A stretch of 64,000 bases of DNA from positions 1 to 64,000 of the forward strand of contig CAINNJ010000007.1 in assembly GCA_903851195.1 (NCBI GenBank). Reading direction: 5' to 3'. Below the pieces are notes generated by a model. It saw nothing but the letters and a program-made list of their open reading frames with translations, was not told where the DNA came from and did not search any database. A program made the translations under genes and the position numbers. Below are positions 1 to 64,000 of the stretch, piece by piece (position 1 is the stretch's first letter; every line of letters starts with the position of its first letter). The stretch is from an uncultured Acidobacteriia bacterium (GTDB taxonomy: Bacteria; Acidobacteriota; Terriglobia; Bryobacterales; Bryobacteraceae).

Positions 1-130
1 ACTTTCGTCTGGCCTGACCGGTTACGACTTTCGTCTGGCCTGACCGGTTACGACTTTCGTCTGGCCTGACCGGTTACGACTTTCGTCTGGCCTGACCGGT
101 TACGACTTTCGTCTGGCCTGACCGGTTATG
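1..130. repeat. 26-bp direct tandem repeat, five copies
   Basis: Five head-to-tail copies of a 26-bp unit beginning ACTTTCGTCTGG lie at 1-26, 27-52, 53-78, 79-104 and 105-130. The first four are identical; the fifth differs only by C to T near its end (position 129). A degenerate partial sixth copy (ACTTTCATCCTG) starts at 131 inside the toxin remnant. The unit contains the DNA that would encode Thr-Gly-Tyr-Asp-Phe, the usual start of a ParE-type toxin, so the array looks like a duplication of the gene's 5' end. Because 26 is not a multiple of 3, each copy shifts frame. There are no unique spacers, so it is not a CRISPR. The array begins at base 1 and may continue outside, or be an assembly-edge artefact. 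Confidence 0.95.
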
Positions 131-429
131 ACTTTCATCCTGAAGCTGCCCGCGACCTTTACGACATCCGGGAGTTTATCGCCGAGGATAATCCCACGGC
201 CGCCGACAGTGTGACGGAAGGTATCATCGCTGCGCTCGACACGCTGGCATCTGCTCCGCACATCGGCCACCGACGAACGGACCTCACCTCGCGGCCCCTC
301 CGATTCCACTGCGTACGACAGTACCTCATCGCATACGCACCCGATGAAACGCCACTCTGGATCGTTGCAAACCTCCATGGCAGCCGCAGCCCTCGTGTTA
401 TGGCTGCGATCCTGAGGGGCAGAGAATAA
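118..429 (+). pseudogene. ParE/RelE-type toxin remnant without a canonical start
   Basis: The reading frame from about 118 encodes TGYDFHPEAARDLYDIREF followed by an AEDNP-type segment and a C-terminal HGSRSP motif, the normal layout of ParE ribosome/gyrase-type toxins of about 95-100 residues. Between the in-frame TGA at 67-69 and the conserved region there is no ATG, GTG or TTG, only a CTG at 118; the next usable start, GTG at 211, would remove the first strand and helix. The 5' end is built from the 26-bp tandem repeat, which probably destroyed the start. No antitoxin gene is visible upstream because the window begins here. Either the gene is dead, or the true start lies in a shorter natural repeat allele. 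Confidence 0.7.
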
Positions 430-513
430 TTGGCCTCTGAGCCGGCACGCAGGTCGAATTGTCGAAAATTCCGCGAAGCCTGAAAAAGAGGGCGGAACGC
501 TACAATTGAACCA

Positions 514-1434
514 ATGTCCATGGTTGTCGTTGGCTCCGTCGCGTACGACGGCGTTGAAACCCCTCACGGGAAAATCGATCGCATGCTCGGTGGAGCATGC
601 ACCTATATTGCGCTCTCCGCGAGCTTTTTCACGCAGCCGAAGATTGTTGCCGTGGTGGGAGAGGATTTCGCGCAGGAAGACACGGATCTGCTGCTGTCGC
701 GGGGCATCGATCTGGCCGGACTGGAGCGCGTTCCGGGGAAGTCGTTTTTCTGGGCCGGCAAGTACTCGCCGGATATGAACGACCGGGAGACGCTGGTTAC
801 CGAACTGAACGTTTTCGCGGATTTCGATCCGAAACTGCCGGATTCCTACAAATCCGCTCCGTATTTGCTGCTCGGCAATATTCAGCCGGGGCTGCAGAAA
901 TCGGTGCGGGCGCAGATGAATCAGCCGATCCGGCTGGTGGGCGGCGACACGATGAACTACTGGATCGCCGATTTCCGGGCGCAGTTGCTCGAGACGATCG
1001 CCGAGTGGGACTTCCTGCTGATCAACGATTCGGAAGCGCGGATGCTTTCGGGCGAGACCAATCTGAAGAAAGCCGCGGCGAAGATCATGGACATGGGTCC
1101 GAACACGCTGGTGATCAAGCGGGGCGAGTACGGGGCGATTCTGTGGCGCCGCGAAGGGCATTTCATGGTGCCGGGCTATCTGCTCGAAGACGTGTTCGAT
1201 CCGACCGGGGCGGGGGACTGCTTCGCGGGCGGGTTCATGGGGTATCTGGCGGGGCAGGGCGTCGATCTGAAGAGCGACAGCGTGGATCACAACGAGATCC
1301 GGAAGGCCGTGATTTACGGGTCCGTGATGGGCAGTTTCTGTTGCGAGCGCTTCGGGGTAGACCGGTTCCGGACCCTGACACGCAGTGAGATCGATGGCCG
1401 TTTCGAAGAATTCAAAGAATTCACGTCGTTCTAA
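514..1434 (+). CDS. PfkB-family carbohydrate kinase
   Basis: This 306-residue cytoplasmic sugar kinase of the ribokinase/PfkB superfamily transfers phosphate from ATP to a sugar or nucleoside hydroxyl. The GG-rich N-terminal substrate-binding region is at about residues 25-30 (MLGGACT). The C-terminal signature DPTGAGDCFAGG is at residues 229-240, with Asp235 as the expected catalytic base. The length is typical of the family. The ATG at 514 was chosen; a second ATG lies at 520. A TACAAT hexamer at 501-506 could be a -10 element, which would leave almost no leader. The 3' end overlaps the next gene by about 40 bp, so the two are co-transcribed. The sequence does not reveal the substrate. Confidence 0.9.
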   Translation: MSMVVVGSVAYDGVETPHGKIDRMLGGACTYIALSASFFTQPKIVAVVGEDFAQEDTDLLLSRGIDLAGLERVPGKSFFWAGKYSPDMNDRETLVTELNVFADFDPKLPDSYKSAPYLLLGNIQPGLQKSVRAQMNQPIRLVGGDTMNYWIADFRAQLLETIAEWDFLLINDSEARMLSGETNLKKAAAKIMDMGPNTLVIKRGEYGAILWRREGHFMVPGYLLEDVFDPTGAGDCFAGGFMGYLAGQGVDLKSDSVDHNEIRKAVIYGSVMGSFCCERFGVDRFRTLTRSEIDGRFEEFKEFTSF

Positions 1435-3037
1435 AAACGTCGCGCCGGCGGGGGAGGGCGGGGTCGCCGTTACGGCGATTTGCCTGCTCGCCTCGCTGGC
1501 GGTGATGACGGTCGCGATTTTCTATTACTATCAGACCGGCGCCACGCTGTATTCGGGCGACGCGGAGGCGCATCTCAACATCGCGCGCCGCGTGGTGGAG
1601 TCGCGGACGCCGGGCTGGGTGCAGTTGGGCACGACGTGGCTGCCGCTGCCTCACATCCTCATGATGCCGCTGGTGCGGCGCGACTGGTTCTGGCGGACCG
1701 GGATGGCGGGGGCGATCCCGGCGGGCCTTCTGACGGCGATGGCGGCCACCTTTCTGTTCGCGGCGCTGCGGCGGGTGTGGGGAAGCGTTCCCGCGGCGGC
1801 GGCGGGCGCGGCGGTGTACCTGCTCAATCCCAACACGTTGTATCTGGGCTCGATCCCGATGACGGAGCCGGCGCTCTATTGCTCGTTGTTCGGCATCCTT
1901 TACTTCACGGTGCGGTTCGCGGATACGCAGGGTTGGGGGGCGCTGCTGGGCGCCGCTCTGTGCGCGTGGGCGGGCACACTGACGCGGTACGAGGGCTGGT
2001 TCCTGCTGCCGTTCCTCGCGGTGTTCTTCTGGCTGCATGCGCCGGGCAAGCGATGGAGCGCGGCGGTGGTGTTCTGCGTGATCGCGGGATCCGGCCCGTT
2101 GCTCTGGATGGCGCACAACTGGTGGCACTTTGAAGACCCGCTGTATTTTTACCGGGGACCGTGGTCGGCGAAGGCGATTCAGGCGAACAGGCCGTATCAC
2201 GGGCTGGGCAACTGGCGCGAGGCGACCGAGTATTTCTTCGCGGCGGGCCGGTTGATTACGGGACTGCCCGCGCTGGTGCTGGCCGGGGTGGGAGGCGTGG
2301 CCGCGGCGTTTCCGCGCCGCGCCCGGTGGCCGTTGTTCCTGCTGGTGCTGCCTCCGGTGTTCTATGTGTGGAGCATTCATTCGTCGGGCGGGTCGCCGAT
2401 CCACGTGCCGCAACTGGAGCCGCATGGCTGGTACAACATCCGCTACGCGATGGCGTTTCTCCCCCTGGTGTCGCTGGGCGTGGCGGCGCTGACGGGCGCG
2501 GCGCCGGAGGGCCGGCGCAGGTTGCCCGGCGCGGCACTGCTTGTGGTGACGCTGATTCCGTTCTTCACGGACTGGAAGGCGCACCCGGCGATGCAGCCGA
2601 TCACCTGGGACGAAGCGGAGATCAACTCGCGCGGGCGGCGGGCGTGGACTTCGCAGGCGGTGCAGTTTTTGCGGGTGGCGGCGGGTCCGCACGAGACGTT
2701 CTTCACGAGTTTCAGCGACATGACGGCGATTTATCGTGAACTGGGCGTGCCGTTGCGGGACACGCTGACCGGCGACAACAACCCGCAGTTCCTGATGGCG
2801 CAGTCGCGGCCGGACCTGTTTTTGTGGGAAGACTGGGCAGTAGTGATGGGCGGCGATACGGTGCAGGGGATTATCGATCGGGCCCGGTTGAAAGGGCCGC
2901 GCTATGAACTCAGCCGGCGCATTTTTGTGAAGGGTCAACCGGTGATCGAGATTTATCACCGTCAGTTCGAGAGTCCGGAGATTCACCGGGACGCAGAGGC
3001 TCGGGACACAGAGGCTTATGAAGATTCCGTTCATTAA
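1394..3037 (+). CDS. GT-C/GT39-type polytopic membrane glycosyltransferase-like protein
   Basis: About 547 residues with a basic N-terminus, then a first membrane helix followed by an acidic loop (SGDAEAHLNIARRV), then many hydrophobic helices, and a soluble C-terminal tail. This is the architecture of GT-C enzymes such as the GT39 (PMT-like) family, which move sugars from polyprenyl-phosphate donors on the outer face of the cytoplasmic membrane. The motif LGTTWLPLPH after the acidic loop is typical of uncharacterised members. A GTG at 1385 is an alternative start; ATG 1394 was preferred. It overlaps the kinase upstream and dapF downstream by 20 bp, so translation is probably coupled. Acceptor and donor are unknown; a role in surface glycan synthesis fits the nearby nucleotide-sugar dehydrogenase. 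Confidence 0.75.
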   Translation: MAVSKNSKNSRRSKNVAPAGEGGVAVTAICLLASLAVMTVAIFYYYQTGATLYSGDAEAHLNIARRVVESRTPGWVQLGTTWLPLPHILMMPLVRRDWFWRTGMAGAIPAGLLTAMAATFLFAALRRVWGSVPAAAAGAAVYLLNPNTLYLGSIPMTEPALYCSLFGILYFTVRFADTQGWGALLGAALCAWAGTLTRYEGWFLLPFLAVFFWLHAPGKRWSAAVVFCVIAGSGPLLWMAHNWWHFEDPLYFYRGPWSAKAIQANRPYHGLGNWREATEYFFAAGRLITGLPALVLAGVGGVAAAFPRRARWPLFLLVLPPVFYVWSIHSSGGSPIHVPQLEPHGWYNIRYAMAFLPLVSLGVAALTGAAPEGRRRLPGAALLVVTLIPFFTDWKAHPAMQPITWDEAEINSRGRRAWTSQAVQFLRVAAGPHETFFTSFSDMTAIYRELGVPLRDTLTGDNNPQFLMAQSRPDLFLWEDWAVVMGGDTVQGIIDRARLKGPRYELSRRIFVKGQPVIEIYHRQFESPEIHRDAEARDTEAYEDSVH

Positions 3038-3815
3038 ACTGCATGGCGCGAAGAACGATTTCCTGCTGACATTTGTCGAAGACGCGCCGGAGGGGGATTT
3101 GCCCGCGATCGCGGTGGCGATCTGCGACCGGTACACGGGTGTCGGCGGGGACGGCTGGATGCTGGTGGACCGGCGGAGCGGCGCGGGTTACGACGCGTCG
3201 ATCCGGCTGTTCAATTCGGACGGCAGCGAGCCGGAGTTATCGGGGAACGGAACGCGCTGCGCGGCGGCGCTGCTGCTGCGGGACCGGAGCGAGGGGGAGG
3301 TCCGGATCCGCACGGGGGCGGGGATCAAGGCTTTGCGGCTGCTGCGGCGGGAGGGGCCCGAGTACTGGTTCGAGATGAACATGGGGGCGATCCGCGTGGT
3401 GGAACTGCAGGCCACGGTGCAGGGGCGGGACGCGGTGCTGGTGGATGCGGGCAATCCGCAGTGCGCGATGCCGGTGGCGGATTTCGATTTCGACTGGCGG
3501 GCGGTGGGGGCGGCGGTGGAGCGGGATCCGCGGTTTCCGAAGCGCACCAATGTTTCGTTTCTCCGGGAGGTGGACCGGCACACGATCGAGGTGCGGTTCT
3601 GGGAGCGCGGTGCGGGGGAGACGAACAGTTCGGGAACGGGGTCGACGGGGGCGGCGATGGCGGCGGTGGCGAGGGGGATGGCGGAGTCGCCGGTCAAGGT
3701 AATGACGCCCGCAGGGCCACTGGACCTTCGTTTTGAAGAAGGGATATACCTCACTGGTCCCGCGAGCCTGGTTGCGGAAGGCACATATCTTCATGAGATT
3801 ATGGTCCTTGAATGA
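3018..3815 (+). CDS. dapF: Diaminopimelate-epimerase-fold protein lacking both catalytic cysteines
   Basis: A 265-residue protein that aligns through its length with DapF, the enzyme that interconverts LL- and meso-diaminopimelate for lysine and peptidoglycan synthesis. FIKLHGAKNDF (residues 5-15), the GGDG turn and FNSDGSEPELSGNGTR are clear. In DapF the two half-sites carry one catalytic cysteine each (CGNG and ACGTG contexts). Here these are Ser75 (ELSGNG) and Ser205 (ETNSSGTGS). The adjacent Cys81 is kept. So the fold and substrate-anchoring residues remain but the thiol pair is gone. It may be a serine-based variant or a different racemase/epimerase. It overlaps the membrane protein upstream by 20 bp and the next gene by ATGA, within a surface-sugar operon. 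Confidence 0.8.
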   Translation: MKIPFIKLHGAKNDFLLTFVEDAPEGDLPAIAVAICDRYTGVGGDGWMLVDRRSGAGYDASIRLFNSDGSEPELSGNGTRCAAALLLRDRSEGEVRIRTGAGIKALRLLRREGPEYWFEMNMGAIRVVELQATVQGRDAVLVDAGNPQCAMPVADFDFDWRAVGAAVERDPRFPKRTNVSFLREVDRHTIEVRFWERGAGETNSSGTGSTGAAMAAVARGMAESPVKVMTPAGPLDLRFEEGIYLTGPASLVAEGTYLHEIMVLE

Positions 3816-5101
3816 CACTGTCTGAAAAGATCCAGGCGAAAAGCGCCGTCGTTGGAGTGGTTGGCCTCGGTTACGTAGGTTTACCGCTTGCCGTGGAGTT
3901 TGCCCACGCTGGTTTTCACGTCGTCGGTATCGACCTGAACGAGCAGAAAGTCGCGCGGGTGAACGCGGGCGATTCCTATGTGGGCGACGTTCCGTCGTCC
4001 GTTCTGGCTCCGCTGGTGGAGCAGGGTTTGCTGAAGGCGACGACGGATTTCGCCGCCCTGGCAGAGCTCGATACGGTGAATATTGCGGTGCCGACGCCTT
4101 TGCGCAAGACCAAAGATCCGGACATGAGTTACATCGTGTCTGCGACCGAGGAGATTGCGAAGTATCTGCACAGCGGGATGCTGATTATCCTGGAGTCAAC
4201 GACGTATCCGGGCACGACGGCGGAACTGGTGCTGCCGATGCTGGAGAAATCCGGTCTGAAGGTGGGCGAAGATTTTTATCTTTGCTTCTCGCCGGAGCGC
4301 GTGGATCCGGGCAACGCGAAGTACCAGACGAAGAACATTCCGAAGGTGGTGGGCGGGACGACTCCGCAGTGCACCGAACTGGGCGCGCTGTTCTACGCGC
4401 AGGCGCTGGAACACGTGGTGCCGGTGAGTTCCACGCAGGTTGCCGAGATGGTGAAACTGCTGGAGAACACCTTCCGGATGATCAATATCGGGCTGGTGAA
4501 CGAGATCGCCGTGATGTGCGACGGGATGGGGATCAATGTCTGGGAAGTGATTGACGCCGCGGCGACCAAGCCGTTTGGTTTCATGCCGTTTTTCCCGGGC
4601 CCGGGGCTGGGCGGTCACTGTATCCCGATCGATCCGTTTTATCTGTCGTGGAAGAGCAAGCAGTCGGGTATTGAAGCGCGGTTCATCGAACTGGCCGGGT
4701 ATATCAACGGGCAGATGCCGCACTTTGTCGCGACGAAGGTGCAGAACGCCCTGAACGAAGAGGGCAAAGCGGTGAAGGGCTCGAAGATCGTGATCTACGG
4801 TGTGGCGTACAAGCGCGACATCGACGATGTGCGGGAGTCGCCGGCGCTCGATATTATCCACCTGCTGAAGAAGCGCGGGGCGGAGATTCAGTATGTGGAT
4901 CCGTATATTCCGCAGATCCGGCTGGAGCACGAGACGCTGCATGCAAGCAGCATGGATGTGATCGGCGAGGCGGATTGCGTGGTGATCGTGACGGATCACA
5001 AACAGTTCGATTACAAGGCTCTGGTGCGGGACGCGAAACTGATCGTGGATACGCGGAATGCGCTGAAGGGTGTGCAATCCGAGAAGATTTTCCGGCTGTA
5101 G
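3812..5101 (+). CDS. Nucleotide-sugar (UDP-HexNAc type) 6-dehydrogenase
   Basis: A 429-residue member of the UDP-glucose/UDP-HexNAc dehydrogenase family, which oxidises the C6 alcohol of a UDP-sugar to a carboxylate in two NAD-dependent steps. The Rossmann motif GVVGLGYVGLPLA is at residues 15-27, the STTYPGTT segment at about 130-136, and the lysine of EMVKLLENTFR at 215. The catalytic cysteine is Cys270 in PGLGGHCIPIDP. YKRDIDDVRESPAL near the C-terminus belongs to the UDP-binding domain and resembles the WbpA/TviB/WecC branch rather than simple Ugd. The start codon overlaps the dapF-like stop as ATGA. Its product would feed acidic surface polysaccharide, consistent with the upstream GT-C protein. 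Confidence 0.88.
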   Translation: MTLSEKIQAKSAVVGVVGLGYVGLPLAVEFAHAGFHVVGIDLNEQKVARVNAGDSYVGDVPSSVLAPLVEQGLLKATTDFAALAELDTVNIAVPTPLRKTKDPDMSYIVSATEEIAKYLHSGMLIILESTTYPGTTAELVLPMLEKSGLKVGEDFYLCFSPERVDPGNAKYQTKNIPKVVGGTTPQCTELGALFYAQALEHVVPVSSTQVAEMVKLLENTFRMINIGLVNEIAVMCDGMGINVWEVIDAAATKPFGFMPFFPGPGLGGHCIPIDPFYLSWKSKQSGIEARFIELAGYINGQMPHFVATKVQNALNEEGKAVKGSKIVIYGVAYKRDIDDVRESPALDIIHLLKKRGAEIQYVDPYIPQIRLEHETLHASSMDVIGEADCVVIVTDHKQFDYKALVRDAKLIVDTRNALKGVQSEKIFRL

Positions 5102-5119
5102 GCCGCCGGTTATCCGTTC

Positions 5120-5584
5120 ATGCCGACGCCCGACATCCCGGCGACCTGCCGTACGCATCTGGAATTCATGCAGTGGGCCGATGCGCTGATGCTGGCGGCG
5201 GTCGCGGAACATATGCCGGGCGAGATCGGCACGCTGCGGCATATTTATTTGGCCGAGCTGGTCTGGTTTGGCCGGGTGCAGGGGCAGGCAGGGCTGATGC
5301 TCGGGCATTTGGATGCCCCGGCGGATATCGGAGCGCTGCAGGAGGTCTGGCCGAGGGTCCATCGGGACTGGCTGGACTGGGCGGCAGCGCTGACCGACTG
5401 GGATACGATCATTCCTCATCTGAATCTGAAAGGCGAGGAGTTCCGGATGCCGGCGTGGCAGATTGTGCTGCATCTGGTGAATCACGGGAGTTTCCACCGC
5501 GGGCAGGTGGCGGCGATGCTCCGGGCTGCGGGGCATACGCCGCCTGCGACAGATTTGATTCTTTACTACCGGCAGACGGGCTGA
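5120..5584 (+). CDS. DinB-family metal-binding four-helix protein
   Basis: A 154-residue cytoplasmic protein of the DinB/YfiT four-helix-bundle superfamily. The three metal-ligand histidines appear as His41 (TLRHIYLAE), His122 and His126 (HLVNHGSFHRGQV), the classic HxxxH placement. The C-terminal TDLILYYRQ is also typical. DinB proteins include thiol-dependent S-transferases, but most members have no assigned reaction. The gene starts 18 bp after the dehydrogenase and may ride on the same transcript. Its last bases overlap tail-to-tail with the membrane protein on the other strand. Confidence 0.85.
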   Translation: MPTPDIPATCRTHLEFMQWADALMLAAVAEHMPGEIGTLRHIYLAELVWFGRVQGQAGLMLGHLDAPADIGALQEVWPRVHRDWLDWAAALTDWDTIIPHLNLKGEEFRMPAWQIVLHLVNHGSFHRGQVAAMLRAAGHTPPATDLILYYRQTG

Positions 5585-6030
5585 GGGCGCGGGGCGTCCA
5601 GAGTGTCGTCCTCCGGCAGGGCGGGCGGTTCGTTCCAGAGGATCAGCGCCTGCGGCAGTGATGACGTGAGCAGCAGCAGAGCCAAAAATACGTAGGTTTG
5701 GCCCGACGAACCTTTCGGAGCGGGAAGCCAGCCGGCGACAGCGACGAGCAACAGGAACGAGACGATGCGGTAGGCGTACGCCTGAGCGCGGTCCCGAACG
5801 AGACTCATGCGCTCGTCGACCGGTTTTCCGTCCACCTGTCTGACGCTGACTCCGTAGGCGCGGGCGGCCTGGACGATGAACAGGAAACAGACCAGAGCGA
5901 ACGCGAAGAATACGGTCTGGAGTCCGAAACGCCCTTCGGCGAGGGTGCCGGAGACGATCATGCCAAGGTAAGACGCCGACATGGCGACTACCAGAACACG
6001 GCGGGTTGTGCGGGATTTCAGAGAGTTCAT
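5566..6030 (-). CDS. Four-helix membrane protein of the XRE operon
   Basis: A 154-residue protein with about four hydrophobic helices: one near residues 12-30, one near 36-56, a pair after residue 85, and a charged loop (VDGKPVDERMSLVRD) between the second and third. No catalytic motif is visible and no family was recognised with confidence. It is the last gene of a three-gene operon: its ATG overlaps the stop of the small membrane protein upstream as ATGA, and that gene overlaps the XRE regulator the same way. Small membrane proteins next to this type of XRE regulator are common, with unknown function. Its 3' end overlaps the convergent DinB gene by 19 bp. Confidence 0.65.
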   Translation of the reverse strand: MNSLKSRTTRRVLVVAMSASYLGMIVSGTLAEGRFGLQTVFFAFALVCFLFIVQAARAYGVSVRQVDGKPVDERMSLVRDRAQAYAYRIVSFLLLVAVAGWLPAPKGSSGQTYVFLALLLLTSSLPQALILWNEPPALPEDDTLDAPRPQPVCR

Positions 6031-6272
6031 GGCAGGCTCCTTACGGCGGGCATTTCTTCCGGTTGTTCGCTGGTCAGGTCATCTGCCGCGAAGGGGTCCG
6101 GCTCGTGTTGGTGCAGCGTGAATTCGGGAATCGCGTAGTGACTCAGATGCGGGATGCGGCCGGTGATAGTGAGGGCACCGGCGGTCAGAAACATGAGGTA
6201 CATGAGACTCACGATGCGGCGGCGGTTGCCGCGCGGACCGAGGTCGAAACCTGGGGCGGAGAGTGTTGTCAT
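6027..6272 (-). CDS. Small single-pass membrane protein of the XRE operon
   Basis: An 81-residue protein with one hydrophobic segment (about residues 21-38, VSLMYLMFLTAGALTIT) followed by an acidic, histidine-containing tail. The arginine-rich stretch before the helix suggests the N-terminus is inside. No enzyme motif and no recognised family. ATGA overlaps at both ends tie its translation to the XRE regulator upstream and the four-helix protein downstream, so the three gene products are probably needed together. Confidence 0.6.
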   Translation of the reverse strand: MTTLSAPGFDLGPRGNRRRIVSLMYLMFLTAGALTITGRIPHLSHYAIPEFTLHQHEPDPFAADDLTSEQPEEMPAVRSLP

Positions 6273-6532
6273 GATTGATTTCCGTTCCCGCGCAGTTGCG
6301 CGGTGCTCAGGGGTTGAAAGGGTTGCCGCGAGAAGATCATCTCGATGGGCAGGCCGAAGAGTTCGGAAAGGCGAAGAGCGAGATCGAGACTGGGCGAGTA
6401 GTCGCCCCGTTCGATATAGCCGATGGTCTGGTAGTTGACTCCGATCGCTTCGGCCACCGCCTGGCGGCTGAGTCCGCGCTCGGCGCGCAAGACCGCGATT
6501 CGGTTGAAAAGGCGTACGTCCGTTGTGCCCAC
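6269..6532 (-). CDS. XRE-family HTH transcriptional regulator
   Basis: An 87-residue Cro/C1-type helix-turn-helix protein. RIAVLRAERGLSRQAVAEAI, then GVNYQTIGYIERGDYSP and LFGLPIEMIFS match the small XRE regulators that sit next to membrane-protein genes. The start was set at GTG 6532 because a strong promoter (TTGACA, 17 bp, AATAAT) lies just upstream and its predicted transcription start falls on this codon; the longer TTG at 6556 would lie inside the promoter spacer. Two inverted repeats in the promoter suggest autorepression. Its stop overlaps the next gene as ATGA. Confidence 0.88.
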   Translation of the reverse strand: MGTTDVRLFNRIAVLRAERGLSRQAVAEAIGVNYQTIGYIERGDYSPSLDLALRLSELFGLPIEMIFSRQPFQPLSTAQLRGNGNQS

Positions 6533-6567
6533 AATCAAATTATTGTGTAAACACAACGAATTGTCAA
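6523..6567 (-). promoter_or_regulatory. XRE operon promoter with two spaced operators
   Basis: On the minus strand, TTGACA (6567-6562) and AATAAT (6544-6539) are separated by 17 bp. Inside the spacer and touching the -10 lies TTGTGT-AA-ACACAA (6543-6556), an inverted repeat with 6-bp arms. A second related repeat, TTGTG-CC-CACAA, is at 6523-6534 over the start codon. The two centres are 21 bp apart, two helical turns, so two dimers would bind on the same face. The predicted start of transcription is about 6532, the GTG itself. Confidence 0.8.
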
Positions 6568-6580
6568 TGGGGAAGATTTT

Positions 6581-7684
6581 CTACGCGGATTTCCAGCGCA
6601 TGCCCAGGCCGAGCTGCTTTTGGGCGAAGTCGATGCTGCGGGCCAGATCGGTGCGCTGCTGTTCCTTGAGAGCCTCGATGTACTCGGCGGGCTTCTGGCC
6701 GGGAGAATCCTCAATCACCATGGAGCCCATGAAGGGATGGCCCTTTTTGGCGAGGGCGACGAAGCGGGCGAACTCGTTGGCGGGCAGCTTGGGGAACCAC
6801 TTCCACCAATCCTTCTCGAAGTAGGGGAGGATTTGCGGGGGGCGGCCGGTGATGATTTCGAGCTGGAGCAGGGATTTGGGGCAGACCTTCTGGTAGAGGG
6901 TGAAGAAGGCGGTCCAGTCGATGACGCCGTCGCCAAGGGCGACCCACTGGGCGGCCGCGCCGCGCGGGTGTTCGAAGACGACGGCATCGCGGACGTGGGT
7001 GGTGACGGCGTAGGGTCCAAGGATTTCGAGGGTGACCTGGGGATCTTCCATGACCCAGAGCGGGTTGCCGGTGTCGAGGCAGGAACCGACGAAATCGCGG
7101 CCGGATTCTTCGATAACGGTGCGGGTTTCGCCGGCGGTCATGTCGCCCTGATGGTTTTCGAGGGCGATTTTCACGCCGATGTCCTGGGCCTGGGACTTCA
7201 CGGCTTTGAAGACTTTAATGGTGGCGTCCATGAAGTATTCAATGGGCTTGTCGGAGCGGCGATCGTTCATGCCGCCCATGACGCAGCGCATGGAGCGGGC
7301 GCCGACGGCTTTGGCGATTTTCAGGCCTTCGATGGTGACCTGTTCGGGCGTTTTGCCTTTGTCCTTCCAGGCCTGGGCGACGGGGCAGATGCAGCCGATG
7401 CCGGAATCGATTTCGAGGCCGAGCTGGTCGGCGTGGGCTTTGACGGCGGCGAGGTGTTTGGGGTCGAGGCTGGTGTAGTCGCCGGAGTCGGAGATCTGGA
7501 CGGTGTCGGCTTTGAGGCTGGCGGCGTAGTCGAGAAGCTGGATGTCCTTCCACTTAAAAGCGCGGACGGAATAGGTGTCGAAGCCGAGCTTGATACCCGC
7601 GCCGAGGCCGGGCGTGGCCGCAGTTGCCGCGGGCGCGAGGGCGAGGCCGGAGGCCGCAGTTTTCAGGAAAGAACGCCGATGCAT
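6581..7684 (-). CDS. Secreted sugar-phosphate isomerase/epimerase-like TIM barrel protein
   Basis: A 367-residue protein of the xylose-isomerase-like TIM-barrel (AP endonuclease 2) superfamily, with a Tat-like leader (HRRSFLKTAASGLALAP) directing it out of the cytoplasm. Candidate metal ligands occur in family order: Glu in KIALENHQGD, Asp in SCLDTGNP, His in TTHVRDA and Glu in LLQLEIITG. Members isomerise or epimerise sugars, often during catabolism of unusual glycosides; the substrate cannot be read from sequence. It is last in a minus-strand group with a secreted DinB protein and a propeller protein. Confidence 0.8.
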   Translation of the reverse strand: MHRRSFLKTAASGLALAPAATAATPGLGAGIKLGFDTYSVRAFKWKDIQLLDYAASLKADTVQISDSGDYTSLDPKHLAAVKAHADQLGLEIDSGIGCICPVAQAWKDKGKTPEQVTIEGLKIAKAVGARSMRCVMGGMNDRRSDKPIEYFMDATIKVFKAVKSQAQDIGVKIALENHQGDMTAGETRTVIEESGRDFVGSCLDTGNPLWVMEDPQVTLEILGPYAVTTHVRDAVVFEHPRGAAAQWVALGDGVIDWTAFFTLYQKVCPKSLLQLEIITGRPPQILPYFEKDWWKWFPKLPANEFARFVALAKKGHPFMGSMVIEDSPGQKPAEYIEALKEQQRTDLARSIDFAQKQLGLGMRWKSA

Positions 7685-7707
7685 GTTGCTTTTGTATCAC
7701 GCGGATT

Positions 7708-8226
7708 TCAAAAGCGGTAATCGACGGGGCGGATGCCTTTCACACGCAGGTAGACGATGGCCTGACCGCGGTGGTGTTCCACGTGATCGAAGGTCATGAG
7801 GACGGCTTCGAGGGCGGTCATTTTACCTTCTCCGCTGTCGACGATTCGGGTGTTGAGGTCGGCGTCGGTGAGGGTGGCGAGGGCGGCGGCGCCGGCGTCG
7901 AAGGAAGTACGAAGCGCCGCCAGGGCGGATTCCTTGTCAGCCTTTTTGTCGTCGAACAGGTCCTGTTTTTTGGGGGCGAGATCGTGGACGAGGAAGAGGG
8001 TGCCGTTGGCGATGTGGACCATCTGCTGGCCGAAGGTCATTTCCTCGGGGTTGGGGCGAGAGGCGTAGTCGGCGGGCGGCATCTGGCCCGCGATTTCGAG
8101 CATGTAGGCCTTCGATTTGTTCCAGTGGTCGAGCAGGCGGTTCACGGTTGGGTTGTCGGCGGCGGCGAGGGTGCCGGCTGTGAAGGGCAGGAGGCTGAGG
8201 GCGAAGAAAGCGGTGAGGAGTCGCAT
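7708..8226 (-). CDS. Secreted DinB-family protein
   Basis: A 172-residue DinB-like four-helix protein with a Sec signal peptide (MRLLTAFFALSLLPFTAG, cleavage near AAA-DN at residues 21-25). The ligand histidines are His71 (QMVHIANG), His148 and His151/152 (DHVEHHRGQ). Exported DinB proteins are abundant in acidobacteria; the reaction is not known. It starts 9 bp after the propeller gene and ends 23 bp before the isomerase-like gene, so the three form one unit. Confidence 0.82.
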   Translation of the reverse strand: MRLLTAFFALSLLPFTAGTLAAADNPTVNRLLDHWNKSKAYMLEIAGQMPPADYASRPNPEEMTFGQQMVHIANGTLFLVHDLAPKKQDLFDDKKADKESALAALRTSFDAGAAALATLTDADLNTRIVDSGEGKMTALEAVLMTFDHVEHHRGQAIVYLRVKGIRPVDYRF

Positions 8227-8235
8227 GGGGGCAGG

Positions 8236-9477
8236 TTAGCGCAGTTTGAGGCGGCGGATGGCGGACACGACAGGCGCGCTGCCCGGCTTCTTCGCGCCTT
8301 TGTCGTCGTAATCGCCCCAGCCGGAGTTGGCGATGAAGAAGAAGTCGTTTTTGATGAGCACGCCGTGGGTGGGTTCGCCGAGGCCGGGGGTGCCGGCTTC
8401 GAGGATCTCCTGTTTCTGCAGGTCGAGGGAGAAGCGGACGACGCGGGCGGGGTTGGTGCCGTTCTGGACGGCGAGGAAAGAGTTGTGGTGGACGTAGAGG
8501 CCGTCGATGCCGCTGAGCGCGATGCCGGCGGCGGGCTGGAGCCAGCGGGCTTTGCGGGTGGACACGTTCACTGCGGTGAGATCCAGGGCCGCGATGCCGC
8601 GGATGTAGTCGGGGATGTAGAGGGTCTTTTCGTCGGCGGAAAGGGCGGGGGTTTGGGGGGAGGGAAACTCGCCGGGCTCGTCGAGACGTTCGAGGGTGGC
8701 CGCGCCGCGGGGGAGGCGGAAGACGGCGCCGTGGAGTCCTTCGGAGACGTAGAGGTCGCCATGGCGGCTGATGGTCATGTCGCCGAGCAGGCCGGGGACG
8801 GGGGAGGCGATGCGTTGCTGGAGGGCGCCGGTGGTGAGGTCGAAGGCGAGGAGCGCGGTCTTGCCGTCGTCGGCCTTGTCGCAGCGGGCGCAGTGCGGGA
8901 CGTAGCGGATGGTGGCCCAGAGGAGGTGGCGGACGGGGTCGGGGCGGAGTGCGAAGACTGACCATGCCGCGGTGGCGAAGGTTTGGCCGTCGGGTCGGAG
9001 GATGCGGGCTTCGCTCACGCTGCTGAGAAGGAAGCGGCGCGTTTTGGGATCCCAGGCGATGTCTTCGGGGATCAGGTCGGGGCCGGTAATGGTGGTGAGC
9101 GAGGTGGCGTGGGCTACGGGGGTTTTATTGCGTTCGAAGCGGGCGACGAGGGCGGCGTATTCGGGGGAGGGGCGGAGGGAGGCGAAGTCGTCGTCCGGGG
9201 CGAGGTCGTAGATCAGGCCGGTGGCGGCGAGGTTGCGGAGGGAGGCGAGGGCCGCGTCGCGGTGTCCGAGGCGGGCTTCAGAGGCGGCGAGGTTGTAGAG
9301 GATGCGGGGATTGCCGGGCAGGAGGGGTTGGAGTTCGAGGAGGACGGAGCGAAGTTTGGAGTAGTCTTTGGCGTCGATGGCGGCGCGGGCTTCGGCGTTG
9401 AGCTGACGCCAGCGGGGGGCCTGGGCGGGGAGGAAAGCGGCGAGGAGCGCGAGCGCCGGAAGCAGGCGGAGTGGCAT
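8236..9477 (-). CDS. Secreted TPR plus beta-propeller (SMP-30/NHL-like) protein
   Basis: About 413 residues. A signal peptide (LRLLPALALLAAFLPAQ) is followed by a short tetratricopeptide-like helical part (roughly residues 20-95, with NAEARAAIDAKDYSKLRSVL and a repeat around ILYNLAASEARLGHRDAAL), then a six-bladed-propeller-like region from about residue 125 to the end with recurring YLP/YIPD and IDGLYV strands. It resembles SMP-30/gluconolactonase-type propellers, but no metal-site set was confirmed. ATG 9477 was preferred to 9495 because it places the signal peptide correctly. It heads the minus-strand three-gene group. Confidence 0.7.
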   Translation of the reverse strand: MPLRLLPALALLAAFLPAQAPRWRQLNAEARAAIDAKDYSKLRSVLLELQPLLPGNPRILYNLAASEARLGHRDAALASLRNLAATGLIYDLAPDDDFASLRPSPEYAALVARFERNKTPVAHATSLTTITGPDLIPEDIAWDPKTRRFLLSSVSEARILRPDGQTFATAAWSVFALRPDPVRHLLWATIRYVPHCARCDKADDGKTALLAFDLTTGALQQRIASPVPGLLGDMTISRHGDLYVSEGLHGAVFRLPRGAATLERLDEPGEFPSPQTPALSADEKTLYIPDYIRGIAALDLTAVNVSTRKARWLQPAAGIALSGIDGLYVHHNSFLAVQNGTNPARVVRFSLDLQKQEILEAGTPGLGEPTHGVLIKNDFFFIANSGWGDYDDKGAKKPGSAPVVSAIRRLKLR

Positions 9478-9640
9478 GGCTTCATTGTGGGTCACGGCGG
9501 ACGCGAATTTATTTTAATTTTTTCCAAGCTGCTGAAAAGGCGCGGGATGGGGGCGGCCGGGGAGGGCTCCGGGCAGGGGCTGCCGAGTGGGTTTGTGGTG
9601 GCGCATCCGGCAGAATCGGAGCGGAAAGGGGAAACGCCAC

Positions 9641-12600
9641 TTGCCCGAACGAGTTTATAAGTTACAGCCGGACCGGACGGTCCACCTTCGAGGATTCGAT
9701 AGTTTCGCGGCCGGAGCAGCCATTCATTCCGCGTCGGGCGAGGGGTTCCGGGTGAGCGGGACGTTTCGGGATCCGGCGGATTTCGCGGTGGTGGTGCTGT
9801 ACGACGCGGATAACTTCTACGAGCATCCGTCGATCAAGTATCTGCCGGATTTCGATTTTTCCGGATTGTCGCTGCGGTTCCGGATGCAGTATACGGACGG
9901 GCTGCAGCCGATCGATTCGCCGAAGTTCAACTGGATCGACTGGGCGACGCTCGATTGCGTGCTGGTGGACGGGAGCACGCCGCAGGTCCGGCTGTGGGAT
10001 CACGCGATGCTGGCGGACGCGGACTTTCCGGCGGCGTCGGGCAGTTGCACGGTGGTGACGTCGGGCGGCGGGGTGGAGGCGTACGACCGGGTCACGCTCT
10101 GGTACCAGAATGTGGCGTTCGACTACATTGTGCCGGAGGGGCAGAAGAGCGTGGAGTTCGCGTTTTTCGCGATCGGAAACGGGCACACGCACTTCATCAC
10201 GGTGAACGGGCGGACCTATTCGCATACGGAGGCGACGCCGGCGGGAGAGAGCAGCGCGGCGCAGGCGGCGGCGCTGCTGAGCCAGATGGGCGGGGATCCT
10301 GACGTGGAAGCGGCGTTGGGCAGTGCAGGCAACACCGTGCGGCTGACGGTGCGGGATTCGAGCGCGGGGGTGAGCATTCCGGTGAGCGCGTCGGACGGGA
10401 ACGGGTCGACGGTGATGCGGCTGACGACGGCGGAACTGGCGGCGGAGGGGCTGGTGGAGGCCGTGAATGCGACGGACTGGGTGACGGCGAATACGACGCA
10501 TGCGCTGCTGGCGTCGCGGACCGGGGCGCAGATCACGCTGACGGCGGCGCGGTACGGGACGGTGAACGTGAGCGGAGCGGCGTTGACTCTGGCATCGGGG
10601 ACGGTGTTTTCCGGGATCACCGTAGGGTCGACGATTCTGGTGGGCGGGGTGGCGTATACGGTGGCGTCGGTGGAGTCGCCGACGCGGCTTACGCTCACGA
10701 GTGCGGCGGCAGCGGGTTCGGGGGTGGCTTATGTGGCTCCGCGCGGGGGGCGGGACGGGAATCTGATCCGTCTTTATGCAACTTCGAAGACGGCGACGCT
10801 GGGGCTGGACCAGAGCGAGATCGTGCTGAGCGGGGGGCGATCCGATGTGGCCTGGGACTGCACGCTCGATTTCACGGCGCTGGGAATCGACCAGTTGCGG
10901 CAGTGCTGGCTAACGTTTGCGCCGTCGCTGGTGGCGGGGAGTTATGCGGCAACGGAGTGGGAGGCGGTTTTCAGCAACTGGCAGCTGACGGGGCCGGAAG
11001 ACACGAAGAAGTTGGTGGTGGCGGGACCGGGAAGCGTGCGGGTGGAGCAGTCGGACAAGGCCTGCGTGTTCGCGCCGGCGTCCGTCTGGACGGAGGAGAC
11101 CGGGTTTTATTCGAAGTACTTCGCGAAGGTGACGTCGGACAGCGGCGCGACGGTGACGGCGAGTTACACGTGCCAGTTCGCGCACGACTTGTATCTGGGG
11201 ACGTCGCTCGATGTGAGCCGGGGGGTGGTTTGGGTGCGTGTGGACGCGGACGCGGAGACTTCGCTCGATTGTCGTCTGGCGACGACCGGTTCGCCGGTGG
11301 GGACGCGGCGGCTGCTGCGGTCCGGAGTGGCGGCGGGGAAGCATACCGTGGCGATCCGGATGAAGCAGGCGGGGCCGTTCTATTTCGATTTCCTGGAAGC
11401 CGCGGTGGCGAGCGATTTTCCGGATGCGCCGACGGGTCGGACGGGGATCTCACCGGCGCTCGATTACGATACCGACCATACCTACAAGCTGTCGCCGGCG
11501 CGGCTGCTGTGGATTTTCGACAAGCTGGGCTATGCGGGGCCGATGAACGAGTACCTGGGGGTGTTCTGGTGGAACCGGCGGGTGGCATCCGGCGGGGCGT
11601 TTGCGGCGGCGAGCGCGACGTTTGCGGGGACGTTCGCGGAGGGGGAGACGGTTTCGCTGACGGTGAACGGGGTGACGATCCGGAAGAGCGTGTACGCGGC
11701 GGATACGAGTGAGACGATCGCGCTGCATTTCCGGAACGCGATCAACAGCGCGTTCGTGGGGGCGTGGGCGGCGGCGGCGGCGGGGACGGTGACGGTGACG
11801 CAGCGCTCGCCCGCGGCGGCCTACGCGCTGACGCTGAGCACGGCCACAACGTCCGCGATGGGCACGGCTACGGTGACGCAGGCGCCGACGGCGAGCGCGT
11901 TTCCGGTGTGGGTGGTGGACGACGCGGCGGAGCCTTTGCTGACTCGATCGGCGCGGGACTGGCACGCGGATTTCTATGCGGAGTGCCAGAGCCGCGGGCG
12001 GGAGGTGGTGACGGCGTGCTCGATGGAACTGGTGAATCCGCCGGAGGGGTATGTGGCGCGGTTTCCTGATCCGCTGCGAACGGCGGTGGCGACGGCGACG
12101 GGATTCGGCAAGCTGGTTTCGAACCACTGCGCGGCGGGGTCGGCGAAGATGCTGGCGTATCAGAAAGGGGTGTACCGGGAGATCGCGCAGTTGCAGGTTG
12201 CGGCGGGGCTGACGCCGGCGGTGCAATACGGCGAGTTCCTGTGGTGGTACTTCGCGTTGGCGGACGATCTGGAGGTGGGGTACGCGAGCTATTCGGCGCC
12301 GATCTCGATCGGGACGGCGAAGGCGCATGGACTGAGCACGGGGGCGTCGGTGGTGATCACGGGGGTGAAGGGGAATACCGCGGCGAACGGGACGTGGACG
12401 ATCACGGTGACGGATGCCACGCATTTCACCCTGGACGGGTCGAGCGGGAGCGGGGATTACACGTCCGGCGGCGCGATTTTCGGTGGCGGGATGGGATTTT
12501 ACGACGACGAGACGATGGCGGCGGCGATGACGGTGCTGGGGCGTCCGCTGCATGTGTTTAACCGGCGGGACGAGGATCCGGGGGTGAACGGCGGCGCGGA

Positions 12601-13099
12601 TGCGCTGTTTTTGCGGAACCGGCTGCGCGATCACGTGGCGGAGTTGGTGGCGGATATCCGGTCGGCGTATCCCGCGGTAAAGTGCGAGGTTTTATGGCCA
12701 TACGACGTGAACTATCCCACGCCGGTGCCGGTGGGAGCGCCGTATCTGGGAGGGGCGCTCGTGCGAGCCGTGAATCTTCCGGCGGAGTGGAAGGGAAAGG
12801 CGTCGAGCGGGCTGGACAGAATGAAGGTGGAGGCGCTGGCGTTTGGTTCGTCGATGAGAAATCTGGACCTGGCGCGGGAGGCGATCAAATTGTTTCCGGG
12901 CTTCGGGTGGCCGCTCGATTCGGTGCGGTACCTGGTGCCTGTGTTTGGGGCGGCGGCCCCGTGGCATCGGGAACTGGCGATGGCACGGGGCGCCGGGTTG
13001 ACGGTGAACAATCTGTGGGCTTTCGACCACGTGTGTCTTTACAATCTGGACGTTCCGGAGCGCGGGCTGGAGCGGCGGTCGGTGGTTCGGGCCGGTTAG
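9641..13099 (+). CDS. Orphan phage-tail-like mosaic protein with TIM-barrel region
   Basis: About 1152 residues from TTG 9641, chosen because a purine-rich GGAAAGGGG lies at 9622-9630; GTG 9587 is an alternative. No signal peptide. The N-terminal ~200 residues (GFDSFAAGAAIHSAS, YDADNFYEHPSIKYLPDFDF) are followed by modules typical of phage tail and fibre proteins: two domains of the VNG...SHTEATPA / VNGVTIRKSVYAADTSE type, a segment VGSTILVGGVAYTVASVES, and an FCCH-like module (AKAHGLSTGASVVITGVKGN) inserted in a C-terminal TIM-barrel-like region (about residues 650-1150). The frame is intact over 3.4 kb. No terminase, capsid, portal or tape-measure gene is nearby. It may be a domesticated tail or sheath component; the identity is by module recognition only. 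Confidence 0.65.
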   Translation: MPERVYKLQPDRTVHLRGFDSFAAGAAIHSASGEGFRVSGTFRDPADFAVVVLYDADNFYEHPSIKYLPDFDFSGLSLRFRMQYTDGLQPIDSPKFNWIDWATLDCVLVDGSTPQVRLWDHAMLADADFPAASGSCTVVTSGGGVEAYDRVTLWYQNVAFDYIVPEGQKSVEFAFFAIGNGHTHFITVNGRTYSHTEATPAGESSAAQAAALLSQMGGDPDVEAALGSAGNTVRLTVRDSSAGVSIPVSASDGNGSTVMRLTTAELAAEGLVEAVNATDWVTANTTHALLASRTGAQITLTAARYGTVNVSGAALTLASGTVFSGITVGSTILVGGVAYTVASVESPTRLTLTSAAAAGSGVAYVAPRGGRDGNLIRLYATSKTATLGLDQSEIVLSGGRSDVAWDCTLDFTALGIDQLRQCWLTFAPSLVAGSYAATEWEAVFSNWQLTGPEDTKKLVVAGPGSVRVEQSDKACVFAPASVWTEETGFYSKYFAKVTSDSGATVTASYTCQFAHDLYLGTSLDVSRGVVWVRVDADAETSLDCRLATTGSPVGTRRLLRSGVAAGKHTVAIRMKQAGPFYFDFLEAAVASDFPDAPTGRTGISPALDYDTDHTYKLSPARLLWIFDKLGYAGPMNEYLGVFWWNRRVASGGAFAAASATFAGTFAEGETVSLTVNGVTIRKSVYAADTSETIALHFRNAINSAFVGAWAAAAAGTVTVTQRSPAAAYALTLSTATTSAMGTATVTQAPTASAFPVWVVDDAAEPLLTRSARDWHADFYAECQSRGREVVTACSMELVNPPEGYVARFPDPLRTAVATATGFGKLVSNHCAAGSAKMLAYQKGVYREIAQLQVAAGLTPAVQYGEFLWWYFALADDLEVGYASYSAPISIGTAKAHGLSTGASVVITGVKGNTAANGTWTITVTDATHFTLDGSSGSGDYTSGGAIFGGGMGFYDDETMAAAMTVLGRPLHVFNRRDEDPGVNGGADALFLRNRLRDHVAELVADIRSAYPAVKCEVLWPYDVNYPTPVPVGAPYLGGALVRAVNLPAEWKGKASSGLDRMKVEALAFGSSMRNLDLAREAIKLFPGFGWPLDSVRYLVPVFGAAAPWHRELAMARGAGLTVNNLWAFDHVCLYNLDVPERGLERRSVVRAG

Positions 13100-14070
13100 C
13101 GGCGGCCGCCACCGTGGAACCCGCCGGCTGCAAAGCCGTGGCTGACGCCGCCGCGGAAACCACCGGCGCCAGCGAAACCGCTCGCGCGCGGCGCTACGGT
13201 GCTGCGGAAGCCGGGCCGGATACCGTGAATCGGGGCCGAACCGATGAGCGGACGACGGAAGTACCGGGGGGAACCGTAGTAGCCTCCGTAGAACGGCGCG
13301 TAGCCGAGTGAGTAGAACGGGTAGCCGAACGGGCTATAGAAGAAGCCATCGCCGGGCAGCCAGGAGTACATGGAGAAGTACGGATTCCAATACCAGCCGG
13401 CACCCGAGTAAGGCCCGTAGCCGGAGGAGATGTAACGCGCAGTTGAGGCGTTCGCTTCGGCCAGGTAGTTGGAACGAATGTCGCTCCAGACGTAGAGTTC
13501 GTCTTTGGTGTGGCGGTCGAAGCTGACGGCTTTCAGTTTCGGGGCGTTGTCGAGGAGGATTTCCTTGCCCTTCCCGATTTCTTTCGACTGGTCATTCGAG
13601 GCGACGAGGAGTTTTCCGTCGATCACGCCGATTTTGCTCTGATCGGCATCGAACCGGTACAGGCCTTCTTTTAAGACGGAGGCAGTGGCACCGTGTTCCA
13701 CGATGTCGAGGTGAGCTTCTTTGAGCTTGCTGTCCACTTCGATGAGGGCCGAACCGTGAACGACTTCCACGCGGGGATCGACCAGTGCGGGGGAGATCAT
13801 GCGCACTTCGCTGTTACTGCCGAGGCGGAGGAACGCGCCGGGTGACAGGAGTACTTCCGCTTTGCCGTCCGCGGTGGCGATTGCCTGGTTGGCGCGGAGA
13901 GCGGTGGACCCGATTTGCTGGGAGTTGAGCGGCGCGCCGTCGATGGAGACGTTGCCTTCGATGTAGTTCACGGCGCCGGGCGCGCCCATGGCGGGAGCGG
14001 TGCGGGCCATGAGAACGCCCGAAGCAAGCGTCAGCAGGATCGCGGACCTTTTGAGACTTTGGGTTTTCAT
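13096..14070 (-). CDS. FecR-domain secreted protein with Gly/Tyr/Phe-rich tail
   Basis: A 324-residue exported protein with a signal peptide (LKRSAILLTLASGVLMA). Residues about 30-190 form a FecR-like domain (GNVSIDGAPL, ADGKAEVLLSPGAFLRLGS, VIDGKLLV). The rest is low-complexity, rich in Gly, Tyr, Phe and Pro, ending in Gly-Gly-Gly-Arg-Arg. FecR domains sense or bind at the cell envelope, but this protein lacks the transmembrane anchor of the iron-signalling FecR and has no sigma factor or anti-sigma gene next to it. Its stop codon overlaps the stop of the phage-tail-like gene on the other strand (13096-13099). Such proteins are frequent in acidobacteria; the role is unknown. Confidence 0.72.
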   Translation of the reverse strand: MKTQSLKRSAILLTLASGVLMARTAPAMGAPGAVNYIEGNVSIDGAPLNSQQIGSTALRANQAIATADGKAEVLLSPGAFLRLGSNSEVRMISPALVDPRVEVVHGSALIEVDSKLKEAHLDIVEHGATASVLKEGLYRFDADQSKIGVIDGKLLVASNDQSKEIGKGKEILLDNAPKLKAVSFDRHTKDELYVWSDIRSNYLAEANASTARYISSGYGPYSGAGWYWNPYFSMYSWLPGDGFFYSPFGYPFYSLGYAPFYGGYYGSPRYFRRPLIGSAPIHGIRPGFRSTVAPRASGFAGAGGFRGGVSHGFAAGGFHGGGRR

Positions 14071-14267
14071 TTTGTTACCTGGTATTTGGATGCGGTCCCG
14101 GCCCAGATGGTTTCTTTATGTCGGTTTAAGTCAAACGGAATCAGGAATTTAGGATGTAGAAAAGCGGCTCAAATCAGCCAGGTGGTGGTGGTTTTGGAGG
14201 GGTTGGAGAGCGCCGGCCGGCAGGGGGGCCGGTGGCCCTTTGTCGTATTGAGTATCCTGTATGAAGC

Positions 14268-15098
14268 ATGTCAACACAGGTGGAGCCGCAGCCGGACAAG
14301 ACTCCCTGGCAGCGAGTCCAGAACGCGCGTCATCCGAAACGTCCGCACACGCTCGATTATGTGCAGCGTATTCTGACGGATTTCCAGGAAATCCACGGGG
14401 ATCGGCTGTTTGGCGACGATGCCGCGATTGTGTGCGGGATGGGACGGCTGGACGGGCAACCGGTGATGCTGGTGGGCGAGCAGAAGGGGCGCGACACGAA
14501 ACAGAAGCTGCTGCGCAACTTCGGGATGCCGAAGCCGGAGGGGTACCGGAAGGCGCTGCGGGCGATGCAGATGGCGTCGAAGTTCGAGCGGCCGATTATC
14601 GCGCTGCTGGACACGCCGGGCGCGTATCCGGGAATCGACGCGGAAGAGCGGGGGCAGGCGGAAGCGATCGCGCGGAATCTGCGGGAGATGGCGCGGCTGC
14701 GGGTGCCGGTGGTTTCGGTCTGCATCGGCGAAGGCGGCAGCGGCGGCGCTCTGGCGCTCGGGGTGGGAAATCAGGTGCTGATGCTGGAGAACGCGGTTTA
14801 CAGCGTGATTTCTCCGGAAAGCTGCGCGGCAATCATCTATCGGGACTCAGCGAAGGCGGAACAGGCGGCGGCGGCGCTGCGGCTGACGGCGGAAGATTTG
14901 CTGAAACTCGGGCTGGTGGACGGGATTATTCCGGAACCGCCGGGCGGCGCGCACGAGGACCACGACGAAGCGGCGCGCTTTCTGAAAGCGCAACTGGTGA
15001 AGTCGCTGGCGGAACTGGGCGCGATGACGTCGAACGAACTGGTGCAGGACCGATACGAGAGATTCCGCAAGATGGGGAATTTCTTTACAGGCGAGTAG
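14268..15098 (+). CDS. accA: Acetyl-CoA carboxylase carboxyltransferase subunit alpha
   Basis: A 276-residue AccA, the half of the carboxyltransferase that passes the carboxyl group from biotin to acetyl-CoA in the first step of fatty-acid synthesis, working with Acc[53 protein letters not shown] and [14 protein letters not shown] are diagnostic. E. coli AccA has 319 residues; about 45 residues of helical N-terminus are missing here. A TGA in frame at 14262-14264 lies two codons upstream of the ATG, so the short form is real and not a wrong start. accD is not in the window. A small membrane-anchored protein gene follows after 3 bp. Confidence 0.95.
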
Positions 15099-15101
15099 GG
15101 T

Positions 15102-15380
15102 ATGGCGAAATCCAAACGCAAGTGGCCGGTGATCGCGGGAGTGGTTTTCATTGCCGTATTTATCGCCGCGCTGGTTTATACGTCGGGCGGCAACAATGCT
15201 TACCGCTGCGAGGTGTGCGTGACTTTCGAAGGCCGGACGGTTTGCCGGAATGGCGGCGCGCCCACCAAAATGGAAGCGGAGCGGATTGCGAGCGATACCG
15301 CGTGCACGGATCTTTCGAGCGGCATGACGAGCCTGCTGCAGTGCCAGAACAACGCGCCCCGCAAAGTCACCTGGAAATAG
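15102..15380 (+). CDS. Small membrane-anchored four-cysteine protein
   Basis: A 92-residue protein: basic N-terminus (MAKSKRKW), one membrane helix (about residues 9-27), then an exported domain of about 60 residues with cysteines in CEVCVTF, VCRNGG, TACTDL and LQCQNN, i.e. five cysteines of which four could pair. No family recognised. The three-base gap after accA suggests co-transcription, although no functional link to fatty-acid synthesis is evident. Confidence 0.6.
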   Translation: MAKSKRKWPVIAGVVFIAVFIAALVYTSGGNNAYRCEVCVTFEGRTVCRNGGAPTKMEAERIASDTACTDLSSGMTSLLQCQNNAPRKVTWK

Positions 15381-15523
15381 GCAATAAGCGGTTGGAAATC
15401 AACCAGTTAGCTGCCGAACCCGATTTTCGCGTGCTATTCTGTCGTATACATTTGAACAAACAGGCGCAGAATTGCGTCTATGAACTTGGACGCCGTTAAC
15501 CCTACACCGGAGTACTACAAATC

Positions 15524-16978
15524 GTGAAGACCAAATGGAAGATTGTGATCGGAGTTGTTGTGTTGCTGCTGATCGCGGCGGGCGTGCTCGCCAGCGTGAA
15601 ATACAGCCAGAAAGACATCGTCACGGTTCAGACGGGCAAGGTTCTGAAGGAGGATCTCGCCAGTGTCGTAACCGCGTCCGGTGAGGTGAAGCCGCGCAAC
15701 TACATTACGATTGGCGCCGAGTATTCCGGGCAGTTGACGGACATTCTGGTGAAGGAAGGCGACCGGGTCCGCAAAGGTCAGAAGCTGGCGCAGATCGACG
15801 AGGCGCAGTCGAAAGCCGATGTCACGGCGCAGGAAGCGGCGCTGAGTTCGGCGCAGGCGGACGCGCTGGCGAGCGAGGCCTCGGTGACCGCGGGCGAGGC
15901 GTCGGTGAAGGCGGGCGAGGACAACATCGCGGCGCTGGAATCGACGGTGAACCGCACGAAGTCCGATCTGGAACGGTATGACAAAGATTTCAAGCGGGGC
16001 GAGCAGTTATTCAAAGACGGGCTGATTCCGCGTTCGGATTTCGAACAGCGGCAGGCGCTGTACGAGAGCCAGAAGTCGTCCGTGGCCGAAGCGCAGTCGC
16101 GCGTGGTGCAGGCGAAAACGCAGCTGGCGCAACTGAGGGCGCAGGCAGCGCAGTTGCGGGCGCAGCTGGCGGGATCGCAGAAGAAGATTGCGCAGTCGCA
16201 GGCGGGCCTGACTCGCGTGGCCGACATTCTGCGAAAGCACAACGCGGTGGCGCCTATCGATGGACTGGTCACGTACTTGCCGGTGCGGGTGGGTGAAACG
16301 GTGCAGCCGGGTGTTCAGAATTCGGCGGCCAGCACGATTATGACGATCGCCGACATGTCGATCGTGACGGCGGAAGTAAAAGTGGACGAGACAGATATCG
16401 TGAATGTGAAGCTGGATCAGCCGGCGGAGATCACGGTGGACGCGATTCCGGGGAAAGTGTTCAAAGGGCACGTGATCGAGATCGGTAATACGGCGATTCT
16501 GCGGTCGACGGGTCTGGCGGCTTCCACGAGCACGACTTCGAGCCAGGAAGCGAAAGATTTCAAGGTGGTAGTGGCGATGGACAATCCGCCGGACGAGATC
16601 CGGCCGGGTTTGTCGTGCACCGCGAAGGTGACGACAGCGACGCGCAAAGACGCGACGGCGATTCCGATTCAGGCGCTGACCACGCGGACGAAGGGCGATC
16701 TGCTGCCGGAGAAGGACAAGCCGGTGAATCCGGATCCGGTGACGGCCAAGGCGAACAAGGAAGAAGTACAGGGCGTGTTCGTGATCGGGGCGAATAACAA
16801 AGCGGAGTTCCGCAAGGTGGAGACCGGGATCACGGGTTCGACCGAGATCGAGGTGCTGAGCGGTTTGAAGGTGGGCGACGAGATCGTCACCGGCAGCTAC
16901 CAGGTGATCCGCAGCATGAAGAACGGCGCGACGGTGAAGATCGACAATAAGCCGCCCGTGGTGAAGACGACTACGTAG
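15524..16978 (+). CDS. MacA/HlyD-type periplasmic adaptor of an ABC exporter
   Basis: A 484-residue membrane-fusion protein. After an N-terminal anchor ([19 protein letters not shown]) come the first lipoyl half ([35 protein letters not shown]), a long alpha-hairpin/coiled coil (about residues 95-230, Ala/Gln/Glu-rich), the second lipoyl half ([18 protein letters not shown]), a beta-barrel and a membrane-proximal domain ([19 protein letters not shown]). It should bridge an inner-membrane ABC transporter to an outer-membrane factor. GTG 15524 is preceded by GGAG at 15509-15512. The ATPase gene follows after 25 bp; the permease is absent here. Confidence 0.88.
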
Positions 16979-17003
16979 TTCGCCGGACTCAGGGAGATTC
17001 GTA

Positions 17004-17747
17004 ATGGCACAGGCAACGATCGACGCGTCGGTGGAGAAGGGCGAGCGGCTGAAGCGCGACGGGATCGTCATCCGGACGTACGACATCTGGAAGACGTACA
17101 CGATGGGCGACCAGGTGATCAACGCGGTTTCCGGCGTGGATATCGAGATCAAGCGGGGCGAGTATGTGGCGATTATGGGGCCGTCGGGGTCCGGTAAATC
17201 GACGCTGATGAATCTGATCGGGTGTCTGGATACGCCGTCGAAGGGCGAGTATTACATCAACGGGCGGCTGGTCAGCGAGATGGACGACGACGAACTGGCG
17301 CAGATCCGGAATAAGGAAATCGGATTTGTGTTCCAGACGTTTAATCTGTTGCCGCGGGCGAGCGCGCTGCACAATGTGGAACTGCCGCTGATTTATAACG
17401 GGACGCCTCCGGCGGCGCGGATCGCGAAGGCGAAGGCGGCGCTGCAGCAGGTGGATCTGACGCAGCGGATGGATCATAAGCCGAATGAGTTGTCGGGCGG
17501 TCAGCGGCAGCGCGTGGCGATTGCGCGGGCGCTGGTGAACAGTCCGTCGATCATTCTGGCGGACGAGCCGACGGGAAATCTGGATACGGCGACCGGCAAT
17601 GAAATCATGGCGCTGTTCGAGCGGCTTTACCGGGAAGGGAATACGATTATCCTGGTGACGCACGAGCACGATATCGCGCTGCATGCGCACCGGATTATCG
17701 CGATTCGGGACGGGAAGATTGAGCGGGATGAGGTGGTCCCTCATTAG
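17004..17747 (+). CDS. ABC transporter ATPase, MacB/LolD/FtsE group
   Basis: A 247-residue nucleotide-binding subunit. Walker [10 protein letters not shown] is at residues 59-67, the Q-loop near 111 ([10 protein letters not shown]), the signature [15 protein letters not shown] from 163, and Walker B with catalytic Glu188 in [11 protein letters not shown]. The closest architecture is the stand-alone ATPase of MacB/LolD-type exporters, which act mechanically on periplasmic partners. It pairs with the adaptor upstream. Unusually, no FtsX/MacB-type permease follows; the next gene is a 71-residue membrane protein. The permease may be encoded elsewhere. Confidence 0.92.
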
Positions 17748-17848
17748 GGAGGGCGGCGGGCGGGTACTCAGAATTGGGGGCGGCGAGTTGGAGTACAATG
17801 GGGATGTACGTGGAGGATGCATGTACATGGCTTTGGGAGGGCCGCTTC

Positions 17849-18064
17849 ATGGAGTTCGCCGGGAAAGCAATTGAGATCGCGGCACAGATCGCCCCTTGGG
17901 CTTTCGGGATTCTTTCCGCCGCGGTTCTGACGGCCTCTCTGATTCGGCGCCCCTGGGCGAAGGCTTTCGTTTCGATTGTTGCGAATACAGGGCCTGACAG
18001 CGATGTCGATTCCGCGGTTCGCCCGGTCCGCCAGGCACAAGCCCGATATCACGCAGCTTCTTAA
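17849..18064 (+). CDS. Small single-pass membrane protein, function unknown
   Basis: A 71-residue product starting at ATG 17849, chosen because GGGAGG (17835-17840) lies at ribosome-binding distance. It has an amphipathic start, one hydrophobic helix (about residues 14-32, APWAFGILSAAVLTASLI), and a polar tail ending DVDSAVRPVRQAQARY. The frame is also open further upstream (to 17774). It converges with another small membrane protein with only 15 bp between stop codons. No family recognised. Confidence 0.45.
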   Translation: MEFAGKAIEIAAQIAPWAFGILSAAVLTASLIRRPWAKAFVSIVANTGPDSDVDSAVRPVRQAQARYHAAS

Positions 18065-18079
18065 CGACGCTGAACCTTC

Positions 18080-18343
18080 CTAACGGCGCTGGACCTTCGC
18101 GAGCGATTTAATGACCGCAGGGGTCGACGCTCCGATCTGAAACGCAGCGACAGCATTCTGAATCCCGTAGAAACAGGCCAACGCTCCACCCATGCAGGCG
18201 AGGAACACTCGCACGCACCAGAAAGAGAACAGGTGATAGCGCTTCGGTAGCCTTGAGTTCTTGTGGAAAAGCTCGTCCATCGCGACGATTTCAATGGCCA
18301 CGCTTCCCAGAAACCCGGCGATGAACGTCTCAGCTAAATTCAT
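18080..18343 (-). CDS. Small membrane protein with a C-terminal IGAST motif
   Basis: An 87-residue protein from ATG 18343 with helices near residues 5-22 (AETFIAGFLGSVAIEIVA) and 40-62 (FWCVRVFLACMGGALACF), then QNAVAAFQIGASTPAVIKSLAK. The segment before the last helix and the IGAST..I..LA ending look like a recurring small bacterial membrane family, but no function is known to me. The gene converges with the 71-residue protein. The codon choice and lower GC of this pair differ somewhat from the flanking genes, so it may be an acquired cassette. Confidence 0.5.
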   Translation of the reverse strand: MNLAETFIAGFLGSVAIEIVAMDELFHKNSRLPKRYHLFSFWCVRVFLACMGGALACFYGIQNAVAAFQIGASTPAVIKSLAKVQRR

Positions 18344-18714
18344 TTCGACTGGCGATGTCAAACCAAAACCTTTAGAGAGGTGAGGGCGTAAAGGTACCGA
18401 GCAACGGCGTAACTTGTGATATTGCGACCACACTCTCCCAACACGCCATCATAACGGGTTGAGGTCAGGAAGATCGCAGGTTCCGTCCGAACGTGCCTAA
18501 ACGAACCACCCCGGTGACCAGTGACGGGACGTTACAGCAGGACTAAATTCACCCGCAACCGTTCATGCCGGAGTCACGGCCCAGTGGCAGAATGAAGTTT
18601 GCGCGCGGGCGCTTATCGCGATGCACATCTTATGTCATGAGCCTTAAGACGCCGGGGATTTCGACGCTCAGGTGCATTGCAGGCTCTTCTCCAGCCTAGC
18701 CCAAATTGATCAGG
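18344..18714. other. Intergenic region, no gene seen
   Basis: This 371-bp stretch separates the upstream end of a small minus-strand gene from the 3' end of a DUF1501 gene. I see no coding frame with supporting features, no tRNA-like cloverleaf and no strong terminator. It contains the possible promoter of the 87-residue membrane protein near 18350-18420, but no clear -35/-10 pair. Confidence 0.5.
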
Positions 18715-20112
18715 TCAAGCCAGGACAGGTTTTACGACTTCGCCTGCAACATCGGTTAGCCGGAAATCGCGGCCCTGGAAGCGGTAGGTCAGGCGCTTGT
18801 GATCGATTCCCAGGCAGTGCAGGATGGTCGCCTGGAGGTCGTGGACGTGCACGGGGTCCTTCGTGATGTTGTAGCTGTAGTCGTCGGTCTCGCCATGGGT
18901 CAGGCCGGGTTTGATGCCGCCGCCGGCCATCCAGACGGTGAAGCAGCGCCCGTGGTGGTCGCGGCCGTAATCGGTGGCGGTTAAGCGGCCCTGGCAGTAG
19001 ACGGTGCGGCCGAACTCTCCTCCCCAAATCACCAGCGTGTCGTCGAGCATGCCCCGCTGGGCGAGGTCGGTGATGAGGGCGGCGGACGCCTGATCCACAT
19101 CCTTGCAGCGCTTCGGCAGGTTGGCGGGGAGGCCGCCGTGGTGGTCCCAATCGCGGTGATAGAGCTGGATGAAGCGGACGCCGCGTTCGGCGAGGCGGCG
19201 GGCGAGGAGGCAGTTGGCGGCGAAGGTGCCGGGCTTTTTGGCGTCATCACCGTAGAGTTCGAAAGTGCTAGCGGGCTCCTTCGAGATGTCGGTCAGGCTG
19301 GGGACGGAGGTCTGCATCCGGAACGCCATTTCGTACTGGGAGACGCGGGCGGCGGTTTCGGGGTCGCCAAACTCGGAGGCGGTGATCTGGTTGAGTTCGC
19401 CGAGGGCATCGAGGAAGCCGCGGCGGTTCTCGCCGGAGAAGCCGGGCGGGTTGGAGAGGTAGAGCACGGGGTCGCCGCCGGAGCGGAACTTCACGCCCTG
19501 GTAGCGGCTGGGGAGGAAGGCGCTGCCCCAGAGGCGGTCGTAGAGGGGCTGGCCGCCGCCGTTGGTCGAAATCATGACGCAGAAGGCCGGCAGGTCATCG
19601 GTTTCGGAGCCGAGTCCGTAGGAGACCCAGGCGCCGAGGCTGGGGCGTCCACCGAGACGGAAGCCGGTCTGGAACATGGTGACGGCGGGATCGTGATTGA
19701 TTTCCTCCGTGTTCACGGTCTTGATGAAGGTAAGCTTGTCGGCGATTTTCGCCGTGTAGGGCAGGAGTTCGCCCACCCAGGCTCCGGACTGACCGCGCTG
19801 CTCGAGTTTGAATTTCGAGGGGACGACGGGGAAGGTGGACTGGGAGGCGGACATGCCGGTGAGGCGCTGGCCGTTGCGGACGGATTCGGGAAGGTCGGTG
19901 CCCTGGAACTCGGTGAGGCGCGGTTTGTGGTCGAACAGTTCGATCTGGGAGGGGCCGCCGGACTGGAACAGGTAGATGACGCGCTTCGCTTTGGGGGTGA
20001 AGTGGGGCAGGCCGGGGAGGCCGTGCTGGACGTGTTCGGCGCCGGTGGCGGCGCGCAGTTCGCGCCCGAGAAGCGATGCCAGTGCGATGCCGTGAAAATG
20101 TCGTCTGGTCAC
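18715..20112 (-). CDS. DUF1501 (sulfatase-fold) secreted protein, module A
   Basis: A 465-residue DUF1501 protein with a Tat-like leader ([15 protein letters not shown]). DUF1501 belongs to the alkaline-phosphatase/sulfatase superfamily. Family landmarks are [68 protein letters not shown] and a final [21 protein letters not shown]. The conserved Asp/His residues of these motifs suggest a metal site. The substrate is not known. It lies 3 bp after the PSD1 protein gene, its constant partner in planctomycetes, verrucomicrobia and acidobacteria. Confidence 0.9.
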
Positions 20113-20115
20113 TGT

Positions 20116-23100
20116 TTATTCCTTCGTAATCGTTTCGTCGAGGTTCAGGATAAGGCTGGCGACGCTGGTGTAGGCTGCCAGTTCCGCGGGATCGAGACCG
20201 GGACGGACGGGGGAATCGCCCTCATGAATATATTCTGACGCGGATTTGGGGTCGGCGCGGAAGCCGGTTTCGAAGCGCTGGAAGGTCTTAAGCAGCACGG
20301 GTTGCTGGCGGGCGTTGGGCCGGCGCGCCAAAACCACGTTGAAGCCCCAGGCGAGGCGGGCGTCCGGGGTGGCGCCGCCTTCGGTCATCATTCGTTCGGC
20401 GAGCTTGCGGGAGGCTTCGAGGAAGGTCACCTCATTCATGAGATCGAGCGCCTGGAGGGGCGAGTTGGTGCGGTTTTCGAAGACGGCGCACTGCTCGCGG
20501 TTGGGCGAATCGAAATTCATCATGTAGGGGTGCGGGATGGTGCGCTTCCAGTAGGTGTAGAGGCTGCGGCGGTAGAGATCGGCGCCTTTGGACTGGACGT
20601 AGCCGTTGTTGCCGGAGAGTTCCTGCCAGAGTCCGGCGGGCTGGTAGGGTTTGACGGACGGGCCGCCGATTTTGTCGGTGAGGAGGCCGGAGACGAGCAG
20701 GGCCTGGTCGCGAATGGCTTCGGGGCCGAGGCGGAGGCGGGGACCGCGTGCGAGGAGTCGATTGTCGGGATCCTTTTCGAGCAGGGCGGGGGTGGCTACG
20801 GAGGACTGGCGGTAGGTTTCGCTCATGACGATGAGCTTCTGGATGGCCTTGACGTTCCAGCCGCTGTCCATGAATTCGACGGCGAGCCAGTCGAGCAGTT
20901 CGGGGTGGACGGGCCATTCGCCCTGGGAGCCGAAGTCGTCAACCGTTTTGACGATGCCGAAGCCGAAGAAGGACTGCCAGAAGCGGTTTACGGTGACGCG
21001 GGCGGTGAGGGGATTCCTGCGGCTGACGAGCCAGCGGGCGAGGGTGAGGCGGTTATTCGGCTGGGCGGGGTCGAGGGGAAGAGTGTCGCTGAGGATGGCG
21101 GGAATGCCGGGGGTGAGTTTTTCGCCGGGGGCGTCGTAGGCGCCGCGTTTCAGCAGGAAGGTGTCGCGTTGGGCACCGTCCGCCATCACCATGACGGTGG
21201 AGATGGAGTCGTGGAACTTGTCGCGTTCCGACTGGAGGGCGAGGAGACGGGCGCGGGCTTCGCGGATGTCTTTGGGGGCGGCGGTTTCGAGGAATTCGAG
21301 GTGGAGCCGCGCTTTGGTCTGGCCCGCGACGGCGGCGGCTTCTTCGGCGTCGAGGGCGCGCTTGTAGATGCGGGCGTCGCCGATGGCGCCCGTGAAGCGG
21401 AGTCCGCCGCCCGCGCCGATGCGGATGGGCGTGTTCTTTTTATTAAAAGGTTCGGTGTTCTGGTCGAAAAGAATTTTAACGGGCTGCGGTTCTCCGTTCA
21501 CGTAAATCTTCACGCCGCGCGCGAGGCGTTTGCCGTCGTAGGTGACCAGGACATGCTGCCATTCGCGTTGTTTGACGGGGTTGACGGATTCGACGCGGAG
21601 GCCGAGGTCGGTAAAGCGCTGGGTGAGGTGCAGGCGGATGCGGCCCTTCATGAGGTAGAGGCCGTGGCCCTGGCTTTCGATGAAGTCGTCGAGGCGGGTG
21701 AGGATGGCGCCGTCCTCGGTCTCCGGCTTAATCCAGGCAGAGAAGGTGAAGGGCTGCAGATAGCCGAAGACGGCGGCTTCGCCGTTGGCTTCGAGGAACT
21801 GTTTGCCGTCGTATTGTAACGCTTTGCCCGCAGGACTGGTTTCGACGGGGAGATCGGATTTCACCCAGTCGGAGCGGAAGATCAGGTCGCCGGCGGGCGT
21901 CCAGGTGTCGGCGCGTTTGGGATTGAGTTTGGCTTCCCAGGCGGACTGGGCGGCGCGGAGTTTGGGCTGGAGGGCGTCGTAGTCTTTTTGGGCGGCGGCG
22001 ATTTGTGAATCGAGTTCGTTAAGGTGCTGCGTTTCGGCGGGGAGCGGGGCTTTGACGAAGGGCTCTTCGGGGCCGTAGTTCCAGGTGAAGCCCTTTTCGT
22101 CGGGGATCTGGTTGAAGAAGGCGTAGAGGCGGTAGAAGTCTTTTTGGGCGATGGGATCGTATTTGTGGTCGTGGCAGCGGGCGCAGCCGACGGTGAGGCC
22201 CATGAAGACGGTAGCGGTGGTTTGAGTGCGGTCGGCGACGTACTCGACGCGGTACTCCTCCGGGATAATGCCGCCTTCGCCGGTGGTGCGGTGATTGCGG
22301 TTGAAGCCGGTGGCGATGCGCTGGTCGAGGGTCGCGTTGGGCAGCAGGTCGCCGGCGATTTGCTCGGTGGCGAACTGGTCGTAGGGCATGTTGTTGTTGA
22401 AGGCGGCGATGACCCAGTCGCGCCAGCGCCACATTTCGCGGGGGCCGTCGGTCTGGTAACCGTTGCTGTCGCCGTAACGGGCCGCCTCCATCCAGCGGAA
22501 GGCCATGCGCTCGCCGTAGTGCGGAGAGGCCAGGAGGCGGTCGACGACTTTCTCCCAGGCGTTCGGGGCGGTGTCGGCAAGGAACGCTTCGACTTCGGCG
22601 GGGGTGGGCGGTAAGCCAGTGAGGTCGAGAGACACGCGTCGGATCAGCAGGCGTTTGTCGGCCTGCGGGGAGGGGTGCAAGCCCTCGCGTGCGAGGCGGG
22701 TCTGAATGAAGTAGTCGATGGCGCTGCGTCCGGCGGGGACTTCGGGGCGCTGCGGCGGGATGAAAGACCAGAAGGGCTGCCAGGGAGCGCCCTGGGTGAT
22801 CCAGGCGCGGAGGAGGTCGACTTCGCGCGGGGTGAGTTTCGCTTTGCCGGAGGATTCGGGCGGCATGCGGTCGGCGCCGGTGGCGGTGACCCGCCGGATC
22901 ATTTCACTCTGTTCGGGGTGGCCCGGGACGAAGGCGGACGGGGCGGAACCGGGGATGTCGAAACGGATTCCCGCCTGGCGGTGTGTGGCGTCGGGACCGT
23001 GGCAGGTAAAGCAGCGGTCGGAGAGGATGGGGCGGATGTCGCGGTTGAATTCGACAGGCTGCGCTCTTGCTGCTGCGGCGAGGGCGAGGAGAAGCGGGAA

Positions 23101-23121
23101 GGTAGATTGCAGGCCGGACAT
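20116..23121 (-). CDS. PSD1 / planctomycete cytochrome-C domain protein with LamG, module A
   Basis: A 1001-residue exported protein. A signal peptide is followed by a PSCyt1 domain with a haem-binding CFTCH (about residue 37), PSCyt2/DUF1549 (about 140-350) including a second CxxCH in GCARCHDHKYDPI, a concanavalin/LamG-like carbohydrate-binding insert (about 400-590, GKALQYDGKQFLEAN, SAWIKPETEDGAILTR), and PSD1/DUF1553 at the C-terminus. The two CxxCH motifs point to c-type haem. The LamG insert distinguishes it from the two other PSD1 proteins here and suggests a polysaccharide substrate. It precedes its DUF1501 partner by 3 bp. Confidence 0.9.
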   Translation of the reverse strand: MSGLQSTFPLLLALAAAARAQPVEFNRDIRPILSDRCFTCHGPDATHRQAGIRFDIPGSAPSAFVPGHPEQSEMIRRVTATGADRMPPESSGKAKLTPREVDLLRAWITQGAPWQPFWSFIPPQRPEVPAGRSAIDYFIQTRLAREGLHPSPQADKRLLIRRVSLDLTGLPPTPAEVEAFLADTAPNAWEKVVDRLLASPHYGERMAFRWMEAARYGDSNGYQTDGPREMWRWRDWVIAAFNNNMPYDQFATEQIAGDLLPNATLDQRIATGFNRNHRTTGEGGIIPEEYRVEYVADRTQTTATVFMGLTVGCARCHDHKYDPIAQKDFYRLYAFFNQIPDEKGFTWNYGPEEPFVKAPLPAETQHLNELDSQIAAAQKDYDALQPKLRAAQSAWEAKLNPKRADTWTPAGDLIFRSDWVKSDLPVETSPAGKALQYDGKQFLEANGEAAVFGYLQPFTFSAWIKPETEDGAILTRLDDFIESQGHGLYLMKGRIRLHLTQRFTDLGLRVESVNPVKQREWQHVLVTYDGKRLARGVKIYVNGEPQPVKILFDQNTEPFNKKNTPIRIGAGGGLRFTGAIGDARIYKRALDAEEAAAVAGQTKARLHLEFLETAAPKDIREARARLLALQSERDKFHDSISTVMVMADGAQRDTFLLKRGAYDAPGEKLTPGIPAILSDTLPLDPAQPNNRLTLARWLVSRRNPLTARVTVNRFWQSFFGFGIVKTVDDFGSQGEWPVHPELLDWLAVEFMDSGWNVKAIQKLIVMSETYRQSSVATPALLEKDPDNRLLARGPRLRLGPEAIRDQALLVSGLLTDKIGGPSVKPYQPAGLWQELSGNNGYVQSKGADLYRRSLYTYWKRTIPHPYMMNFDSPNREQCAVFENRTNSPLQALDLMNEVTFLEASRKLAERMMTEGGATPDARLAWGFNVVLARRPNARQQPVLLKTFQRFETGFRADPKSASEYIHEGDSPVRPGLDPAELAAYTSVASLILNLDETITKE

Positions 23122-23160
23122 TCCTACAGGCAGTCTACCTCCCGGCGGGCGAGTTAACGA

Positions 23161-23514
23161 TTAACCCTTGCTGTAGAAGAAGCGTTCGTGGGCGATTTTG
23201 CCGTCTTTCCATTTGCGGACGGCGACCTGCGTGGACTGCATGCGCATGCCGTTTTTGAACGTGATGTCCATGTACCACTGGGAGAAAGAGGTGTCGCCGT
23301 TGATGGCGGAGCCTTCCATGCGGCCGTCGTGCCACTCGGCCACGCCCGAGAAGAAATCCTGCTCGAACTTGCGGTTGAACTCTTTGCCAACGCGGGGTTC
23401 TTCGCTGTTTTCCTGCATCACGACGTCTTCGGCGTAGAGTTCTTCGAAAGCCTCCATTGCCTGGCCGGTCAGAATCATCTGGTTCAGTTTGTCGTCGAGT
23501 TCTTTGATGTCCAT
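23161..23514 (-). CDS. NTF2/SnoaL-like protein
   Basis: A 117-residue cone-shaped NTF2-like fold: LDDKLNQMILTGQAMEAFEE, LYAEDVVMQENS, then strands such as WYMDITFKNGMRM and KIAHERFFY. Members are small enzymes or binding proteins; no catalytic Asp/His dyad could be assigned. It lies 33 bp behind the MarR regulator, so it is probably the regulated target of that operon. Confidence 0.75.
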   Translation of the reverse strand: MDIKELDDKLNQMILTGQAMEAFEELYAEDVVMQENSEEPRVGKEFNRKFEQDFFSGVAEWHDGRMEGSAINGDTSFSQWYMDITFKNGMRMQSTQVAVRKWKDGKIAHERFFYSKG

Positions 23515-23547
23515 GGTCGTTTTCCTTTCTTATTCGGTGGTTGTGTC

Positions 23548-24030
23548 TTAATTGGTTGCGTCCGCGAACAGTTCGCGAATCTGTTCCAGTTGGCCAATCA
23601 GAGTTTCCAGACTGGCCCTGCCGAGGCTCCCCATGCGGCGGTGAAAGAGCTGCCGCAGGGGCTCATCGATGCCGGCGAGGAGCGCGAGACCTTCGGAGGT
23701 GATCGCGGTCATCACGACGCGGCGGTCTTCGGTGCTGCGTTCCCGGAGAATCAGCCCGCGGTTGGCGAGGCGGTCGAGCAGGCGGGTGATATCGGGATCG
23801 TGACTGATCATGCGCTCGCCGATCTGCGAGCAGGTGGCGCCATCGGGGCCGGCCCCGCGGAGAATGCGAAGCACGTTGTACTGCGAGGGCGTCAGGTTGT
23901 AGGTGCGCAGAAACTCCGTGGTGCGTTGCCCGAGCAGGTCGGCGGTGCGGGTGATGTTGAGCACGGCCTCCTCCTCGATTTGCTCGAACGGTTTGGTCTG
24001 GCCGATTTCGGCGAGGAGTTTCCCGGGCAC
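23548..24030 (-). CDS. MarR-family transcriptional regulator
   Basis: A 160-residue winged-helix regulator: LTPSQYNVLRILRGAG, CSQIGERMI, DITRLLDRLANRGLILRERS and the wing DRRVVMTAIT are diagnostic of MarR. GTG 24030 was chosen; a TTGACA-17-TAAATT promoter upstream predicts transcription starting at this codon. An inverted repeat lies in the promoter, typical of MarR autorepression relieved by a small ligand. The NTF2-like gene follows in the same operon, and the YceI gene is divergent. Confidence 0.9.
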   Translation of the reverse strand: MPGKLLAEIGQTKPFEQIEEEAVLNITRTADLLGQRTTEFLRTYNLTPSQYNVLRILRGAGPDGATCSQIGERMISHDPDITRLLDRLANRGLILRERSTEDRRVVMTAITSEGLALLAGIDEPLRQLFHRRMGSLGRASLETLIGQLEQIRELFADATN

Positions 24031-24036
24031 GAGTTC

Positions 24037-24065
24037 AATTTAATCGTTACAACGAATATTGTCAA
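24037..24065 (-). promoter_or_regulatory. marR promoter with operator palindrome
   Basis: On the minus strand, TTGACA (24065-24060) and TAAATT (24042-24037) are 17 bp apart. TCGTT-AC-AACGA (24044-24055), a perfect inverted repeat with 5-bp arms, fills the spacer and would place a MarR dimer where it blocks RNA polymerase. The predicted start is about 24030, the first base of the GTG codon. Confidence 0.72.
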
Positions 24066-24121
24066 GAGGAATTATCCGGCAGCGCAACACGTCTTGCGGA
24101 AGGCGGTATTCTGTGGAGGTC

Positions 24122-24706
24122 ATGCACAGCGCGCGCGCACTTCTCCTTCTTACGGTTCCGGCGATTCTGTCCGCGCAGAATGCGACCTGGCGGATCGATC
24201 CTCTGCACAGCCTGGCGCAGTTCAGCGTGCGGCACATGATGATCTCGACGGTGCGGGGGCAGTTCGGCGGGGTGAAGGGCTCGATTGAGTACGACCCGAA
24301 GAATCCGGCGGCGGCGCGCGTGGAAGCGACGATCGACTGCACGACCATCAACACCGGAGAACCGAAACGGGATAACGATCTGAAGGGCGAAGAGTTCTTC
24401 GATATCAAGAAGTATCCGGTCATGACGTTCCGTTCGAAGCGGGTGGAAGTGGCGGGACCGGGGCGCCTGAAGGTGACGGGCGATCTGACGATCAATGCGG
24501 TGACGAAACAGGTGGTTCTGGATGTGGAAGGGCCTACCGAGCCGATCAAAGATACGCAGGGGCGGCAGAAGATCGGGGTCAGCGGGACGACGAAAATCAG
24601 CCGGAAGGAGTTCGGGATTCTTTATAACCCGATTCTGGAAACGGGCGGCGTGGCGGTGAGCGACGAGGTTTCGATCGTGCTGGATATTGAGCTGATCCGG
24701 ACTTAG
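24122..24706 (+). CDS. YceI-family lipocalin-like secreted protein
   Basis: A 194-residue YceI protein with a signal peptide (ARALLLLTVPAILSAQ). WRIDPLHSLAQFSVRHMMIST, FGGVKGSIEYDP, KRDNDLKGEEFFD and FRSKRVE are family hallmarks. YceI folds as a lipocalin-like barrel that binds polyisoprenoid or other amphiphilic ligands in the periplasm. ATG 24122 has GGAGG at 24115-24119 immediately upstream. It is divergent from the MarR regulator, which might control both. Confidence 0.93.
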   Translation: MHSARALLLLTVPAILSAQNATWRIDPLHSLAQFSVRHMMISTVRGQFGGVKGSIEYDPKNPAAARVEATIDCTTINTGEPKRDNDLKGEEFFDIKKYPVMTFRSKRVEVAGPGRLKVTGDLTINAVTKQVVLDVEGPTEPIKDTQGRQKIGVSGTTKISRKEFGILYNPILETGGVAVSDEVSIVLDIELIRT

Positions 24707-24716
24707 AACGAGCCGG

Positions 24717-24735
24717 TTTCCGGAGTGACCGGAAA
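24717..24735 (+). terminator. Hairpin after yceI
   Basis: TTTCCGG (24717-24723) and CCGGAAA (24729-24735) form a perfect 7-bp stem with a 5-base loop 11 bases after the YceI stop. No T-run follows, so it may be a weak or Rho-assisted terminator. Confidence 0.4.
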
Positions 24736-24928
24736 TGTCGCTCCGTTACACGAAAACGCTAAAAAATCCTTTCTTTTCTTTCCTTTAAAAATTCCGCAAC
24801 TTCCCCATTCGGTGTGAGTAAGTGGCCGCATGTTTTGCGTTCTAACTAAATGAGAGAGTGCGCTGAAGCACATTCTTGAGTGAAGTGAGGTATGGAATTG
24901 CACGCTGCACGAGCCACCAAAACAGAAT

Positions 24929-24948
24929 CCGGCGACACGACTCGCCGG
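24929..24948 (+). other. 5' UTR hairpin before the DUF1800 gene
   Basis: CCGGCG (24929-24934) pairs with CGCCGG (24943-24948) over an 8-base loop, just before the purine-rich ribosome-binding site GGGGGGAAA (24952-24960). It sits in a 256-bp gap which also holds a pyrimidine-rich stretch (about 24765-24790). No known riboswitch pattern was recognised. Confidence 0.4.
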
Positions 24949-24962
24949 TCCGGGGGGAAAGC

Positions 24963-27536
24963 ATGAGAATTCAAACGAAGTCCGCATTTCTGGTATTTGC
25001 CGCGCTGCCGCTGCTCAGCGGGATGCTGCAGGCGCAGACGGTCAAAATAACGCCGGGATATACCAGTATCGGCGTTAACCAGACGCTACAGTACAAGGCT
25101 GCGACCACTGGGCTGAACGATATGCCGGTGAGTTGGTGGGTCGGCAGCACCAAAGGGGGCAACACCACCTACGGGACGATTACGCAGGCGGGTCTTTATA
25201 AGGCTCCCGCGACCATTCCGGCGAACGGTATTACGATCACGGCGCTCGGTTCGGACGGGAAGACCTCCGATACGGTGTACGTCAACGTGGCGCCTCCGGG
25301 ACCGCAGATCACGTCGATCTCTCCGAATCCGGTGCCTGGCGGGAACGCGACGATCACGGTTTTCGCTACCGGGATACAGGTGCAACCGTATGTGTCTCTG
25401 GTGTGTAACGGGGTTCAGCTGGGTGGAACCACGGTCACGGCGACGTCGATCAAGGGCGGGGTTTATATTCCGGCGGGAACGGCCACGCTGTCCTGCGCGA
25501 TCTCCAATCCCGGCTCGTTGTACGGGAACAGTTTTGTGGTTCCGGTGACCGCTCCCGCGCCCACGCCTACTCCTACGCCGACGCCGACGGTCACCGCTCC
25601 GGTGGTTTCGCCCGCGACATCGTCCGTGGTCCTCGGCGCGACGCAGCAGTTCACGGCGGCGGGCGCGACGAGTTGGTCCGCCGCGGCGGGCACGGTTACG
25701 GCAGCGGGTTTGTACACGGCTCCGGCGGTGATGCCGGCATCGGGTGTGGATACGGTGACGGCGACGAACACGGCCGGTAAAGGCACGGCGAACGTCACGC
25801 TGATCAGCAACGTGGCGCCGGTGATTTCCTCCGTGAATCCGACTTCGCTGCCGCTGGGTGTTTTCTCGATGACGATCACGGGAACCGGCTTTGTCAATAT
25901 TTCGAAGGTGACTTTGGGAAGCTCGTCGGCAACGGTGAGCGCGGTCACCCCGACGTCGATGACCGTGTCCGGATTTGCGGGGACGGCGGGCAGCGTCAGT
26001 CTGATGGTTTCGAACGGGCCGGTGGCTTCGCAGCCGTTCCCGGTGCAGGTCGGGATTTCGAATCCGCAGGTTTCCGCGGCGGCGGCGCGACGTTTCCTCG
26101 AGCAGGCGGCGTTTGGACCGACGCCCGCGGACGCGCTGCACGTGCAGCAGGTTGGGTTTCAGGGCTGGCTGAACGAGCAGTTCGCGATGCCGGCGGTTTC
26201 GAACTACAATGTCGCGTCGAGCCAGGGCGGTCTGCCGCAGGTTTTTCTCGCCAACGCGGTGACGAATCCGGATCAGCTGCGGCAGCGCCTGGCGTTTGCC
26301 TGGAGCGAGATTTTCGTGACCTCGGTTAACAAGCTGATCTGGGATCAGGCGGTTGGTTATTACCAGCAGATGCTGCTGAACGATGCGTTCTCGAACTACC
26401 GGCAGATTCTGGGCGACGTGACGCTGAGCCCGGGAATGGGACAGTACCTCGACATGGCGAACAATGCCAAGGCCAATCCAGCCCAGAATTTTGTCGCCAA
26501 TGAAAACTATGCGCGGGAAGTGCTGCAGCTGTTCAGCATCGGCACCAAAGCGCTGAACCCGGACGGGACCACGCAGTTCGACAGTAACAATCTGCCGGTT
26601 CCGACCTATTCGCAATTCACGGTTACGGAGTTCGCCCGGGTGTTCACCGGGTGGGGCTACGCCGGAACCTACTGGGGCGCCTATCCCAATCAGGCCGGAC
26701 CGATGATGCCGTTTCCCTCCATGCACGACACGGGAGCGAAGACGCTGCTCAACGGGTATGTGTCGCCGGCCGGGGTTTCGACTCAGCAGGACCTGAATAA
26801 TGCGCTGGACAACATCTTCAACCATCCGAACGTGGGACCGTTCATCGGCACAGGCCTGATTCAGAAACTGGTGAAGAGCAACCCGAGCCCTGCTTATGTG
26901 CAGCGTGTTGCGGCTGTTTTCGCCAATAACGGACAGGGCGTTCGCGGCGATATGAAGGCTGTGATCACGGCGATTCTGCTCGATCCGGAAGCGCGCGCCA
27001 ACGACAACGGCGGCAACGATCAGATCAGCGACGGCCATCTGCAGGAGCCGGCACTGTTCGTCGCCGGGATGGTCCGCGCCTTCGGCGGGCAGATGACGAC
27101 GGGCAATTACTACACGTACGATCTGGCGACGCTGAACCAGGATATTTTCAACTCGCCAAGCGTGTTTAACTATTACTCTCCGTTCTTCCATGCGCCGGGC
27201 ACGGGGCTGTTCGGACCGGAGTTTCAGATCAACACGCCGAATAACTCGATCCTGCGGGCGAACCTGATCGGCGGCATGTTCAACGCTTACAACAGTCCGA
27301 TTCAGACTTACGGACCGGGCACCACGGTGGATCTGACGCCCTTTATGTCGCTGGCCGGCAATCCGTCGAGCCTGGCGGATGCGCTGGATCTGACGCTGAC
27401 GCACGGCACGATGCCGGCGGCGATGAAGCAGATGGTGATCAACGCGATCACGGCGGACACGGGCGGCTCGGCGTCGCGGCTGGAAACCGGCTGCTACCTG
27501 ATTCTGACCTCCGGCTATTACAACGTGTGGCACTAA
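24963..27536 (+). CDS. DUF1800 secreted protein with Ig-like N-terminal domains
   Basis: An 857-residue exported protein. After a signal peptide (LVFAALPLLSGMLQAQ) there are three or more Ig/IPT-like domains (about residues 20-360), separated by a Pro-Thr linker of repeating PT units near residue 200, then the DUF1800 domain from about residue 370 (ARRFLEQAAFGPTPADALHVQ). DUF1800 proteins are almost always paired with DUF1501, as here (50 bp gap). The reaction is unknown. ATG 24963 with a strong ribosome-binding site was chosen rather than an in-frame start at 24876. Confidence 0.9.
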   Translation: MRIQTKSAFLVFAALPLLSGMLQAQTVKITPGYTSIGVNQTLQYKAATTGLNDMPVSWWVGSTKGGNTTYGTITQAGLYKAPATIPANGITITALGSDGKTSDTVYVNVAPPGPQITSISPNPVPGGNATITVFATGIQVQPYVSLVCNGVQLGGTTVTATSIKGGVYIPAGTATLSCAISNPGSLYGNSFVVPVTAPAPTPTPTPTPTVTAPVVSPATSSVVLGATQQFTAAGATSWSAAAGTVTAAGLYTAPAVMPASGVDTVTATNTAGKGTANVTLISNVAPVISSVNPTSLPLGVFSMTITGTGFVNISKVTLGSSSATVSAVTPTSMTVSGFAGTAGSVSLMVSNGPVASQPFPVQVGISNPQVSAAAARRFLEQAAFGPTPADALHVQQVGFQGWLNEQFAMPAVSNYNVASSQGGLPQVFLANAVTNPDQLRQRLAFAWSEIFVTSVNKLIWDQAVGYYQQMLLNDAFSNYRQILGDVTLSPGMGQYLDMANNAKANPAQNFVANENYAREVLQLFSIGTKALNPDGTTQFDSNNLPVPTYSQFTVTEFARVFTGWGYAGTYWGAYPNQAGPMMPFPSMHDTGAKTLLNGYVSPAGVSTQQDLNNALDNIFNHPNVGPFIGTGLIQKLVKSNPSPAYVQRVAAVFANNGQGVRGDMKAVITAILLDPEARANDNGGNDQISDGHLQEPALFVAGMVRAFGGQMTTGNYYTYDLATLNQDIFNSPSVFNYYSPFFHAPGTGLFGPEFQINTPNNSILRANLIGGMFNAYNSPIQTYGPGTTVDLTPFMSLAGNPSSLADALDLTLTHGTMPAAMKQMVINAITADTGGSASRLETGCYLILTSGYYNVWH

Positions 27537-27586
27537 TCCCGCGGAAACGCAGCCAACAAATAAACACACATTAAGGAAATAAAGAC

Positions 27587-28942
27587 ATGTTGATTCGTTC
27601 CAGACGTGAATTTCTGCGGGATGCGGTTCGTTCGGTTTCCGCGGCCGGCGCATTGGGCGCCATGGGTAAGTTCGGTGAGATGAATGCGCTGGCGGTGAAC
27701 GCCAACCTGCCCTACCAGGCGCTGGTTTGCATCTACCTCGCCGGGGGCAATGACGGTCACAATATGGTCATTCCGGTGACGACCACGCAGCAGAACTACA
27801 GCCTTTACCAGCAGGGTCGCGGCGGCCTGGCTCTGGCGCAGGGTTCTCTGGTGCCGGTCCATAACGGGAACGACACCTACGGGCTGCATCCGAAGCTGGC
27901 CGAATTGGGAGCGCTGTACAACCAGGGAGCGTCGCCGGTGGCGGTGGTGGCGAACGTCGGGATGCTGGTGAAGCAGATCGACCGCAACCTGTACAACTCG
28001 AACAACAGCGCGATTGTGCCGAATGCGCTGTTTTCGCATTCGGATCAGTCGAGCCAGTGGCAGACGTCGATCCCCACGGGCCTCGGCAGCACGGGCTGGG
28101 GCGGTCGCGTGGCGGACCAGCTGGCGTCGCTGAATGCCGGGGCCAAGTTCCCGGCGATGGCGTCAACGAGTGGCGCCAGTCTGTTCGTGACCGGCCAGCA
28201 GAGTTTCGCCGCCACCGTGCCGGCGGGCACGGCACAGCTGCTCAATGTCGGCAATCAGGCCCGCCTGCTGGGGCTGCAGCAACTGGTGACGTTCGATAAC
28301 GGGCTGCAACTGGTGCAGGCGAGCAATTCCACGCTGACCCGCGGGCTGAACTACGCATCGAGTCTGAATGCGGCGCTGAACGGGGTGACGCTCACGACGG
28401 CGTTTCCGGCCAACAATCCGCTGGCGACTCAGTTGCAGACAGTGGCCCGGATTATCAAAGTGCAGAACACGCTGGGTCTGTCGCGGCAGATCTTCTTCTG
28501 CCAACTGGGCGGGTTCGACACGCATGGCAGCCAGCTGGTGCAACAGGACGCGCTGCTGCAGCAACTGAGCCAGGCGATGGCGGCGTTCTATCAGGCCACG
28601 GTGGACATCGGGATGCAGAATGCGGTGACCACATTCACCAGTTCCGAGTTCGGACGCACGCTGACGCCGAACAGCGGCGGCGGCACGGACCATGCGTGGG
28701 GCAGCCATCATTTCGTGATGGGCGGCGGCGTGAAGGGCGGGAAGTTCTATGGCCAGTTCCCGGATCTGCATGTGGGCGGGCCGAACGACGCGAACAGCCG
28801 CGGAACGCTGATTCCGAGCACTTCGGTGGATCAGTATGCGGCGACGATGGCGACCTGGTTCGGCGTGCAGCCGCAGAATCTGGGGAGCGTTTTCCCGAAT
28901 CTGGCGAACTTCAACCAGACCGACCTCGGGTTCCTGGGATAA
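27587..28942 (+). CDS. DUF1501 protein, partner of DUF1800 (module B)
   Basis: A 451-residue DUF1501 protein with a Tat motif (SRREFLRDAVRSVSAAG). Landmarks: LVCIYLAGGNDGHNMVIP, YGLHPKLAELGALY, CQLGGFDTHGSQ, TSSEFGRTLTPN, GGTDHAWGSHHFVMGG. It belongs to the branch that accompanies DUF1800, distinct from the PSD1-linked branch. AAGGA lies before the ATG. The DUF1800 protein is presumably its export or substrate partner. Confidence 0.92.
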   Translation: MLIRSRREFLRDAVRSVSAAGALGAMGKFGEMNALAVNANLPYQALVCIYLAGGNDGHNMVIPVTTTQQNYSLYQQGRGGLALAQGSLVPVHNGNDTYGLHPKLAELGALYNQGASPVAVVANVGMLVKQIDRNLYNSNNSAIVPNALFSHSDQSSQWQTSIPTGLGSTGWGGRVADQLASLNAGAKFPAMASTSGASLFVTGQQSFAATVPAGTAQLLNVGNQARLLGLQQLVTFDNGLQLVQASNSTLTRGLNYASSLNAALNGVTLTTAFPANNPLATQLQTVARIIKVQNTLGLSRQIFFCQLGGFDTHGSQLVQQDALLQQLSQAMAAFYQATVDIGMQNAVTTFTSSEFGRTLTPNSGGGTDHAWGSHHFVMGGGVKGGKFYGQFPDLHVGGPNDANSRGTLIPSTSVDQYAATMATWFGVQPQNLGSVFPNLANFNQTDLGFLG

Positions 28943-29043
28943 GAAGCAAAAGGTCACGGTAGATCACGGCGGCGGGCGCAGACATTGCGTTTGCCGCCGT
29001 TTTGCGTTTTATGGACCCCGAACGAATCTGATAACGTGTTAGC

Positions 29044-31521
29044 GTGTGTATTTCCGCGCGCTCCCTTGCCCGTTTTCTCGCTCCCGGAATTGTGTCTGCC
29101 GCGGCGGCTGTTACGTTAGTCGCGCAACAGCCTGCGGGGACGGACGCCGTCACGATCCTCAAAAACAACTGCCAGCCGTGTCACAGCGAGTCGCTGAAAT
29201 CGAGCGGTCTGTCGGTCGCGACGCGGGAGGCGATGCTGCAGGGCGGGAATCGCGGCGCGGCGCTGAGGCCTTCGGATGCGCCGGGGAGTCTGGTGGTGCA
29301 GGCGATGGAGCAGACCGGCGGGCTGAAGATGCCGCCGGGCCGGAAACTGGCGGACGAACAGATTGCGGCGGTGCGGAACTGGGTGGCGGCGGGCGCGGTG
29401 TGGCCGAAGGATGCTGCCGTTTCGTCGGCTGCGCCATCGGGGAAGCGGAAAGGCGCGGACTGGTGGGCTTTCCAGCCGGTTGCGCGTGTCGAGCCGCCGG
29501 CCGTGAAACAGACGGCGTGGGTGCGGAACCCCGTCGACAACTTCATTCTGGCGCGACTGGAAAAGGAGAAGCTGACGCCCTCCGGGGAGGCGGCGAAAGA
29601 GACACTGCTGCGGCGGGTGTCGCTCGATCTGACGGGCTTGCTGCCATCGCCGAAGGAAGTTCGGGAGTTCGTGGCGGACACGCGGCCGGACGCTTACGAA
29701 CGCGTGGTGGACCGGCTGCTGGCGTCGCCCAATTACGGTGAACGCTGGGGGCGGCACTGGCTGGATGTGGCCCGCTATGCGGATTCCGACGGGTATACGA
29801 TCGACGCGCCCCGGCAGATGTGGAAGTACCGCGACTGGGTGATCAACGCGCTGAATCGCGACATGCCGTTCGATCAGTTCACGATCGAGCAACTGGCCGG
29901 GGACCTGCTGCCGAATCCCACAACGGATCAGCTGATCGCCACGGGATTCCATCGGAATACGCCGAGCAACTTCGAGGGTGGAATCGATTTCGAACAGTAT
30001 CGCGTGGAAGCGGTGGTGGATCGGGTGTCCACGACCGGCGGCGCTTTTCTCGGTCTCACGGTGGGCTGCGCGCGCTGTCACGATCACAAGTTCGATCCGA
30101 TCTCGCAGAAGGAGTTTTATCAGCTCTTCGCGTTTTTCAATAACGTTGATGAGGTGGCGAGCGAGGCCGAGCGGTATGACTTCAACCGGCCGATTCTGGA
30201 AGTGCCGACGGCCGAGGAAATCGCGAGGAAGAAGGCATTTAACGCGCAGTGGTCGGCGCTCAGCAAGGAGCTGATCCTGTATGTGCGGGAACTGGCGGCG
30301 AAGCCCCGGCAGGCGGGGGACGCGGATCCTTCGAAAGATCCGGAACTCATGGAGCGGGTGCAGAACTTACGGGAACTGCGGAAGCGGGAGCCGAAGTACA
30401 CGACCACGCTGGTGATGAAAGAGCTGCCGAAGCCGCGCGAGAGCTATATCCATCTGGGCGGGGATTTTACGCGCAAGGGCATCACGGTGCAGCCGGGCGT
30501 GCCGGAAGTGTTACCGCCGCTGCAGGGCGAGGGGAAGACGCGGCTCGATTTCGCGAAGTGGCTGGTGGATGGACGGAATCCGCTGACGGCGCGGGTGACG
30601 GTGAACCGGATCTGGCAGGAGTATTTCGGCAAGGGCCTGGTGGAATCGGAGAACGATTTCGGGGCGCAGGGGAATCCGCCGACGCATCCGGAGTTACTGG
30701 ATTATCTGGCGGGTGAGTTTGTGCGGCAGAAGTGGAGCCAGAAGGCGATTCACCGGCTGATTGTGACGTCGGCGGCGTACCGGCAGTCGTCGAAAGAGCG
30801 GCCGGAGCTGGAGGAAGTGGATCCGTATAACAAGCTGCTGGCGCGCCAAAACCGGCTGCGTCTGGAAGCGGAGATCATCCGGGATTCGGCGCTTTCGGCC
30901 AGCGGGCTGCTGACGGATAAAGTGGGCGGGCCGAGCGTGTATCCGCCGATTCCGGACGGGGCGATGTCGGTGACGCAGGTGGCCGGCGCGTGGCCCACGG
31001 CGACGGGTCCGGACCGGTACCGGCGCGGGGTGTACACGTTTTTCAGAAGATCGGCCGCGTTCCCGGGGCTGATGGTCTTCGATGCGCCGGACGCGAATGC
31101 GAGTTGCACGCGGCGGGTTCGGTCGAACACGCCATTGCAGGCGCTCGCGACGCTGAACGACGAAGCGTTCACGGAGTTCGCGGAAGGATTGGCGGCGCGG
31201 GTGATTAAAGAGGCGCCGGAAGACACGGCGGCGCGCATTCGGTATGCCTATCTGCTGGCGATGGGGCGTGCGCCGCGGCCGGATGAAGAACAGAGGCTCG
31301 GGAAGTTTCTGGCGCGGCAGATGGAGGAGTACAAGAGCAATCCGTCGCACGCGCTGGAGCTGATTTACAAGGGCGGTAAGTTTAGTCCGGAGGGAGTGCC
31401 GGTGAATCCGCCGCCGGCCAAGCTGGCCGCGATGCTGCCGAAGGATCTGCCGCTCGAGGCGGCATGGACGGGCGCGGCGCGGGTGCTGTTTAACCTGGAC
31501 GATTTCCTGACACGGGATTAG
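29044..31521 (+). CDS. PSD1 / planctomycete cytochrome-C domain protein, module C
   Basis: An 825-residue exported protein: a leader (residues 1-28) is followed by PSCyt1 with CQPCH (about residue 42) and SSGLSVATREAMLQGG, PSCyt2/DUF1549 (RWGRHWLDVARYADSDGY, GCARCHDHKFDPIS) and PSD1/DUF1553 (VNRIWQEYFGKGLVE, LARQNRLRLEAEIIRDSAL). Two CxxCH motifs could bind c-type haem. Unlike module A, there is no LamG insert. The start is GTG 29044. The DUF1501 partner follows after 4 bp. Confidence 0.9.
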   Translation: MCISARSLARFLAPGIVSAAAAVTLVAQQPAGTDAVTILKNNCQPCHSESLKSSGLSVATREAMLQGGNRGAALRPSDAPGSLVVQAMEQTGGLKMPPGRKLADEQIAAVRNWVAAGAVWPKDAAVSSAAPSGKRKGADWWAFQPVARVEPPAVKQTAWVRNPVDNFILARLEKEKLTPSGEAAKETLLRRVSLDLTGLLPSPKEVREFVADTRPDAYERVVDRLLASPNYGERWGRHWLDVARYADSDGYTIDAPRQMWKYRDWVINALNRDMPFDQFTIEQLAGDLLPNPTTDQLIATGFHRNTPSNFEGGIDFEQYRVEAVVDRVSTTGGAFLGLTVGCARCHDHKFDPISQKEFYQLFAFFNNVDEVASEAERYDFNRPILEVPTAEEIARKKAFNAQWSALSKELILYVRELAAKPRQAGDADPSKDPELMERVQNLRELRKREPKYTTTLVMKELPKPRESYIHLGGDFTRKGITVQPGVPEVLPPLQGEGKTRLDFAKWLVDGRNPLTARVTVNRIWQEYFGKGLVESENDFGAQGNPPTHPELLDYLAGEFVRQKWSQKAIHRLIVTSAAYRQSSKERPELEEVDPYNKLLARQNRLRLEAEIIRDSALSASGLLTDKVGGPSVYPPIPDGAMSVTQVAGAWPTATGPDRYRRGVYTFFRRSAAFPGLMVFDAPDANASCTRRVRSNTPLQALATLNDEAFTEFAEGLAARVIKEAPEDTAARIRYAYLLAMGRAPRPDEEQRLGKFLARQMEEYKSNPSHALELIYKGGKFSPEGVPVNPPPAKLAAMLPKDLPLEAAWTGAARVLFNLDDFLTRD

Positions 31522-31525
31522 TGAA

Positions 31526-32977
31526 ATGACCAACGAAGATCTTCTGCTGCAATTCGAAACGCGCCGGCACTTTTTCAGCCGCTGCGGGGTGGGGCTGGGC
31601 AAGCTGGCGTTGCTGTCACTGCTGAACGACGGGAAGAGTTTCGCGGCTCCGGCCACGGGCGCCGCGGCGAATCCGCTGCAGGCGAAGCCGGGGCATTTTC
31701 CCGCGAAGGCGAAGAACGTTATTTACCTGTTCATGGCGGGCGCGCCGAGCCAGTTCGAACTCTACGACTTTAAACCGACGCTGCAGAAGTATCACAACCA
31801 GACCGTGCCGGAAGAGCTGATGGCGGGCAAACGGTTTGCGTTCATGGATACGTTCGCGAAAGAGAAGCCGAAGCTGCTGGGGACGGCACGGAAGTTCGCG
31901 CAGCACGGCCAGTCCGGGGCGTGGTTTTCCGAACTGGTGCCGCATATCGCGGGGATTGCGGACGATATCACGTTCCTGAAGGGCGTTTCGACGGAGAACT
32001 TCAACCACGGTCCGGCGAAGTGTTTTTCGAATACGGGGTCGACGCGGTTTGGGCGGCCGAGCATGGGCTCGTGGATCACGTACGGGATCGGCAGCGAGTC
32101 GAACGATCTGCCGGGGTTTGTGGTGCTGCAGTCGGGTCCGCGGGGGCCGCGTGGCGGGGCGGCGCTGTGGTCCGGCGGATTTTTGCCGTCGGCGTATCAG
32201 GGTGTGCCGTTCCGGTCGGGCGGAGATCCGATTCTGGATTTGTCGCGGCCGAAGGGAATTTCGGCGGACACGCAGGCGGAGACGATCCAGACGATTCGGG
32301 ATCTGAATCTGTCGCAGCTGACGGAGTCCGGCGATCCGGAAATCGCGACGCGCGTGGCGTCCTATGAGATGGCTTACCGGATGCAGACGAGCGGGCCGGA
32401 GCTGATCGATTTCGGGAAGGAAACGAAAGAGACGCTGGAGATGTACGGGGCGGAGCCGGGCAAGGCCAGCTACGCGAATAACTGTCTGCTGGCCCGGCGG
32501 CTGGTGGAGCGCGGGGTGCGGTTCGTGCAGCTTTATCACACGGACTGGGATCACCATGCCGATCTGGGGCAGCCGCTGGAACAGGTGACGCGCGAGATCG
32601 ATCAGCCGACGGCGGCGCTGATCAAAGATCTGAAGCAGCGCGGGCTGCTGGAGAACACCCTGGTGGTGTGGAGCGGAGAGTTCGGGCGGACGCCGATGGG
32701 CGAGGTGCGGGATTCCGGCAAGGCGGGGCGTAACCATCACATCGACGCGTTCACGCTGTGGATGGCGGGCGGCGGCGTGAAGCCGGGGATGACGCTGGGA
32801 GGCACGGACGACCTGGGCTTTTCGCCCACGGGCGACAAGATGGAAGTGCACGACCTGCACGCGACCATGTTGCATTTGCTGGGCCTGGACCACACGAAGC
32901 TGACGTATAAGTTCCAGGGCAGGAATTTCCGGCTGACGGATGTGGCCGGGCAGGTAATCCAGAAACTGTTTGTGTAG
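31526..32977 (+). CDS. DUF1501 protein, module C
   Basis: A 483-residue DUF1501 protein with a Tat-like leader displaced about 11 residues into the protein (FETRRHFFSRCGVGLG). YLFMAGAPSQFELYDF, GQSGAWFSELVPHIAGI, LYHTDWDHHADLG, VVWSGEFGRTPMG and RNHHIDAFTLWMAGGG are diagnostic. It is the constant partner of the PSD1 protein just upstream. A U-tract terminator follows at 32997. Confidence 0.92.
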   Translation: MTNEDLLLQFETRRHFFSRCGVGLGKLALLSLLNDGKSFAAPATGAAANPLQAKPGHFPAKAKNVIYLFMAGAPSQFELYDFKPTLQKYHNQTVPEELMAGKRFAFMDTFAKEKPKLLGTARKFAQHGQSGAWFSELVPHIAGIADDITFLKGVSTENFNHGPAKCFSNTGSTRFGRPSMGSWITYGIGSESNDLPGFVVLQSGPRGPRGGAALWSGGFLPSAYQGVPFRSGGDPILDLSRPKGISADTQAETIQTIRDLNLSQLTESGDPEIATRVASYEMAYRMQTSGPELIDFGKETKETLEMYGAEPGKASYANNCLLARRLVERGVRFVQLYHTDWDHHADLGQPLEQVTREIDQPTAALIKDLKQRGLLENTLVVWSGEFGRTPMGEVRDSGKAGRNHHIDAFTLWMAGGGVKPGMTLGGTDDLGFSPTGDKMEVHDLHATMLHLLGLDHTKLTYKFQGRNFRLTDVAGQVIQKLFV

Positions 32978-32996
32978 TTGGAGGGTGATTCGGAGA

Positions 32997-33029
32997 CGAT
33001 AATTTCGATGGCACGGATTATCGTTTTTT
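32997..33029 (+). terminator. Intrinsic terminator after module C
   Basis: CGATAAT (32997-33003) and ATTATCG (33017-33023) form a 7-bp stem with a 13-base loop, followed by six T residues (33024-33029). The loop contains GCACGG, which can also pair with CCGTGC at 33033-33038, so an alternative fold is possible. Confidence 0.65.
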
Positions 33030-33066
33030 ATGCCGTGCAAGGAGGCATCGTCCCTGATATCCTCCA

Positions 33067-34752
33067 ATGATTATGGTTTCGTCGCGTAAAACCGGAATTG
33101 CGGTTCTTTCCGTTTCTCTGAGCGCTTCCGCGCTCCTCATTGCTCAATTGCAGCAGGAAAAGGTGGATCTGAACGTGATCCACAAGATTAAGGTCGCCGA
33201 GTTCGGCAATGGCGGCGGTGGCGGCGGGGGACGCGGCCGGGGCGGCGCGGGCGGATCCAAAGTGATGGATACGATGTGGAGCCTGACCGATCGCTACGGC
33301 CCGCGGCTGACGAACTCTCCGCAGTTCCGCGCGGCGGGCGACTGGGCCGTGGGGCAGCTGAAAGAGTGGGGCATGAGCAATGTCCATCTGGAGAAGTGGC
33401 CCACGAAGGAAGTGACTTCCGGGCCGATTCCGGGCTGGCAGGTGACGGGGTACAGTGGCGCGATGGTGGAGCCGACGTACATGCCGCTCGACGGCGTGCC
33501 GGTGGCGTGGACGGCGGGGACGGGCGGGCCGATCACGGCGGAAGTGGTGATGGCTCCGGTCGAAAGTCCGGCCGATATGGAGAAGCAGAAGGGCAAACTG
33601 AAGGGCAAGATCGTGCTGACGGTGCCCGTGCAGGATCTGGCGCTGCCGACTACACCTCTGGCTTCGCGGTATACGTCGGAGCAGTTGGCGGATCTGGTTC
33701 CGGAAGTGATTCCGGTGCCGGGCGCGGGCCGGGGCGGAGCGGGCGGCGGACGCGGCGGTGCCTTCGCGGCGCTGGCGAACATGACGCCCGAAGAGCGGAC
33801 TGCGTATCAGGAAAAGCTGCGGAACTTCTTCCGTGACGAGGGCGCGCTGATGACGATTTCGGCGACGGCCCGCGGGCAGAGCGGAACGCTGTTCGGCGGC
33901 GGCGCGGCGCGGCAGGGCGATCCGACGAAGAATATTCCGCAGGTCTCGGTGACGGCGGAACAGTACAACCGGATTGCGCGGCTGGTGCAGCACAACGTCC
34001 CGGTGAAGCTGACGTTCGATATCAAGACGCAGTTCACGCCGGATACGGAATCGTTCAACGTAATTGCGGAGATTCCGGGAGCGACCAAGCCGGATGAAGT
34101 GGTGATGGTGGGCGGGCACTTCGATTCGTGGCATTACGGCACGGGCGCGACGGACAATGCGGCCGGGAGCGCGGTGGCGATGGAAGTGATGCGGATTCTG
34201 AAGTCGCTGAACCTGAAGATGGACCGGACGGTGCGGCTGGCGATGTGGGGCGGGGAAGAAGAGGGACTGCTGGGGTCTGCGGCGTATGTGAAATCGCACT
34301 TCGCGGATCCGGCGGTGATGAAGCCGACGAAGGAGCATGACAACTTCGCGGGGTATTTCAATATCGACAACGGCACGGGGCGAATTCGCGGGATTTACCT
34401 GCAGGGGAATGAGATGGCGCGGCCGGTGTTCGAGGCGTGGTTCGCGGCGCTGAAGGATCTGACGCCGGGCGTGGTGACGATCCGGAACACGGGCGGGACG
34501 GATCACCAGTCTTTCGATCGGGTGGGGCTGCCGGGCTTCCAGTTTATTCAGGATCCGATGGATTACGACACGCGGACGCACCATTCGAATATGGATGTGT
34601 ACGACCGGATTCAGGCGGCGGATCTGGAGCAGATGGCGGTGATCGAGGCGGCGTTCGTTTATCATGCGGCGATGCGGCCGGAGAAGCTGCCGAGGGTGGA
34701 TCTGCCGGCGGCACAGCCCGCGGGCGGACGCGGGGGCCGGGGCGGGAATTAG
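33067..34752 (+). CDS. M28-family metallopeptidase, secreted
   Basis: A 561-residue zinc aminopeptidase-like protein with a signal sequence. Zinc ligands match family M28: His351 (GGHFDSWH), Asp363 (GATDNAAG), Glu397-398 (GGEEEG), Asp434 (NIDNGTG) and His in RTHHSNMD. A PA-type domain lies at about residues 130-320 and contains a glycine/arginine-rich insert; similar tracts lie after the leader (residues 49-63) and at the extreme C-terminus. The function is probably extracellular peptide hydrolysis. It stands alone between two PSD1 modules, with a structured leader upstream. Confidence 0.9.
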   Translation: MIMVSSRKTGIAVLSVSLSASALLIAQLQQEKVDLNVIHKIKVAEFGNGGGGGGGRGRGGAGGSKVMDTMWSLTDRYGPRLTNSPQFRAAGDWAVGQLKEWGMSNVHLEKWPTKEVTSGPIPGWQVTGYSGAMVEPTYMPLDGVPVAWTAGTGGPITAEVVMAPVESPADMEKQKGKLKGKIVLTVPVQDLALPTTPLASRYTSEQLADLVPEVIPVPGAGRGGAGGGRGGAFAALANMTPEERTAYQEKLRNFFRDEGALMTISATARGQSGTLFGGGAARQGDPTKNIPQVSVTAEQYNRIARLVQHNVPVKLTFDIKTQFTPDTESFNVIAEIPGATKPDEVVMVGGHFDSWHYGTGATDNAAGSAVAMEVMRILKSLNLKMDRTVRLAMWGGEEEGLLGSAAYVKSHFADPAVMKPTKEHDNFAGYFNIDNGTGRIRGIYLQGNEMARPVFEAWFAALKDLTPGVVTIRNTGGTDHQSFDRVGLPGFQFIQDPMDYDTRTHHSNMDVYDRIQAADLEQMAVIEAAFVYHAAMRPEKLPRVDLPAAQPAGGRGGRGGN

Positions 34753-34781
34753 GTCGGCTGAGTCGCGAGTTGAGTGGGTCA

Positions 34782-34817
34782 GGGGCATGTCAGAATAGCA
34801 GCGGGACGACATGCCCC
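34782..34817 (+). promoter_or_regulatory. Hairpin enclosing a start codon
   Basis: GGGGCATGTC (34782-34791) and GACATGCCCC (34808-34817) are perfect 10-bp complements with a 16-base loop. The ATG start of the following gene (34811) lies inside the right arm. In RNA this stem would hide the start codon; in DNA it could be an operator. Confidence 0.6.
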
Positions 34818-35266
34818 CATCTCACGTTGCCGTCGATTTTGTCGCCTGGAACAAGCAGGGCGACCTTATTTTGCTGGCTGAGGCGAAGAGCAGGCATGGC
34901 GCCGCGGAGAACTGGGCCGCGCGTCTGCGCGGGAACATGATTGCGCACCGGGCTCTGCCTCGTGCGCATTATTTTTTGATCGCAACCCCGGCGCTGGTGT
35001 ATTTGTGGAACCAGGAAGGTTCCCGAGCGGGTGCCCCGGCCGACTTCGCGATCGATGCAGTCAGCGTGTTCACGCCTTATTTCCGGAAGTTTAACCAGGA
35101 ACCGTCGGATATTGGGCCGGAGGAATTCAGGCTTCTGGTCCTGGCGTGGTTGACCGGTATCGCACGGCCGGGCGGCCAGAAAGTAGCCGAGAGCGCGGAG
35201 CCTTGGCTCGCTGAGCTTACCGGATCGCTGCAGAATGCATTTGTTGCCATGAACGTGTGCGGTTGA
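34811..35266 (+). CDS. PD-(D/E)XK-nuclease-like solitary protein
   Basis: A 151-residue protein whose start, VAVDFVAWNKQGDLILLAEAKSR, carries Asp9 and the Glu24-Ala-Lys26 dyad of the PD-(D/E)XK fold, as in restriction-endonuclease-like and XisH-like proteins. The rest (HYFLIATPALVYLWNQEG, FTPYFRKFN) fits the later strands of that fold. It has no methylase or helicase partner, so it is not a complete restriction system. Its start codon lies in a 10-bp hairpin. The family is inferred from motif and fold only. Confidence 0.55.
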   Translation: MPPSHVAVDFVAWNKQGDLILLAEAKSRHGAAENWAARLRGNMIAHRALPRAHYFLIATPALVYLWNQEGSRAGAPADFAIDAVSVFTPYFRKFNQEPSDIGPEEFRLLVLAWLTGIARPGGQKVAESAEPWLAELTGSLQNAFVAMNVCG

Positions 35267-35309
35267 AATAACCCGCGCAGGGCGCTTCGAATAGAATAGA
35301 GCCAAAAGC

Positions 35310-37694
35310 GTGCGGCTGATACCTGCCATTGCGATTCTCGTCCCCCTTGCCGCTTCGGCGGATACCGGAGTGCAGCAACTTCTTACGTCGCGGTGCCAGA
35401 ACTGTCATAACGACCAGACGCGGAGCGGCGGTCTGTCTCTGATGTCCGCGGCGGCGATGCGGAAGGGCGGGGCGCGCGGGCCGGCGGTGGTGCCGGGCAA
35501 GCCCGGGCAGAGTCTGCTTTACAAGCTGGTCACGGATGGCACGCCTCGCATGCCTCGCGAGGGGGAACCGCTGAGTGTGGCGGAGATCCGGAGTGTACGG
35601 GAGTGGATCGAGGCGGGCGCGCCGTGGACGGAGGCGAATCAGTGGTGGTCTCTGCAGCCTTTGCGGACGTCGTTTTCGCCCGGGGCTTCGATCGATCGCT
35701 TTGTTCTCGACAAGCTGAAGGAGAAGGGGCTGCGGCCGTCTCCGGAGGCGGACCGTCGGACGCTGATCCGGCGGGTGACTTACGATCTCCACGGGTTGCC
35801 GCCTACGCCGGAAGAGGTCACGGCTTTCGTGACGGATGCCGCGCCGGGGGCTTATGAGCGGCTGGTAGATCGTCTGCTGGCGTCGCCGCGATACGGGGAG
35901 CGCTGGGGGCGGCACTGGCTGGATGTGGTGCACTACGGCGAGTCGCACGGGTACGACAAAGACAAGCCGCGGCGGAATGCGTGGCCGTATCGGGATTACG
36001 TCATCAAATCCTTCAATGACGATAAGCCGTATGCGCGGTTCGTGCAGGAGCAGCTTGCGGGAGACGCGCTGTTTCCGGACGATCCGAACGCGACGGTGGC
36101 ACTGGGCTTTATCGCGGCGGGGCCGTGGGATTACGTGGGGCAGGCGGAGTTGCGGGAGGGCACGACCGATAAGAACCTGACGCGGGTGCTGGATCGCGAC
36201 GATATGGTGACCGTGACGATGTCCGCGTTCACGAGCATGACGGCGCATTGCGCGCGGTGCCATGACCATAAGTTCGATCCGATCAGCCAGGCGGATTATT
36301 ACAACCTGCAAGCGGTGTTCGCGGGGGTGGATCGCGCGGAGCGGCCGGTGGATGCGGATCCGGCGGTGTTCCGGCAGCGAAAGGCGCTGTTGGCGAAGCG
36401 GCGGGAGTTGGTGATCGCGCTGCGGCCGCTGGAAGATGCGATGGGCGAGGTGAGCACGCCGGAGATCGTGCAACTCGACAAGCAACTGGCCGAGTGGAAA
36501 CAGGTGAGCGCCACGGATCCGGCGAAGCGTCCGGCGGAGATCAATGAGAAGATCGCCGCGGCCACGGCGCGCCGGAAAGAGATGGTGCGCGCGGCGGCGC
36601 CCGCGCCGATGCTGGCGGAGATAGCGCGGCTGCAGGCGGAGATCGGCCGTGTGGACGCGGAGCTGAAGGCGCTGCCGAAGCCGCAGATGGTGTACGCGGC
36701 GGCCAGTTACTTCGACCCGATCGGGACGTTTCGTTTTGCGCCCACGCCACGGCCGGTGAATTTGTTGATCCGGGGCAGTGTGGAGGCTCCGGGGCCTCCG
36801 GCGACGCCGGGCGCGCTGTCGGCCGTGCCAGGGCTGCAGGCTTTGTTCAAAGTGGACGCGGAGGCGGAGCGGCGCGCGGCACTGGCGCACTGGATTACGG
36901 CGCCGGAGAACATGCTCACGTGGCGGTCCATCGTGAACCGGGTCTGGCATTATCACTTCGGCGCGGGGATTGTGGACAGTCCGAACGATTTCGGTCATAT
37001 GGGCTCGCTGCCGACACATCCGGAGTTATTGGACTGGCTGGCGGTGCAGTTCCGGGAAAGCGGCGGGTCGTTCAAGAAGCTGCACAAGCTGATCGTGATG
37101 AGCGCGGCTTACCGGCAGAATTCGGCCGATAATGCGGAGAATTCGCGCATCGACGCGGATAACCGGTATTTGTGGCGGGCGAACCGGCAGCGCCTCGATG
37201 CGGAGTCGATCCGGGATTCGATTCTGGCGGTGAACGGGCGGCTGGATTCCACGATGGGCGGGCCGTCGGTGGAGCAGTTTTTCTTTAAAGACGATCACTC
37301 GCCGATTTACGATTATTCGCGTTTCGATCCCGACGCGCCGGGGAATTATCGGCGCAGCGTTTACCGGTTCCTGGTGCGGAGCGTGCCGGATCCTTTGATG
37401 GAACGATTCGATTGTCCGGACGTTTCCATGATCACGGCGAAGCGCACCACCACCATCACGGCGATTCAGGCTCTGGCGCTGATGAATAATCCGTTCGTGC
37501 TGAAGCAGGCGGAGCATCTGGCGGAGCGGGTGCAATCGGTCGGCGGCACGGTGGAGGCGGCGTACCGGCTGGTGCTGCAGCGCGAGCCGTCGGCGACCGA
37601 GGCGGCGACGCTGAACGCCTATCTGAAGCGCGAGGGCCTGCCGAACCTGTGCCGGCTGCTGCTGAATACCAATGAATTTCTTTTCGTGGATTAA
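35310..37694 (+). CDS. PSD1 / planctomycete cytochrome-C domain protein, module D
   Basis: A 794-residue exported protein. PSCyt1 contains CQNCH (about residue 29) and RSGGLSLMS; PSCyt2/DUF1549 carries RWGRHWLDVVHYGESHGY and a second CxxCH (HCARCHDHKFDP); PSD1/DUF1553 follows (VNRVWHYHFGAGIVDSPND). Between the two halves is a charged, coiled-coil-like segment (about residues 360-460), where module A has its LamG domain. The start is at 35310. The DUF1501 gene follows after 3 bp, then two more genes with almost no spacing, so this module forms a four-gene operon. Confidence 0.9.
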   Translation: MRLIPAIAILVPLAASADTGVQQLLTSRCQNCHNDQTRSGGLSLMSAAAMRKGGARGPAVVPGKPGQSLLYKLVTDGTPRMPREGEPLSVAEIRSVREWIEAGAPWTEANQWWSLQPLRTSFSPGASIDRFVLDKLKEKGLRPSPEADRRTLIRRVTYDLHGLPPTPEEVTAFVTDAAPGAYERLVDRLLASPRYGERWGRHWLDVVHYGESHGYDKDKPRRNAWPYRDYVIKSFNDDKPYARFVQEQLAGDALFPDDPNATVALGFIAAGPWDYVGQAELREGTTDKNLTRVLDRDDMVTVTMSAFTSMTAHCARCHDHKFDPISQADYYNLQAVFAGVDRAERPVDADPAVFRQRKALLAKRRELVIALRPLEDAMGEVSTPEIVQLDKQLAEWKQVSATDPAKRPAEINEKIAAATARRKEMVRAAAPAPMLAEIARLQAEIGRVDAELKALPKPQMVYAAASYFDPIGTFRFAPTPRPVNLLIRGSVEAPGPPATPGALSAVPGLQALFKVDAEAERRAALAHWITAPENMLTWRSIVNRVWHYHFGAGIVDSPNDFGHMGSLPTHPELLDWLAVQFRESGGSFKKLHKLIVMSAAYRQNSADNAENSRIDADNRYLWRANRQRLDAESIRDSILAVNGRLDSTMGGPSVEQFFFKDDHSPIYDYSRFDPDAPGNYRRSVYRFLVRSVPDPLMERFDCPDVSMITAKRTTTITAIQALALMNNPFVLKQAEHLAERVQSVGGTVEAAYRLVLQREPSATEAATLNAYLKREGLPNLCRLLLNTNEFLFVD

Positions 37695-37697
37695 GGG

Positions 37698-39071
37698 ATG
37701 AACAGGCGGGATTTTCTTTGGAATTTCGGCGGCGGGCTGGGCGGAATCGCGCTGGCGAGTATGCTGCAGGCGGAAGGTCTGCATCATCCGGCGAAGGCGA
37801 AGCGCGTGATTCAGCTGTTCATGTCCGGCGCGGCGAGCCAGTGCGACACGTTCGACTACAAGCCGGCGCTGCTGAAGCGCAATGGCGAGAAGTTCGATCC
37901 GGGCGGCAAGGTCGAGTTGTTCCAGAGCGTGCCGGGGGCGGTGATGCAGAGCCCGTGGGCGTGGAAGCAGCGAGGGCAATCCGGCAAGTGGATCTCCGAC
38001 CTGGTGCCGCATATCGCGTCGTGCGCGGACGAACTTGCGTTCGTGCATTCGATGGTCGCGAAGAGCAACGTGCACGGGCCGGCGACATTCATGCAGAACA
38101 GCGGGTTCATCCTGCCGGGATACCCGTCGATGGGCGCGTGGATTTCCTACGCGCTGGGCAGCATGAACCAGAATCTGCCGACGTTCGTGGTGCTGCCGGA
38201 CGCGCGGGGCTTCGCGCCGAACGGGGCAGGGAACTGGACGGCGGGCTTTCTGCCGGCCGCGAGCCAGGGGACGATGATCCGGGCCTCCAGTGCGAATCCG
38301 ATTTACGATCTGTTTCCGCCGAAAAGCGCGCCCTATATTACGCCGGAGAGTGAAGCCGACACGCTGCGGGTGCTGAACGAGGTGAACCGGCAGCATCTGA
38401 CGTCGCACGAAGGCGATTCGCGTCTGGAAGCGCGCATTGCGTCCTATGAGATGGCGGCGCGGTTGCAGTTGAGCGCGCCGGACGTGATGGATATTTCGAA
38501 AGAGACGGCGGTGACGCGGGCGTTGTACGGCGTTGGGGATCCGGTTACGGACGACTTCGGCAGGAACTGTCTGGTTGCCCGGCGCATGCTGGAGCGCGGG
38601 GTGCGTTTCGTGCAGGTGTGGAGCGGGGCGGACAACGGGTTCCCGCGGCGCAACTGGGACAGCCACGAGGATATCGCGAAGGATCACGGCGAGATGGCCG
38701 CGGGCATGGATAAACCGGCGGCGGCGCTGATCAAGGATTTGAAATCGCGCGGGCTGCTGGACGACACGATCGTGTACTGGACGACGGAGTTCGGGCGCAT
38801 GCCCTGCAGTCAGGGCAGCAAGGGGCGAGATCATAATCCGTTTGCGTTTACGTCGTGGTTTGCGGGTGGCGGGTTCAAAGGTGGCGCCAGTTATGGGGCG
38901 AGCGACGAGTGGTCGTACAAGGTGGCGGAGAATCCGGCTTATTGTTACGACGTGCACGCGACGGTGCTGCATCTGCTGGGCATCGACCATAAACGGCTGA
39001 CTTTCCGGCACAACGGGATCGACCGGCGGCTGACCGATGTGTACGGCGAAGTAATTCAGGGGATTATCTAA
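37698..39071 (+). CDS. DUF1501 protein, module D
   Basis: A 457-residue DUF1501 protein with a Tat leader (NRRDFLWNFGGGLGGIALASML). IQLFMSGAASQCDTFDYKP, GQSGKWISDLVPHIA, VQVWSGADNGFPRRNWDSHE, VYWTTEFGRMPCSQGSKGRD and HNPFAFTSWFAGGG mark the family. It follows the PSD1 gene by 3 bp and is 4 bp before a propeller-protein gene. Confidence 0.92.
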   Translation: MNRRDFLWNFGGGLGGIALASMLQAEGLHHPAKAKRVIQLFMSGAASQCDTFDYKPALLKRNGEKFDPGGKVELFQSVPGAVMQSPWAWKQRGQSGKWISDLVPHIASCADELAFVHSMVAKSNVHGPATFMQNSGFILPGYPSMGAWISYALGSMNQNLPTFVVLPDARGFAPNGAGNWTAGFLPAASQGTMIRASSANPIYDLFPPKSAPYITPESEADTLRVLNEVNRQHLTSHEGDSRLEARIASYEMAARLQLSAPDVMDISKETAVTRALYGVGDPVTDDFGRNCLVARRMLERGVRFVQVWSGADNGFPRRNWDSHEDIAKDHGEMAAGMDKPAAALIKDLKSRGLLDDTIVYWTTEFGRMPCSQGSKGRDHNPFAFTSWFAGGGFKGGASYGASDEWSYKVAENPAYCYDVHATVLHLLGIDHKRLTFRHNGIDRRLTDVYGEVIQGII

Positions 39072-39075
39072 GTAA

Positions 39076-40056
39076 ATGCGATGGATTTTGTGGCTGGCTG
39101 CATTGCCGCTCGCGGCGCAGCCCACGCTGTATATTTGCGCCAGCGCCGCCAAGGAGTACGTGGTGGGCGCGAAGTTGCCGCCGAGCGGCCTGTTTCGGAA
39201 CGTGGGCGCGGCGGGGTGGGAGCACCTGGGCTTCAATGTTCCGTTCCTGTTCTCGCTCGATTACGACGGCGGGGATCCGTCGGTGCTCTATCTGGCGGCG
39301 GGGAATGGCCTGATCCGGGCGTCGGACCACGGTCGCAAATGGACGCTGCTGACGGGCAGCGATGTGACGGAACTGCGCGACGTGGCCGTGGACCGGAAGC
39401 AGCCGGGGACGATTTATTTCGGCTACAGCCACGGTATCCGGGTGACGCATGACGGCGGGGCGACGTGGCAGGAGATCGGCGGCACGCTGCACCGGAAGTT
39501 CACGGAGGCGATCCGGGTGGACCGGGCGGCATCCGGCACTTTGCTGATGGGCGGCGAAGAAGGCGTTTTCCGGAGCGAGAATGGCGGCGCGACGTGGCGA
39601 TTGGCGGGCGCGGCGGGATGGCAGGTGATGCACCTGGAGCAATCGCCTCACGAGGCCTGCCTTTGGATGGCGACGACGCAGGGCGGCGGTGTGTTCGTGT
39701 CGCGGGATTGCGGGAAGACGTTCGAGAGCGGCGGGAATGTGGGGGTGGGTCGCACGCTGTACGACGTGGCGTTCGATACCGCTCAGGCGGGGCGAGTCGC
39801 GCTGGCGGGCTGGGGGCCGGGCGTGATGGTTTCCGAGGATGACGGGAAGACCTGGCAGGCGCGCAATGCGGGGTTGCCGCGGACGGATGTGGTGAGTGTC
39901 GCGTTCGATCCGGCTGATGCGGGGCGGTTGTACGCGAGCGTTCATGAAGAGGCGATTTACGTGTCGGAGAATGCGGGGAAGACGTGGGCTGTTTCGGGAA
40001 TCGACGGCAGTTCGGCGCCGCGGATGAAATTCGTTCCGGAAAGCGGCGCGAAATGA
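39076..40056 (+). CDS. Secreted BNR/sortilin-like beta-propeller protein
   Basis: A 326-residue exported protein with a short signal peptide (RWILWLAALPLAAQ). Repeated SxDxGxxW-type motifs (SDHGRKWTLL, THDGGATWQEI, SENGGATWRL, SRDCGKTFES, SEDDGKTWQA, SENAGKTWAV) indicate a BNR/VPS10-type propeller. Such propellers occur in sialidases and in photosystem-assembly and glycoside-binding proteins; without an Arg triad it is likely a binding or scaffold protein. It lies between DUF1501 and the 583-residue protein in one operon. Confidence 0.8.
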   Translation: MRWILWLAALPLAAQPTLYICASAAKEYVVGAKLPPSGLFRNVGAAGWEHLGFNVPFLFSLDYDGGDPSVLYLAAGNGLIRASDHGRKWTLLTGSDVTELRDVAVDRKQPGTIYFGYSHGIRVTHDGGATWQEIGGTLHRKFTEAIRVDRAASGTLLMGGEEGVFRSENGGATWRLAGAAGWQVMHLEQSPHEACLWMATTQGGGVFVSRDCGKTFESGGNVGVGRTLYDVAFDTAQAGRVALAGWGPGVMVSEDDGKTWQARNAGLPRTDVVSVAFDPADAGRLYASVHEEAIYVSENAGKTWAVSGIDGSSAPRMKFVPESGAK

Positions 40057-41804
40057 GAGTGCTGGTTGGTTGGCTGCTGTTCGGGCTGACGCTGAGCGCG
40101 CAGCCCGTGCCTTCGTTCGAGGCACGCAAGATGGCGATGATCGATGCGTACGCGCATTATGCGGGACCGGGCGATCAGGGCTACGGGCAGATCGCGGCGC
40201 GTCTCTGGAAGCATGAAGAGTTGCCGTGGTGTTCGCAAAAGCTGGAACAGTTGCTGGGCGCGGGGCCGAGCGGCGATATGTTCTGGATGTATCCGGTAAC
40301 GGCGATTGCGTATCTGGATCAGGGGCAACTGACGCCATCGGCGCGCGAGGCTTTGCACCGGGCGTGGCGGACTTATATGCCGTATCGCGGGGATACGGAG
40401 AATCATTTCCTGCTGTATTACACGTCGCTCTATCTGATGTCGCAGTTGTGGCCGAATCTGCCGGGCGAGGCGTGGTACACGGGCAAGTCTTCCGCGGCGA
40501 ATCTGGAGGAGGCGCGGCAGTGGATCGAGGGCTGGGTGAAGCTCACGACGACGCGCGGGCAGGGCGAGTACGATTCGCCGCATTATATGGGCGTTTATCT
40601 GCTGCCCATTTCATATCTGGCGGCGTGGGCGAAGGATCCGGCGATGAAGCAGCGGGCGAAGATGATGCTCGATTATCTGATCGCCGATTATGCGCCGGAG
40701 AATCTGGACGGGTTGTATGTGGGCGCGCATGCCCGGGTTTACGAAGATCAGCTGGTCGAGAAGTGGAAGGGTGTTTCGAGCGATTTCGGGTATTTGTGGT
40801 TCGGCGTGGGCCGGCCGATGCCGTTTCCGAATAATTACACACTTTATTATCTGATGGCGAGCGCTTATGAGCCGCCGGAGATTCTGCGGAAGATCGCGAC
40901 GGATCGCAGCCGGCCCTATACGCACTTCGAGCGGAAGCGGACGCGGAACCGGTGGCGGTTCCACGATGACCTGCATGGTCCGGTTTATAAGACGACGTAT
41001 GTGCGGAAAGAGTACGCGGTGAGTTCGGATCAGGGCGGGATTCTGCAGCCGATTCAGGAGCATTCGTGGGATGTGACGTGGTCGGTGCCGGACGCGCGGG
41101 GCGTGCAGAATACGTTGTTCTTTTTGCATCCGTTTTCGTCGGTGCGGGAGTTGCAGACGTATTTTGTGTTTGGTCCGGACAGCGCCGTGGAAGGGGTGGT
41201 GCGTTCGAAGAAGACGTACGATTCGCCGGATAAATTGCTGGGCGGGTCGCCCTATGAGAGTGTTTATCAGGAAGAAGACGCGCTGATCGCGATTTATTCG
41301 ATTCCGCCGGGGACGCGATTTCCGCACATCAACGGATTCTTTTCGAAGGATGCGGGGGAGATTGTGGAGGACGCTTCGGGCTGGATTTTTCTGCGGGGCG
41401 GAGCGTCGGCGTATATTGCCTGCCGTCCGCTGCAGCCTTATGCGTGGAAGCCGTTGGGGGATGGCGGGCGGCGGTTGTTCAGTCCGTATCTGAATAACGG
41501 GGTGATTGTGCAGGTGGCGGCGGCTTCGGAGTATCCGGATCTGGGGGCGTTTGCGGCGGCGATTAAGGGGTTGCCGCTGGAGTTTCGGGTGGATCGGGCG
41601 CCTTCGGTGCGGTTCCGGTCACTGCGGGGGAAGCAGATGAATTTTACTTATGGGACGCCGCCGGTGGATTATTCGAAATGGCCCTTGTTTGGGGGGCCGT
41701 TTGTGGAGGCCGGGGTGGATTCGGAGATGTTGGTTTTGAAGTATCAGGGGATGCGGCGGACGCTGGATTTCCGGAAGCTTACGGTGGTGGATTCGGGGAA
41801 GTAA
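40053..41804 (+). CDS. Secreted 583-residue protein, possible alpha-toroid polysaccharide-acting enzyme
   Basis: ATG 40053 overlaps the preceding stop as ATGA. A signal peptide (VLVGWLLFGLTLSAQ) is followed by an all-helical half with repeated aromatic helices (about residues 30-270; LLYYTSLYLMSQLWPN, GQGEYDSPHYMGVYLLPIS) and a beta-rich second half (about 300-583). This order is seen in heparinase- and alginate-lyase-like enzymes, but I could not identify a catalytic set, so the family is unassigned. Its operon position behind PSD1, DUF1501 and a propeller suggests that all four act on one extracellular substrate. Confidence 0.5.
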   Translation: MRVLVGWLLFGLTLSAQPVPSFEARKMAMIDAYAHYAGPGDQGYGQIAARLWKHEELPWCSQKLEQLLGAGPSGDMFWMYPVTAIAYLDQGQLTPSAREALHRAWRTYMPYRGDTENHFLLYYTSLYLMSQLWPNLPGEAWYTGKSSAANLEEARQWIEGWVKLTTTRGQGEYDSPHYMGVYLLPISYLAAWAKDPAMKQRAKMMLDYLIADYAPENLDGLYVGAHARVYEDQLVEKWKGVSSDFGYLWFGVGRPMPFPNNYTLYYLMASAYEPPEILRKIATDRSRPYTHFERKRTRNRWRFHDDLHGPVYKTTYVRKEYAVSSDQGGILQPIQEHSWDVTWSVPDARGVQNTLFFLHPFSSVRELQTYFVFGPDSAVEGVVRSKKTYDSPDKLLGGSPYESVYQEEDALIAIYSIPPGTRFPHINGFFSKDAGEIVEDASGWIFLRGGASAYIACRPLQPYAWKPLGDGGRRLFSPYLNNGVIVQVAAASEYPDLGAFAAAIKGLPLEFRVDRAPSVRFRSLRGKQMNFTYGTPPVDYSKWPLFGGPFVEAGVDSEMLVLKYQGMRRTLDFRKLTVVDSGK

Positions 41805-41811
41805 GCAATAG

Positions 41812-42852
41812 TCAGAAATCTTCCGCGTCGGCGGCGAGCACCCAGATTCGCTTCAGAGGCAGTTCAGCCCGTATGTCAGAATTCAGATTGTCGTAATGTT
41901 TGAAGAGCTGCGCGATCAGATCATCGGCATCCCATAGTCGCAGATGAAAAAACTGATTGGGGCGCTCACGTTCGACGGAGCTTCGGAAGCCTGCCCATGA
42001 CACGAGAAGTCCCTGCTGCGCTCGCACCGTTTGCATCGTGCCCAGCAACTGGCTGAGGGTCGGATGGTCGACAGGGGTGTCACCGGATTTCACCTGCACA
42101 CAGATTCGGGGCTCCGCGAAACCTAAGGGGCCCGAACCGGCCAGGATATCGATTCCCTTGTCCGGACCTTCGGGGCTTCGATACGTTTTGTATCCCTGTG
42201 CCTGCAAAATCGCCTCTACCAGCCGGGTCAGCCCGTGGCCCGTAAATCGCCGCGTTATCAATCTGGCGATCTGATCCCGGCCAAGCCGGTCGAGATCGAC
42301 GCCCAATTCGTCGCTTAAACTGTCGGTTACTCCCCCTTTTTCATTCTGCAGGAGTGGTACCGGATTCGACGTCCACCCAGATGCAGCCATGAAGCGTACG
42401 CGTTTCTCCGCGTCGTTCCGGCGCACCTGGCAGATGGCCATGACGGCGCCGAAGGAGTAAAGCAAGTCCTGATCGAATTTTGCGCGGGGGACATCAGTGG
42501 CCAGCCAGTTCACGTTACGGGAATGCCGATAGATGGGTTCGGCCGGATCGTATTTGTAGCCGCCGGCGATCTCTCCGATAGCCATCAGGGGATTGTTTTT
42601 CCGTGGCACGACAATCAAATCTCCCGGCTTCATGTCGAGAGCGAAGGCCCAGACCTGGCCAGCCCAGTTGCCCACGCGCCGCGGCGGATCGTCCGGGTAT
42701 GTGGCGGCCATGAGCTTCCGGATATCCTCGTAGCTCTTCGCAACGCTCAGGTCCGCACGAAGTTTATTCCATGTCAGGTAGATTCTGTTCGTCGAGAAAA
42801 ATCTCGCCTCGTGTTCACCGTCTTTGCCCGATCGGACCAGCCATAGCGCCAT
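41812..42852 (-). CDS. Type IV restriction endonuclease: PUA/EVE-like reader plus Mrr catalytic domain
   Basis: A 346-residue protein from ATG 42852. Residues 1-115 (ALWLVRSGKDGEHEARFF, VWAFALDMKPGDLIVVPRK) resemble the EVE/PUA-like reader domains fused to restriction nucleases, which recognise modified bases. After a linker, the C-terminal Mrr-type nuclease domain has GHGLTRLVEAILQAQGY, GIDILAGSG and the catalytic QVKSG. No methylase is present, as expected for a methylation-dependent enzyme. It follows a toxin-antitoxin pair on the same strand, suggesting a small defence patch. Confidence 0.8.
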   Translation of the reverse strand: MALWLVRSGKDGEHEARFFSTNRIYLTWNKLRADLSVAKSYEDIRKLMAATYPDDPPRRVGNWAGQVWAFALDMKPGDLIVVPRKNNPLMAIGEIAGGYKYDPAEPIYRHSRNVNWLATDVPRAKFDQDLLYSFGAVMAICQVRRNDAEKRVRFMAASGWTSNPVPLLQNEKGGVTDSLSDELGVDLDRLGRDQIARLITRRFTGHGLTRLVEAILQAQGYKTYRSPEGPDKGIDILAGSGPLGFAEPRICVQVKSGDTPVDHPTLSQLLGTMQTVRAQQGLLVSWAGFRSSVERERPNQFFHLRLWDADDLIAQLFKHYDNLNSDIRAELPLKRIWVLAADAEDF

Positions 42853-42932
42853 AGTGGGTGTTGGCTGTTTTCGCGGCAATGTTGCTGCATTAAAAAGCCG
42901 AAACCCAGTATTGCATGTGGCGCGGGATCTTT

Positions 42933-43451
42933 TTAGGAAAAAGCAGGACCTTTAGCCGTGTTCAAATCCGATTTTCGTCTGAACGCCAACTGCCTTGCGT
43001 GTTCGAAGAGTTGAGGCGTACATCGGAAGTTCGTTTGGCTGAGTCTGTCAAGGGCTTCGTCCACTTCGATCAGGCCCGACTCCGCCGCTTTCACGATGAT
43101 TCCGAGGGTGCCGGTGGTGAGGATATTCAGCGCTTTCGCAACTTTCGCTCCCTGACGTTCATCGATCAACAGAAGGATCGGACTCCGCTCCAGAGCCAGT
43201 TGAATTGCGTCTCGCTCTCCCGGATCGAGGTCAGCCGCCAACGTCTCGTCCGGGGGCTGTTCCGGTCTGCGCACTTCAACCCACGACGGAAGTTGCTCCG
43301 CCCAGAGTCGAACCACCGCCGGGGTCCCACCCTGGAGCAGTTCAGCGTGAACGGAAGGAGGGATCAGAATTGTTTCAAATAATATCGGAAGGATGTGCTG
43401 AAGGTCGATCTGGACCAGATAGCGGAGGGGCGATGTATCCGCAACGACCAA
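42933..43451 (-). CDS. DUF3368 PIN-like toxin
   Basis: A 172-residue PIN-fold ribonuclease-like toxin. VADTSPLRYLVQID (first catalytic Asp5), PPSVHAELLQGG (Glu), DPGERDAIQLALE (Asp) and LLLIDERQGAKVA (Asp) provide the expected acidic residues. It starts with TTG at 43451, one base after the antitoxin stop. The product should cleave RNA when free of its UPF0175 partner. Confidence 0.82.
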   Translation of the reverse strand: MVVADTSPLRYLVQIDLQHILPILFETILIPPSVHAELLQGGTPAVVRLWAEQLPSWVEVRRPEQPPDETLAADLDPGERDAIQLALERSPILLLIDERQGAKVAKALNILTTGTLGIIVKAAESGLIEVDEALDRLSQTNFRCTPQLFEHARQLAFRRKSDLNTAKGPAFS

Positions 43452-43452
43452 A

Positions 43453-43719
43453 TTAATACCCGCGGGTGACGCCGATCTTCAGGCTGTCGAGGGTGGCAAG
43501 ATCCGCTTCCAGATCATCGGTTCCGTACGCATGATCGTAGATTTGCCGGGCTGCCAGGAACTCCTCGAATTCAAAACGGGAAAAGCCCAGCAACTGGCTC
43601 GATTGAAAATGAGACAGAGCGCCGGAGCGGTAGCCCTGAATTACGAGCGCTTCGAGCGCCTCGCGACCGGGATCCGGGTGGCGGACGATATCCTCCGGCA
43701 GGTCGACCGTGATCTGCAT
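43453..43719 (-). CDS. UPF0175-family antitoxin
   Basis: An 88-residue protein: MQITVDLPEDI, EALVIQGYRSGALSHFQSSQ and LLGFSRFEFEEFLAARQI match the UPF0175 antitoxins that pair with DUF3368 toxins. The N-terminal part contacts DNA and the C-terminal acidic tail neutralises the toxin. ATG 43719 lies 7 bases after a TATTCT element, so it may be leaderless. It lies 17 bp after the permease stop. Confidence 0.85.
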   Translation of the reverse strand: MQITVDLPEDIVRHPDPGREALEALVIQGYRSGALSHFQSSQLLGFSRFEFEEFLAARQIYDHAYGTDDLEADLATLDSLKIGVTRGY

Positions 43720-43725
43720 ACGGCC

Positions 43726-43731
43726 AGAATA
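43726..43731 (-). promoter_or_regulatory. Possible -10 element of the UPF0175 antitoxin gene
   Basis: TATTCT on the minus strand (43731-43726) ends 7 bases before ATG 43719, the same spacing as at the other leaderless genes here. The hexamer 17 bp upstream (GAAAGC) is a poor -35, so this is weak. Confidence 0.35.
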
Positions 43732-43736
43732 GCAAT

Positions 43737-45251
43737 CTAAGCCGCGATGCTTTCTTCGCCCCGCTCCATCACACTGTTCTTGCGGCCGAAGAGGAAGTAG
43801 ATCACCAGGCCGATCGCCAGCCAGACGAAAAACCGCAGCCAGGTTTCGAGCGGCAGGGCGAGCATCAGGACCAGACAAAAGACGATCGACAGGATCGGCA
43901 AGGCGGGGCACCAGGGGACGCGGAAGCCGCGTTTCCGTTCCGGTTGGGTCTTGCGCATCACCAGGACGCCGGCGGAAACCACAATAAAGGCGAAAAGGGT
44001 GCCGATGTTGGAGAGGTCGGCGAAGGTGCCGATGTCCCAGATGCCGGCGGGGATGCCGACGAAGAGGCCGGCGATCCAGGTGCTTACGTGCGGGGTCCGG
44101 AAGCGCTTGTGCACCTTGCCGAAAACCCGGGGCAGAAGCCCGTCGCGCGACATCGCGAACCAGACGCGGGCCTGTCCGTACTGAAAGACCATCAGCGAAG
44201 AGATCATGCCGACAAGCGCGCCCACGTTGACCCAGCCGCGAATCTTGTTCATCCCGAGGGCCTTCAGAGCGTCCGCCACGGGGGCGGCGCTGCCGAGGGT
44301 TTTCCAGTTGGCGATGCCGGTAAGAACGAGCGCAACGGAGATATAGAGGGCCGCACAGATGATGAGGGTGGCGATGATGCCGATGGGCAGGTCGCGCTGC
44401 GGGTTCTTGCACTCTTCGGCGGCGGTGGAGACGGAGTCGAAACCGATGTAGGTGAAGAAAACGATGGCGGCGCCGGTCAGCATGCCGGAAAAGCCGTTGG
44501 GCAGGAAGGGGTGCCAGTTGGCGACGTTGACGGCGTGTCCGGCGCCGATCACGAAGATCAGGATGGCGGCGATTTTGATCAGCACCATCACGTTGTTGGT
44601 TTGGGCGCTTTCGCGGACGCCGCGCACCAGCACCCACGTGAGAAGCAGCAGAATCACCAGCGCGGTGACGTTGAAGACACTTCCACTGTAGGCTCCGTCC
44701 ACGATGGGCGGATTGGCGAAAGCCTTCGGGATATGAATGTGGAAGACGCCGTCCAGCAGGTCGTTGAAATAGGCGGAGAAGCCCACGGCAACGGCCATGT
44801 TGGAGACGGCATATTCAAGGATCAGATCCCAGCCGATGATCCACGCGAAAATCTCACCGAGCGTCGCGTAGGCGTACGTGTACGCGCTGCCCGCGATGGG
44901 AATCATCGAGGCCAGTTCGGCGTAGCAGAGGGCCGCGAAACTGCAGACGAAGGCCGTGACCAGGAACGAGAGGGAAATACCCGGTCCCGCTCCCTGCCGC
45001 CCGATGGTCGAGACCGCGTTGCCGCCGTTGAGCAGCAGATCGAGGATCGGCGCGTTCAGGATGGACTTGAACTGCAGTGTCTGGCCGGCTGCCGCCGTGC
45101 CGGTGAGGATAAAGATGCCGGAGCCGATCACGGCTCCGACACCGAACGCGGTGAGGCTCCAGGGACCCAGGGTCTTGCGCAGGCACTTTTCGGGATCTTC
45201 CGAAGAGGCGATCAGCGCGTCGATGCTGCGGGTGCGAAGGAGCCTGTTCAA
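43737..45251 (-). CDS. APC-superfamily cationic amino-acid transporter
   Basis: A 504-residue integral membrane transporter of about 12-14 helices. The N-terminus (RTRSIDALIASSEDPEK, LGPWSLTAFGVGAVIGSGIF) and the substrate loop IGFDSVSTAAEECKNPQRDL are typical of the CAT/YfnA branch, which imports basic amino acids by proton symport. It starts with TTG 45251, in the usual position for this subfamily. The 53-residue basic peptide gene lies just upstream and an antitoxin gene just downstream. Confidence 0.92.
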   Translation of the reverse strand: MNRLLRTRSIDALIASSEDPEKCLRKTLGPWSLTAFGVGAVIGSGIFILTGTAAAGQTLQFKSILNAPILDLLLNGGNAVSTIGRQGAGPGISLSFLVTAFVCSFAALCYAELASMIPIAGSAYTYAYATLGEIFAWIIGWDLILEYAVSNMAVAVGFSAYFNDLLDGVFHIHIPKAFANPPIVDGAYSGSVFNVTALVILLLLTWVLVRGVRESAQTNNVMVLIKIAAILIFVIGAGHAVNVANWHPFLPNGFSGMLTGAAIVFFTYIGFDSVSTAAEECKNPQRDLPIGIIATLIICAALYISVALVLTGIANWKTLGSAAPVADALKALGMNKIRGWVNVGALVGMISSLMVFQYGQARVWFAMSRDGLLPRVFGKVHKRFRTPHVSTWIAGLFVGIPAGIWDIGTFADLSNIGTLFAFIVVSAGVLVMRKTQPERKRGFRVPWCPALPILSIVFCLVLMLALPLETWLRFFVWLAIGLVIYFLFGRKNSVMERGEESIAA

Positions 45252-45266
45252 GTCAGCGTCGCTCGA

Positions 45267-45428
45267 CTAGCGCTTACGGGACTGACCCTTGACCATGACT
45301 TTGACTTTCTTTTTCATCGAACCGCGAGCCACGGTGGCGGCGCGCTTCGCTTTGGCGGGGGCCTTTTTACGCGCGGCGCGCTTGAGGGCTTTGCGTTCTT
45401 CGGGGGCTTCAACTGTCTTTGTGTTCAT
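45267..45428 (-). CDS. Lys/Arg/Ala-rich histone-H1-like small protein, coupled to pcrA
   Basis: A 53-residue peptide, MNTKTVEAPEERKALKRAAR continuing with KKAPAKAKRAA-type repeats and ending KVMVKGQSRKR. Almost half of the residues are Lys or Arg, and the AxKKAPAK pattern is that of H1-like bacterial proteins that bind DNA or RNA non-specifically. Its ATG overlaps the TGA of the PcrA helicase gene (ATGA), so it should be translated with it. It is short and easily missed. No family was assigned; coding potential rests on the overlap, composition and start position. Confidence 0.6.
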   Translation of the reverse strand: MNTKTVEAPEERKALKRAARKKAPAKAKRAATVARGSMKKKVKVMVKGQSRKR

Positions 45429-48058
45429 CTGTTCCTGAGACCTGCGTATTTCTCGACTAATTTTTTCAACCCGTGGCGCTGGAAACTGACGACGACTTTC
45501 GCGTCGTCCCCTTCGCCTTCCCGGCGGACAATGGTGCCCGTTCCGTACTTGGGGTGTTCTACTACTGTACCTGTTCGCGATGGACTTTTCGAGGCCGGGG
45601 GTACTTTGGGCAGTTCCGTTCGTGCTTTTACGGGCGGAATCAGCTGTGCCGGACGGGCCGCGGGGGGCGCCGGGGGCGAAGACATCGCACCGAAGAGGCC
45701 GCCCTGGATGGGGCTGGCGGGGCGCGGCGTGGCGGGTCGCAAGGTCGCCGCGACCGGCACCGTTTGCCGGACGGGGGGCTGGGCAGCGGGGCGGGTGGGC
45801 ACGACGGGCGCTGCGGGCCGGTTTTGCTGGATCGCGGGCACGTCGTCCCAAGGCATGCGCTCGTCATCGCCCAACGCCGGGCCTGCGGCCGGGCGGTTTG
45901 TAGGTGCCGCCGGAGGACGGGGCGCGACGGGCGGGGCGGGACGGCTGAGCGGCTGTGAGGTGGGGCGCAGGGGCGTGTTGACGCCGCGATCCTTAAAAAA
46001 CTGCTGGACGTTCTCGACCGAATTGTACGTTTTTCCGGTGTAGAGGTTTTTGCGGGCGTCCTGGCGGACCTGATAACGCTCGGAGGTGAGGTCGATCTGA
46101 CCGGCGGTGTCATTGTCTTCGACGCCGAGGCTGATCACCAGGTTTTCCGGCACTTCCTTCAGGAAGCGGGATTTCATGGTGCGTTCGAGTTCGCCGCCGC
46201 CGAAGCGACGGCGCAGCTTCGCCCAGGTCAGGATCAGGCGCTTTTCGGCCCGCGTCATGCCGACGTAGCAGAGGCGGCGCTCCTCTTCCATGGCCGCTTC
46301 GTTGTTGAGGGAGCGGCTGTGGGGGAAGAGGCCCTCTTCCAGTCCGGCGACGAAGACCACGGGAAACTCGAGGCCCTTGGCATTGTGGATGGTCATCAGC
46401 GTGACCTGGGCGGCTTCGTCGAGATTGTCGGAATCGGCAACGAGAGCCGCGTGGTCCAGGAAGTCCGTGATGGTTTCGCCGCGTTCCACGGCTTCGGCGG
46501 CCGCGTTCATCAGTTCGTCGAGGTTTTCGAGACGGGCTTCCGAGTCGGGAGAAATCTCCTGCTCCAGCATTTTGCGGTAGCCGGTGCGGTCTTCGATGAA
46601 CTTCAGGGCATCGTTGAGCGGCAGGTTCCGCACGGCTTCGGCGAGTTCCATCACCATTTCGCGGAAGACGCGCATGGCGGAGTGGGCGCGGGTGCCGAGC
46701 TGATTTTCGTCGAGCAGGCGGCCAATGGCGTCCCAGTGGCTGAGGCCGCTCTCATTGGCGAACTTCTCCACCTGATCCATGGTGGTTTTGCCGATGCCGC
46801 GGGCGGGGATATTGATAATGCGCCCGAGGCTGATGGAATCGGCCTGGGAATGGGCGAGTTTCAGGTAGGCGACGATGTCTTTGACTTCGGCGCGCTGGTA
46901 GTAACTGAAGCCGCCGACGATGGTGTATTTGCGGCCATAGCGCCGCATGGCCTCTTCGATCTGGCGGGACTGCGAGTTGGTGCGGTAGAGAATCGCCACG
47001 CGCCAGTCTTTGTGCTGGCGGAGGATTTTCTCGGTGGTGTCGGCGATGAAGAGCGCTTCGTTTTCGGAGTCGTGCGCGGGGTAGACGGTGATCTCGTCAC
47101 CCTCATCCGCTTCGGTCCAGAGCCACTTGCCTTTGCGTTCTTTGTTGTTGGCGATAACGACGCTGGAGGCTTCGAGGATGTTCTTCGTCGAACGGTAGTT
47201 CTGTTCGAGGCGGATGACTTTGGCGCGGGGGAAATCCTTCTCGAAATCGAGAATGTTCCGGATATCGGCGCCGCGCCAGCTGTAGATGGACTGGTCTTCG
47301 TCGCCGACGACGCAGATGTTGTCGTGGCGCTGGGAGAGCAGGCGCATCAGTTCGTACTGGCTGCGGTTGGTGTCCTGATACTCGTCGATCATCAGGTAGT
47401 TGAGGCGGCGGTTCCAGGCGTCGCGGGTGGGCTCGTCGTGATAGAGCAGGCGGACGGTTTCGAGCAGCAGGTCGTCGAAATCCATCGCATTACCCTGGAG
47501 GAGAGCTTTTTCGTACTCCTCGTAGACGGCCGCGAGTTTGGTCATGCGCGGGTCCGTGGCCTTGTTGTAGAGATCCTGCGGGGATTCCTTCTGGCTCTTG
47601 GCCTGGCTGATCTGGGAGAGCGTGGCGCGGTGGGGCATCGCCTTGTCGTCGAGGCCCATGCGTTTGTAGGCGGCCTTGACGATGGCGAGCTGGTCGTCGG
47701 CGTCGTAGATGGAAAACGTCCGGGTGAAACCGCGGCGGATGGGGGCGAGGGCGTCCCCGTCGCGTCGCAGCAGGCGAACGCAGAAAGAGTGGAATGTGGC
47801 GAGCTGCGGGGGCGAGTGGAGCGGGTAGCCTTCGAGCAGATTTTCGACGCGGGCGCGCATTTCGCCGGCGGCCTTGTTGGTGAAGGTGACGGCCAGAATC
47901 GCGCTGGGCGGCACGTGTTTGGCGGTGATGAGGTGCGCGATGCGGTGGGTGATCGCCTTGGTTTTACCGCTGCCGGCACCGGCGAGAATGAGCACCGGGC
48001 CTTCGGTGGTGGCTACCGCTTCACGTTGTTGGGGATTGAGGCCCGAAAGAAAGTCCAC
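45425..48058 (-). CDS. pcrA: ATP-dependent DNA helicase PcrA/UvrD
   Basis: An 877-residue superfamily-1A 3'-5' helicase for nucleotide-excision and mismatch repair and transcription-coupled processes. Motif Ia/Walker A LAGAGSGKT is at residues 25-33; then TFHSFCVRLL, DEYQDTNRSQYEL, VVGDEDQSIYSWRGADI, EQNYRST, TIHNAKGLEFPVVF and GMTRAEKRLIL follow. After the core lies about 150 residues of Pro/Ala-rich linker, then a Tudor-like C-terminal domain (HPKYGTGTIVRREGEGDD), the RNA-polymerase contact in PcrA. GTG 48058 gives the standard N-terminus; ATG 48106 would overlap the divergent gene. The linker makes it longer than typical PcrA (~720-750). Confidence 0.95.
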   Translation of the reverse strand: MDFLSGLNPQQREAVATTEGPVLILAGAGSGKTKAITHRIAHLITAKHVPPSAILAVTFTNKAAGEMRARVENLLEGYPLHSPPQLATFHSFCVRLLRRDGDALAPIRRGFTRTFSIYDADDQLAIVKAAYKRMGLDDKAMPHRATLSQISQAKSQKESPQDLYNKATDPRMTKLAAVYEEYEKALLQGNAMDFDDLLLETVRLLYHDEPTRDAWNRRLNYLMIDEYQDTNRSQYELMRLLSQRHDNICVVGDEDQSIYSWRGADIRNILDFEKDFPRAKVIRLEQNYRSTKNILEASSVVIANNKERKGKWLWTEADEGDEITVYPAHDSENEALFIADTTEKILRQHKDWRVAILYRTNSQSRQIEEAMRRYGRKYTIVGGFSYYQRAEVKDIVAYLKLAHSQADSISLGRIINIPARGIGKTTMDQVEKFANESGLSHWDAIGRLLDENQLGTRAHSAMRVFREMVMELAEAVRNLPLNDALKFIEDRTGYRKMLEQEISPDSEARLENLDELMNAAAEAVERGETITDFLDHAALVADSDNLDEAAQVTLMTIHNAKGLEFPVVFVAGLEEGLFPHSRSLNNEAAMEEERRLCYVGMTRAEKRLILTWAKLRRRFGGGELERTMKSRFLKEVPENLVISLGVEDNDTAGQIDLTSERYQVRQDARKNLYTGKTYNSVENVQQFFKDRGVNTPLRPTSQPLSRPAPPVAPRPPAAPTNRPAAGPALGDDERMPWDDVPAIQQNRPAAPVVPTRPAAQPPVRQTVPVAATLRPATPRPASPIQGGLFGAMSSPPAPPAARPAQLIPPVKARTELPKVPPASKSPSRTGTVVEHPKYGTGTIVRREGEGDDAKVVVSFQRHGLKKLVEKYAGLRNR

Positions 48059-48104
48059 TACTGAACTATTTTCGCATTCACGTGACCGCGTTGTAATAAG
48101 AAAC

Positions 48105-48410
48105 ATGGCATGGACAAAACTTGCGGTGCTGGACGAACTGCCGCCCGGTTCGCTGATGGAAGTCGAGATCGGAGAAGATCTGGTGGCGATCTGCAATGTG
48201 GAGGGCGAGGTTCGGGCGATTTACGGGTCGTGTCCGCACCAGGGCGGGCCGCTGGGCGAGGGCGCGCTGAACGGGGAAATGGTGACGTGCCCGTGGCATA
48301 TGTGGGAGTTTCATTCGGGGACGGGAGTCTGCGCGATGAATCCGGATCTGAAGATTCCGACCTATCCGGTGCGGGTGGAGAACGGCGAGATCCAGGTGGA
48401 GCTTGCCTGA
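48105..48410 (+). CDS. Rieske [2Fe-2S] ferredoxin
   Basis: A 101-residue soluble Rieske protein. The cluster ligands are Cys43 and His45 (SCPHQGGPLG) and Cys62 and His65 (TCPWHMWEFH), the standard C-x-H and C-x2-H pairs. It resembles the small ferredoxins that feed dioxygenases, or the NirD-like group; no oxygenase is near. It is divergent from pcrA (46 bp) and its last 8 bp overlap mutM, so the two are co-translated. Confidence 0.93.
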   Translation: MAWTKLAVLDELPPGSLMEVEIGEDLVAICNVEGEVRAIYGSCPHQGGPLGEGALNGEMVTCPWHMWEFHSGTGVCAMNPDLKIPTYPVRVENGEIQVELA

Positions 48411-49191
48411 ACTTCCCGAGGTGGAGACGGTGGTCCGGACGCTGCGCCCGCTGCTGGTGGGCCGGCGGATTCTGAACGCCGAATTCGGGCAGTTGCGCGT
48501 GCTGCGGGGGCTGCCGTCGGATACGGCGCAGTCCCTCGCCGGGCAGCGTGTGGTGGCGATCGAGCGGCACGGGAAGTTCATCGCGATCCGGCTGGAGCGG
48601 GGCTATCTGGTGGTCCATTTGGGGATGACCGGGAAGCTGCTGGTCGACGCGGCGCGGACGAAGTGGACGCATGCGATTTTCACGCTGGACCGCGGGGTGA
48701 TGATGTTCGACGATCCGCGGCAGTTCGGGCGGATCGAGTATGGGGCGGAGTTGCCGGCGCGTGTGGTGGCGCTGGGTCCGGAACCGCTGGAAGTCTCGCT
48801 GGAGGAGTTTGCACGGCGGCTGAAGGAGCGGCGCTCGCCGATCAAGGCCGTGCTGCTGAATCAGGCGGTGGTGCGCGGGGTGGGGAATATTTATGCCGAT
48901 GAGGCGCTGTTCCGGGCCGGGGTGTCGCCGAAGCGGGTGGCGGCGTCGCTGCGGAAGGACCGGGTGAAGAAGATTTTCGATGCCATGCGGGAGGTGCTGG
49001 CGGAGGCGATCGAGAGCCGCGGTTCGTCAGTGTCGAACTACGTGGATGCGGAGGGGCGGAAGGGGAGTTTTCAGAATTCGCACCGGGTGTATCAGCGGGG
49101 CGGGGAACCGTGCGTGACTTGTGGCGGGCCGATTCGGCGGATTGTGCTCGCGCAGCGGGGGACGCATTATTGTCCGAAGTGCCAATCCTGA
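48403..49191 (+). CDS. mutM: Formamidopyrimidine-DNA glycosylase
   Basis: A 262-residue Fpg/MutM that excises 8-oxoguanine and other oxidised purines and nicks the abasic site. After initiator removal, Pro2-Glu3 (MPELPEVET) form the active site. The H2TH region includes GVGNIYADEALFRAGVSP, and the zinc finger is CVTCGGPIRRI ... HYCPKC, with four cysteines intact. It starts at TTG 48403, inside the Rieske stop. The pairing with a redox protein and the divergent pcrA suggests a small DNA-damage locus. Confidence 0.96.
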   Translation: MPELPEVETVVRTLRPLLVGRRILNAEFGQLRVLRGLPSDTAQSLAGQRVVAIERHGKFIAIRLERGYLVVHLGMTGKLLVDAARTKWTHAIFTLDRGVMMFDDPRQFGRIEYGAELPARVVALGPEPLEVSLEEFARRLKERRSPIKAVLLNQAVVRGVGNIYADEALFRAGVSPKRVAASLRKDRVKKIFDAMREVLAEAIESRGSSVSNYVDAEGRKGSFQNSHRVYQRGGEPCVTCGGPIRRIVLAQRGTHYCPKCQS

Positions 49192-49206
49192 GCAAGGCCC
49201 CGAGGG

Positions 49207-49235
49207 TTGACTAGATAATGGACTTAGTCTAAAAT
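49207..49235 (+). promoter_or_regulatory. Promoter and operator of the Phd/PIN pair
   Basis: TTGACT (49207-49212) and TAAAAT (49230-49235) are 17 bp apart. GACTA (49209-49213) and TAGTC (49225-49229) form an inverted repeat with an 11-bp gap, overlapping the promoter, as expected for antitoxin autorepression. The predicted transcription start is 49242, the A of the antitoxin ATG, so the mRNA is probably leaderless. Confidence 0.78.
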
Positions 49236-49241
49236 CTGGTT

Positions 49242-49472
49242 ATGGTAGCCAATGTTCATGAGGCGAAGACGCACCTGTCGCGTCTGCTGGATCAGGCCAT
49301 GGCGGGCGAGGAAGTGATCATCATGCGCTCGGGGCGGCAGTTAGTCCGGCTGGTGCCGGTGGACATGGCTCCTCAGCGGCGGGAACTCGGATCGGCCAGG
49401 GGTGAGTTCACGGTGCCGGACGACTTCGACGCACCGCTGCCGGACGAGATTCTCGAGGCGTTCGGGAGTTGA
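49242..49472 (+). CDS. Phd/YefM-type antitoxin
   Basis: A 76-residue prevent-host-death family antitoxin: MVANVHEAKTHLSRLLDQAM, GEEVIIMRSGRQLVRLVPVD. The N-terminal half is the DNA-binding Phd fold; the C-terminal acidic part (DDFDAPLPDEILEAF) is the toxin clamp. The gene overlaps the PIN toxin start (TTGA, 49469-49472), and it has its own promoter with an operator. Confidence 0.92.
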   Translation: MVANVHEAKTHLSRLLDQAMAGEEVIIMRSGRQLVRLVPVDMAPQRRELGSARGEFTVPDDFDAPLPDEILEAFGS

Positions 49473-49852
49473 AGATTCTTCTCGATACCCACGTCTTTCT
49501 CTGGGCCATCAGTGACGACCCGAGAATGACGGACGCGCAGAAATCCGCGTGGGTGGAGCAGGATAACGAGCTTTATCTGAGCGTCGCCAGTGTCTGGGAG
49601 ATGCTGATCAAGGCCGGGACGGGAAAATTACCACTGCCCGTTCCGGCCGCCGCGTTTATCACGAAGCAAATGGACAAAAACCGCGTCGTTTCACTGGCCA
49701 TCCGGGCTTCTCACTTGTCTGAACTGGAGACGCTTCCACCACTTCATCGGGACCCGTTCGACCGGATGCTGGTCGCGCAGGCCCGGGCGGAGCGGATGCC
49801 TCTCCTTTCGGCGGACCCGAAAATGAGCGAATACGACGTGCAAATCCTATGA
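49469..49852 (+). CDS. VapC-like PIN-domain toxin
   Basis: A 127-residue PIN ribonuclease toxin: LLDTHVFLWA (Asp6), SVASVWEMLIKAGTGK (Glu), HRDPFDRMLVAQA (Asp) and LLSADPKM (Asp) give the four acidic metal ligands, all intact. The start TTG 49469 overlaps the antitoxin stop. Its own stop overlaps the ATG of the amidohydrolase gene. The substrate RNA is unknown. Confidence 0.92.
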   Translation: MKILLDTHVFLWAISDDPRMTDAQKSAWVEQDNELYLSVASVWEMLIKAGTGKLPLPVPAAAFITKQMDKNRVVSLAIRASHLSELETLPPLHRDPFDRMLVAQARAERMPLLSADPKMSEYDVQIL

Positions 49853-51105
49853 AAACTTTTGTTTTGATTCTTTGTGCGGCGCTGGCGGTTTCGGCGCAGA
49901 CGAAGTCCTACGTGCTGCATGCGGCGCGGGTGCTGGACGTGGAAACCGGGAAGATGACGAGCCCCGGGGAAGTGCTGGTGCAGGGCGAGAAGATCGTCGC
50001 CACGGGCGCCACGGTGGAGCATCCGGCGGGCGCGGAGGTGATCGATGTGGGCGATGCCACGCTGCTGCCGGGGCTGATCGATGCGCATGTTCATCTGTTC
50101 CTGCATCCAGGGGCGGAGGATCTGCAGACGGTGGAGGAGTCGGTCCCGCAGCGGACGATTATCGCCACCCTCGCCGCGCGCGACGACCTGATGGCCGGGT
50201 TTACGGCCGAGCGCGACATGGGGACGGAAGGCGCGGGGTCGGCCGATTCGGCGGTGCGGAATGCGATCAACAAGGGGATGATTCCGGGGCCGCGGCTGCG
50301 GGTGAGCGGCAACGCGGTGGATATTCTGGGCGGGCACGAGGACGCCAACCGGTTCAATCCGGAGCAGCATGTGTTGTCGAACGCGAGTTACGCGAACAAC
50401 GCGGCGGAACTGGTGACGGTGATCCGGCAGCAGTTCAAAGAGGGCGCGGATTTCATCAAGATCTACGAGACGGGGCGGGATTCCGTGGTCAACGGCAAAC
50501 TCAGCACGCCGTATCAGTACACCGAGGCGGAGTTGAAGGCGGCGGTGCAGGAAGCGGCGCGGACCGGGAAAGTGGTCGCGGTGCATGCTTCGGGTGAGCC
50601 GGGGACGCTCTATGCGGCGCGTGCCGGGGTTTCGTCGATCGACCATGCGGAGCAGTTGAGCGACGAGACGATGCGGATCATGAAAGAGAAGGGGATTTTC
50701 GCGGTCCCTACGTTCACGATTCTGGATTATTTCGCGTCGCACGCGGGTTCGGCGGCGGGTGGGGCGCGGTATCAGGCGACCATCAAAATGCACGAGGCCG
50801 AGTTCAAAAAACAGATCGCCGCGGGTGTGCCGTTTGCTATGGGGTCCGACGTGGGGCCGTTTCCGCATGGCACGCAGGCGCGGGAGTTTACGCTGATGGT
50901 GCGGAACGGTCTGTCACCGCTGGGCGCGGTGCAGGCGGGCACGGTGAACGCGGCGGCGCTGCTGGGCTGGAAGGGGCAGATCGGGGCGATCAAGGCGGGG
51001 TACTTCGCGGATATCGTGGCGGTTCCCGGAAACCCGCTCGAAGACATCAGTGTTCTCGAGCGGGTCCGGTTTGTGATGAAGGGCGGGGTCGTTTACAAGC
51101 GCTAA
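49849..51105 (+). CDS. Secreted amidohydrolase (imidazolonepropionase/prolidase-like)
   Basis: A 418-residue metal-dependent amidohydrolase with a signal peptide (KTFVLILCAALAVSAQ). Metal-site motifs are present: GLIDAHVHLFLH, the GADFIKIYETG strand, VAVHASGEPG, SSIDHAEQLS and AMGSDVGPFPHG. Exported relatives act on dipeptides or cyclic amides. The ATG overlaps the VapC stop as ATGA, which couples a housekeeping-type enzyme to a toxin gene; translation may depend on the toxin transcript. No independent promoter was seen. Confidence 0.88.
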   Translation: MKTFVLILCAALAVSAQTKSYVLHAARVLDVETGKMTSPGEVLVQGEKIVATGATVEHPAGAEVIDVGDATLLPGLIDAHVHLFLHPGAEDLQTVEESVPQRTIIATLAARDDLMAGFTAERDMGTEGAGSADSAVRNAINKGMIPGPRLRVSGNAVDILGGHEDANRFNPEQHVLSNASYANNAAELVTVIRQQFKEGADFIKIYETGRDSVVNGKLSTPYQYTEAELKAAVQEAARTGKVVAVHASGEPGTLYAARAGVSSIDHAEQLSDETMRIMKEKGIFAVPTFTILDYFASHAGSAAGGARYQATIKMHEAEFKKQIAAGVPFAMGSDVGPFPHGTQAREFTLMVRNGLSPLGAVQAGTVNAAALLGWKGQIGAIKAGYFADIVAVPGNPLEDISVLERVRFVMKGGVVYKR

Positions 51106-51137
51106 TCCCTCGGCGCCGGTTGGTCATCGGCGCTGTT

Positions 51138-51174
51138 GGCGGGTTTCCAACCCGCCGCAGGATTCCATCCCGCC
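51138..51174. repeat. Palindromic element with period-18 degenerate repeat
   Basis: GGCGGGTT (51138-51145) pairs with AACCCGCC (51149-51156) over a 3-base loop. GGTTTCCAACCCGCC (51142-51156) is repeated 18 bp later as GGATTCCATCCCGCC (51160-51174), 13 of 15 bases identical. It lies between convergent genes and could be a bidirectional terminator or a copy of a dispersed palindromic repeat. Confidence 0.55.
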
Positions 51175-51207
51175 CCACCCCGGGAACACGTTCAGCTCGT
51201 CAAAGAA

Positions 51208-52458
51208 CTAGTCCCAGAAGAGGGGCTTGATGTGGCGATCGAAGATGTTCTCGGTCACATTGCGGGAGATGGACTCTTCGCTTTGTACCAGCATGTTCAG
51301 ATAGCGGTCGCCCATCTTTGCCGCGACTTTGTAGCCAACGTGCAGTAACTGGCGCACGTTCGGGTTGAAGTTCGGATTCGACTGGACGTGGCGCAGCGCG
51401 TCGGTGTACTGTTCGGCGGTCCAGTCGTTCACGTCGGCGGGCGCGGGGAGTTTGGCGTAGTCGATATCGATCACCGAGGCGTAGGGCGCGCAGAGTTCCT
51501 CTTTGTGATCGAAGGCTTCGGAGTAGACTTCCTTCGCGAGCGCCAGGCCTTCCGGGCCGGCTTCGGCGAGGCCGATCAGTTCTTCCAGCCAGGTGGTGCC
51601 GGCGGTCTTCAGGTGCAGGCCGGCGCCCGTGCGCTTGATGGCCTTGCGGATCGCCTCATAGATGGAAAACTTGTCGCTGCCGGAGTGGACGCTGAGCTTC
51701 AGGGTGTCCGGCAGGCCGTAGTGTTCCACGGCGTACGCGATCACGGCAAGATCGTCGGAGAATTCGACGGCGAACTGCGCGGCGTCGCCGACGTAATCCA
51801 CACCCTTGTTGAAGCGGCCGGTGAACTTGGGAGCGATGGTCTGGATCGGGATCTTTTCGTCCGCGATCAGCACGAGGATCACGAGCAACTCCGGCGGCGT
51901 TTGCGGCGCGTCGGTTTCGTCCATGGAGACTTCGGTGATGAAGTTGTCCACGCCCTTGGCTTCGGCGATGTGCTGGTAGATCTTGCCCGCTTCCTGCACG
52001 GCGAAAAGGTACTTGGCGGCCACTTCGCGAACGGATTCGGCGGTGGTGACGATGGGCGTTTCGATGCCGGGGATGGCGAGCGTGCCGATGAGTTCGGGGT
52101 GCTTCGCGACGAAGGCGTCGAGCGCTTCGGCGGCGGCGGCGCGGCCGATGAAATGGGCGACATCGAGGGTGTAGAAATCGCTGGGGGCGAGGAAGCGATC
52201 CACGGTGTCGAGGTTGATGTGGTCGGCGTCCACGTGCCAGGGTTTGGTCCAGCCGGCGGCTTTGACGGCGGCTTCCGCGGCGGCGGTGACGCTGGATGGT
52301 TCGGAGCCAACGATGAGGTGCTCGCGGTTGGATTTATTCCAGACCGGGATGATCTCGATACCTTTTTCCGCGGCCATCTGGAAGGCGCGCAGCTGGGCCT
52401 TTGCCTGGTGGGCGAAGCGATCGCCCACGCCGATTGTGTACTTCTCGATTTTCATCAT
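51208..52458 (-). CDS. uxaE: Tagaturonate/fructuronate epimerase (UxaE-like)
   Basis: A 416-residue protein with the UxaE hallmark N-terminus YTIGVGDRFAHQAKAQL and WHVDADHINLDTVDRF, SMDETDAPQTPPEL, QTIAPKFTGRFNKGVDYVGD, KLSVHSGSDKFSIYEAI and HLKTAGTTWLEEL. UxaE converts D-tagaturonate to D-fructuronate in Thermotoga-type hexuronate catabolism; the conserved Asp/His residues are consistent with a divalent-metal site. It is the last gene of a minus-strand operon, 2 bp after the zinc dehydrogenase. Confidence 0.82.
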   Translation of the reverse strand: MMKIEKYTIGVGDRFAHQAKAQLRAFQMAAEKGIEIIPVWNKSNREHLIVGSEPSSVTAAAEAAVKAAGWTKPWHVDADHINLDTVDRFLAPSDFYTLDVAHFIGRAAAAEALDAFVAKHPELIGTLAIPGIETPIVTTAESVREVAAKYLFAVQEAGKIYQHIAEAKGVDNFITEVSMDETDAPQTPPELLVILVLIADEKIPIQTIAPKFTGRFNKGVDYVGDAAQFAVEFSDDLAVIAYAVEHYGLPDTLKLSVHSGSDKFSIYEAIRKAIKRTGAGLHLKTAGTTWLEELIGLAEAGPEGLALAKEVYSEAFDHKEELCAPYASVIDIDYAKLPAPADVNDWTAEQYTDALRHVQSNPNFNPNVRQLLHVGYKVAAKMGDRYLNMLVQSEESISRNVTENIFDRHIKPLFWD

Positions 52459-52460
52459 GG

Positions 52461-53474
52461 TTAAAGAGATACCTGAACTTTCACGTAGGCGCCTGGATCG
52501 TCGCTCCAGGCCTTGAGGGCGTCGCCGGCTTCGTCGAGCGAGACCACGCGGGAGATGATGCTTTCTACCGGGAAGCGGCCGCCGCGCAGGGCGTCGATAA
52601 CGGTGCCGAATTCGTCGAGCGCGTTGCGGGAGCCGAGGATGTCGATTTCCTTCATGACGAAGAGGCGGGTTTCGTACTCCACGGGCTCTTTCGCGTAGCC
52701 GATATAGACGACGCGGCCGGTGAAGGCGACTTCCTCGACGGCCATGCGGAAGGTGGCGGGGGCGCCGACGGCTTCGATGATGACGTCCGGGCCCAGATTG
52801 CCGGTGATGGCGGCCAGTTCGTCATGCACGCGCGAGGTGCTGCTGTTGATGGTGAACTGCGCGCCGGCCTGTTTCGCGACGGCGAGTTTGCGGTCATCCA
52901 CGTCGATGGCAATGACTTTGGCGTTGTTGTAGGCCGACGCGGCGATGGCTCCCAGGCCGACCACTCCACAGCCGATCACGGCGACGGTGTCTTCTTCCGC
53001 CACACGGCCGCGCGCGGCGGCATGGAAGCCGACGGAGAGCGGTTCCACAACACTGAGTTCGGGGATGCTGAGGCCTTCGGCGATGTAGAGCTTGCTCCAG
53101 TGGGTGGTGAAGTATTCCTTCATGGCGCCCTCGCGCTGCACGCCGAGAGTTTGGTTGAACTGGCAGGCGTTGGGGCGGCGGCGTTTGCACGAGGCGCACT
53201 TGCCGCAGTTCGTGTAGGGCGAAACGGTGACGTTCAGGCCGGGCTGGAAATGCGCGGGGACAGCGCTGCCGGTCTCCTCGATGGTCGCGGCGATTTCGTG
53301 GCCGGGGATGCGCGGGTAGGTCACCAGCGGATTTTTGCCGCGGAAGGTGCTGAGGTCGGTACCGCACATGCCGACGACACGGGTGCGAAGGAGAACCTCT
53401 TCAGGACCGCAGACCGGGCGATCCACCTCGGCCACGCGGGTGCGGCCGGGTTCTTCGATGACGAAGGCGCGCAT
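52461..53474 (-). CDS. Zinc-dependent sugar/polyol dehydrogenase (MDR family)
   Basis: A 337-residue medium-chain dehydrogenase with an N-terminal GroES-like domain and a Rossmann domain (IGCGVVGLGAIAA). Catalytic-zinc residues Cys and His appear in VGMCGTDLSTF and RIPGHEIA; the structural-zinc lobe CGKCASCKRRRPNAC has four cysteines. The group includes L-threonine, sorbitol and aldonate 5-dehydrogenases. Placed between an SDR and UxaE, it probably oxidises an aldonate such as L-galactonate or L-gulonate to a uronate, an inference from context. Confidence 0.85.
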   Translation of the reverse strand: MRAFVIEEPGRTRVAEVDRPVCGPEEVLLRTRVVGMCGTDLSTFRGKNPLVTYPRIPGHEIAATIEETGSAVPAHFQPGLNVTVSPYTNCGKCASCKRRRPNACQFNQTLGVQREGAMKEYFTTHWSKLYIAEGLSIPELSVVEPLSVGFHAAARGRVAEEDTVAVIGCGVVGLGAIAASAYNNAKVIAIDVDDRKLAVAKQAGAQFTINSSTSRVHDELAAITGNLGPDVIIEAVGAPATFRMAVEEVAFTGRVVYIGYAKEPVEYETRLFVMKEIDILGSRNALDEFGTVIDALRGGRFPVESIISRVVSLDEAGDALKAWSDDPGAYVKVQVSL

Positions 53475-53476
53475 GG

Positions 53477-54253
53477 TTACTGGTTGACTCCGGAGCAGAG
53501 GAAGCCGCCATCCACCGCGATGCACTGGCCGGTGATGTAGGTGGCGGCGTCGGAGGCGAGCAGGACGGCGGCGCCGACGAGTTCGTCGGTCTGGCCGAAG
53601 CGCCCCATGGGAGTGCGCATCAGGAGTTCCTTGCCGCGGGGCGTGCCGTCCAGCAGGGCGGCGTTGAGGTCCGTGCGGAAGACGCCGGGGGCGATGGCGT
53701 TGACGTTGATGCCGTGGCGGGACCATTCCACAGCCAGGCTGCGCGTGAGCGAGAGGACGGCGGATTTGGAAGCGGCGTAGGCGGCCACTTCGTAGAACGC
53801 GACGTAGGAGTTCAGGGAAGCGATGTTGATGATCCGGCCGCGGCCGCCGATTTTGAGGGCTTCATAAAACGCCTGGCAGGCGCGGAGGGTCCCGGTGAGG
53901 TTGGTGTCGACGATGCCGGTCCATTCCTCTTCGGAGATGTCTTTGGTGGGAGTGCGTTTGATGCGTCCGGCGACGTTGAGCAGGATATCGACGCGGCCGA
54001 ATTTGGCGACGACGGCGTCGCGAAGGGCGTCGATGGACTGGCGGTCGGCGACGTCGACGGTGTGGGCGAGGGTTTCGCGGCCTTCGGCCTTCACGAGTTC
54101 GCAGACTTCGGCGACGTTGGCTTCGCGGCGGCCGGTGGGTACGACGTCGGCGCCCGCCTGCGCGAAGCCGAGAGCCATGCTTTTGCCGATGCCGGAGGTG
54201 CCGCCGATCACGACGGCGACGCGGCCTGTGAGGTCAGTGAAGTTTTTAGCCAT
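53477..54253 (-). CDS. SDR-family oxidoreductase
   Basis: A 258-residue classical short-chain dehydrogenase. The NAD(P) motif GGTSGIGKS lies near residues 16-24, NVAG in the middle, and the active-site Ser/Tyr/Lys in IASLNSYVAFYEVAAYAASK. It resembles gluconate/KduD-like enzymes. It is first in a tight operon with the zinc dehydrogenase and UxaE, and would supply the second redox step, for example fructuronate to mannonate. ATG 54253 was preferred to GTG 54271; neither has a clear ribosome-binding site. Confidence 0.85.
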   Translation of the reverse strand: MAKNFTDLTGRVAVVIGGTSGIGKSMALGFAQAGADVVPTGRREANVAEVCELVKAEGRETLAHTVDVADRQSIDALRDAVVAKFGRVDILLNVAGRIKRTPTKDISEEEWTGIVDTNLTGTLRACQAFYEALKIGGRGRIINIASLNSYVAFYEVAAYAASKSAVLSLTRSLAVEWSRHGINVNAIAPGVFRTDLNAALLDGTPRGKELLMRTPMGRFGQTDELVGAAVLLASDAATYITGQCIAVDGGFLCSGVNQ

Positions 54254-54316
54254 TGTCTGTTTGGGGTCCACGGACCAAATTATCAGACGGGCGGGTTTGC
54301 GGGAGGGCGGAGGATT

Positions 54317-54475
54317 TTACGGGTGGCGGGAACCGGCGAAATTGATGAGGGCCATGCCGAGGAGGCAGACGGAGACGGTGAAGACGAGGAGGAGGCGGTT
54401 CACGCTCCGGTCTTCGGTCGGATCGTGTCTTTGCAGGTCATCCCGGTGCGGATCGTTTGCAGGCTTGTCGGCCAT
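54317..54475 (-). CDS. Small single-pass membrane protein
   Basis: A 52-residue peptide: a polar acidic N-terminus (MADKPANDPHRDDLQRHDPT), then one hydrophobic helix (VNRLLLVFTVSVCLLGMALI) and a short tail. It lies between the aminotransferase and SDR genes on the same strand. No family recognised; an upstream in-frame start at 54517 is also possible. Confidence 0.4.
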   Translation of the reverse strand: MADKPANDPHRDDLQRHDPTEDRSVNRLLLVFTVSVCLLGMALINFAGSRHP

Positions 54476-54548
54476 GGCTTGCAAGGCCATCTCAACAAAA
54501 CGGGGCGTGCGGAACAATCGCCCTCTCGCAAATACGGGGAATACGCCT

Positions 54549-55640
54549 TTAGTCGATGCAGTCCAGCGCGGCTTCGAGGCGGCCGAGGCCTTCGCGGAGG
54601 ACGCCGGGCGGGGTTACCAGAGAAATCCGCAGGTGGTTGGGCATGCCGAAGAACTCGCCGGGAACAACGGTGGTTTCGTATTTTTCCCGGAGGAGTTCGC
54701 ACAGTGGGGTGGTGTTGGTTTCGAGGACGCGGGGAAACGCCACGGTGCCGTATTCCGGCACTTCGAAACCGCGGACGGAGGCGACGCCCCGGTAGATGCC
54801 ACGGTTGGTTTCGATGAGGCGGCGGGAACGTTCGCGGATTTCGGCGAGGCGTTGGAACGCGATCACGCTCATCAGTTCCGAAGGGTGCGAGGGGATGTTG
54901 TCGAAGAGGTCGATGAGATGCCAGAGGCGCTGCGCGATGGCCGGAGGCGCGAAGATCCAGCCGCAGCGGAGGCCGCTGAGCCCATAGACCTTGGTCAGGC
55001 TGCTGGTGACCAGGAAATTAGTGCCGAGCAGGAAAGCCGAGCGGGGGCGCTGTTCCCAGATGCAATCGAGATAGACTTCGTCGACCAGGACGTGCGCGCC
55101 GTTGCGCGCGGCGATCTCGCCGATGCGGGTAAGCGTGTCTGCGTCCATCAGCGCGCCGGAGGGGTTATGCAGGTTGGTGAGCACGATCAGTTTCGTGCGG
55201 GGCGTGATGAGGCGGGCGATCTCCTCGGGGTCGACGGCCCAGTTGTTTTCGGGACGGCGGGTGAAGCGGGTGATGGTGGCGCCGGTGAAGAGCGCGAGGT
55301 TGGGCAGGATGTCGTAGGCGGGGAACTCGATGAGCGCTTCATCGCCAGGGCCGAGGAGGAGCAGGAAGGCGTACTGGTTGGCGCCGGATGTGCCGCCGCC
55401 GGCGACGACGCAATCGGCCGGAACGCCGTATTCCGCGGAGATGGCTTCGCGAAGGGGCGTGTAGCCGTAGCCGCCGGGGCCGTTGATTTCGAGGTCCTGG
55501 AGGGAGACACCGAGGTCGGCGAGGGGGAAGCCGGGAACGCCGCTGGTGGCGAGGTTGAAGCGCGCGCGGGATCGGGTTTTCGCCCACTGCATGTAGGCGG
55601 ATTCGAAGACGCGGCCGGTCACCTGTTCTTTGCTGTCCAT
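54549..55640 (-). CDS. PLP-dependent class I/II aminotransferase
   Basis: A 363-residue fold-type I aminotransferase. Diagnostic segments are GGGTSGANQYAFLLLLGPGD, LTNLHNPSGALMD, VLVDEVYLD and SSLTKVYGLSGLRCGW, with Lys217 as the Schiff-base lysine and Arg225 near the phosphate. It fits the branch of aspartate/alanine-type and related enzymes; the amino donor is unclear. Its start (ATG 55640) lies within the 3' end of the permease gene (22-bp overlap), so uptake and transamination of an amino acid are coupled. Confidence 0.88.
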   Translation of the reverse strand: MDSKEQVTGRVFESAYMQWAKTRSRARFNLATSGVPGFPLADLGVSLQDLEINGPGGYGYTPLREAISAEYGVPADCVVAGGGTSGANQYAFLLLLGPGDEALIEFPAYDILPNLALFTGATITRFTRRPENNWAVDPEEIARLITPRTKLIVLTNLHNPSGALMDADTLTRIGEIAARNGAHVLVDEVYLDCIWEQRPRSAFLLGTNFLVTSSLTKVYGLSGLRCGWIFAPPAIAQRLWHLIDLFDNIPSHPSELMSVIAFQRLAEIRERSRRLIETNRGIYRGVASVRGFEVPEYGTVAFPRVLETNTTPLCELLREKYETTVVPGEFFGMPNHLRISLVTPPGVLREGLGRLEAALDCID

Positions 55641-56869
55641 AAGAAATAGACTGGCACGCCCGCCGCGAGGATGCCGAGTCCAATGAAACTGGTGGCGGGG
55701 GCTTTCAGGATGGTGGCGAGCACGGTGATCCAGCAGGCGGCGACGAAGAAGAGGGTGGTGACGGGGTGGTCGGGGCGGCCTTTGCGGAAGAGCGCGGCGC
55801 CGGTGAGGCCGAAGAAGATGAAGTCGATGGAGACGACGTAGTTGAGGATCTGGTCGTAGGCGCCGGAGAGCGCGATGGCGGCGGCGAGAACGGCCTGCAG
55901 CAGGATGGCGGCGGCGGGGGCCTGGGTGCGTTCGTAAAGGGTTCCGATGGCGCGGAAGAAGACGCCGTCGCGGGCCATGGCGTAATAGATGCGGGGGGCG
56001 GTCAGCATGCTCTGGCTGAGGAAGCCGAGGGTGGAGATGGCGATACCGGCGGCGAGGAGGCGTCCGCCGGCGGGTCCGAAGGCGGAGAGCATGACGGCGC
56101 TGGCGGGGGTGGGTGTTTGGGCCAGGCCGTCGGGGCCGAGGGCGCGGACACAGACCCAGTTGACGGCGACGTAGAGGGTGACGACGCCCGCGACGCCGAG
56201 GAGGACGCCCCGGGCGAGATCGCGACGGGGATTCTTCATTTCGCCCGAGAGGAAGCTGGCGGTTTGCCAGCCGCCGTAAGCGAAGAGGACGGGCGTGAGC
56301 GCGCCGCCGATGTTGCGAAGCGGGACGACATGAGTGATTCCGGTGGCGGGATGCGCGGGGACGAAGAAGCCGGCGGCGATGAGAGCGAAGATGGCGAGGA
56401 TCTTGAGGATCATGAGCAGGTTCTGGACGGAACTGCCTGCTTTGACGCCGGCGAGATTGATGGCCGCCAGAACCAGGAGTGTGGCGGAAGCGATGGCCGC
56501 GGGGGGCCAGGGCAGGCCGGTCATTTCGACGAGGTAGTGGGCGAAGGTGACGGCGACGGCTGCCATGCCGCCGGTCTGGATGACGAGGAGCAGGCACCAG
56601 CCGTAGAGGAAGGCGACGGAGGGGTGCCAGCCGTCGCGCAGGTAGGCGTACTGGCCGCCGAGGGCGGTGTTACGGGCGGCGAGGTCGGCATAGACGAAGG
56701 CGCCTGCCATGGCGACGGCGCCGCCGAAGATCCAGACGCCGAGGATGATGCTGGTGACGGGGGCTTCGCGGGCGACGACCCAGGGGTTCATGAAGATGCC
56801 GGATCCGATGATCCCGCCCATGACGATCATGGTGATGTCGAAGAGGTTGAGCTGGCGGGCTAGTGGCAA
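55619..56869 (-). CDS. APC-family amino-acid permease
   Basis: A 416-residue transporter with about 12 helices from TTG 56869 (MPLARQLNLFDITMIVMGGI); IIGSGIFMNPWVV in helix 1 and SGEMKNPRRDLARG in the cytoplasmic loop are APC signatures. A longer start at 56929 would add a histidine-rich tail that the family lacks. Its substrate may match the downstream aminotransferase. Confidence 0.85.
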   Translation of the reverse strand: MPLARQLNLFDITMIVMGGIIGSGIFMNPWVVAREAPVTSIILGVWIFGGAVAMAGAFVYADLAARNTALGGQYAYLRDGWHPSVAFLYGWCLLLVIQTGGMAAVAVTFAHYLVEMTGLPWPPAAIASATLLVLAAINLAGVKAGSSVQNLLMILKILAIFALIAAGFFVPAHPATGITHVVPLRNIGGALTPVLFAYGGWQTASFLSGEMKNPRRDLARGVLLGVAGVVTLYVAVNWVCVRALGPDGLAQTPTPASAVMLSAFGPAGGRLLAAGIAISTLGFLSQSMLTAPRIYYAMARDGVFFRAIGTLYERTQAPAAAILLQAVLAAAIALSGAYDQILNYVVSIDFIFFGLTGAALFRKGRPDHPVTTLFFVAACWITVLATILKAPATSFIGLGILAAGVPVYFLWTAKNR

Positions 56870-56980
56870 GGGGTTTTCGTTAGTGTACTGCCTGTGGTGG
56901 TGCGAAATGAGGCGGAAGGTGGTGCACAAAACGGATTATTGAAGAATCGTCGCTGGTTCGGATCCCGCAGACGGTTCATT

Positions 56981-57277
56981 TCAGATATTTTCCTGCTCGG
57001 CTAGCCTTAATTCGGTCCAGATGGCCACGATCTCGCTAATAACTGCCTTGCCTTCTTTTTCCTTCATCTGGTAAACCGTCGAATTTAAGGCTCCGTTGTC
57101 GCCGGGCAAAAGAGTGACCGACTTCACTAGCGAGGCGTGCCGCTCTTGCAGGTCGTTCGGGAATTCAGAAGGCAGAAGGTCAAAAATGTTATTGGCAGCG
57201 CCGCATAGCCGTGCCTTCCAGTGCTCAGTTGAATCGGCAAGAGCCAGGATGGCGCGGTGATATCGCTCCAAGGGCAT
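56981..57277 (-). CDS. Hypothetical helical protein, 98 residues
   Basis: The product has about three long helices (MPLERYHRAILALADSTEHW, NDLQERHASLVKSVTL, KAVISEIVAIWTELRLAEQE), with DNGALNSTVYQMKEKEGKAV in between. No family was recognised and no catalytic motif seen. It lies beside a decayed ParD/ParE pair, and its GC content is lower than neighbouring genes, so it may belong to acquired material. Confidence 0.5.
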   Translation of the reverse strand: MPLERYHRAILALADSTEHWKARLCGAANNIFDLLPSEFPNDLQERHASLVKSVTLLPGDNGALNSTVYQMKEKEGKAVISEIVAIWTELRLAEQENI

Positions 57278-57302
57278 GATGCAAGTATCGCTCGTTCCTC
57301 TC

Positions 57303-57510
57303 CTACACGCCGGTAAACCGCCGCAAAGCAGCTAAAAGCAAGATGGTGCTACTCGCTTTACGCAGAAGGATGTTTCGCCAGCCGCTTCCAAGTGGCGATG
57401 ATTTCCATTTCCACACGGTCTGCGGCTTAACGACTATCCTCGGCGATAAACCACCAGATGGCATCCAGGTCTTCGGTGGCTTGCGGAGTGAACTGAAACG
57501 GCGCATTCAT
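57303..57510 (-). pseudogene. ParE-type toxin pseudogene
   Basis: From ATG 57510 the frame reads MNAPFQFTPQATEDLDAIWW then FIAEDSR, typical ParE, but a TAA at 57429-57427 stops it where glutamate is expected. The same frame continues AADRVEMEIIATWKRLAKHP and stops again at 57360-57358; the region from 57358 to 57303 ends with a LRRFTGV-like tail in another frame. At least two stops and a frame shift make it inactive. Confidence 0.75.
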
Positions 57511-57575
57511 TTAACGCGGATCGAGTCGCTCGGCCCGACGCTGCCGCAATATATCGACGACGGCGTCTCCGTCGA

Positions 57576-57782
57576 TCAATTCGCCCGTTGAGCCTGCGCG
57601 AAGCCTTTCCCGATTTGGGCGGCGATGACGTCGCGCTGTTCGAACATCCAGTCTTCCAGATCGAGTTGCTCGCGAAGGATCTCAAAAGCCTGATCGAGAA
57701 CCTCGGCGGGATTCCGATACGCCCCGGACTGAATGGCCAGGTCGATGACGCGTTGCTGCTCCGGCTTCAGGTCGATTGACAT
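57576..57782 (-). CDS. ParD-like antitoxin with frameshifted C-terminus
   Basis: A 68-residue ribbon-helix-helix-like antitoxin: MSIDLKPEQQRVIDLAIQSG, AYRNPAEVLDQAFEILREQL. The last residues (AQAQRAN) run into TGA at 57578-57576, but another frame continues GELIDGDAVVDILRQRRAER and ends at TAA 57513-57511, touching the ParE remnant start. One lost G in a G-run explains this. The truncated protein may still bind DNA. Confidence 0.75.
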   Translation of the reverse strand: MSIDLKPEQQRVIDLAIQSGAYRNPAEVLDQAFEILREQLDLEDWMFEQRDVIAAQIGKGFAQAQRAN

Positions 57783-57823
57783 GGTGATTACATCCTCAGA
57801 GTAACCTTTTCCATGCGTGCGCT

Positions 57824-59290
57824 CTAACGGGTAACGCCTTCCCCGGTCTGCGCGGCCGCCGTCGCGGAAAGCACCGGCACTTTCGCGTCCGGAGTGAGCG
57901 CGGGGCGGCGGGTGTGCCAGTCGGTTGCCTTCTGAAAAGCGTGGGCGAGGGCAATCACGTCGTTCTCTTTCCAGTTGGCGCCGCTGAGCTGGAGGCCGAC
58001 GGGCAGACCGGTTTTCGAGAAGCCGCAGGGCACGGTGATGGTCGGCAGACCGTAATCGTCGAGGGCGCGCGTGTTGCCGGGTTTGGGATTGCGCGGGCGG
58101 GTGTTGGCGGCGCGGGTGAGTTCCTCCTCGATGGTCCACGGGAGTTCGCGGATGGTCGGGGTGACCAGGATATCGACCGCTTGTTTGCGGAAAACTTCGA
58201 GATCCACCTGGCGGCGGACGAGGCGGAGGGCGCGCCATTCGTGAATGTAATCGACGGCGCGCCCGGAACCTCGGGCGGCGTCGGGCGCGGCGTTGGGAAC
58301 GTCGGCGCCGCCGTGCAGAAAGCCGTTGCCGAGGGCTTCGCGGTACACGCCTCCCTCGCTGCTGGCGCCGGTGCCGAGGATGGAGGGGAGTTCCACCTCT
58401 TTCGCGCCTTTGGTCATTGCGGTGAGCTGCGCGATGGCGGATTCGAGGGCGGCGGCGACGTCGGCATCCAGACCATCGAAGAACTGCGGGGAGATGCCGA
58501 GGCGCAACTGTGCCACTGGCGCGGTGAGGGCGGCGACGTAGTCGGGCACGGGGCAATCGACGGACTGGAGGTCGAGATGGTCGTAGCCGGCGATGGCCTG
58601 CAGCACGGTGACGGTGTCTTCCACGGTACGGGCGAGAGGGCCGCAGTGGTCGAGCGACCAGGTCAGCGGGACGATGCCGCGGATGCTGACGCGGCCGTAG
58701 GTGGCCTTGAAACCGGTTACGCCGCACATGGCGGCGGGGGTGCGGATGGAGCCGCCGGTGTCCGTGCCGATGGCGGCGAAGCAGTTGTGCATCGCCACGG
58801 CCGCCGCGGAACCGCCGGAGGAGCCGCCGGCGATGAGTTCCAGATTCCAGGGGTTCCGCACCGGGCCGTAGTAACTCACCGCGGAAGTAGCGCCCGCGGC
58901 GAAGATATGCATGTTGCACTTGCCGACCAGGACAGCGCCGGCGGCGCGGAGACGGCGGGTGACTTCTGCATCCTCGGTGGCAATGTTGCCGGCGAGGGTC
59001 TTGCTGCCCGCGGTAGTGCGGACGCGCGCGAGATCGACGTTGTCTTTCAGCGCGATGGGGATGCCGTGGAGCGGGCCGCGCGCGTGTCCGGCGGCCTGTT
59101 CCTTATCGAGCGCTTTCGCCTGCGCGAGTGCCTGTTCGCGGAGGACGGTAATGAAGGCGTTGGTCTTCGGGTTGAAGGTCCGGATACGGTCGAGGCAGGC
59201 GGTGGTGAGTTCGACGGACGAAATGCGGCGTGCGCGCAGGTTGTCGGTGGCCTCGCGGAGGGTCCAGAAAGCGGGGTCGGAGGTCTGCAT
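57824..59290 (-). CDS. Amidase signature (AS) family hydrolase
   Basis: A 488-residue amidase. The catalytic triad is Lys82 (IALKDNV), cis-Ser157/158 (GGSSGGSAAA) and nucleophile Ser181 (GTDTGGSIRTPAA). It hydrolyses an amide to acid and ammonia; the substrate is not predictable. No signal peptide. The gene lies 2 bp after a similar amidase with a Tat leader, so a duplicated pair seems to act on the same class of substrate on both sides of the membrane. Confidence 0.9.
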   Translation of the reverse strand: MQTSDPAFWTLREATDNLRARRISSVELTTACLDRIRTFNPKTNAFITVLREQALAQAKALDKEQAAGHARGPLHGIPIALKDNVDLARVRTTAGSKTLAGNIATEDAEVTRRLRAAGAVLVGKCNMHIFAAGATSAVSYYGPVRNPWNLELIAGGSSGGSAAAVAMHNCFAAIGTDTGGSIRTPAAMCGVTGFKATYGRVSIRGIVPLTWSLDHCGPLARTVEDTVTVLQAIAGYDHLDLQSVDCPVPDYVAALTAPVAQLRLGISPQFFDGLDADVAAALESAIAQLTAMTKGAKEVELPSILGTGASSEGGVYREALGNGFLHGGADVPNAAPDAARGSGRAVDYIHEWRALRLVRRQVDLEVFRKQAVDILVTPTIRELPWTIEEELTRAANTRPRNPKPGNTRALDDYGLPTITVPCGFSKTGLPVGLQLSGANWKENDVIALAHAFQKATDWHTRRPALTPDAKVPVLSATAAAQTGEGVTR

Positions 59291-59292
59291 GG

Positions 59293-60903
59293 TTAGCTTC
59301 CCGTCTGTTCGGCCGCGGCTTTGGAGAGCACGGGAACTTTGGCGTCGATGGCGAGGTCCGGGCGGCGCTTGTGCCAGTCGGTCGATTGCTGGAAGGCGTG
59401 CGCGAGGGCGAGGACGGTGGATTCCGAAAACATGGGACCGGCGAGTTGCAGGCCGATCGGCAGGCCGTTTTTGGAGAAGCCGCAGGGAATCGAGATGACG
59501 GGGAGGCCGTAGCCGTTGAAGGGTCGGGTGTTTTCCTCCGGGTCCGCCGTGTTGCGGGGGCGATTGGCGGCGTCCGGTTTGGGGGCCGCGGCGCCGCGCG
59601 CCGGGGTGGCGCCGGACCCGCCGCGTCCGCCACCGCCACCTCCGCCGCCGGGATTCAGTTCGTCTTCGATCAGCGCCGGAAGATGACGAAGCGCGGGGGC
59701 GACCAGGATATCCACATTCTTTTTGCGGAAGACTTCGTCGTCGATGGTGCGGCGGACCAGGGTGAGGTCGCGCCAGCCGCGAATGTAGTCGACGGCGCGT
59801 GCACTGTCGGGCACACTGGGGAAGGCGCGTGCGGTGGAGGGTTCATAGCCGCCTCCGTTGACGCCGCGCAGGTTTTCGCGATACGCGGCGATTTCGGCCG
59901 AAACATTGGCGTGCAGCAGGGAAGGCATGCCGATTTCGTGCGTGCCCTGGGTGAGGCGGTTCAGGGTTGCGATGGCGTCTTCGACGGCGCGGGCGACTTC
60001 GTCATCCAGATGATCGAAGAACTGAGCGGCCATGCCGAGGCGGAACTTCGCGACGGGCATGGCGAGCGCGGCCAGGTAGTCGGGGACGGGCTTGTCGAGC
60101 GAGTCGATGTCGAGCGCGTCGTAGCCGGCGATCTGCTGCAGAAGCAGCGCGATGTCTTCGACGGTGCGGGCGAGGGGGCCGCAATGGTCGAGTGACCAGC
60201 AGTACGGCACGATGCCGCGCAGGCTGACGCGGCCGTGGGTGGGTTTCAGGCCGGTGATGCCGCAGGCGGAGGCGGGGATACGGATGCCGCCGCCGGAATC
60301 GGTGCCCAGGGCCGCGAAGCAGTTGTTCATGACGACCGCGGCGGCGGAACCGCCGGAGGGGCCGCCCGCGACGCGTTCCAGATTCCAGGGATTGCGCACC
60401 GGTCCCCAATAGCTGACAGCGGAGGAGGCGCCGGCATCGAACTCATGCATGTTGGCTTTGCCGATGAGCACCGCGCCGGCGGCCTTGAGGCGGCGGACCA
60501 CGTCGGCGTCTTCAGAAGGGAAGCGGTATTCGTAGACGGCACTGGCGGCAGTGGTGCGGACGCCCGTGGTGTCGATGCTGTCCTTCAGGCCGATGGGAAT
60601 GCCGTGCAGAGGGCCGCGGAAGCGTCCGGCGGCCTGTTCTTCCGTCAGCGTTTTGGCCTGCGCGAGCGCTTTGTCGCGCATGACGGTGATCCACGCGTTG
60701 GTCTTCGGATTCCACGTCTTGATGGACGCGAGACAGGCTTCGGTGAGATCGAGAGGAGAAAACTTTTTAGAGCGGATACCGGCCGAGGCCTGCTTCAGAG
60801 TCAGGGCGCAGAGTTCGGTCGGGGTATCGGCGAGGGCGGATCCGGAGGCGACGAGGGCTCCCGCGCCGGCCGCGAAAAAGTCGCGGCGGGAGGGCTTTGG
60901 CAT
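59293..60903 (-). CDS. Tat-exported amidase signature family hydrolase
   Basis: A 536-residue amidase with a Tat-type leader (SRRDFFAAGAGALVASGSALA). GLKDSID (Lys), GGPSGGSAAA (Ser) and GTDSGGGIRIPA provide the family triad region, although the usual GGS nucleophile context reads GGG here: the residue at the position of the nucleophilic serine is glycine (LGTDSGGGIRIP). A glycine/arginine-rich insert (GGGGGGGRGG) plus a Pro/Ala stretch lies at about residues 425-465. It is paralogous to the following amidase. Confidence 0.85.
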   Translation of the reverse strand: MPKPSRRDFFAAGAGALVASGSALADTPTELCALTLKQASAGIRSKKFSPLDLTEACLASIKTWNPKTNAWITVMRDKALAQAKTLTEEQAAGRFRGPLHGIPIGLKDSIDTTGVRTTAASAVYEYRFPSEDADVVRRLKAAGAVLIGKANMHEFDAGASSAVSYWGPVRNPWNLERVAGGPSGGSAAAVVMNNCFAALGTDSGGGIRIPASACGITGLKPTHGRVSLRGIVPYCWSLDHCGPLARTVEDIALLLQQIAGYDALDIDSLDKPVPDYLAALAMPVAKFRLGMAAQFFDHLDDEVARAVEDAIATLNRLTQGTHEIGMPSLLHANVSAEIAAYRENLRGVNGGGYEPSTARAFPSVPDSARAVDYIRGWRDLTLVRRTIDDEVFRKKNVDILVAPALRHLPALIEDELNPGGGGGGGGRGGSGATPARGAAAPKPDAANRPRNTADPEENTRPFNGYGLPVISIPCGFSKNGLPIGLQLAGPMFSESTVLALAHAFQQSTDWHKRRPDLAIDAKVPVLSKAAAEQTGS

Positions 60904-60962
60904 GTGCTGTTTTACCTCGCAGCCGGGGGGATTGTCAAATTCGGCGTGCCAGTATTAGAGCC

Positions 60963-61427
60963 ATGAAGGAATCGGTGTGGGATTATCCGCGGCCGCCCCG
61001 GGTGGAACCGTGTTCGGCGCGGGTGCGCGTGGAGTTTGGGGGCGAGACCGTAGCGGACAGCGTGCGGGCGTACCGGCTGCTGGAGACAAGCCATCCGCCC
61101 ACTTATTACATCCCGCCGGAGGATATCCGGAGGGAATTTCTGCGGGCGAATGCGCGGCGGACGTTTTGCGAATTCAAGGGGTCGGCGAGCTATTGGGATC
61201 TGGTGACGAGGGAGCGCGCTTCGGTGGCGGCGGCGTGGAGTTACGCATCGCCGGCGGGCGCCTATTCGATGCTGCGGGATCATGTGGCTTTTTACGCCCA
61301 CAAGGCCGATGCGTGTTTCGTGGGGGAGGAGCGGGTGCAGGCGCAGGAGGGGGATTTCTACGGCGGGTGGATCACGTCGGAAATCACGGGCCCGTTCAAG
61401 GGTGCGGCCGGCACGAGGGGCTGGTGA
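60963..61427 (+). CDS. DUF427 domain protein
   Basis: A 154-residue DUF427 protein (beta-tent fold): VWDYPRPPRVEPC, VRVEFGGETVADS, PPTYYIPPEDI and WDLVTRERASVAAAWSY are typical. The family has conserved aromatic and Asp residues but no proven reaction. It starts a plus-strand operon with an SRPBCC protein and a sulfatase. The ATG at 60963 was chosen. Confidence 0.88.
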   Translation: MKESVWDYPRPPRVEPCSARVRVEFGGETVADSVRAYRLLETSHPPTYYIPPEDIRREFLRANARRTFCEFKGSASYWDLVTRERASVAAAWSYASPAGAYSMLRDHVAFYAHKADACFVGEERVQAQEGDFYGGWITSEITGPFKGAAGTRGW

Positions 61428-61433
61428 TTCGGA

Positions 61434-61874
61434 ATGCCAACATTCGTGAAGAGTGTGTTGATCGACGCGCCGATCGAGAAAGTGTTCGGATTTCACGAGA
61501 GGGAAGATGCCCTGGCGTTGCTGACTCCTCCGTTCCCGCCGATGCGTGTGGTCAGCCGGACCGGCGGGATTCGGACGGGTGCGCGCGTGGAGCTTCGGAT
61601 CGGATTCGTGAAGTGGGTGGCGCTGCATGTGGCGTATGAGAAAGACCGGCTTTTCGCCGATGAGCAGGTGGAAGGACCGTTTGCGCAGTGGGTCCACCGG
61701 CATGAGTTTCAGGCCGAGGGGACGAAAACGCGGCTGACGGACCGGATTACTTACGCGCTGCCGGGCGGCGGGCTGGTGAACGGGCTTTTCGGGTGGTCGG
61801 TGCGGCCGGGGTTAGAGAGAATGTTCGCGTATCGGCACCAGGTGACGCGTGAGCAGTGTGAGCGCGGGTTATGA
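61434..61874 (+). CDS. SRPBCC-superfamily lipid/ligand-binding protein
   Basis: A 146-residue START/Bet v1-like protein: MPTFVKSVLIDAPIEKVFGF, EREDALALLTPPFPPMRVV, DEQVEGPFAQWVHRHEF. SRPBCC proteins bind hydrophobic ligands in a deep pocket. It lies 6 bp after the DUF427 gene and its stop overlaps the sulfatase start as ATGA. Confidence 0.82.
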   Translation: MPTFVKSVLIDAPIEKVFGFHEREDALALLTPPFPPMRVVSRTGGIRTGARVELRIGFVKWVALHVAYEKDRLFADEQVEGPFAQWVHRHEFQAEGTKTRLTDRITYALPGGGLVNGLFGWSVRPGLERMFAYRHQVTREQCERGL

Positions 61875-63256
61875 CGCGCCGCGATGTGCTGGGCGGTTTT
61901 GTGGGGGCGGCGATGGCGGGGAGTGCCGCCGGCGCGCAGACGGCGGGGAAGCCGAACATCGTATTCATTTTTTGCGACGACCTGGGGTACGGCGATCTGG
62001 GGTGTTACGGGTCAAAGATCCGGACGCCGAATCTGGACCGGATGGCGGCGGAAGGGATGCGGTTCACGAACTTCTGTTCGGCGGATCCGGTGTGTTCGCC
62101 GTCGCGGGCGGCGCTGCTGACGGGGCGTTATCCGACGCGGGTCGGCGTGCCGCGGGTGTTTTTCCCGCAGGATAAAGACGGCCTCAACACGGATGAGACG
62201 ACGCTCGCGAATGTCCTGAAGGCCGCGGGTTACAAGACCATGTGCATCGGGAAGTGGCACCTGGGCCGGCCCGCGGAGTATCTGCCTACGAGCCGGGGCT
62301 TCGACGAGTATTACGGGATCCCGTACAGCAACGACATGACGCCGCGCGTGCTGCTGCACAACACCGAGGTGATCGAGGAACCGGCGGCGCTGGATACGCT
62401 GACGAAGCGGTATACGGAGCAGGCGCTGCGGTTTATTCGCGAATCGAAGAATGCGCCGTTTTTTCTTTATATGCCGCATACGTTTCCGCATATCCCGCTG
62501 GCGGCTTCGGCGGATTTCCGGGGGAAATCGGCTGAGGGGCTTTACGGGGATGTGGTGGAGGAACTCGACTGGAGCGTGGGGCAGGTTTTGGGCGCGCTGA
62601 AAGAGAACGGGCTCGAGAGCAACACGCTGGTAATGTTTTCGAGCGATAACGGGCCGTGGTACCAGGGCAGCGCGGGCAAACTGCGGGGGCGCAAGAACAC
62701 GACTTACGAAGGTGGTGTACGGGAGCCGTTCATCGCGCGCTGGCCGGGACATGTGCCGAAGGGGCGCGTGTCCGACGTGGTGTGTTCGATGATGGATGTG
62801 TTCCCGACCGTGTCGAAGTTGTGCGGCGCGAAGCTGCCGGAGAAGCCTCTCGACGGGCTGGATATCTGGCCGGTCCTGAGCGGGCGAACACAGCAGATGG
62901 AGCGGGATCCGCTGCTGTATTTCAATGTCTGGGATCTGCAGTGCGCGCGGTGGGGCGACTGGAAACTGCATGTCGCGCGGCACAATACGGCTGCGTATGC
63001 GCCCGCGCCGCCGGGTGGGATTCATAACTTCGCGCTGCCGAAACCGGAGTTGTACAACCTGGCGAGCGATCCGGATGAGAGCTATGATGTGGCGCCGGAG
63101 CATCCCGGTATTGTGCAGAAGATGCAGGCGAAGATCGCGTCGATGCTGACGACGTTTCCGGAGCCGGTGCGGGCGGCGTGGGAGGAAACGAAGAAGCGCG
63201 CGACGGATCCGGGGACCTCGATCGGGGCGTGGCCACGGCCGTTACCGCCGAAGTAA
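61871..63256 (+). CDS. Tat-exported type I sulfatase
   Basis: A 461-residue arylsulfatase-family protein with a Tat leader (MTRRDVLGGFVGAAMAG). Metal residues Asp36-Asp37 (IFCDDLGYGD), the formylglycine signature Cys75-Ser-Pro-Ser-Arg79 (VCSPSRAALLTGR) and later SSDNGPWYQGS are present. It removes sulfate from carbohydrate or small-molecule esters in the periplasm or outside the cell. The substrate is unknown; no formylglycine-generating enzyme is in the window. Confidence 0.95.
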   Translation: MTRRDVLGGFVGAAMAGSAAGAQTAGKPNIVFIFCDDLGYGDLGCYGSKIRTPNLDRMAAEGMRFTNFCSADPVCSPSRAALLTGRYPTRVGVPRVFFPQDKDGLNTDETTLANVLKAAGYKTMCIGKWHLGRPAEYLPTSRGFDEYYGIPYSNDMTPRVLLHNTEVIEEPAALDTLTKRYTEQALRFIRESKNAPFFLYMPHTFPHIPLAASADFRGKSAEGLYGDVVEELDWSVGQVLGALKENGLESNTLVMFSSDNGPWYQGSAGKLRGRKNTTYEGGVREPFIARWPGHVPKGRVSDVVCSMMDVFPTVSKLCGAKLPEKPLDGLDIWPVLSGRTQQMERDPLLYFNVWDLQCARWGDWKLHVARHNTAAYAPAPPGGIHNFALPKPELYNLASDPDESYDVAPEHPGIVQKMQAKIASMLTTFPEPVRAAWEETKKRATDPGTSIGAWPRPLPPK

Positions 63257-63273
63257 GTTTCTGATATACCCCA

Positions 63274-63293
63274 ATACTAACTTTTGTTGGTAT
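63274..63293 (+). terminator. Hairpin after the sulfatase gene
   Basis: ATACTAAC (63274-63281) and GTTGGTAT (63286-63293) pair (one G-T) with a TTTT loop, 18 bases after the stop. A short T-run follows 5 bases later. It is a plausible weak terminator in a gene-free gap of 153 bp. Confidence 0.45.
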
Positions 63294-63409
63294 GGAATTT
63301 TCTGATGGCCCGTAACAAAATCGAATAGTCAGGCACTTATTGGCGTCACCGAAATATCTTGTTATTCACGGTTACATTCGGGCGATAGTGCCAAACAAAC
63401 AGAGGATTA

Positions 63410-64000
63410 ATGACAATATCGATTCGGAAAATGATATCGGGGGCCGCGTTCCTGAGCACGGCTTTGTTCGGCGGTGCGGGAGTTCAGAACGTGTCCGCGC
63501 AGGAGGCCGCCGCCACGCTTTCGGCGCCGCAACTGAACGGATATTTCGCGACGGAACCATGGACCGGCGCGCCCAAAGGAACAGCGTCCGCGCAGTCGTT
63601 GACCGGAGCCTCGGCAGCCACGACCATACCCATGTCGACCTATTCCTTCGCCACCACGAAGGACGGCACGACGCGGACCGGCACGATCGTCGGGACGAGC
63701 CCGTTTGCCGCGCCGCAGTCTTCCACCATCCCCGTGGTTGTGGTGCCGCTGAAGATCACGATCGGGACCGCGGTGTTCGATCCTTCGGCCGCGAACAGCT
63801 GTGACGGTAATATCTCGGCGGTGAACCGGTTCAATCAATCGCCGCTGGTGCAGGTTTCGCCGCTGACCTTCAACGGCGTCAGCGTCGGGACGACGCAGTA
63901 CATCAACGGTTTCCGGCGCGCGGAATTCTGGAACGCGATCGGGGGCTCGGCGGCTTATCAGAATACCTTGTCGCCGGTCACGTATGCGACGCAGGTCAGC
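63410..64000 (+). CDS. Secreted protein, cut by the window end
   Basis: The first 197 codons of a larger gene. ATG 63410 is preceded by AGAGG (63401-63405). A signal peptide (KMISGAAFLSTALFGGAGVQ) is followed by a Ser/Thr/Ala-rich exported region (LNGYFATEPWTGAPKGTA, STIPVVVVPLKITIGTAVFD). No family was recognised from this part. Secreted proteins with this style of N-terminus are common in acidobacteria; the rest is outside the window. Confidence 0.7.
   Translation, partial: MTISIRKMISGAAFLSTALFGGAGVQNVSAQEAAATLSAPQLNGYFATEPWTGAPKGTASAQSLTGASAATTIPMSTYSFATTKDGTTRTGTIVGTSPFAAPQSSTIPVVVVPLKITIGTAVFDPSAANSCDGNISAVNRFNQSPLVQVSPLTFNGVSVGTTQYINGFRRAEFWNAIGGSAAYQNTLSPVTYATQVS

Follow-up and report, generated by a model that had tools for sequence, protein, structure and literature searches.

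A stand-alone tail sheath gene in an acidobacterium that may act in trans for a GTA-like particle

The window analysed here, a stretch of 64,000 nucleotides from an uncultured acidobacterium, carries at positions 9641–13099 of the forward strand a gene that we assign, from its translation, profile matches and a structural model, to the non-contractile tail sheath proteins (NCTSPs); it is a stand-alone gene of the kind called type B below. The frame can be read from 9641 to 13099 without a stop, giving the 1152 residues reported in the initial annotation. The start-codon ORF of maximal length begins at 9587 and has 1170 residues; the more probable start is nevertheless the TTG at 9641, because the frames of several relatives (loci L048, L051, L054 and L056) begin there and a conserved leader lies just 5′ of it. 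This leader (9611–9640, +), which was recovered de novo as a motif from 13 upstream regions of the genus, comprises CAGAATCGGAGCGG and a purine-rich stretch resembling a ribosome-binding site. Further upstream, sequence and motif tests place a two-box element at 9491–9536 (+), with GTCAC at 9491–9495 and an A/T box at 9505–9516. The frame is more than a chance ORF, since the window protein has a match (E 0.001 or better) in all 19 genomes of the genus, a few of these matches being cut by contig ends, and the stand-alone copies of the genus are 60–70% identical to it. The dN/dS ratio of about 0.17 should be taken as indicative, as dS is close to saturation.

The C-terminal region of the protein (residues 753–1146; 11897–13078, +) resembles the sheath of phage N4 and includes a TIM barrel, which is broken by an insert similar to E1_FCCH domains (residues 893–946; 12317–12478, +; PF16190, E 4.7e-7). 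Both the barrel and the insert had been recognised from the letters alone, and both held: the insert was found by its Pfam profile and, among the 16 rows of alignment A1 that represent stand-alone copies of the genus, is present in 4 and missing from 12, and the barrel region matches PF23845 at residues 762–871 (E 1.1e-13; 51.4 bits, Pfam gathering cut-off 27). PF23845 is a family of non-contractile sheaths, and the initial idea of a “contractile-like” particle is unsupported. The N-terminal NCTSP domain, PF23844, matched weakly and below its cut-off of 27 (E 3e-4, 20.4 bits), with 27.6 bits in a relative on the phage contig L008. Among PHROGs families, phrog_6040 (1.2e-19) and the tail sheath family phrog_165 (4.8e-6) were matched. 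The “VNG-type” domains suggested earlier were not among the domains reported by the Pfam scan of the protein. Two glutamates, Glu865 and Glu1016, are unchanged throughout both alignments.

An AlphaFold model of the window protein (pLDDT 90, pTM 0.85) was compared with known structures. Two chains of the non-contractile tail sheath of phage N4 (9yf5_SA and 9lc0_M, depositor name Gp64) head the Foldseek list (E 1.1e-9 and 9.3e-9). In VIA-align, the rows of which span chiefly residues 600–1145 of the window protein, the N4 tail sheath aligned over 300 residues with a Z of 27.1 (rmsd 2.8, 14% identity) and the second N4 chain had a Z of 25.9, the next row being a non-phage protein with a Z of 19.0; the aligned spans were residues 755–1146 (9yf5_SA) and 753–1142 (9lc0_M). 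A likeness to tail proteins, the absence of which would have counted against the initial annotation, is therefore present in the predicted structure. Foldseek also returned matches to carbohydrate-binding (CBM-like) domains, and VIA-align likened the barrel to those of PgaB, GH35 and beta-amylase. The TIM-barrel sheath fold is common to the two proteins, whereas the N4 sheath has 415 residues against 1152 in the window protein, which adds a beta-rich N-terminal part with carbohydrate-binding-like matches as well as the FCCH-like insert, and which is encoded on a bacterial chromosome, apart from other virion genes. In PMC12892993, the N4 sheath is named gp65 and is described as stabilising the tail plug and binding the receptor NfrA. 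The sheath encoded in the window would belong to a virus-like particle, probably as its receptor-binding layer.

The genes around the sheath gene are of host type. Upstream and divergent lies a host gene (ORF at 8236–9495, −) that had been labelled a propeller; the profile scan gave weak TPR matches only. Downstream, the predicted FecR-domain gene was confirmed at 13096–14070 (−; PF04773, 1.6e-5), between the sheath gene and accA, the host gene for the alpha subunit of the acetyl-CoA carboxylase carboxyltransferase (14268–15098, +; PF03255, 6e-131; NF004344). After accA there is a run of host genes (15102–17747, +) conserved according to profile scans and gene orders: a small protein with a hydrophobic stretch noted by eye (15102–15380), a MacA-like adaptor (15524–16978) and a MacB-like ATPase (17004–17747). 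Neither capsid, terminase, tape measure nor integrase was found among the nearby window genes scanned by profile, as the initial annotation had stated, and a prophage around the gene was rejected on these grounds. In the organism's own genome there is no second copy of the gene and no match to the tape-measure family PF06791, and the protein gave no tblastn match at 1e-3 in isolated phage genomes. As to whether orthologues keep the same non-phage neighbours, 13 of the 19 genomes of the genus have accA downstream of their sheath gene; no homologue of the FecR gene clustered in the other genus loci compared or was found in the 41 loci examined. Nor do orthologues lie consistently in prophages: of the 41 loci, all taken from genome records, 4 have phage tail genes of a query panel beside them, and two of these four are in one genome.

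Split tail genes elsewhere in the genome, which the initial annotation had proposed to look for, do exist. The sheath gene is on contig C7; on contig C8, at approximately 113–127 kb, there is a conserved head–tail cluster of about 14 kb with TerL, portal, capsid, a short tape measure and a J-like hub relative (48% identical), which is colinear with the cluster of another genome, G289, but has no sheath gene. In total, 22 clusters from 14 genera are colinear, and ORF lengths are nearly constant across 34 clusters, although constancy on the start side is partly built in, because the gene ends were set by a script that took whichever start lay closest to the start of the reference. Single cluster genes are missing from G416, G403 and a few others; the broken hub of G410 (860 residues) was excluded from the hub dN/dS, and for the capsid of the organism's own cluster readings of 328 and of 303 residues are both possible. 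The tape measures of the clusters have 152–205 residues, and the active-site motifs of TerL (ATPase and nuclease) are conserved. The own cluster matches P22 coat (PF11651) and terminase families in Pfam, and the G289 cluster matches TerL, portal, major head, tail and J families in PHROGs. Host-type genes flank the own cluster on both sides, and in several genera a Wzt-like ATPase and an M24 peptidase recur as its neighbours. Integrase, repressor and replication families were found neither among 10 proteins of the own cluster and its flanks (Pfam) nor among 10 proteins of the G289 cluster (PHROGs), and no lysis or regulator genes were identified.

Sheath and cluster are found together across the family (probably Bryobacteraceae). 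Of its 237 genomes, 206 have a match to the window protein and 197 have the cluster capsid, with 18 having a sheath match without capsid and 9 the reverse, some genomes being incomplete. In a sample of the phylum, the sheath matched in 4 of 396 genomes, an apparent rarity that is misleading because the family is thinly sampled there; the capsid also matched in 4 of 396, with high identity in two, both members of the family. The capsid gene is mostly single copy and its identity is highest within the window's own genus. Among the 124 near-complete genomes (95% completeness class), 107 have sheath and capsid, 4 sheath alone, 1 capsid alone and 12 neither; the Fisher p-values overstate independence, since the genomes are related. 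There are two sheath types: type A, the sheath of the cluster (best E below 1e-125), and type B, that of the window (best E below 1e-80), these cut-offs having been chosen after the match lists were viewed, so that G439 (B match 6.9e-80) falls outside B and G541, G522 and G471, whose type-A matches have an E of about 1e-112, score as B only. Of 76 genera, 39 were found to have type A alone and 20, the window's genus among them, type B alone, which in the loci examined there is a stand-alone gene. In the window's genus type A was not found, the best matches to a type-A query being B genes. The 108 near-complete genomes with a capsid divide into 51 with A only, 47 with B only, 9 with both and 1 with neither. 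In two-type genomes, phage tail genes adjoin the B copy in 9 of 10 cases. Genomes of either type occur inside genus g213, and in G565 the sheath has been swapped in place within the cluster.

The head–tail cluster appears to have been inherited vertically throughout the family. The 34 cluster genomes for the trees, like a set of loci inspected for gene context, were not a random draw but were selected by us for long contigs and variety. The cluster tree groups all four genera represented in it by more than one genome. In a separate comparison, accA agrees with the unlinked hub (Mantel r 0.83, p 3e-4, 8 genomes; one host gene in one genus). The trees of stand-alone B sheaths and of the clusters are congruent (24 genomes, Mantel r 0.95, with 14 of 21 splits in common); within the window's genus they share only 4 of 10 splits, and for type A sheaths only 1 of 6 splits agrees with the cluster.

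By motif tests, the two-box element is common to stand-alone B sheath genes and the head–tail cluster, and it stands before only 1 of 17 phage or prophage sheath copies. The training sites were read by eye after both alignments had been viewed, so the result for clusters of the genus is biased, and those for other genera less so. The de novo search had yielded mainly the leader motif by the start codon, and a cross-scan of the de novo motifs was unconvincing (p 0.02 to 0.998); a clean TCAC box is missing from the cluster region of the own genome, which scores 16.5, just over the control 99th percentile of 16.1, and in 3 of 12 cluster regions of the genus the reverse strand, too, outscored the 95th percentile of the controls. 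A longer composite pattern gave 51 matches in 20 genomes, of which 3 could be assigned to clusters and 2 to sheath genes; others stand ahead of various genes, including those for a GAF sensor and an ECF sigma factor and one resembling a terminase. The pattern search did not define a private regulon, the element standing before unrelated genes as well.

The reading that we favour, with a probability of roughly three in four, is that the window gene supplies in trans the sheath of a GTA-like particle made by the C8 cluster. The initial suggestion that the gene is a domesticated piece of a tail, or belongs to a dispersed gene-transfer particle, is well supported by the sheath-less cluster on C8, by co-occurrence, by agreement of the trees and by the common upstream element. 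The introduction of PMC9662315 describes GTAs as particles with caudoviricetes-derived proteins and an endogenized genome, often in several loci, which are mostly inherited vertically and co-diversify with the host, and which mostly encapsidate random host DNA, cannot fully package their own element and deliver DNA. Here, caudoviricetes-derived proteins are present (PHROGs families in G289; P22 coat and terminase in the own cluster), the genes are endogenized at two loci with host-type flanks, and vertical inheritance is indicated by the spread of the capsid, the grouping of genera and the accA–hub agreement. Co-packaging of sheath gene and cluster is unlikely, since they lie at separate loci. 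A family-wide, siphophage-like cluster that appears vertically inherited, with a very short tape measure, conserved TerL motifs and no integrase found, has the look of a GTA. In this genus the phage-like type B sheath, usually upstream of accA, would replace type A in trans. Upon induction, cluster and detached sheath gene would be expressed together, the capsids would package host DNA via the conserved terminase, and the sheath would surround the short tail tube; its carbohydrate-binding-like and glycosidase-like domains may dock the particle on recipients and set the recipient range, DNA then being delivered to the recipient cell. The broader proposition, on which we are evenly divided, is that of a family-wide acidobacterial GTA of independent origin, in which a lost cluster sheath was replaced by a phage-derived sheath in trans that carries the particle's regulatory element, a swap in place having occurred at least once (G565). 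If true, a bacterium could retune its gene-exchange partners with sheath genes taken over from its phages.

That the gene is a lone prophage remnant retained by chance is hardly credible, even though IMG/VR phage contigs hold full-length relatives of the protein and the gene lies among unusual neighbours with no phage genes found around it: it is matched throughout the genus by similar stand-alone copies, its dN/dS is about 0.17, its upstream element is conserved, its tree tracks that of the cluster, and most capsid-bearing genomes have one sheath type. Membership of a prophage was rejected given the host-type genes around the window copy and the lack of an integrase among the cluster and flank proteins scanned. 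Domestication for a non-particle task, for example as a cytoplasmic or surface protein that binds or cleaves glycans and is tied to accA–macAB, could account for the glycosidase-like barrel, the invariant glutamates, the CBM-like matches and the position of accA in the genus. We consider it improbable, as the capsid is also missing from 12 of 13 sheath-negative near-complete genomes, types A and B seldom occur together, and the element is shared with the cluster and rare before phage copies; an accA-linked function was set aside because, in those other genera whose type B loci were examined, no accA turned up nearby.

Rather than a GTA, the cluster itself might be a very widespread phage or satellite, temperate and still active, whose host-range gene has become detached. 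Its tail module is colinear with those of true siphophage-like contigs, and at least 594 IMG/VR stretches carry its capsid; the 80 IMG/VR contigs kept, however, are each no longer than 19,035 bases, and the mostly single copy, the peak of capsid identity in the window's genus, the recurring host neighbours, the congruent trees and the failure to find integrase, repressor or replication families in the proteins scanned make this very doubtful. The window gene could also be the sheath of a particle that transfers no genes, for example one that kills or signals, which is unlikely, as the cluster keeps head genes and a TerL with ATPase and nuclease motifs, needless for a tail-only killer. A contractile injection system or tailocin was rejected, the sheath family being non-contractile and the cluster having head genes and TerL.

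The GTA of Rhodobacter capsulatus (RcGTA) has a cluster of about 15 kb, a hub of roughly 1300 residues and a short tape measure. The acidobacterial system resembles it and other type I alphaproteobacterial GTAs in having a chromosomal, vertically inherited head–tail cluster with such a hub and a short tape measure; it differs in phylum, in its P22-coat-like capsid (PF11651) and in the presence of an N4-type sheath. No RcGTA chain was recognised among the PDB profile hits for hub, capsid or terminase within the limits applied, which may hint at a separate origin but does not prove it. As in the system described here, GTA genomes commonly occupy several loci (PMC9662315, introduction). N4 is a podophage, whereas the acidobacterial cluster resembles a siphophage-type module. 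The closest such modules, recognised by cluster proteins, are on IMG/VR contigs L008, L010, L011 and L013, where colinear tail genes end with a J-like hub and a sheath (in L008: tape measure, DUF2460-like, J-like, then the sheath relative); there the sheath remains inside the module, and the tape measures of L008, L010 and L013 have 869–999 residues, far more than those of the clusters. Contig L012 has a sheath, with no siphophage-like tail module seen. BhGTA (Brachyspira) and FpGTA (named in PMC12946183) are also domesticated virus-like elements of other phyla, neither being acidobacterial.

A family-wide GTA-like particle would add a route of gene exchange to a phylum for which no GTA was found in the literature searched, and genus g213, in which genomes of types A and B occur side by side, would be a place to see naturally how the recipient range of a domesticated particle is set. 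For a peat virome, PMC6172770 names contamination or GTAs as possible sources of host DNA, and some of the host DNA that is unexplained in viromes from soil could come from such a particle. One orphan tail gene may thus be all that first shows of a conserved particle, and clusters of this kind are listed as viruses in the viral database IMG/VR. Soil and peat commonly harbour acidobacteria of this family; several of the genome record titles name bogs and similar sites.

The frame at 9641-13099 (forward strand) comprises 1152 codons from a TTG start without interruption, as the initial annotation had claimed, and the TIM-barrel region and FCCH-like insert that it had proposed for the product are both recognized above the Pfam cut-offs: PF23845 (non-contractile tail sheath TIM barrel; 1.1e-13) and E1_FCCH (PF16190; residues 893-946). 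The sheath N-terminal domain scores under its cut-off. In PHROGs, the protein matches phrog_6040 (1.2e-19) and phrog_165 (tail sheath; 4.8e-6). Modelled by AlphaFold with 37 relatives, the protein has a confident structure (pLDDT 90, pTM 0.85), whose top match among solved structures is the phage N4 tail sheath (Foldseek E 1.1e-9; VIA-align of the N4 sheath with model residues 755-1146: Z 27.1, 300 residues, rmsd 2.8). The next structural matches are the sugar-cleaving TIM barrels PgaB, GH35 and beta-amylase (VIA-align Z about 16-19), and Foldseek also matches carbohydrate-binding-module proteins, below the N4 sheath. The five top matches among predicted viral structures include two named non-contractile tail sheath TIM barrel protein. 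Glu865 (within a GEFLWW motif) and Glu1016 are invariant in two alignments of relatives; that they might be catalytic is only a guess.

The reading of the gene as a relic was rejected in view of its distribution: matches to the protein occur in all 19 genomes of its own genus and in 206 of the 237 family genomes (73 of 76 genera; E 1e-10 or better). A tblastn search of 50,697 phage records (E 1e-3) returned no relative, and IMG/VR yielded six contigs with relatives (41-46%), five near full length and one cut by the contig end; two of the contigs, L008 and L009, carry an almost identical stretch. On L008, a gene for a 913-aa tape measure is followed by those for a DUF2460-like protein, a J-like fibre and then the sheath relative, an order that points to a siphophage-type tail module as the ancestry of the sheath.

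In G289, a genome of another genus, the sheath relative lies inside a head-tail cluster with TerL, portal, major head, tail and J genes. With the J-like hub of G289 as the query, the window's own genome gave a single match (48% identity), on another contig (C8), where a cluster of about 14 kb (112907-126905) has the same gene order as in G289 (identities: TerL 60%, portal 60%, capsid 78%, hub 47%), with one extra small gene (g103) and without the sheath gene, which in G289 comes after the hub. Across 22 clusters from 14 genera (one truncated by a contig end) the matched genes follow one order: TerL-portal-(protease?)-capsid-g103-g255-g165-tail390-g138-g124-tape measure-g119-distal-hub. Lengths are near constant among 34 clusters: the capsid has 303 aa in 33 of 34 and the hub 1294-1311 aa in 32 of 33. 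The cluster tape measure has 152-205 aa (29 measured), compared with 913, 869 and 999 aa on the phage contigs L008, L010 and L013. At the TerL positions that we take for the Walker A, Walker B and nuclease motifs, 95% or more of 33 sequences keep the residues, and a set of 16 shows no variation there. In one genome of the genus (G410, L098) either assembly error or decay has broken the hub gene, leaving a piece of 860 aa, though the cluster otherwise looks complete.

The 3′ side of the C8 cluster holds genes for a Wzt-like ATPase, an M24 peptidase, a short-chain dehydrogenase and a penicillin-binding protein, and the other flank a short gene of no known function and one for a beta-barrel outer membrane protein; the 10 cluster and flank proteins scanned include no integrase, repressor or replication family. 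Wzt-like or M24 neighbours of the cluster recur in several genera, which suggests that its place in the chromosome is old.

The cluster capsid gene was found in 197 of the 237 family genomes, mostly in single copy and at 74-94% identity among the matches listed. Of 396 genomes sampled across the phylum, four matched, two from the family (77-100%) and two others (28-29%). Since at least 594 IMG/VR stretches match the capsid, and the 80 examined (L166-L245) are on contigs no longer than 19,035 bases, virus catalogues probably count the cluster as viruses. On these 80 contigs, TerL is present in 61, the hub in 33, a type A sheath (the cluster type, as in G289) in eight, and a type B sheath (the window type) at more than 45% identity in none.

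Type A lies immediately 3′ of the hub in all nine type A clusters fetched, and type B stands alone where examined in B-only genomes. With A called at a best E <1e-125 and B at a best E <1e-80, the two types are seldom found together: the genera divide into 39 with A alone, 20 with B alone, 12 that are mixed and five with neither; the corresponding numbers for all 237 genomes are 123 A only, 69 B only, 10 both and 35 neither, and for the 108 capsid-bearing genomes with completeness of at least 95%, 51, 47, nine and one. Capsid and any sheath were both present in 107 of 124 near-complete genomes (none, 12; sheath only, four; capsid only, one) and in 188 of all 237 (none, 22; sheath only, 18; capsid only, nine); the Fisher p-values are tiny and, the genomes being related, descriptive only.

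In nine of the 10 two-type genomes the B copy adjoins phage tail genes of the query panel (five of these rest on a partial hub match and one, G557, on one weak match); none were seen near the B copy of the tenth, G530, or near any of eight B loci checked in B-only genomes. Among sheath loci from genome records, 4/41 adjoin such genes. Two B-only genomes (G416 and G601) have additional prophage copies; in G416 there are, besides the stand-alone copy, two near-alike prophage-like loci (L060 and L061) with a J-like gene adjoining the sheath. A stand-alone copy can also be close by: that of G538 is on the opposite strand, about 2 kb past the hub. In G565 a B-like gene (L110, 14517-17201) occupies precisely the type A slot of the cluster and groups with prophage copies (tree support 0.96), apart from the stand-alone B lineage; this is an independent in-place swap, in which a prophage-type sheath replaced that of the cluster.

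An unrooted sheath tree places stand-alone B on one side of a split (support 0.89) and every phage, prophage and type A copy on the other, with type A as a group of its own (support 1.0). Over 24 genomes, the tree of B agrees with that of the cluster (Mantel r 0.95, p 1e-4), having 14 of 21 splits in common (random mean 0.2, maximum 4). Agreement of sheath and cluster is looser within the genus (r 0.78, 4/10 splits), and for type A sheaths it is weaker (r 0.61, p 0.01, 1/6 splits). The host gene accA gave r 0.83 with the hub (eight genomes) and r 0.68 with the adjoining sheath gene (nine genomes). Median dN/dS within the genus, from unsaturated pairs only and with dS close to saturation, is about 0.17 for the sheath, 0.13 for the hub, 0.08 for the capsid and 0.18 for TerL.

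About 100-150 bp 5′ of stand-alone sheath starts there is a two-box element, GTCAC followed by an A/T box (9491-9516 in the window). A model from the sheath upstream regions of the genus recovered the element in 12 of 13 left-one-out trials, and in the thirteenth region (G410) it was correctly placed after start correction. Upstream of the clusters of the genus, nine of 12 regions exceed the 95th percentile of 172 controls (p 4e-7; reverse strand, 3/12). In other genera (180 control regions) scores are high before stand-alone B (10/13, p 4e-7), before clusters in B genomes (7/11, p 1.5e-7) and before clusters with their own sheath (nine type A and G565; 6/10, p 7e-5), but not before phage, prophage or unclear sheath copies (1/17, p 0.16). 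A longer composite pattern matches at 51 places, spread over 18 of the 20 genomes searched, whereas its reversed control matches 0-3 times per genome. Three of the 51 were placed at clusters and two at sheath genes; further matches precede genes for a GAF sensor, an ECF sigma factor, a stand-alone terminase-like protein and small proteins. Thus, the element is not exclusive to putative particle genes, and either its regulon reaches beyond them or it represents a class of promoter. The TCAC ... TTT ... WWTCA-N4-BTT element (L290-L337), with a fixed span of 44-45 bp in some genomes, occurs in six copies in G413, four in G409 besides the cluster copy, and four in G522, in front of unrelated genes such as those just named; it could be a repeat or a class of stress promoter.

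Beyond the computed parts (family, fold, cluster, distribution, near-exclusivity, congruence and shared element), we infer that sheath and cluster proteins would assemble jointly into one particle, like a gene transfer agent (GTA), which would package DNA and then deliver it. By analogy with the N4 tail sheath, which binds NfrA (in the relevant passage of PMC12892993), the sheath may bind a receptor on the recipient cell. Three of the six points in the GTA definition of PMC9662315 are seen here: caudoviricete proteins, endogenization at several loci, and vertical co-diversification. In the pertinent sections of a review (PMC11841831), sequence features are said to be unable to locate novel GTAs definitively, and GTAs and remnant prophages to be confused with each other. 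A full-text literature search of open-access journal papers gave no acidobacterial GTA among the matches listed, and a text search for the word Acidobacteria found no occurrence in PMC9662315, PMC11841831 or PMC12946183. In the matching passages, PMC5900883, on acidobacterial prophages, mentions GTAs in a general sense; PMC12142844, on phage-like contigs tied to Acidobacteriaceae in peat moss, names them only generally; and PMC6172770, for the non-viral DNA of a peat virome, raises contamination or GTAs as possible origins.

In 13 of the 19 genomes of the genus, accA lies 3′ of the sheath gene, directly or one gene later, followed in most such loci by genes for a small protein, a MacA-like adaptor and a MacB-like ATPase. 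It is not downstream of the sheath in G409, G413 and G414, and the sheath loci of G405, G407 and G417 meet contig ends and fall outside this call. As type B had no accA nearby in any other genus examined, we take the accA site to be where the gene landed rather than a sign of linked function. In the window, a FecR-domain gene (13096-14070) lies between sheath and accA; it has a match in 213 of the 237 family genomes and, in the three closest genomes (G403, G405 and G406), that match is on a different contig from the sheath gene. Between accA and the MacA-like gene, 15102-15380 encodes a 92-aa protein that is conserved in genus loci reaching that far, contains several cysteines and a hydrophobic stretch, and weakly matches a double-stranded RNA binding motif. 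Further along, at 18715-23121 (reverse strand), a DUF1501 gene adjoins a PSD1/PSCyt2 gene with a laminin-G-like domain.
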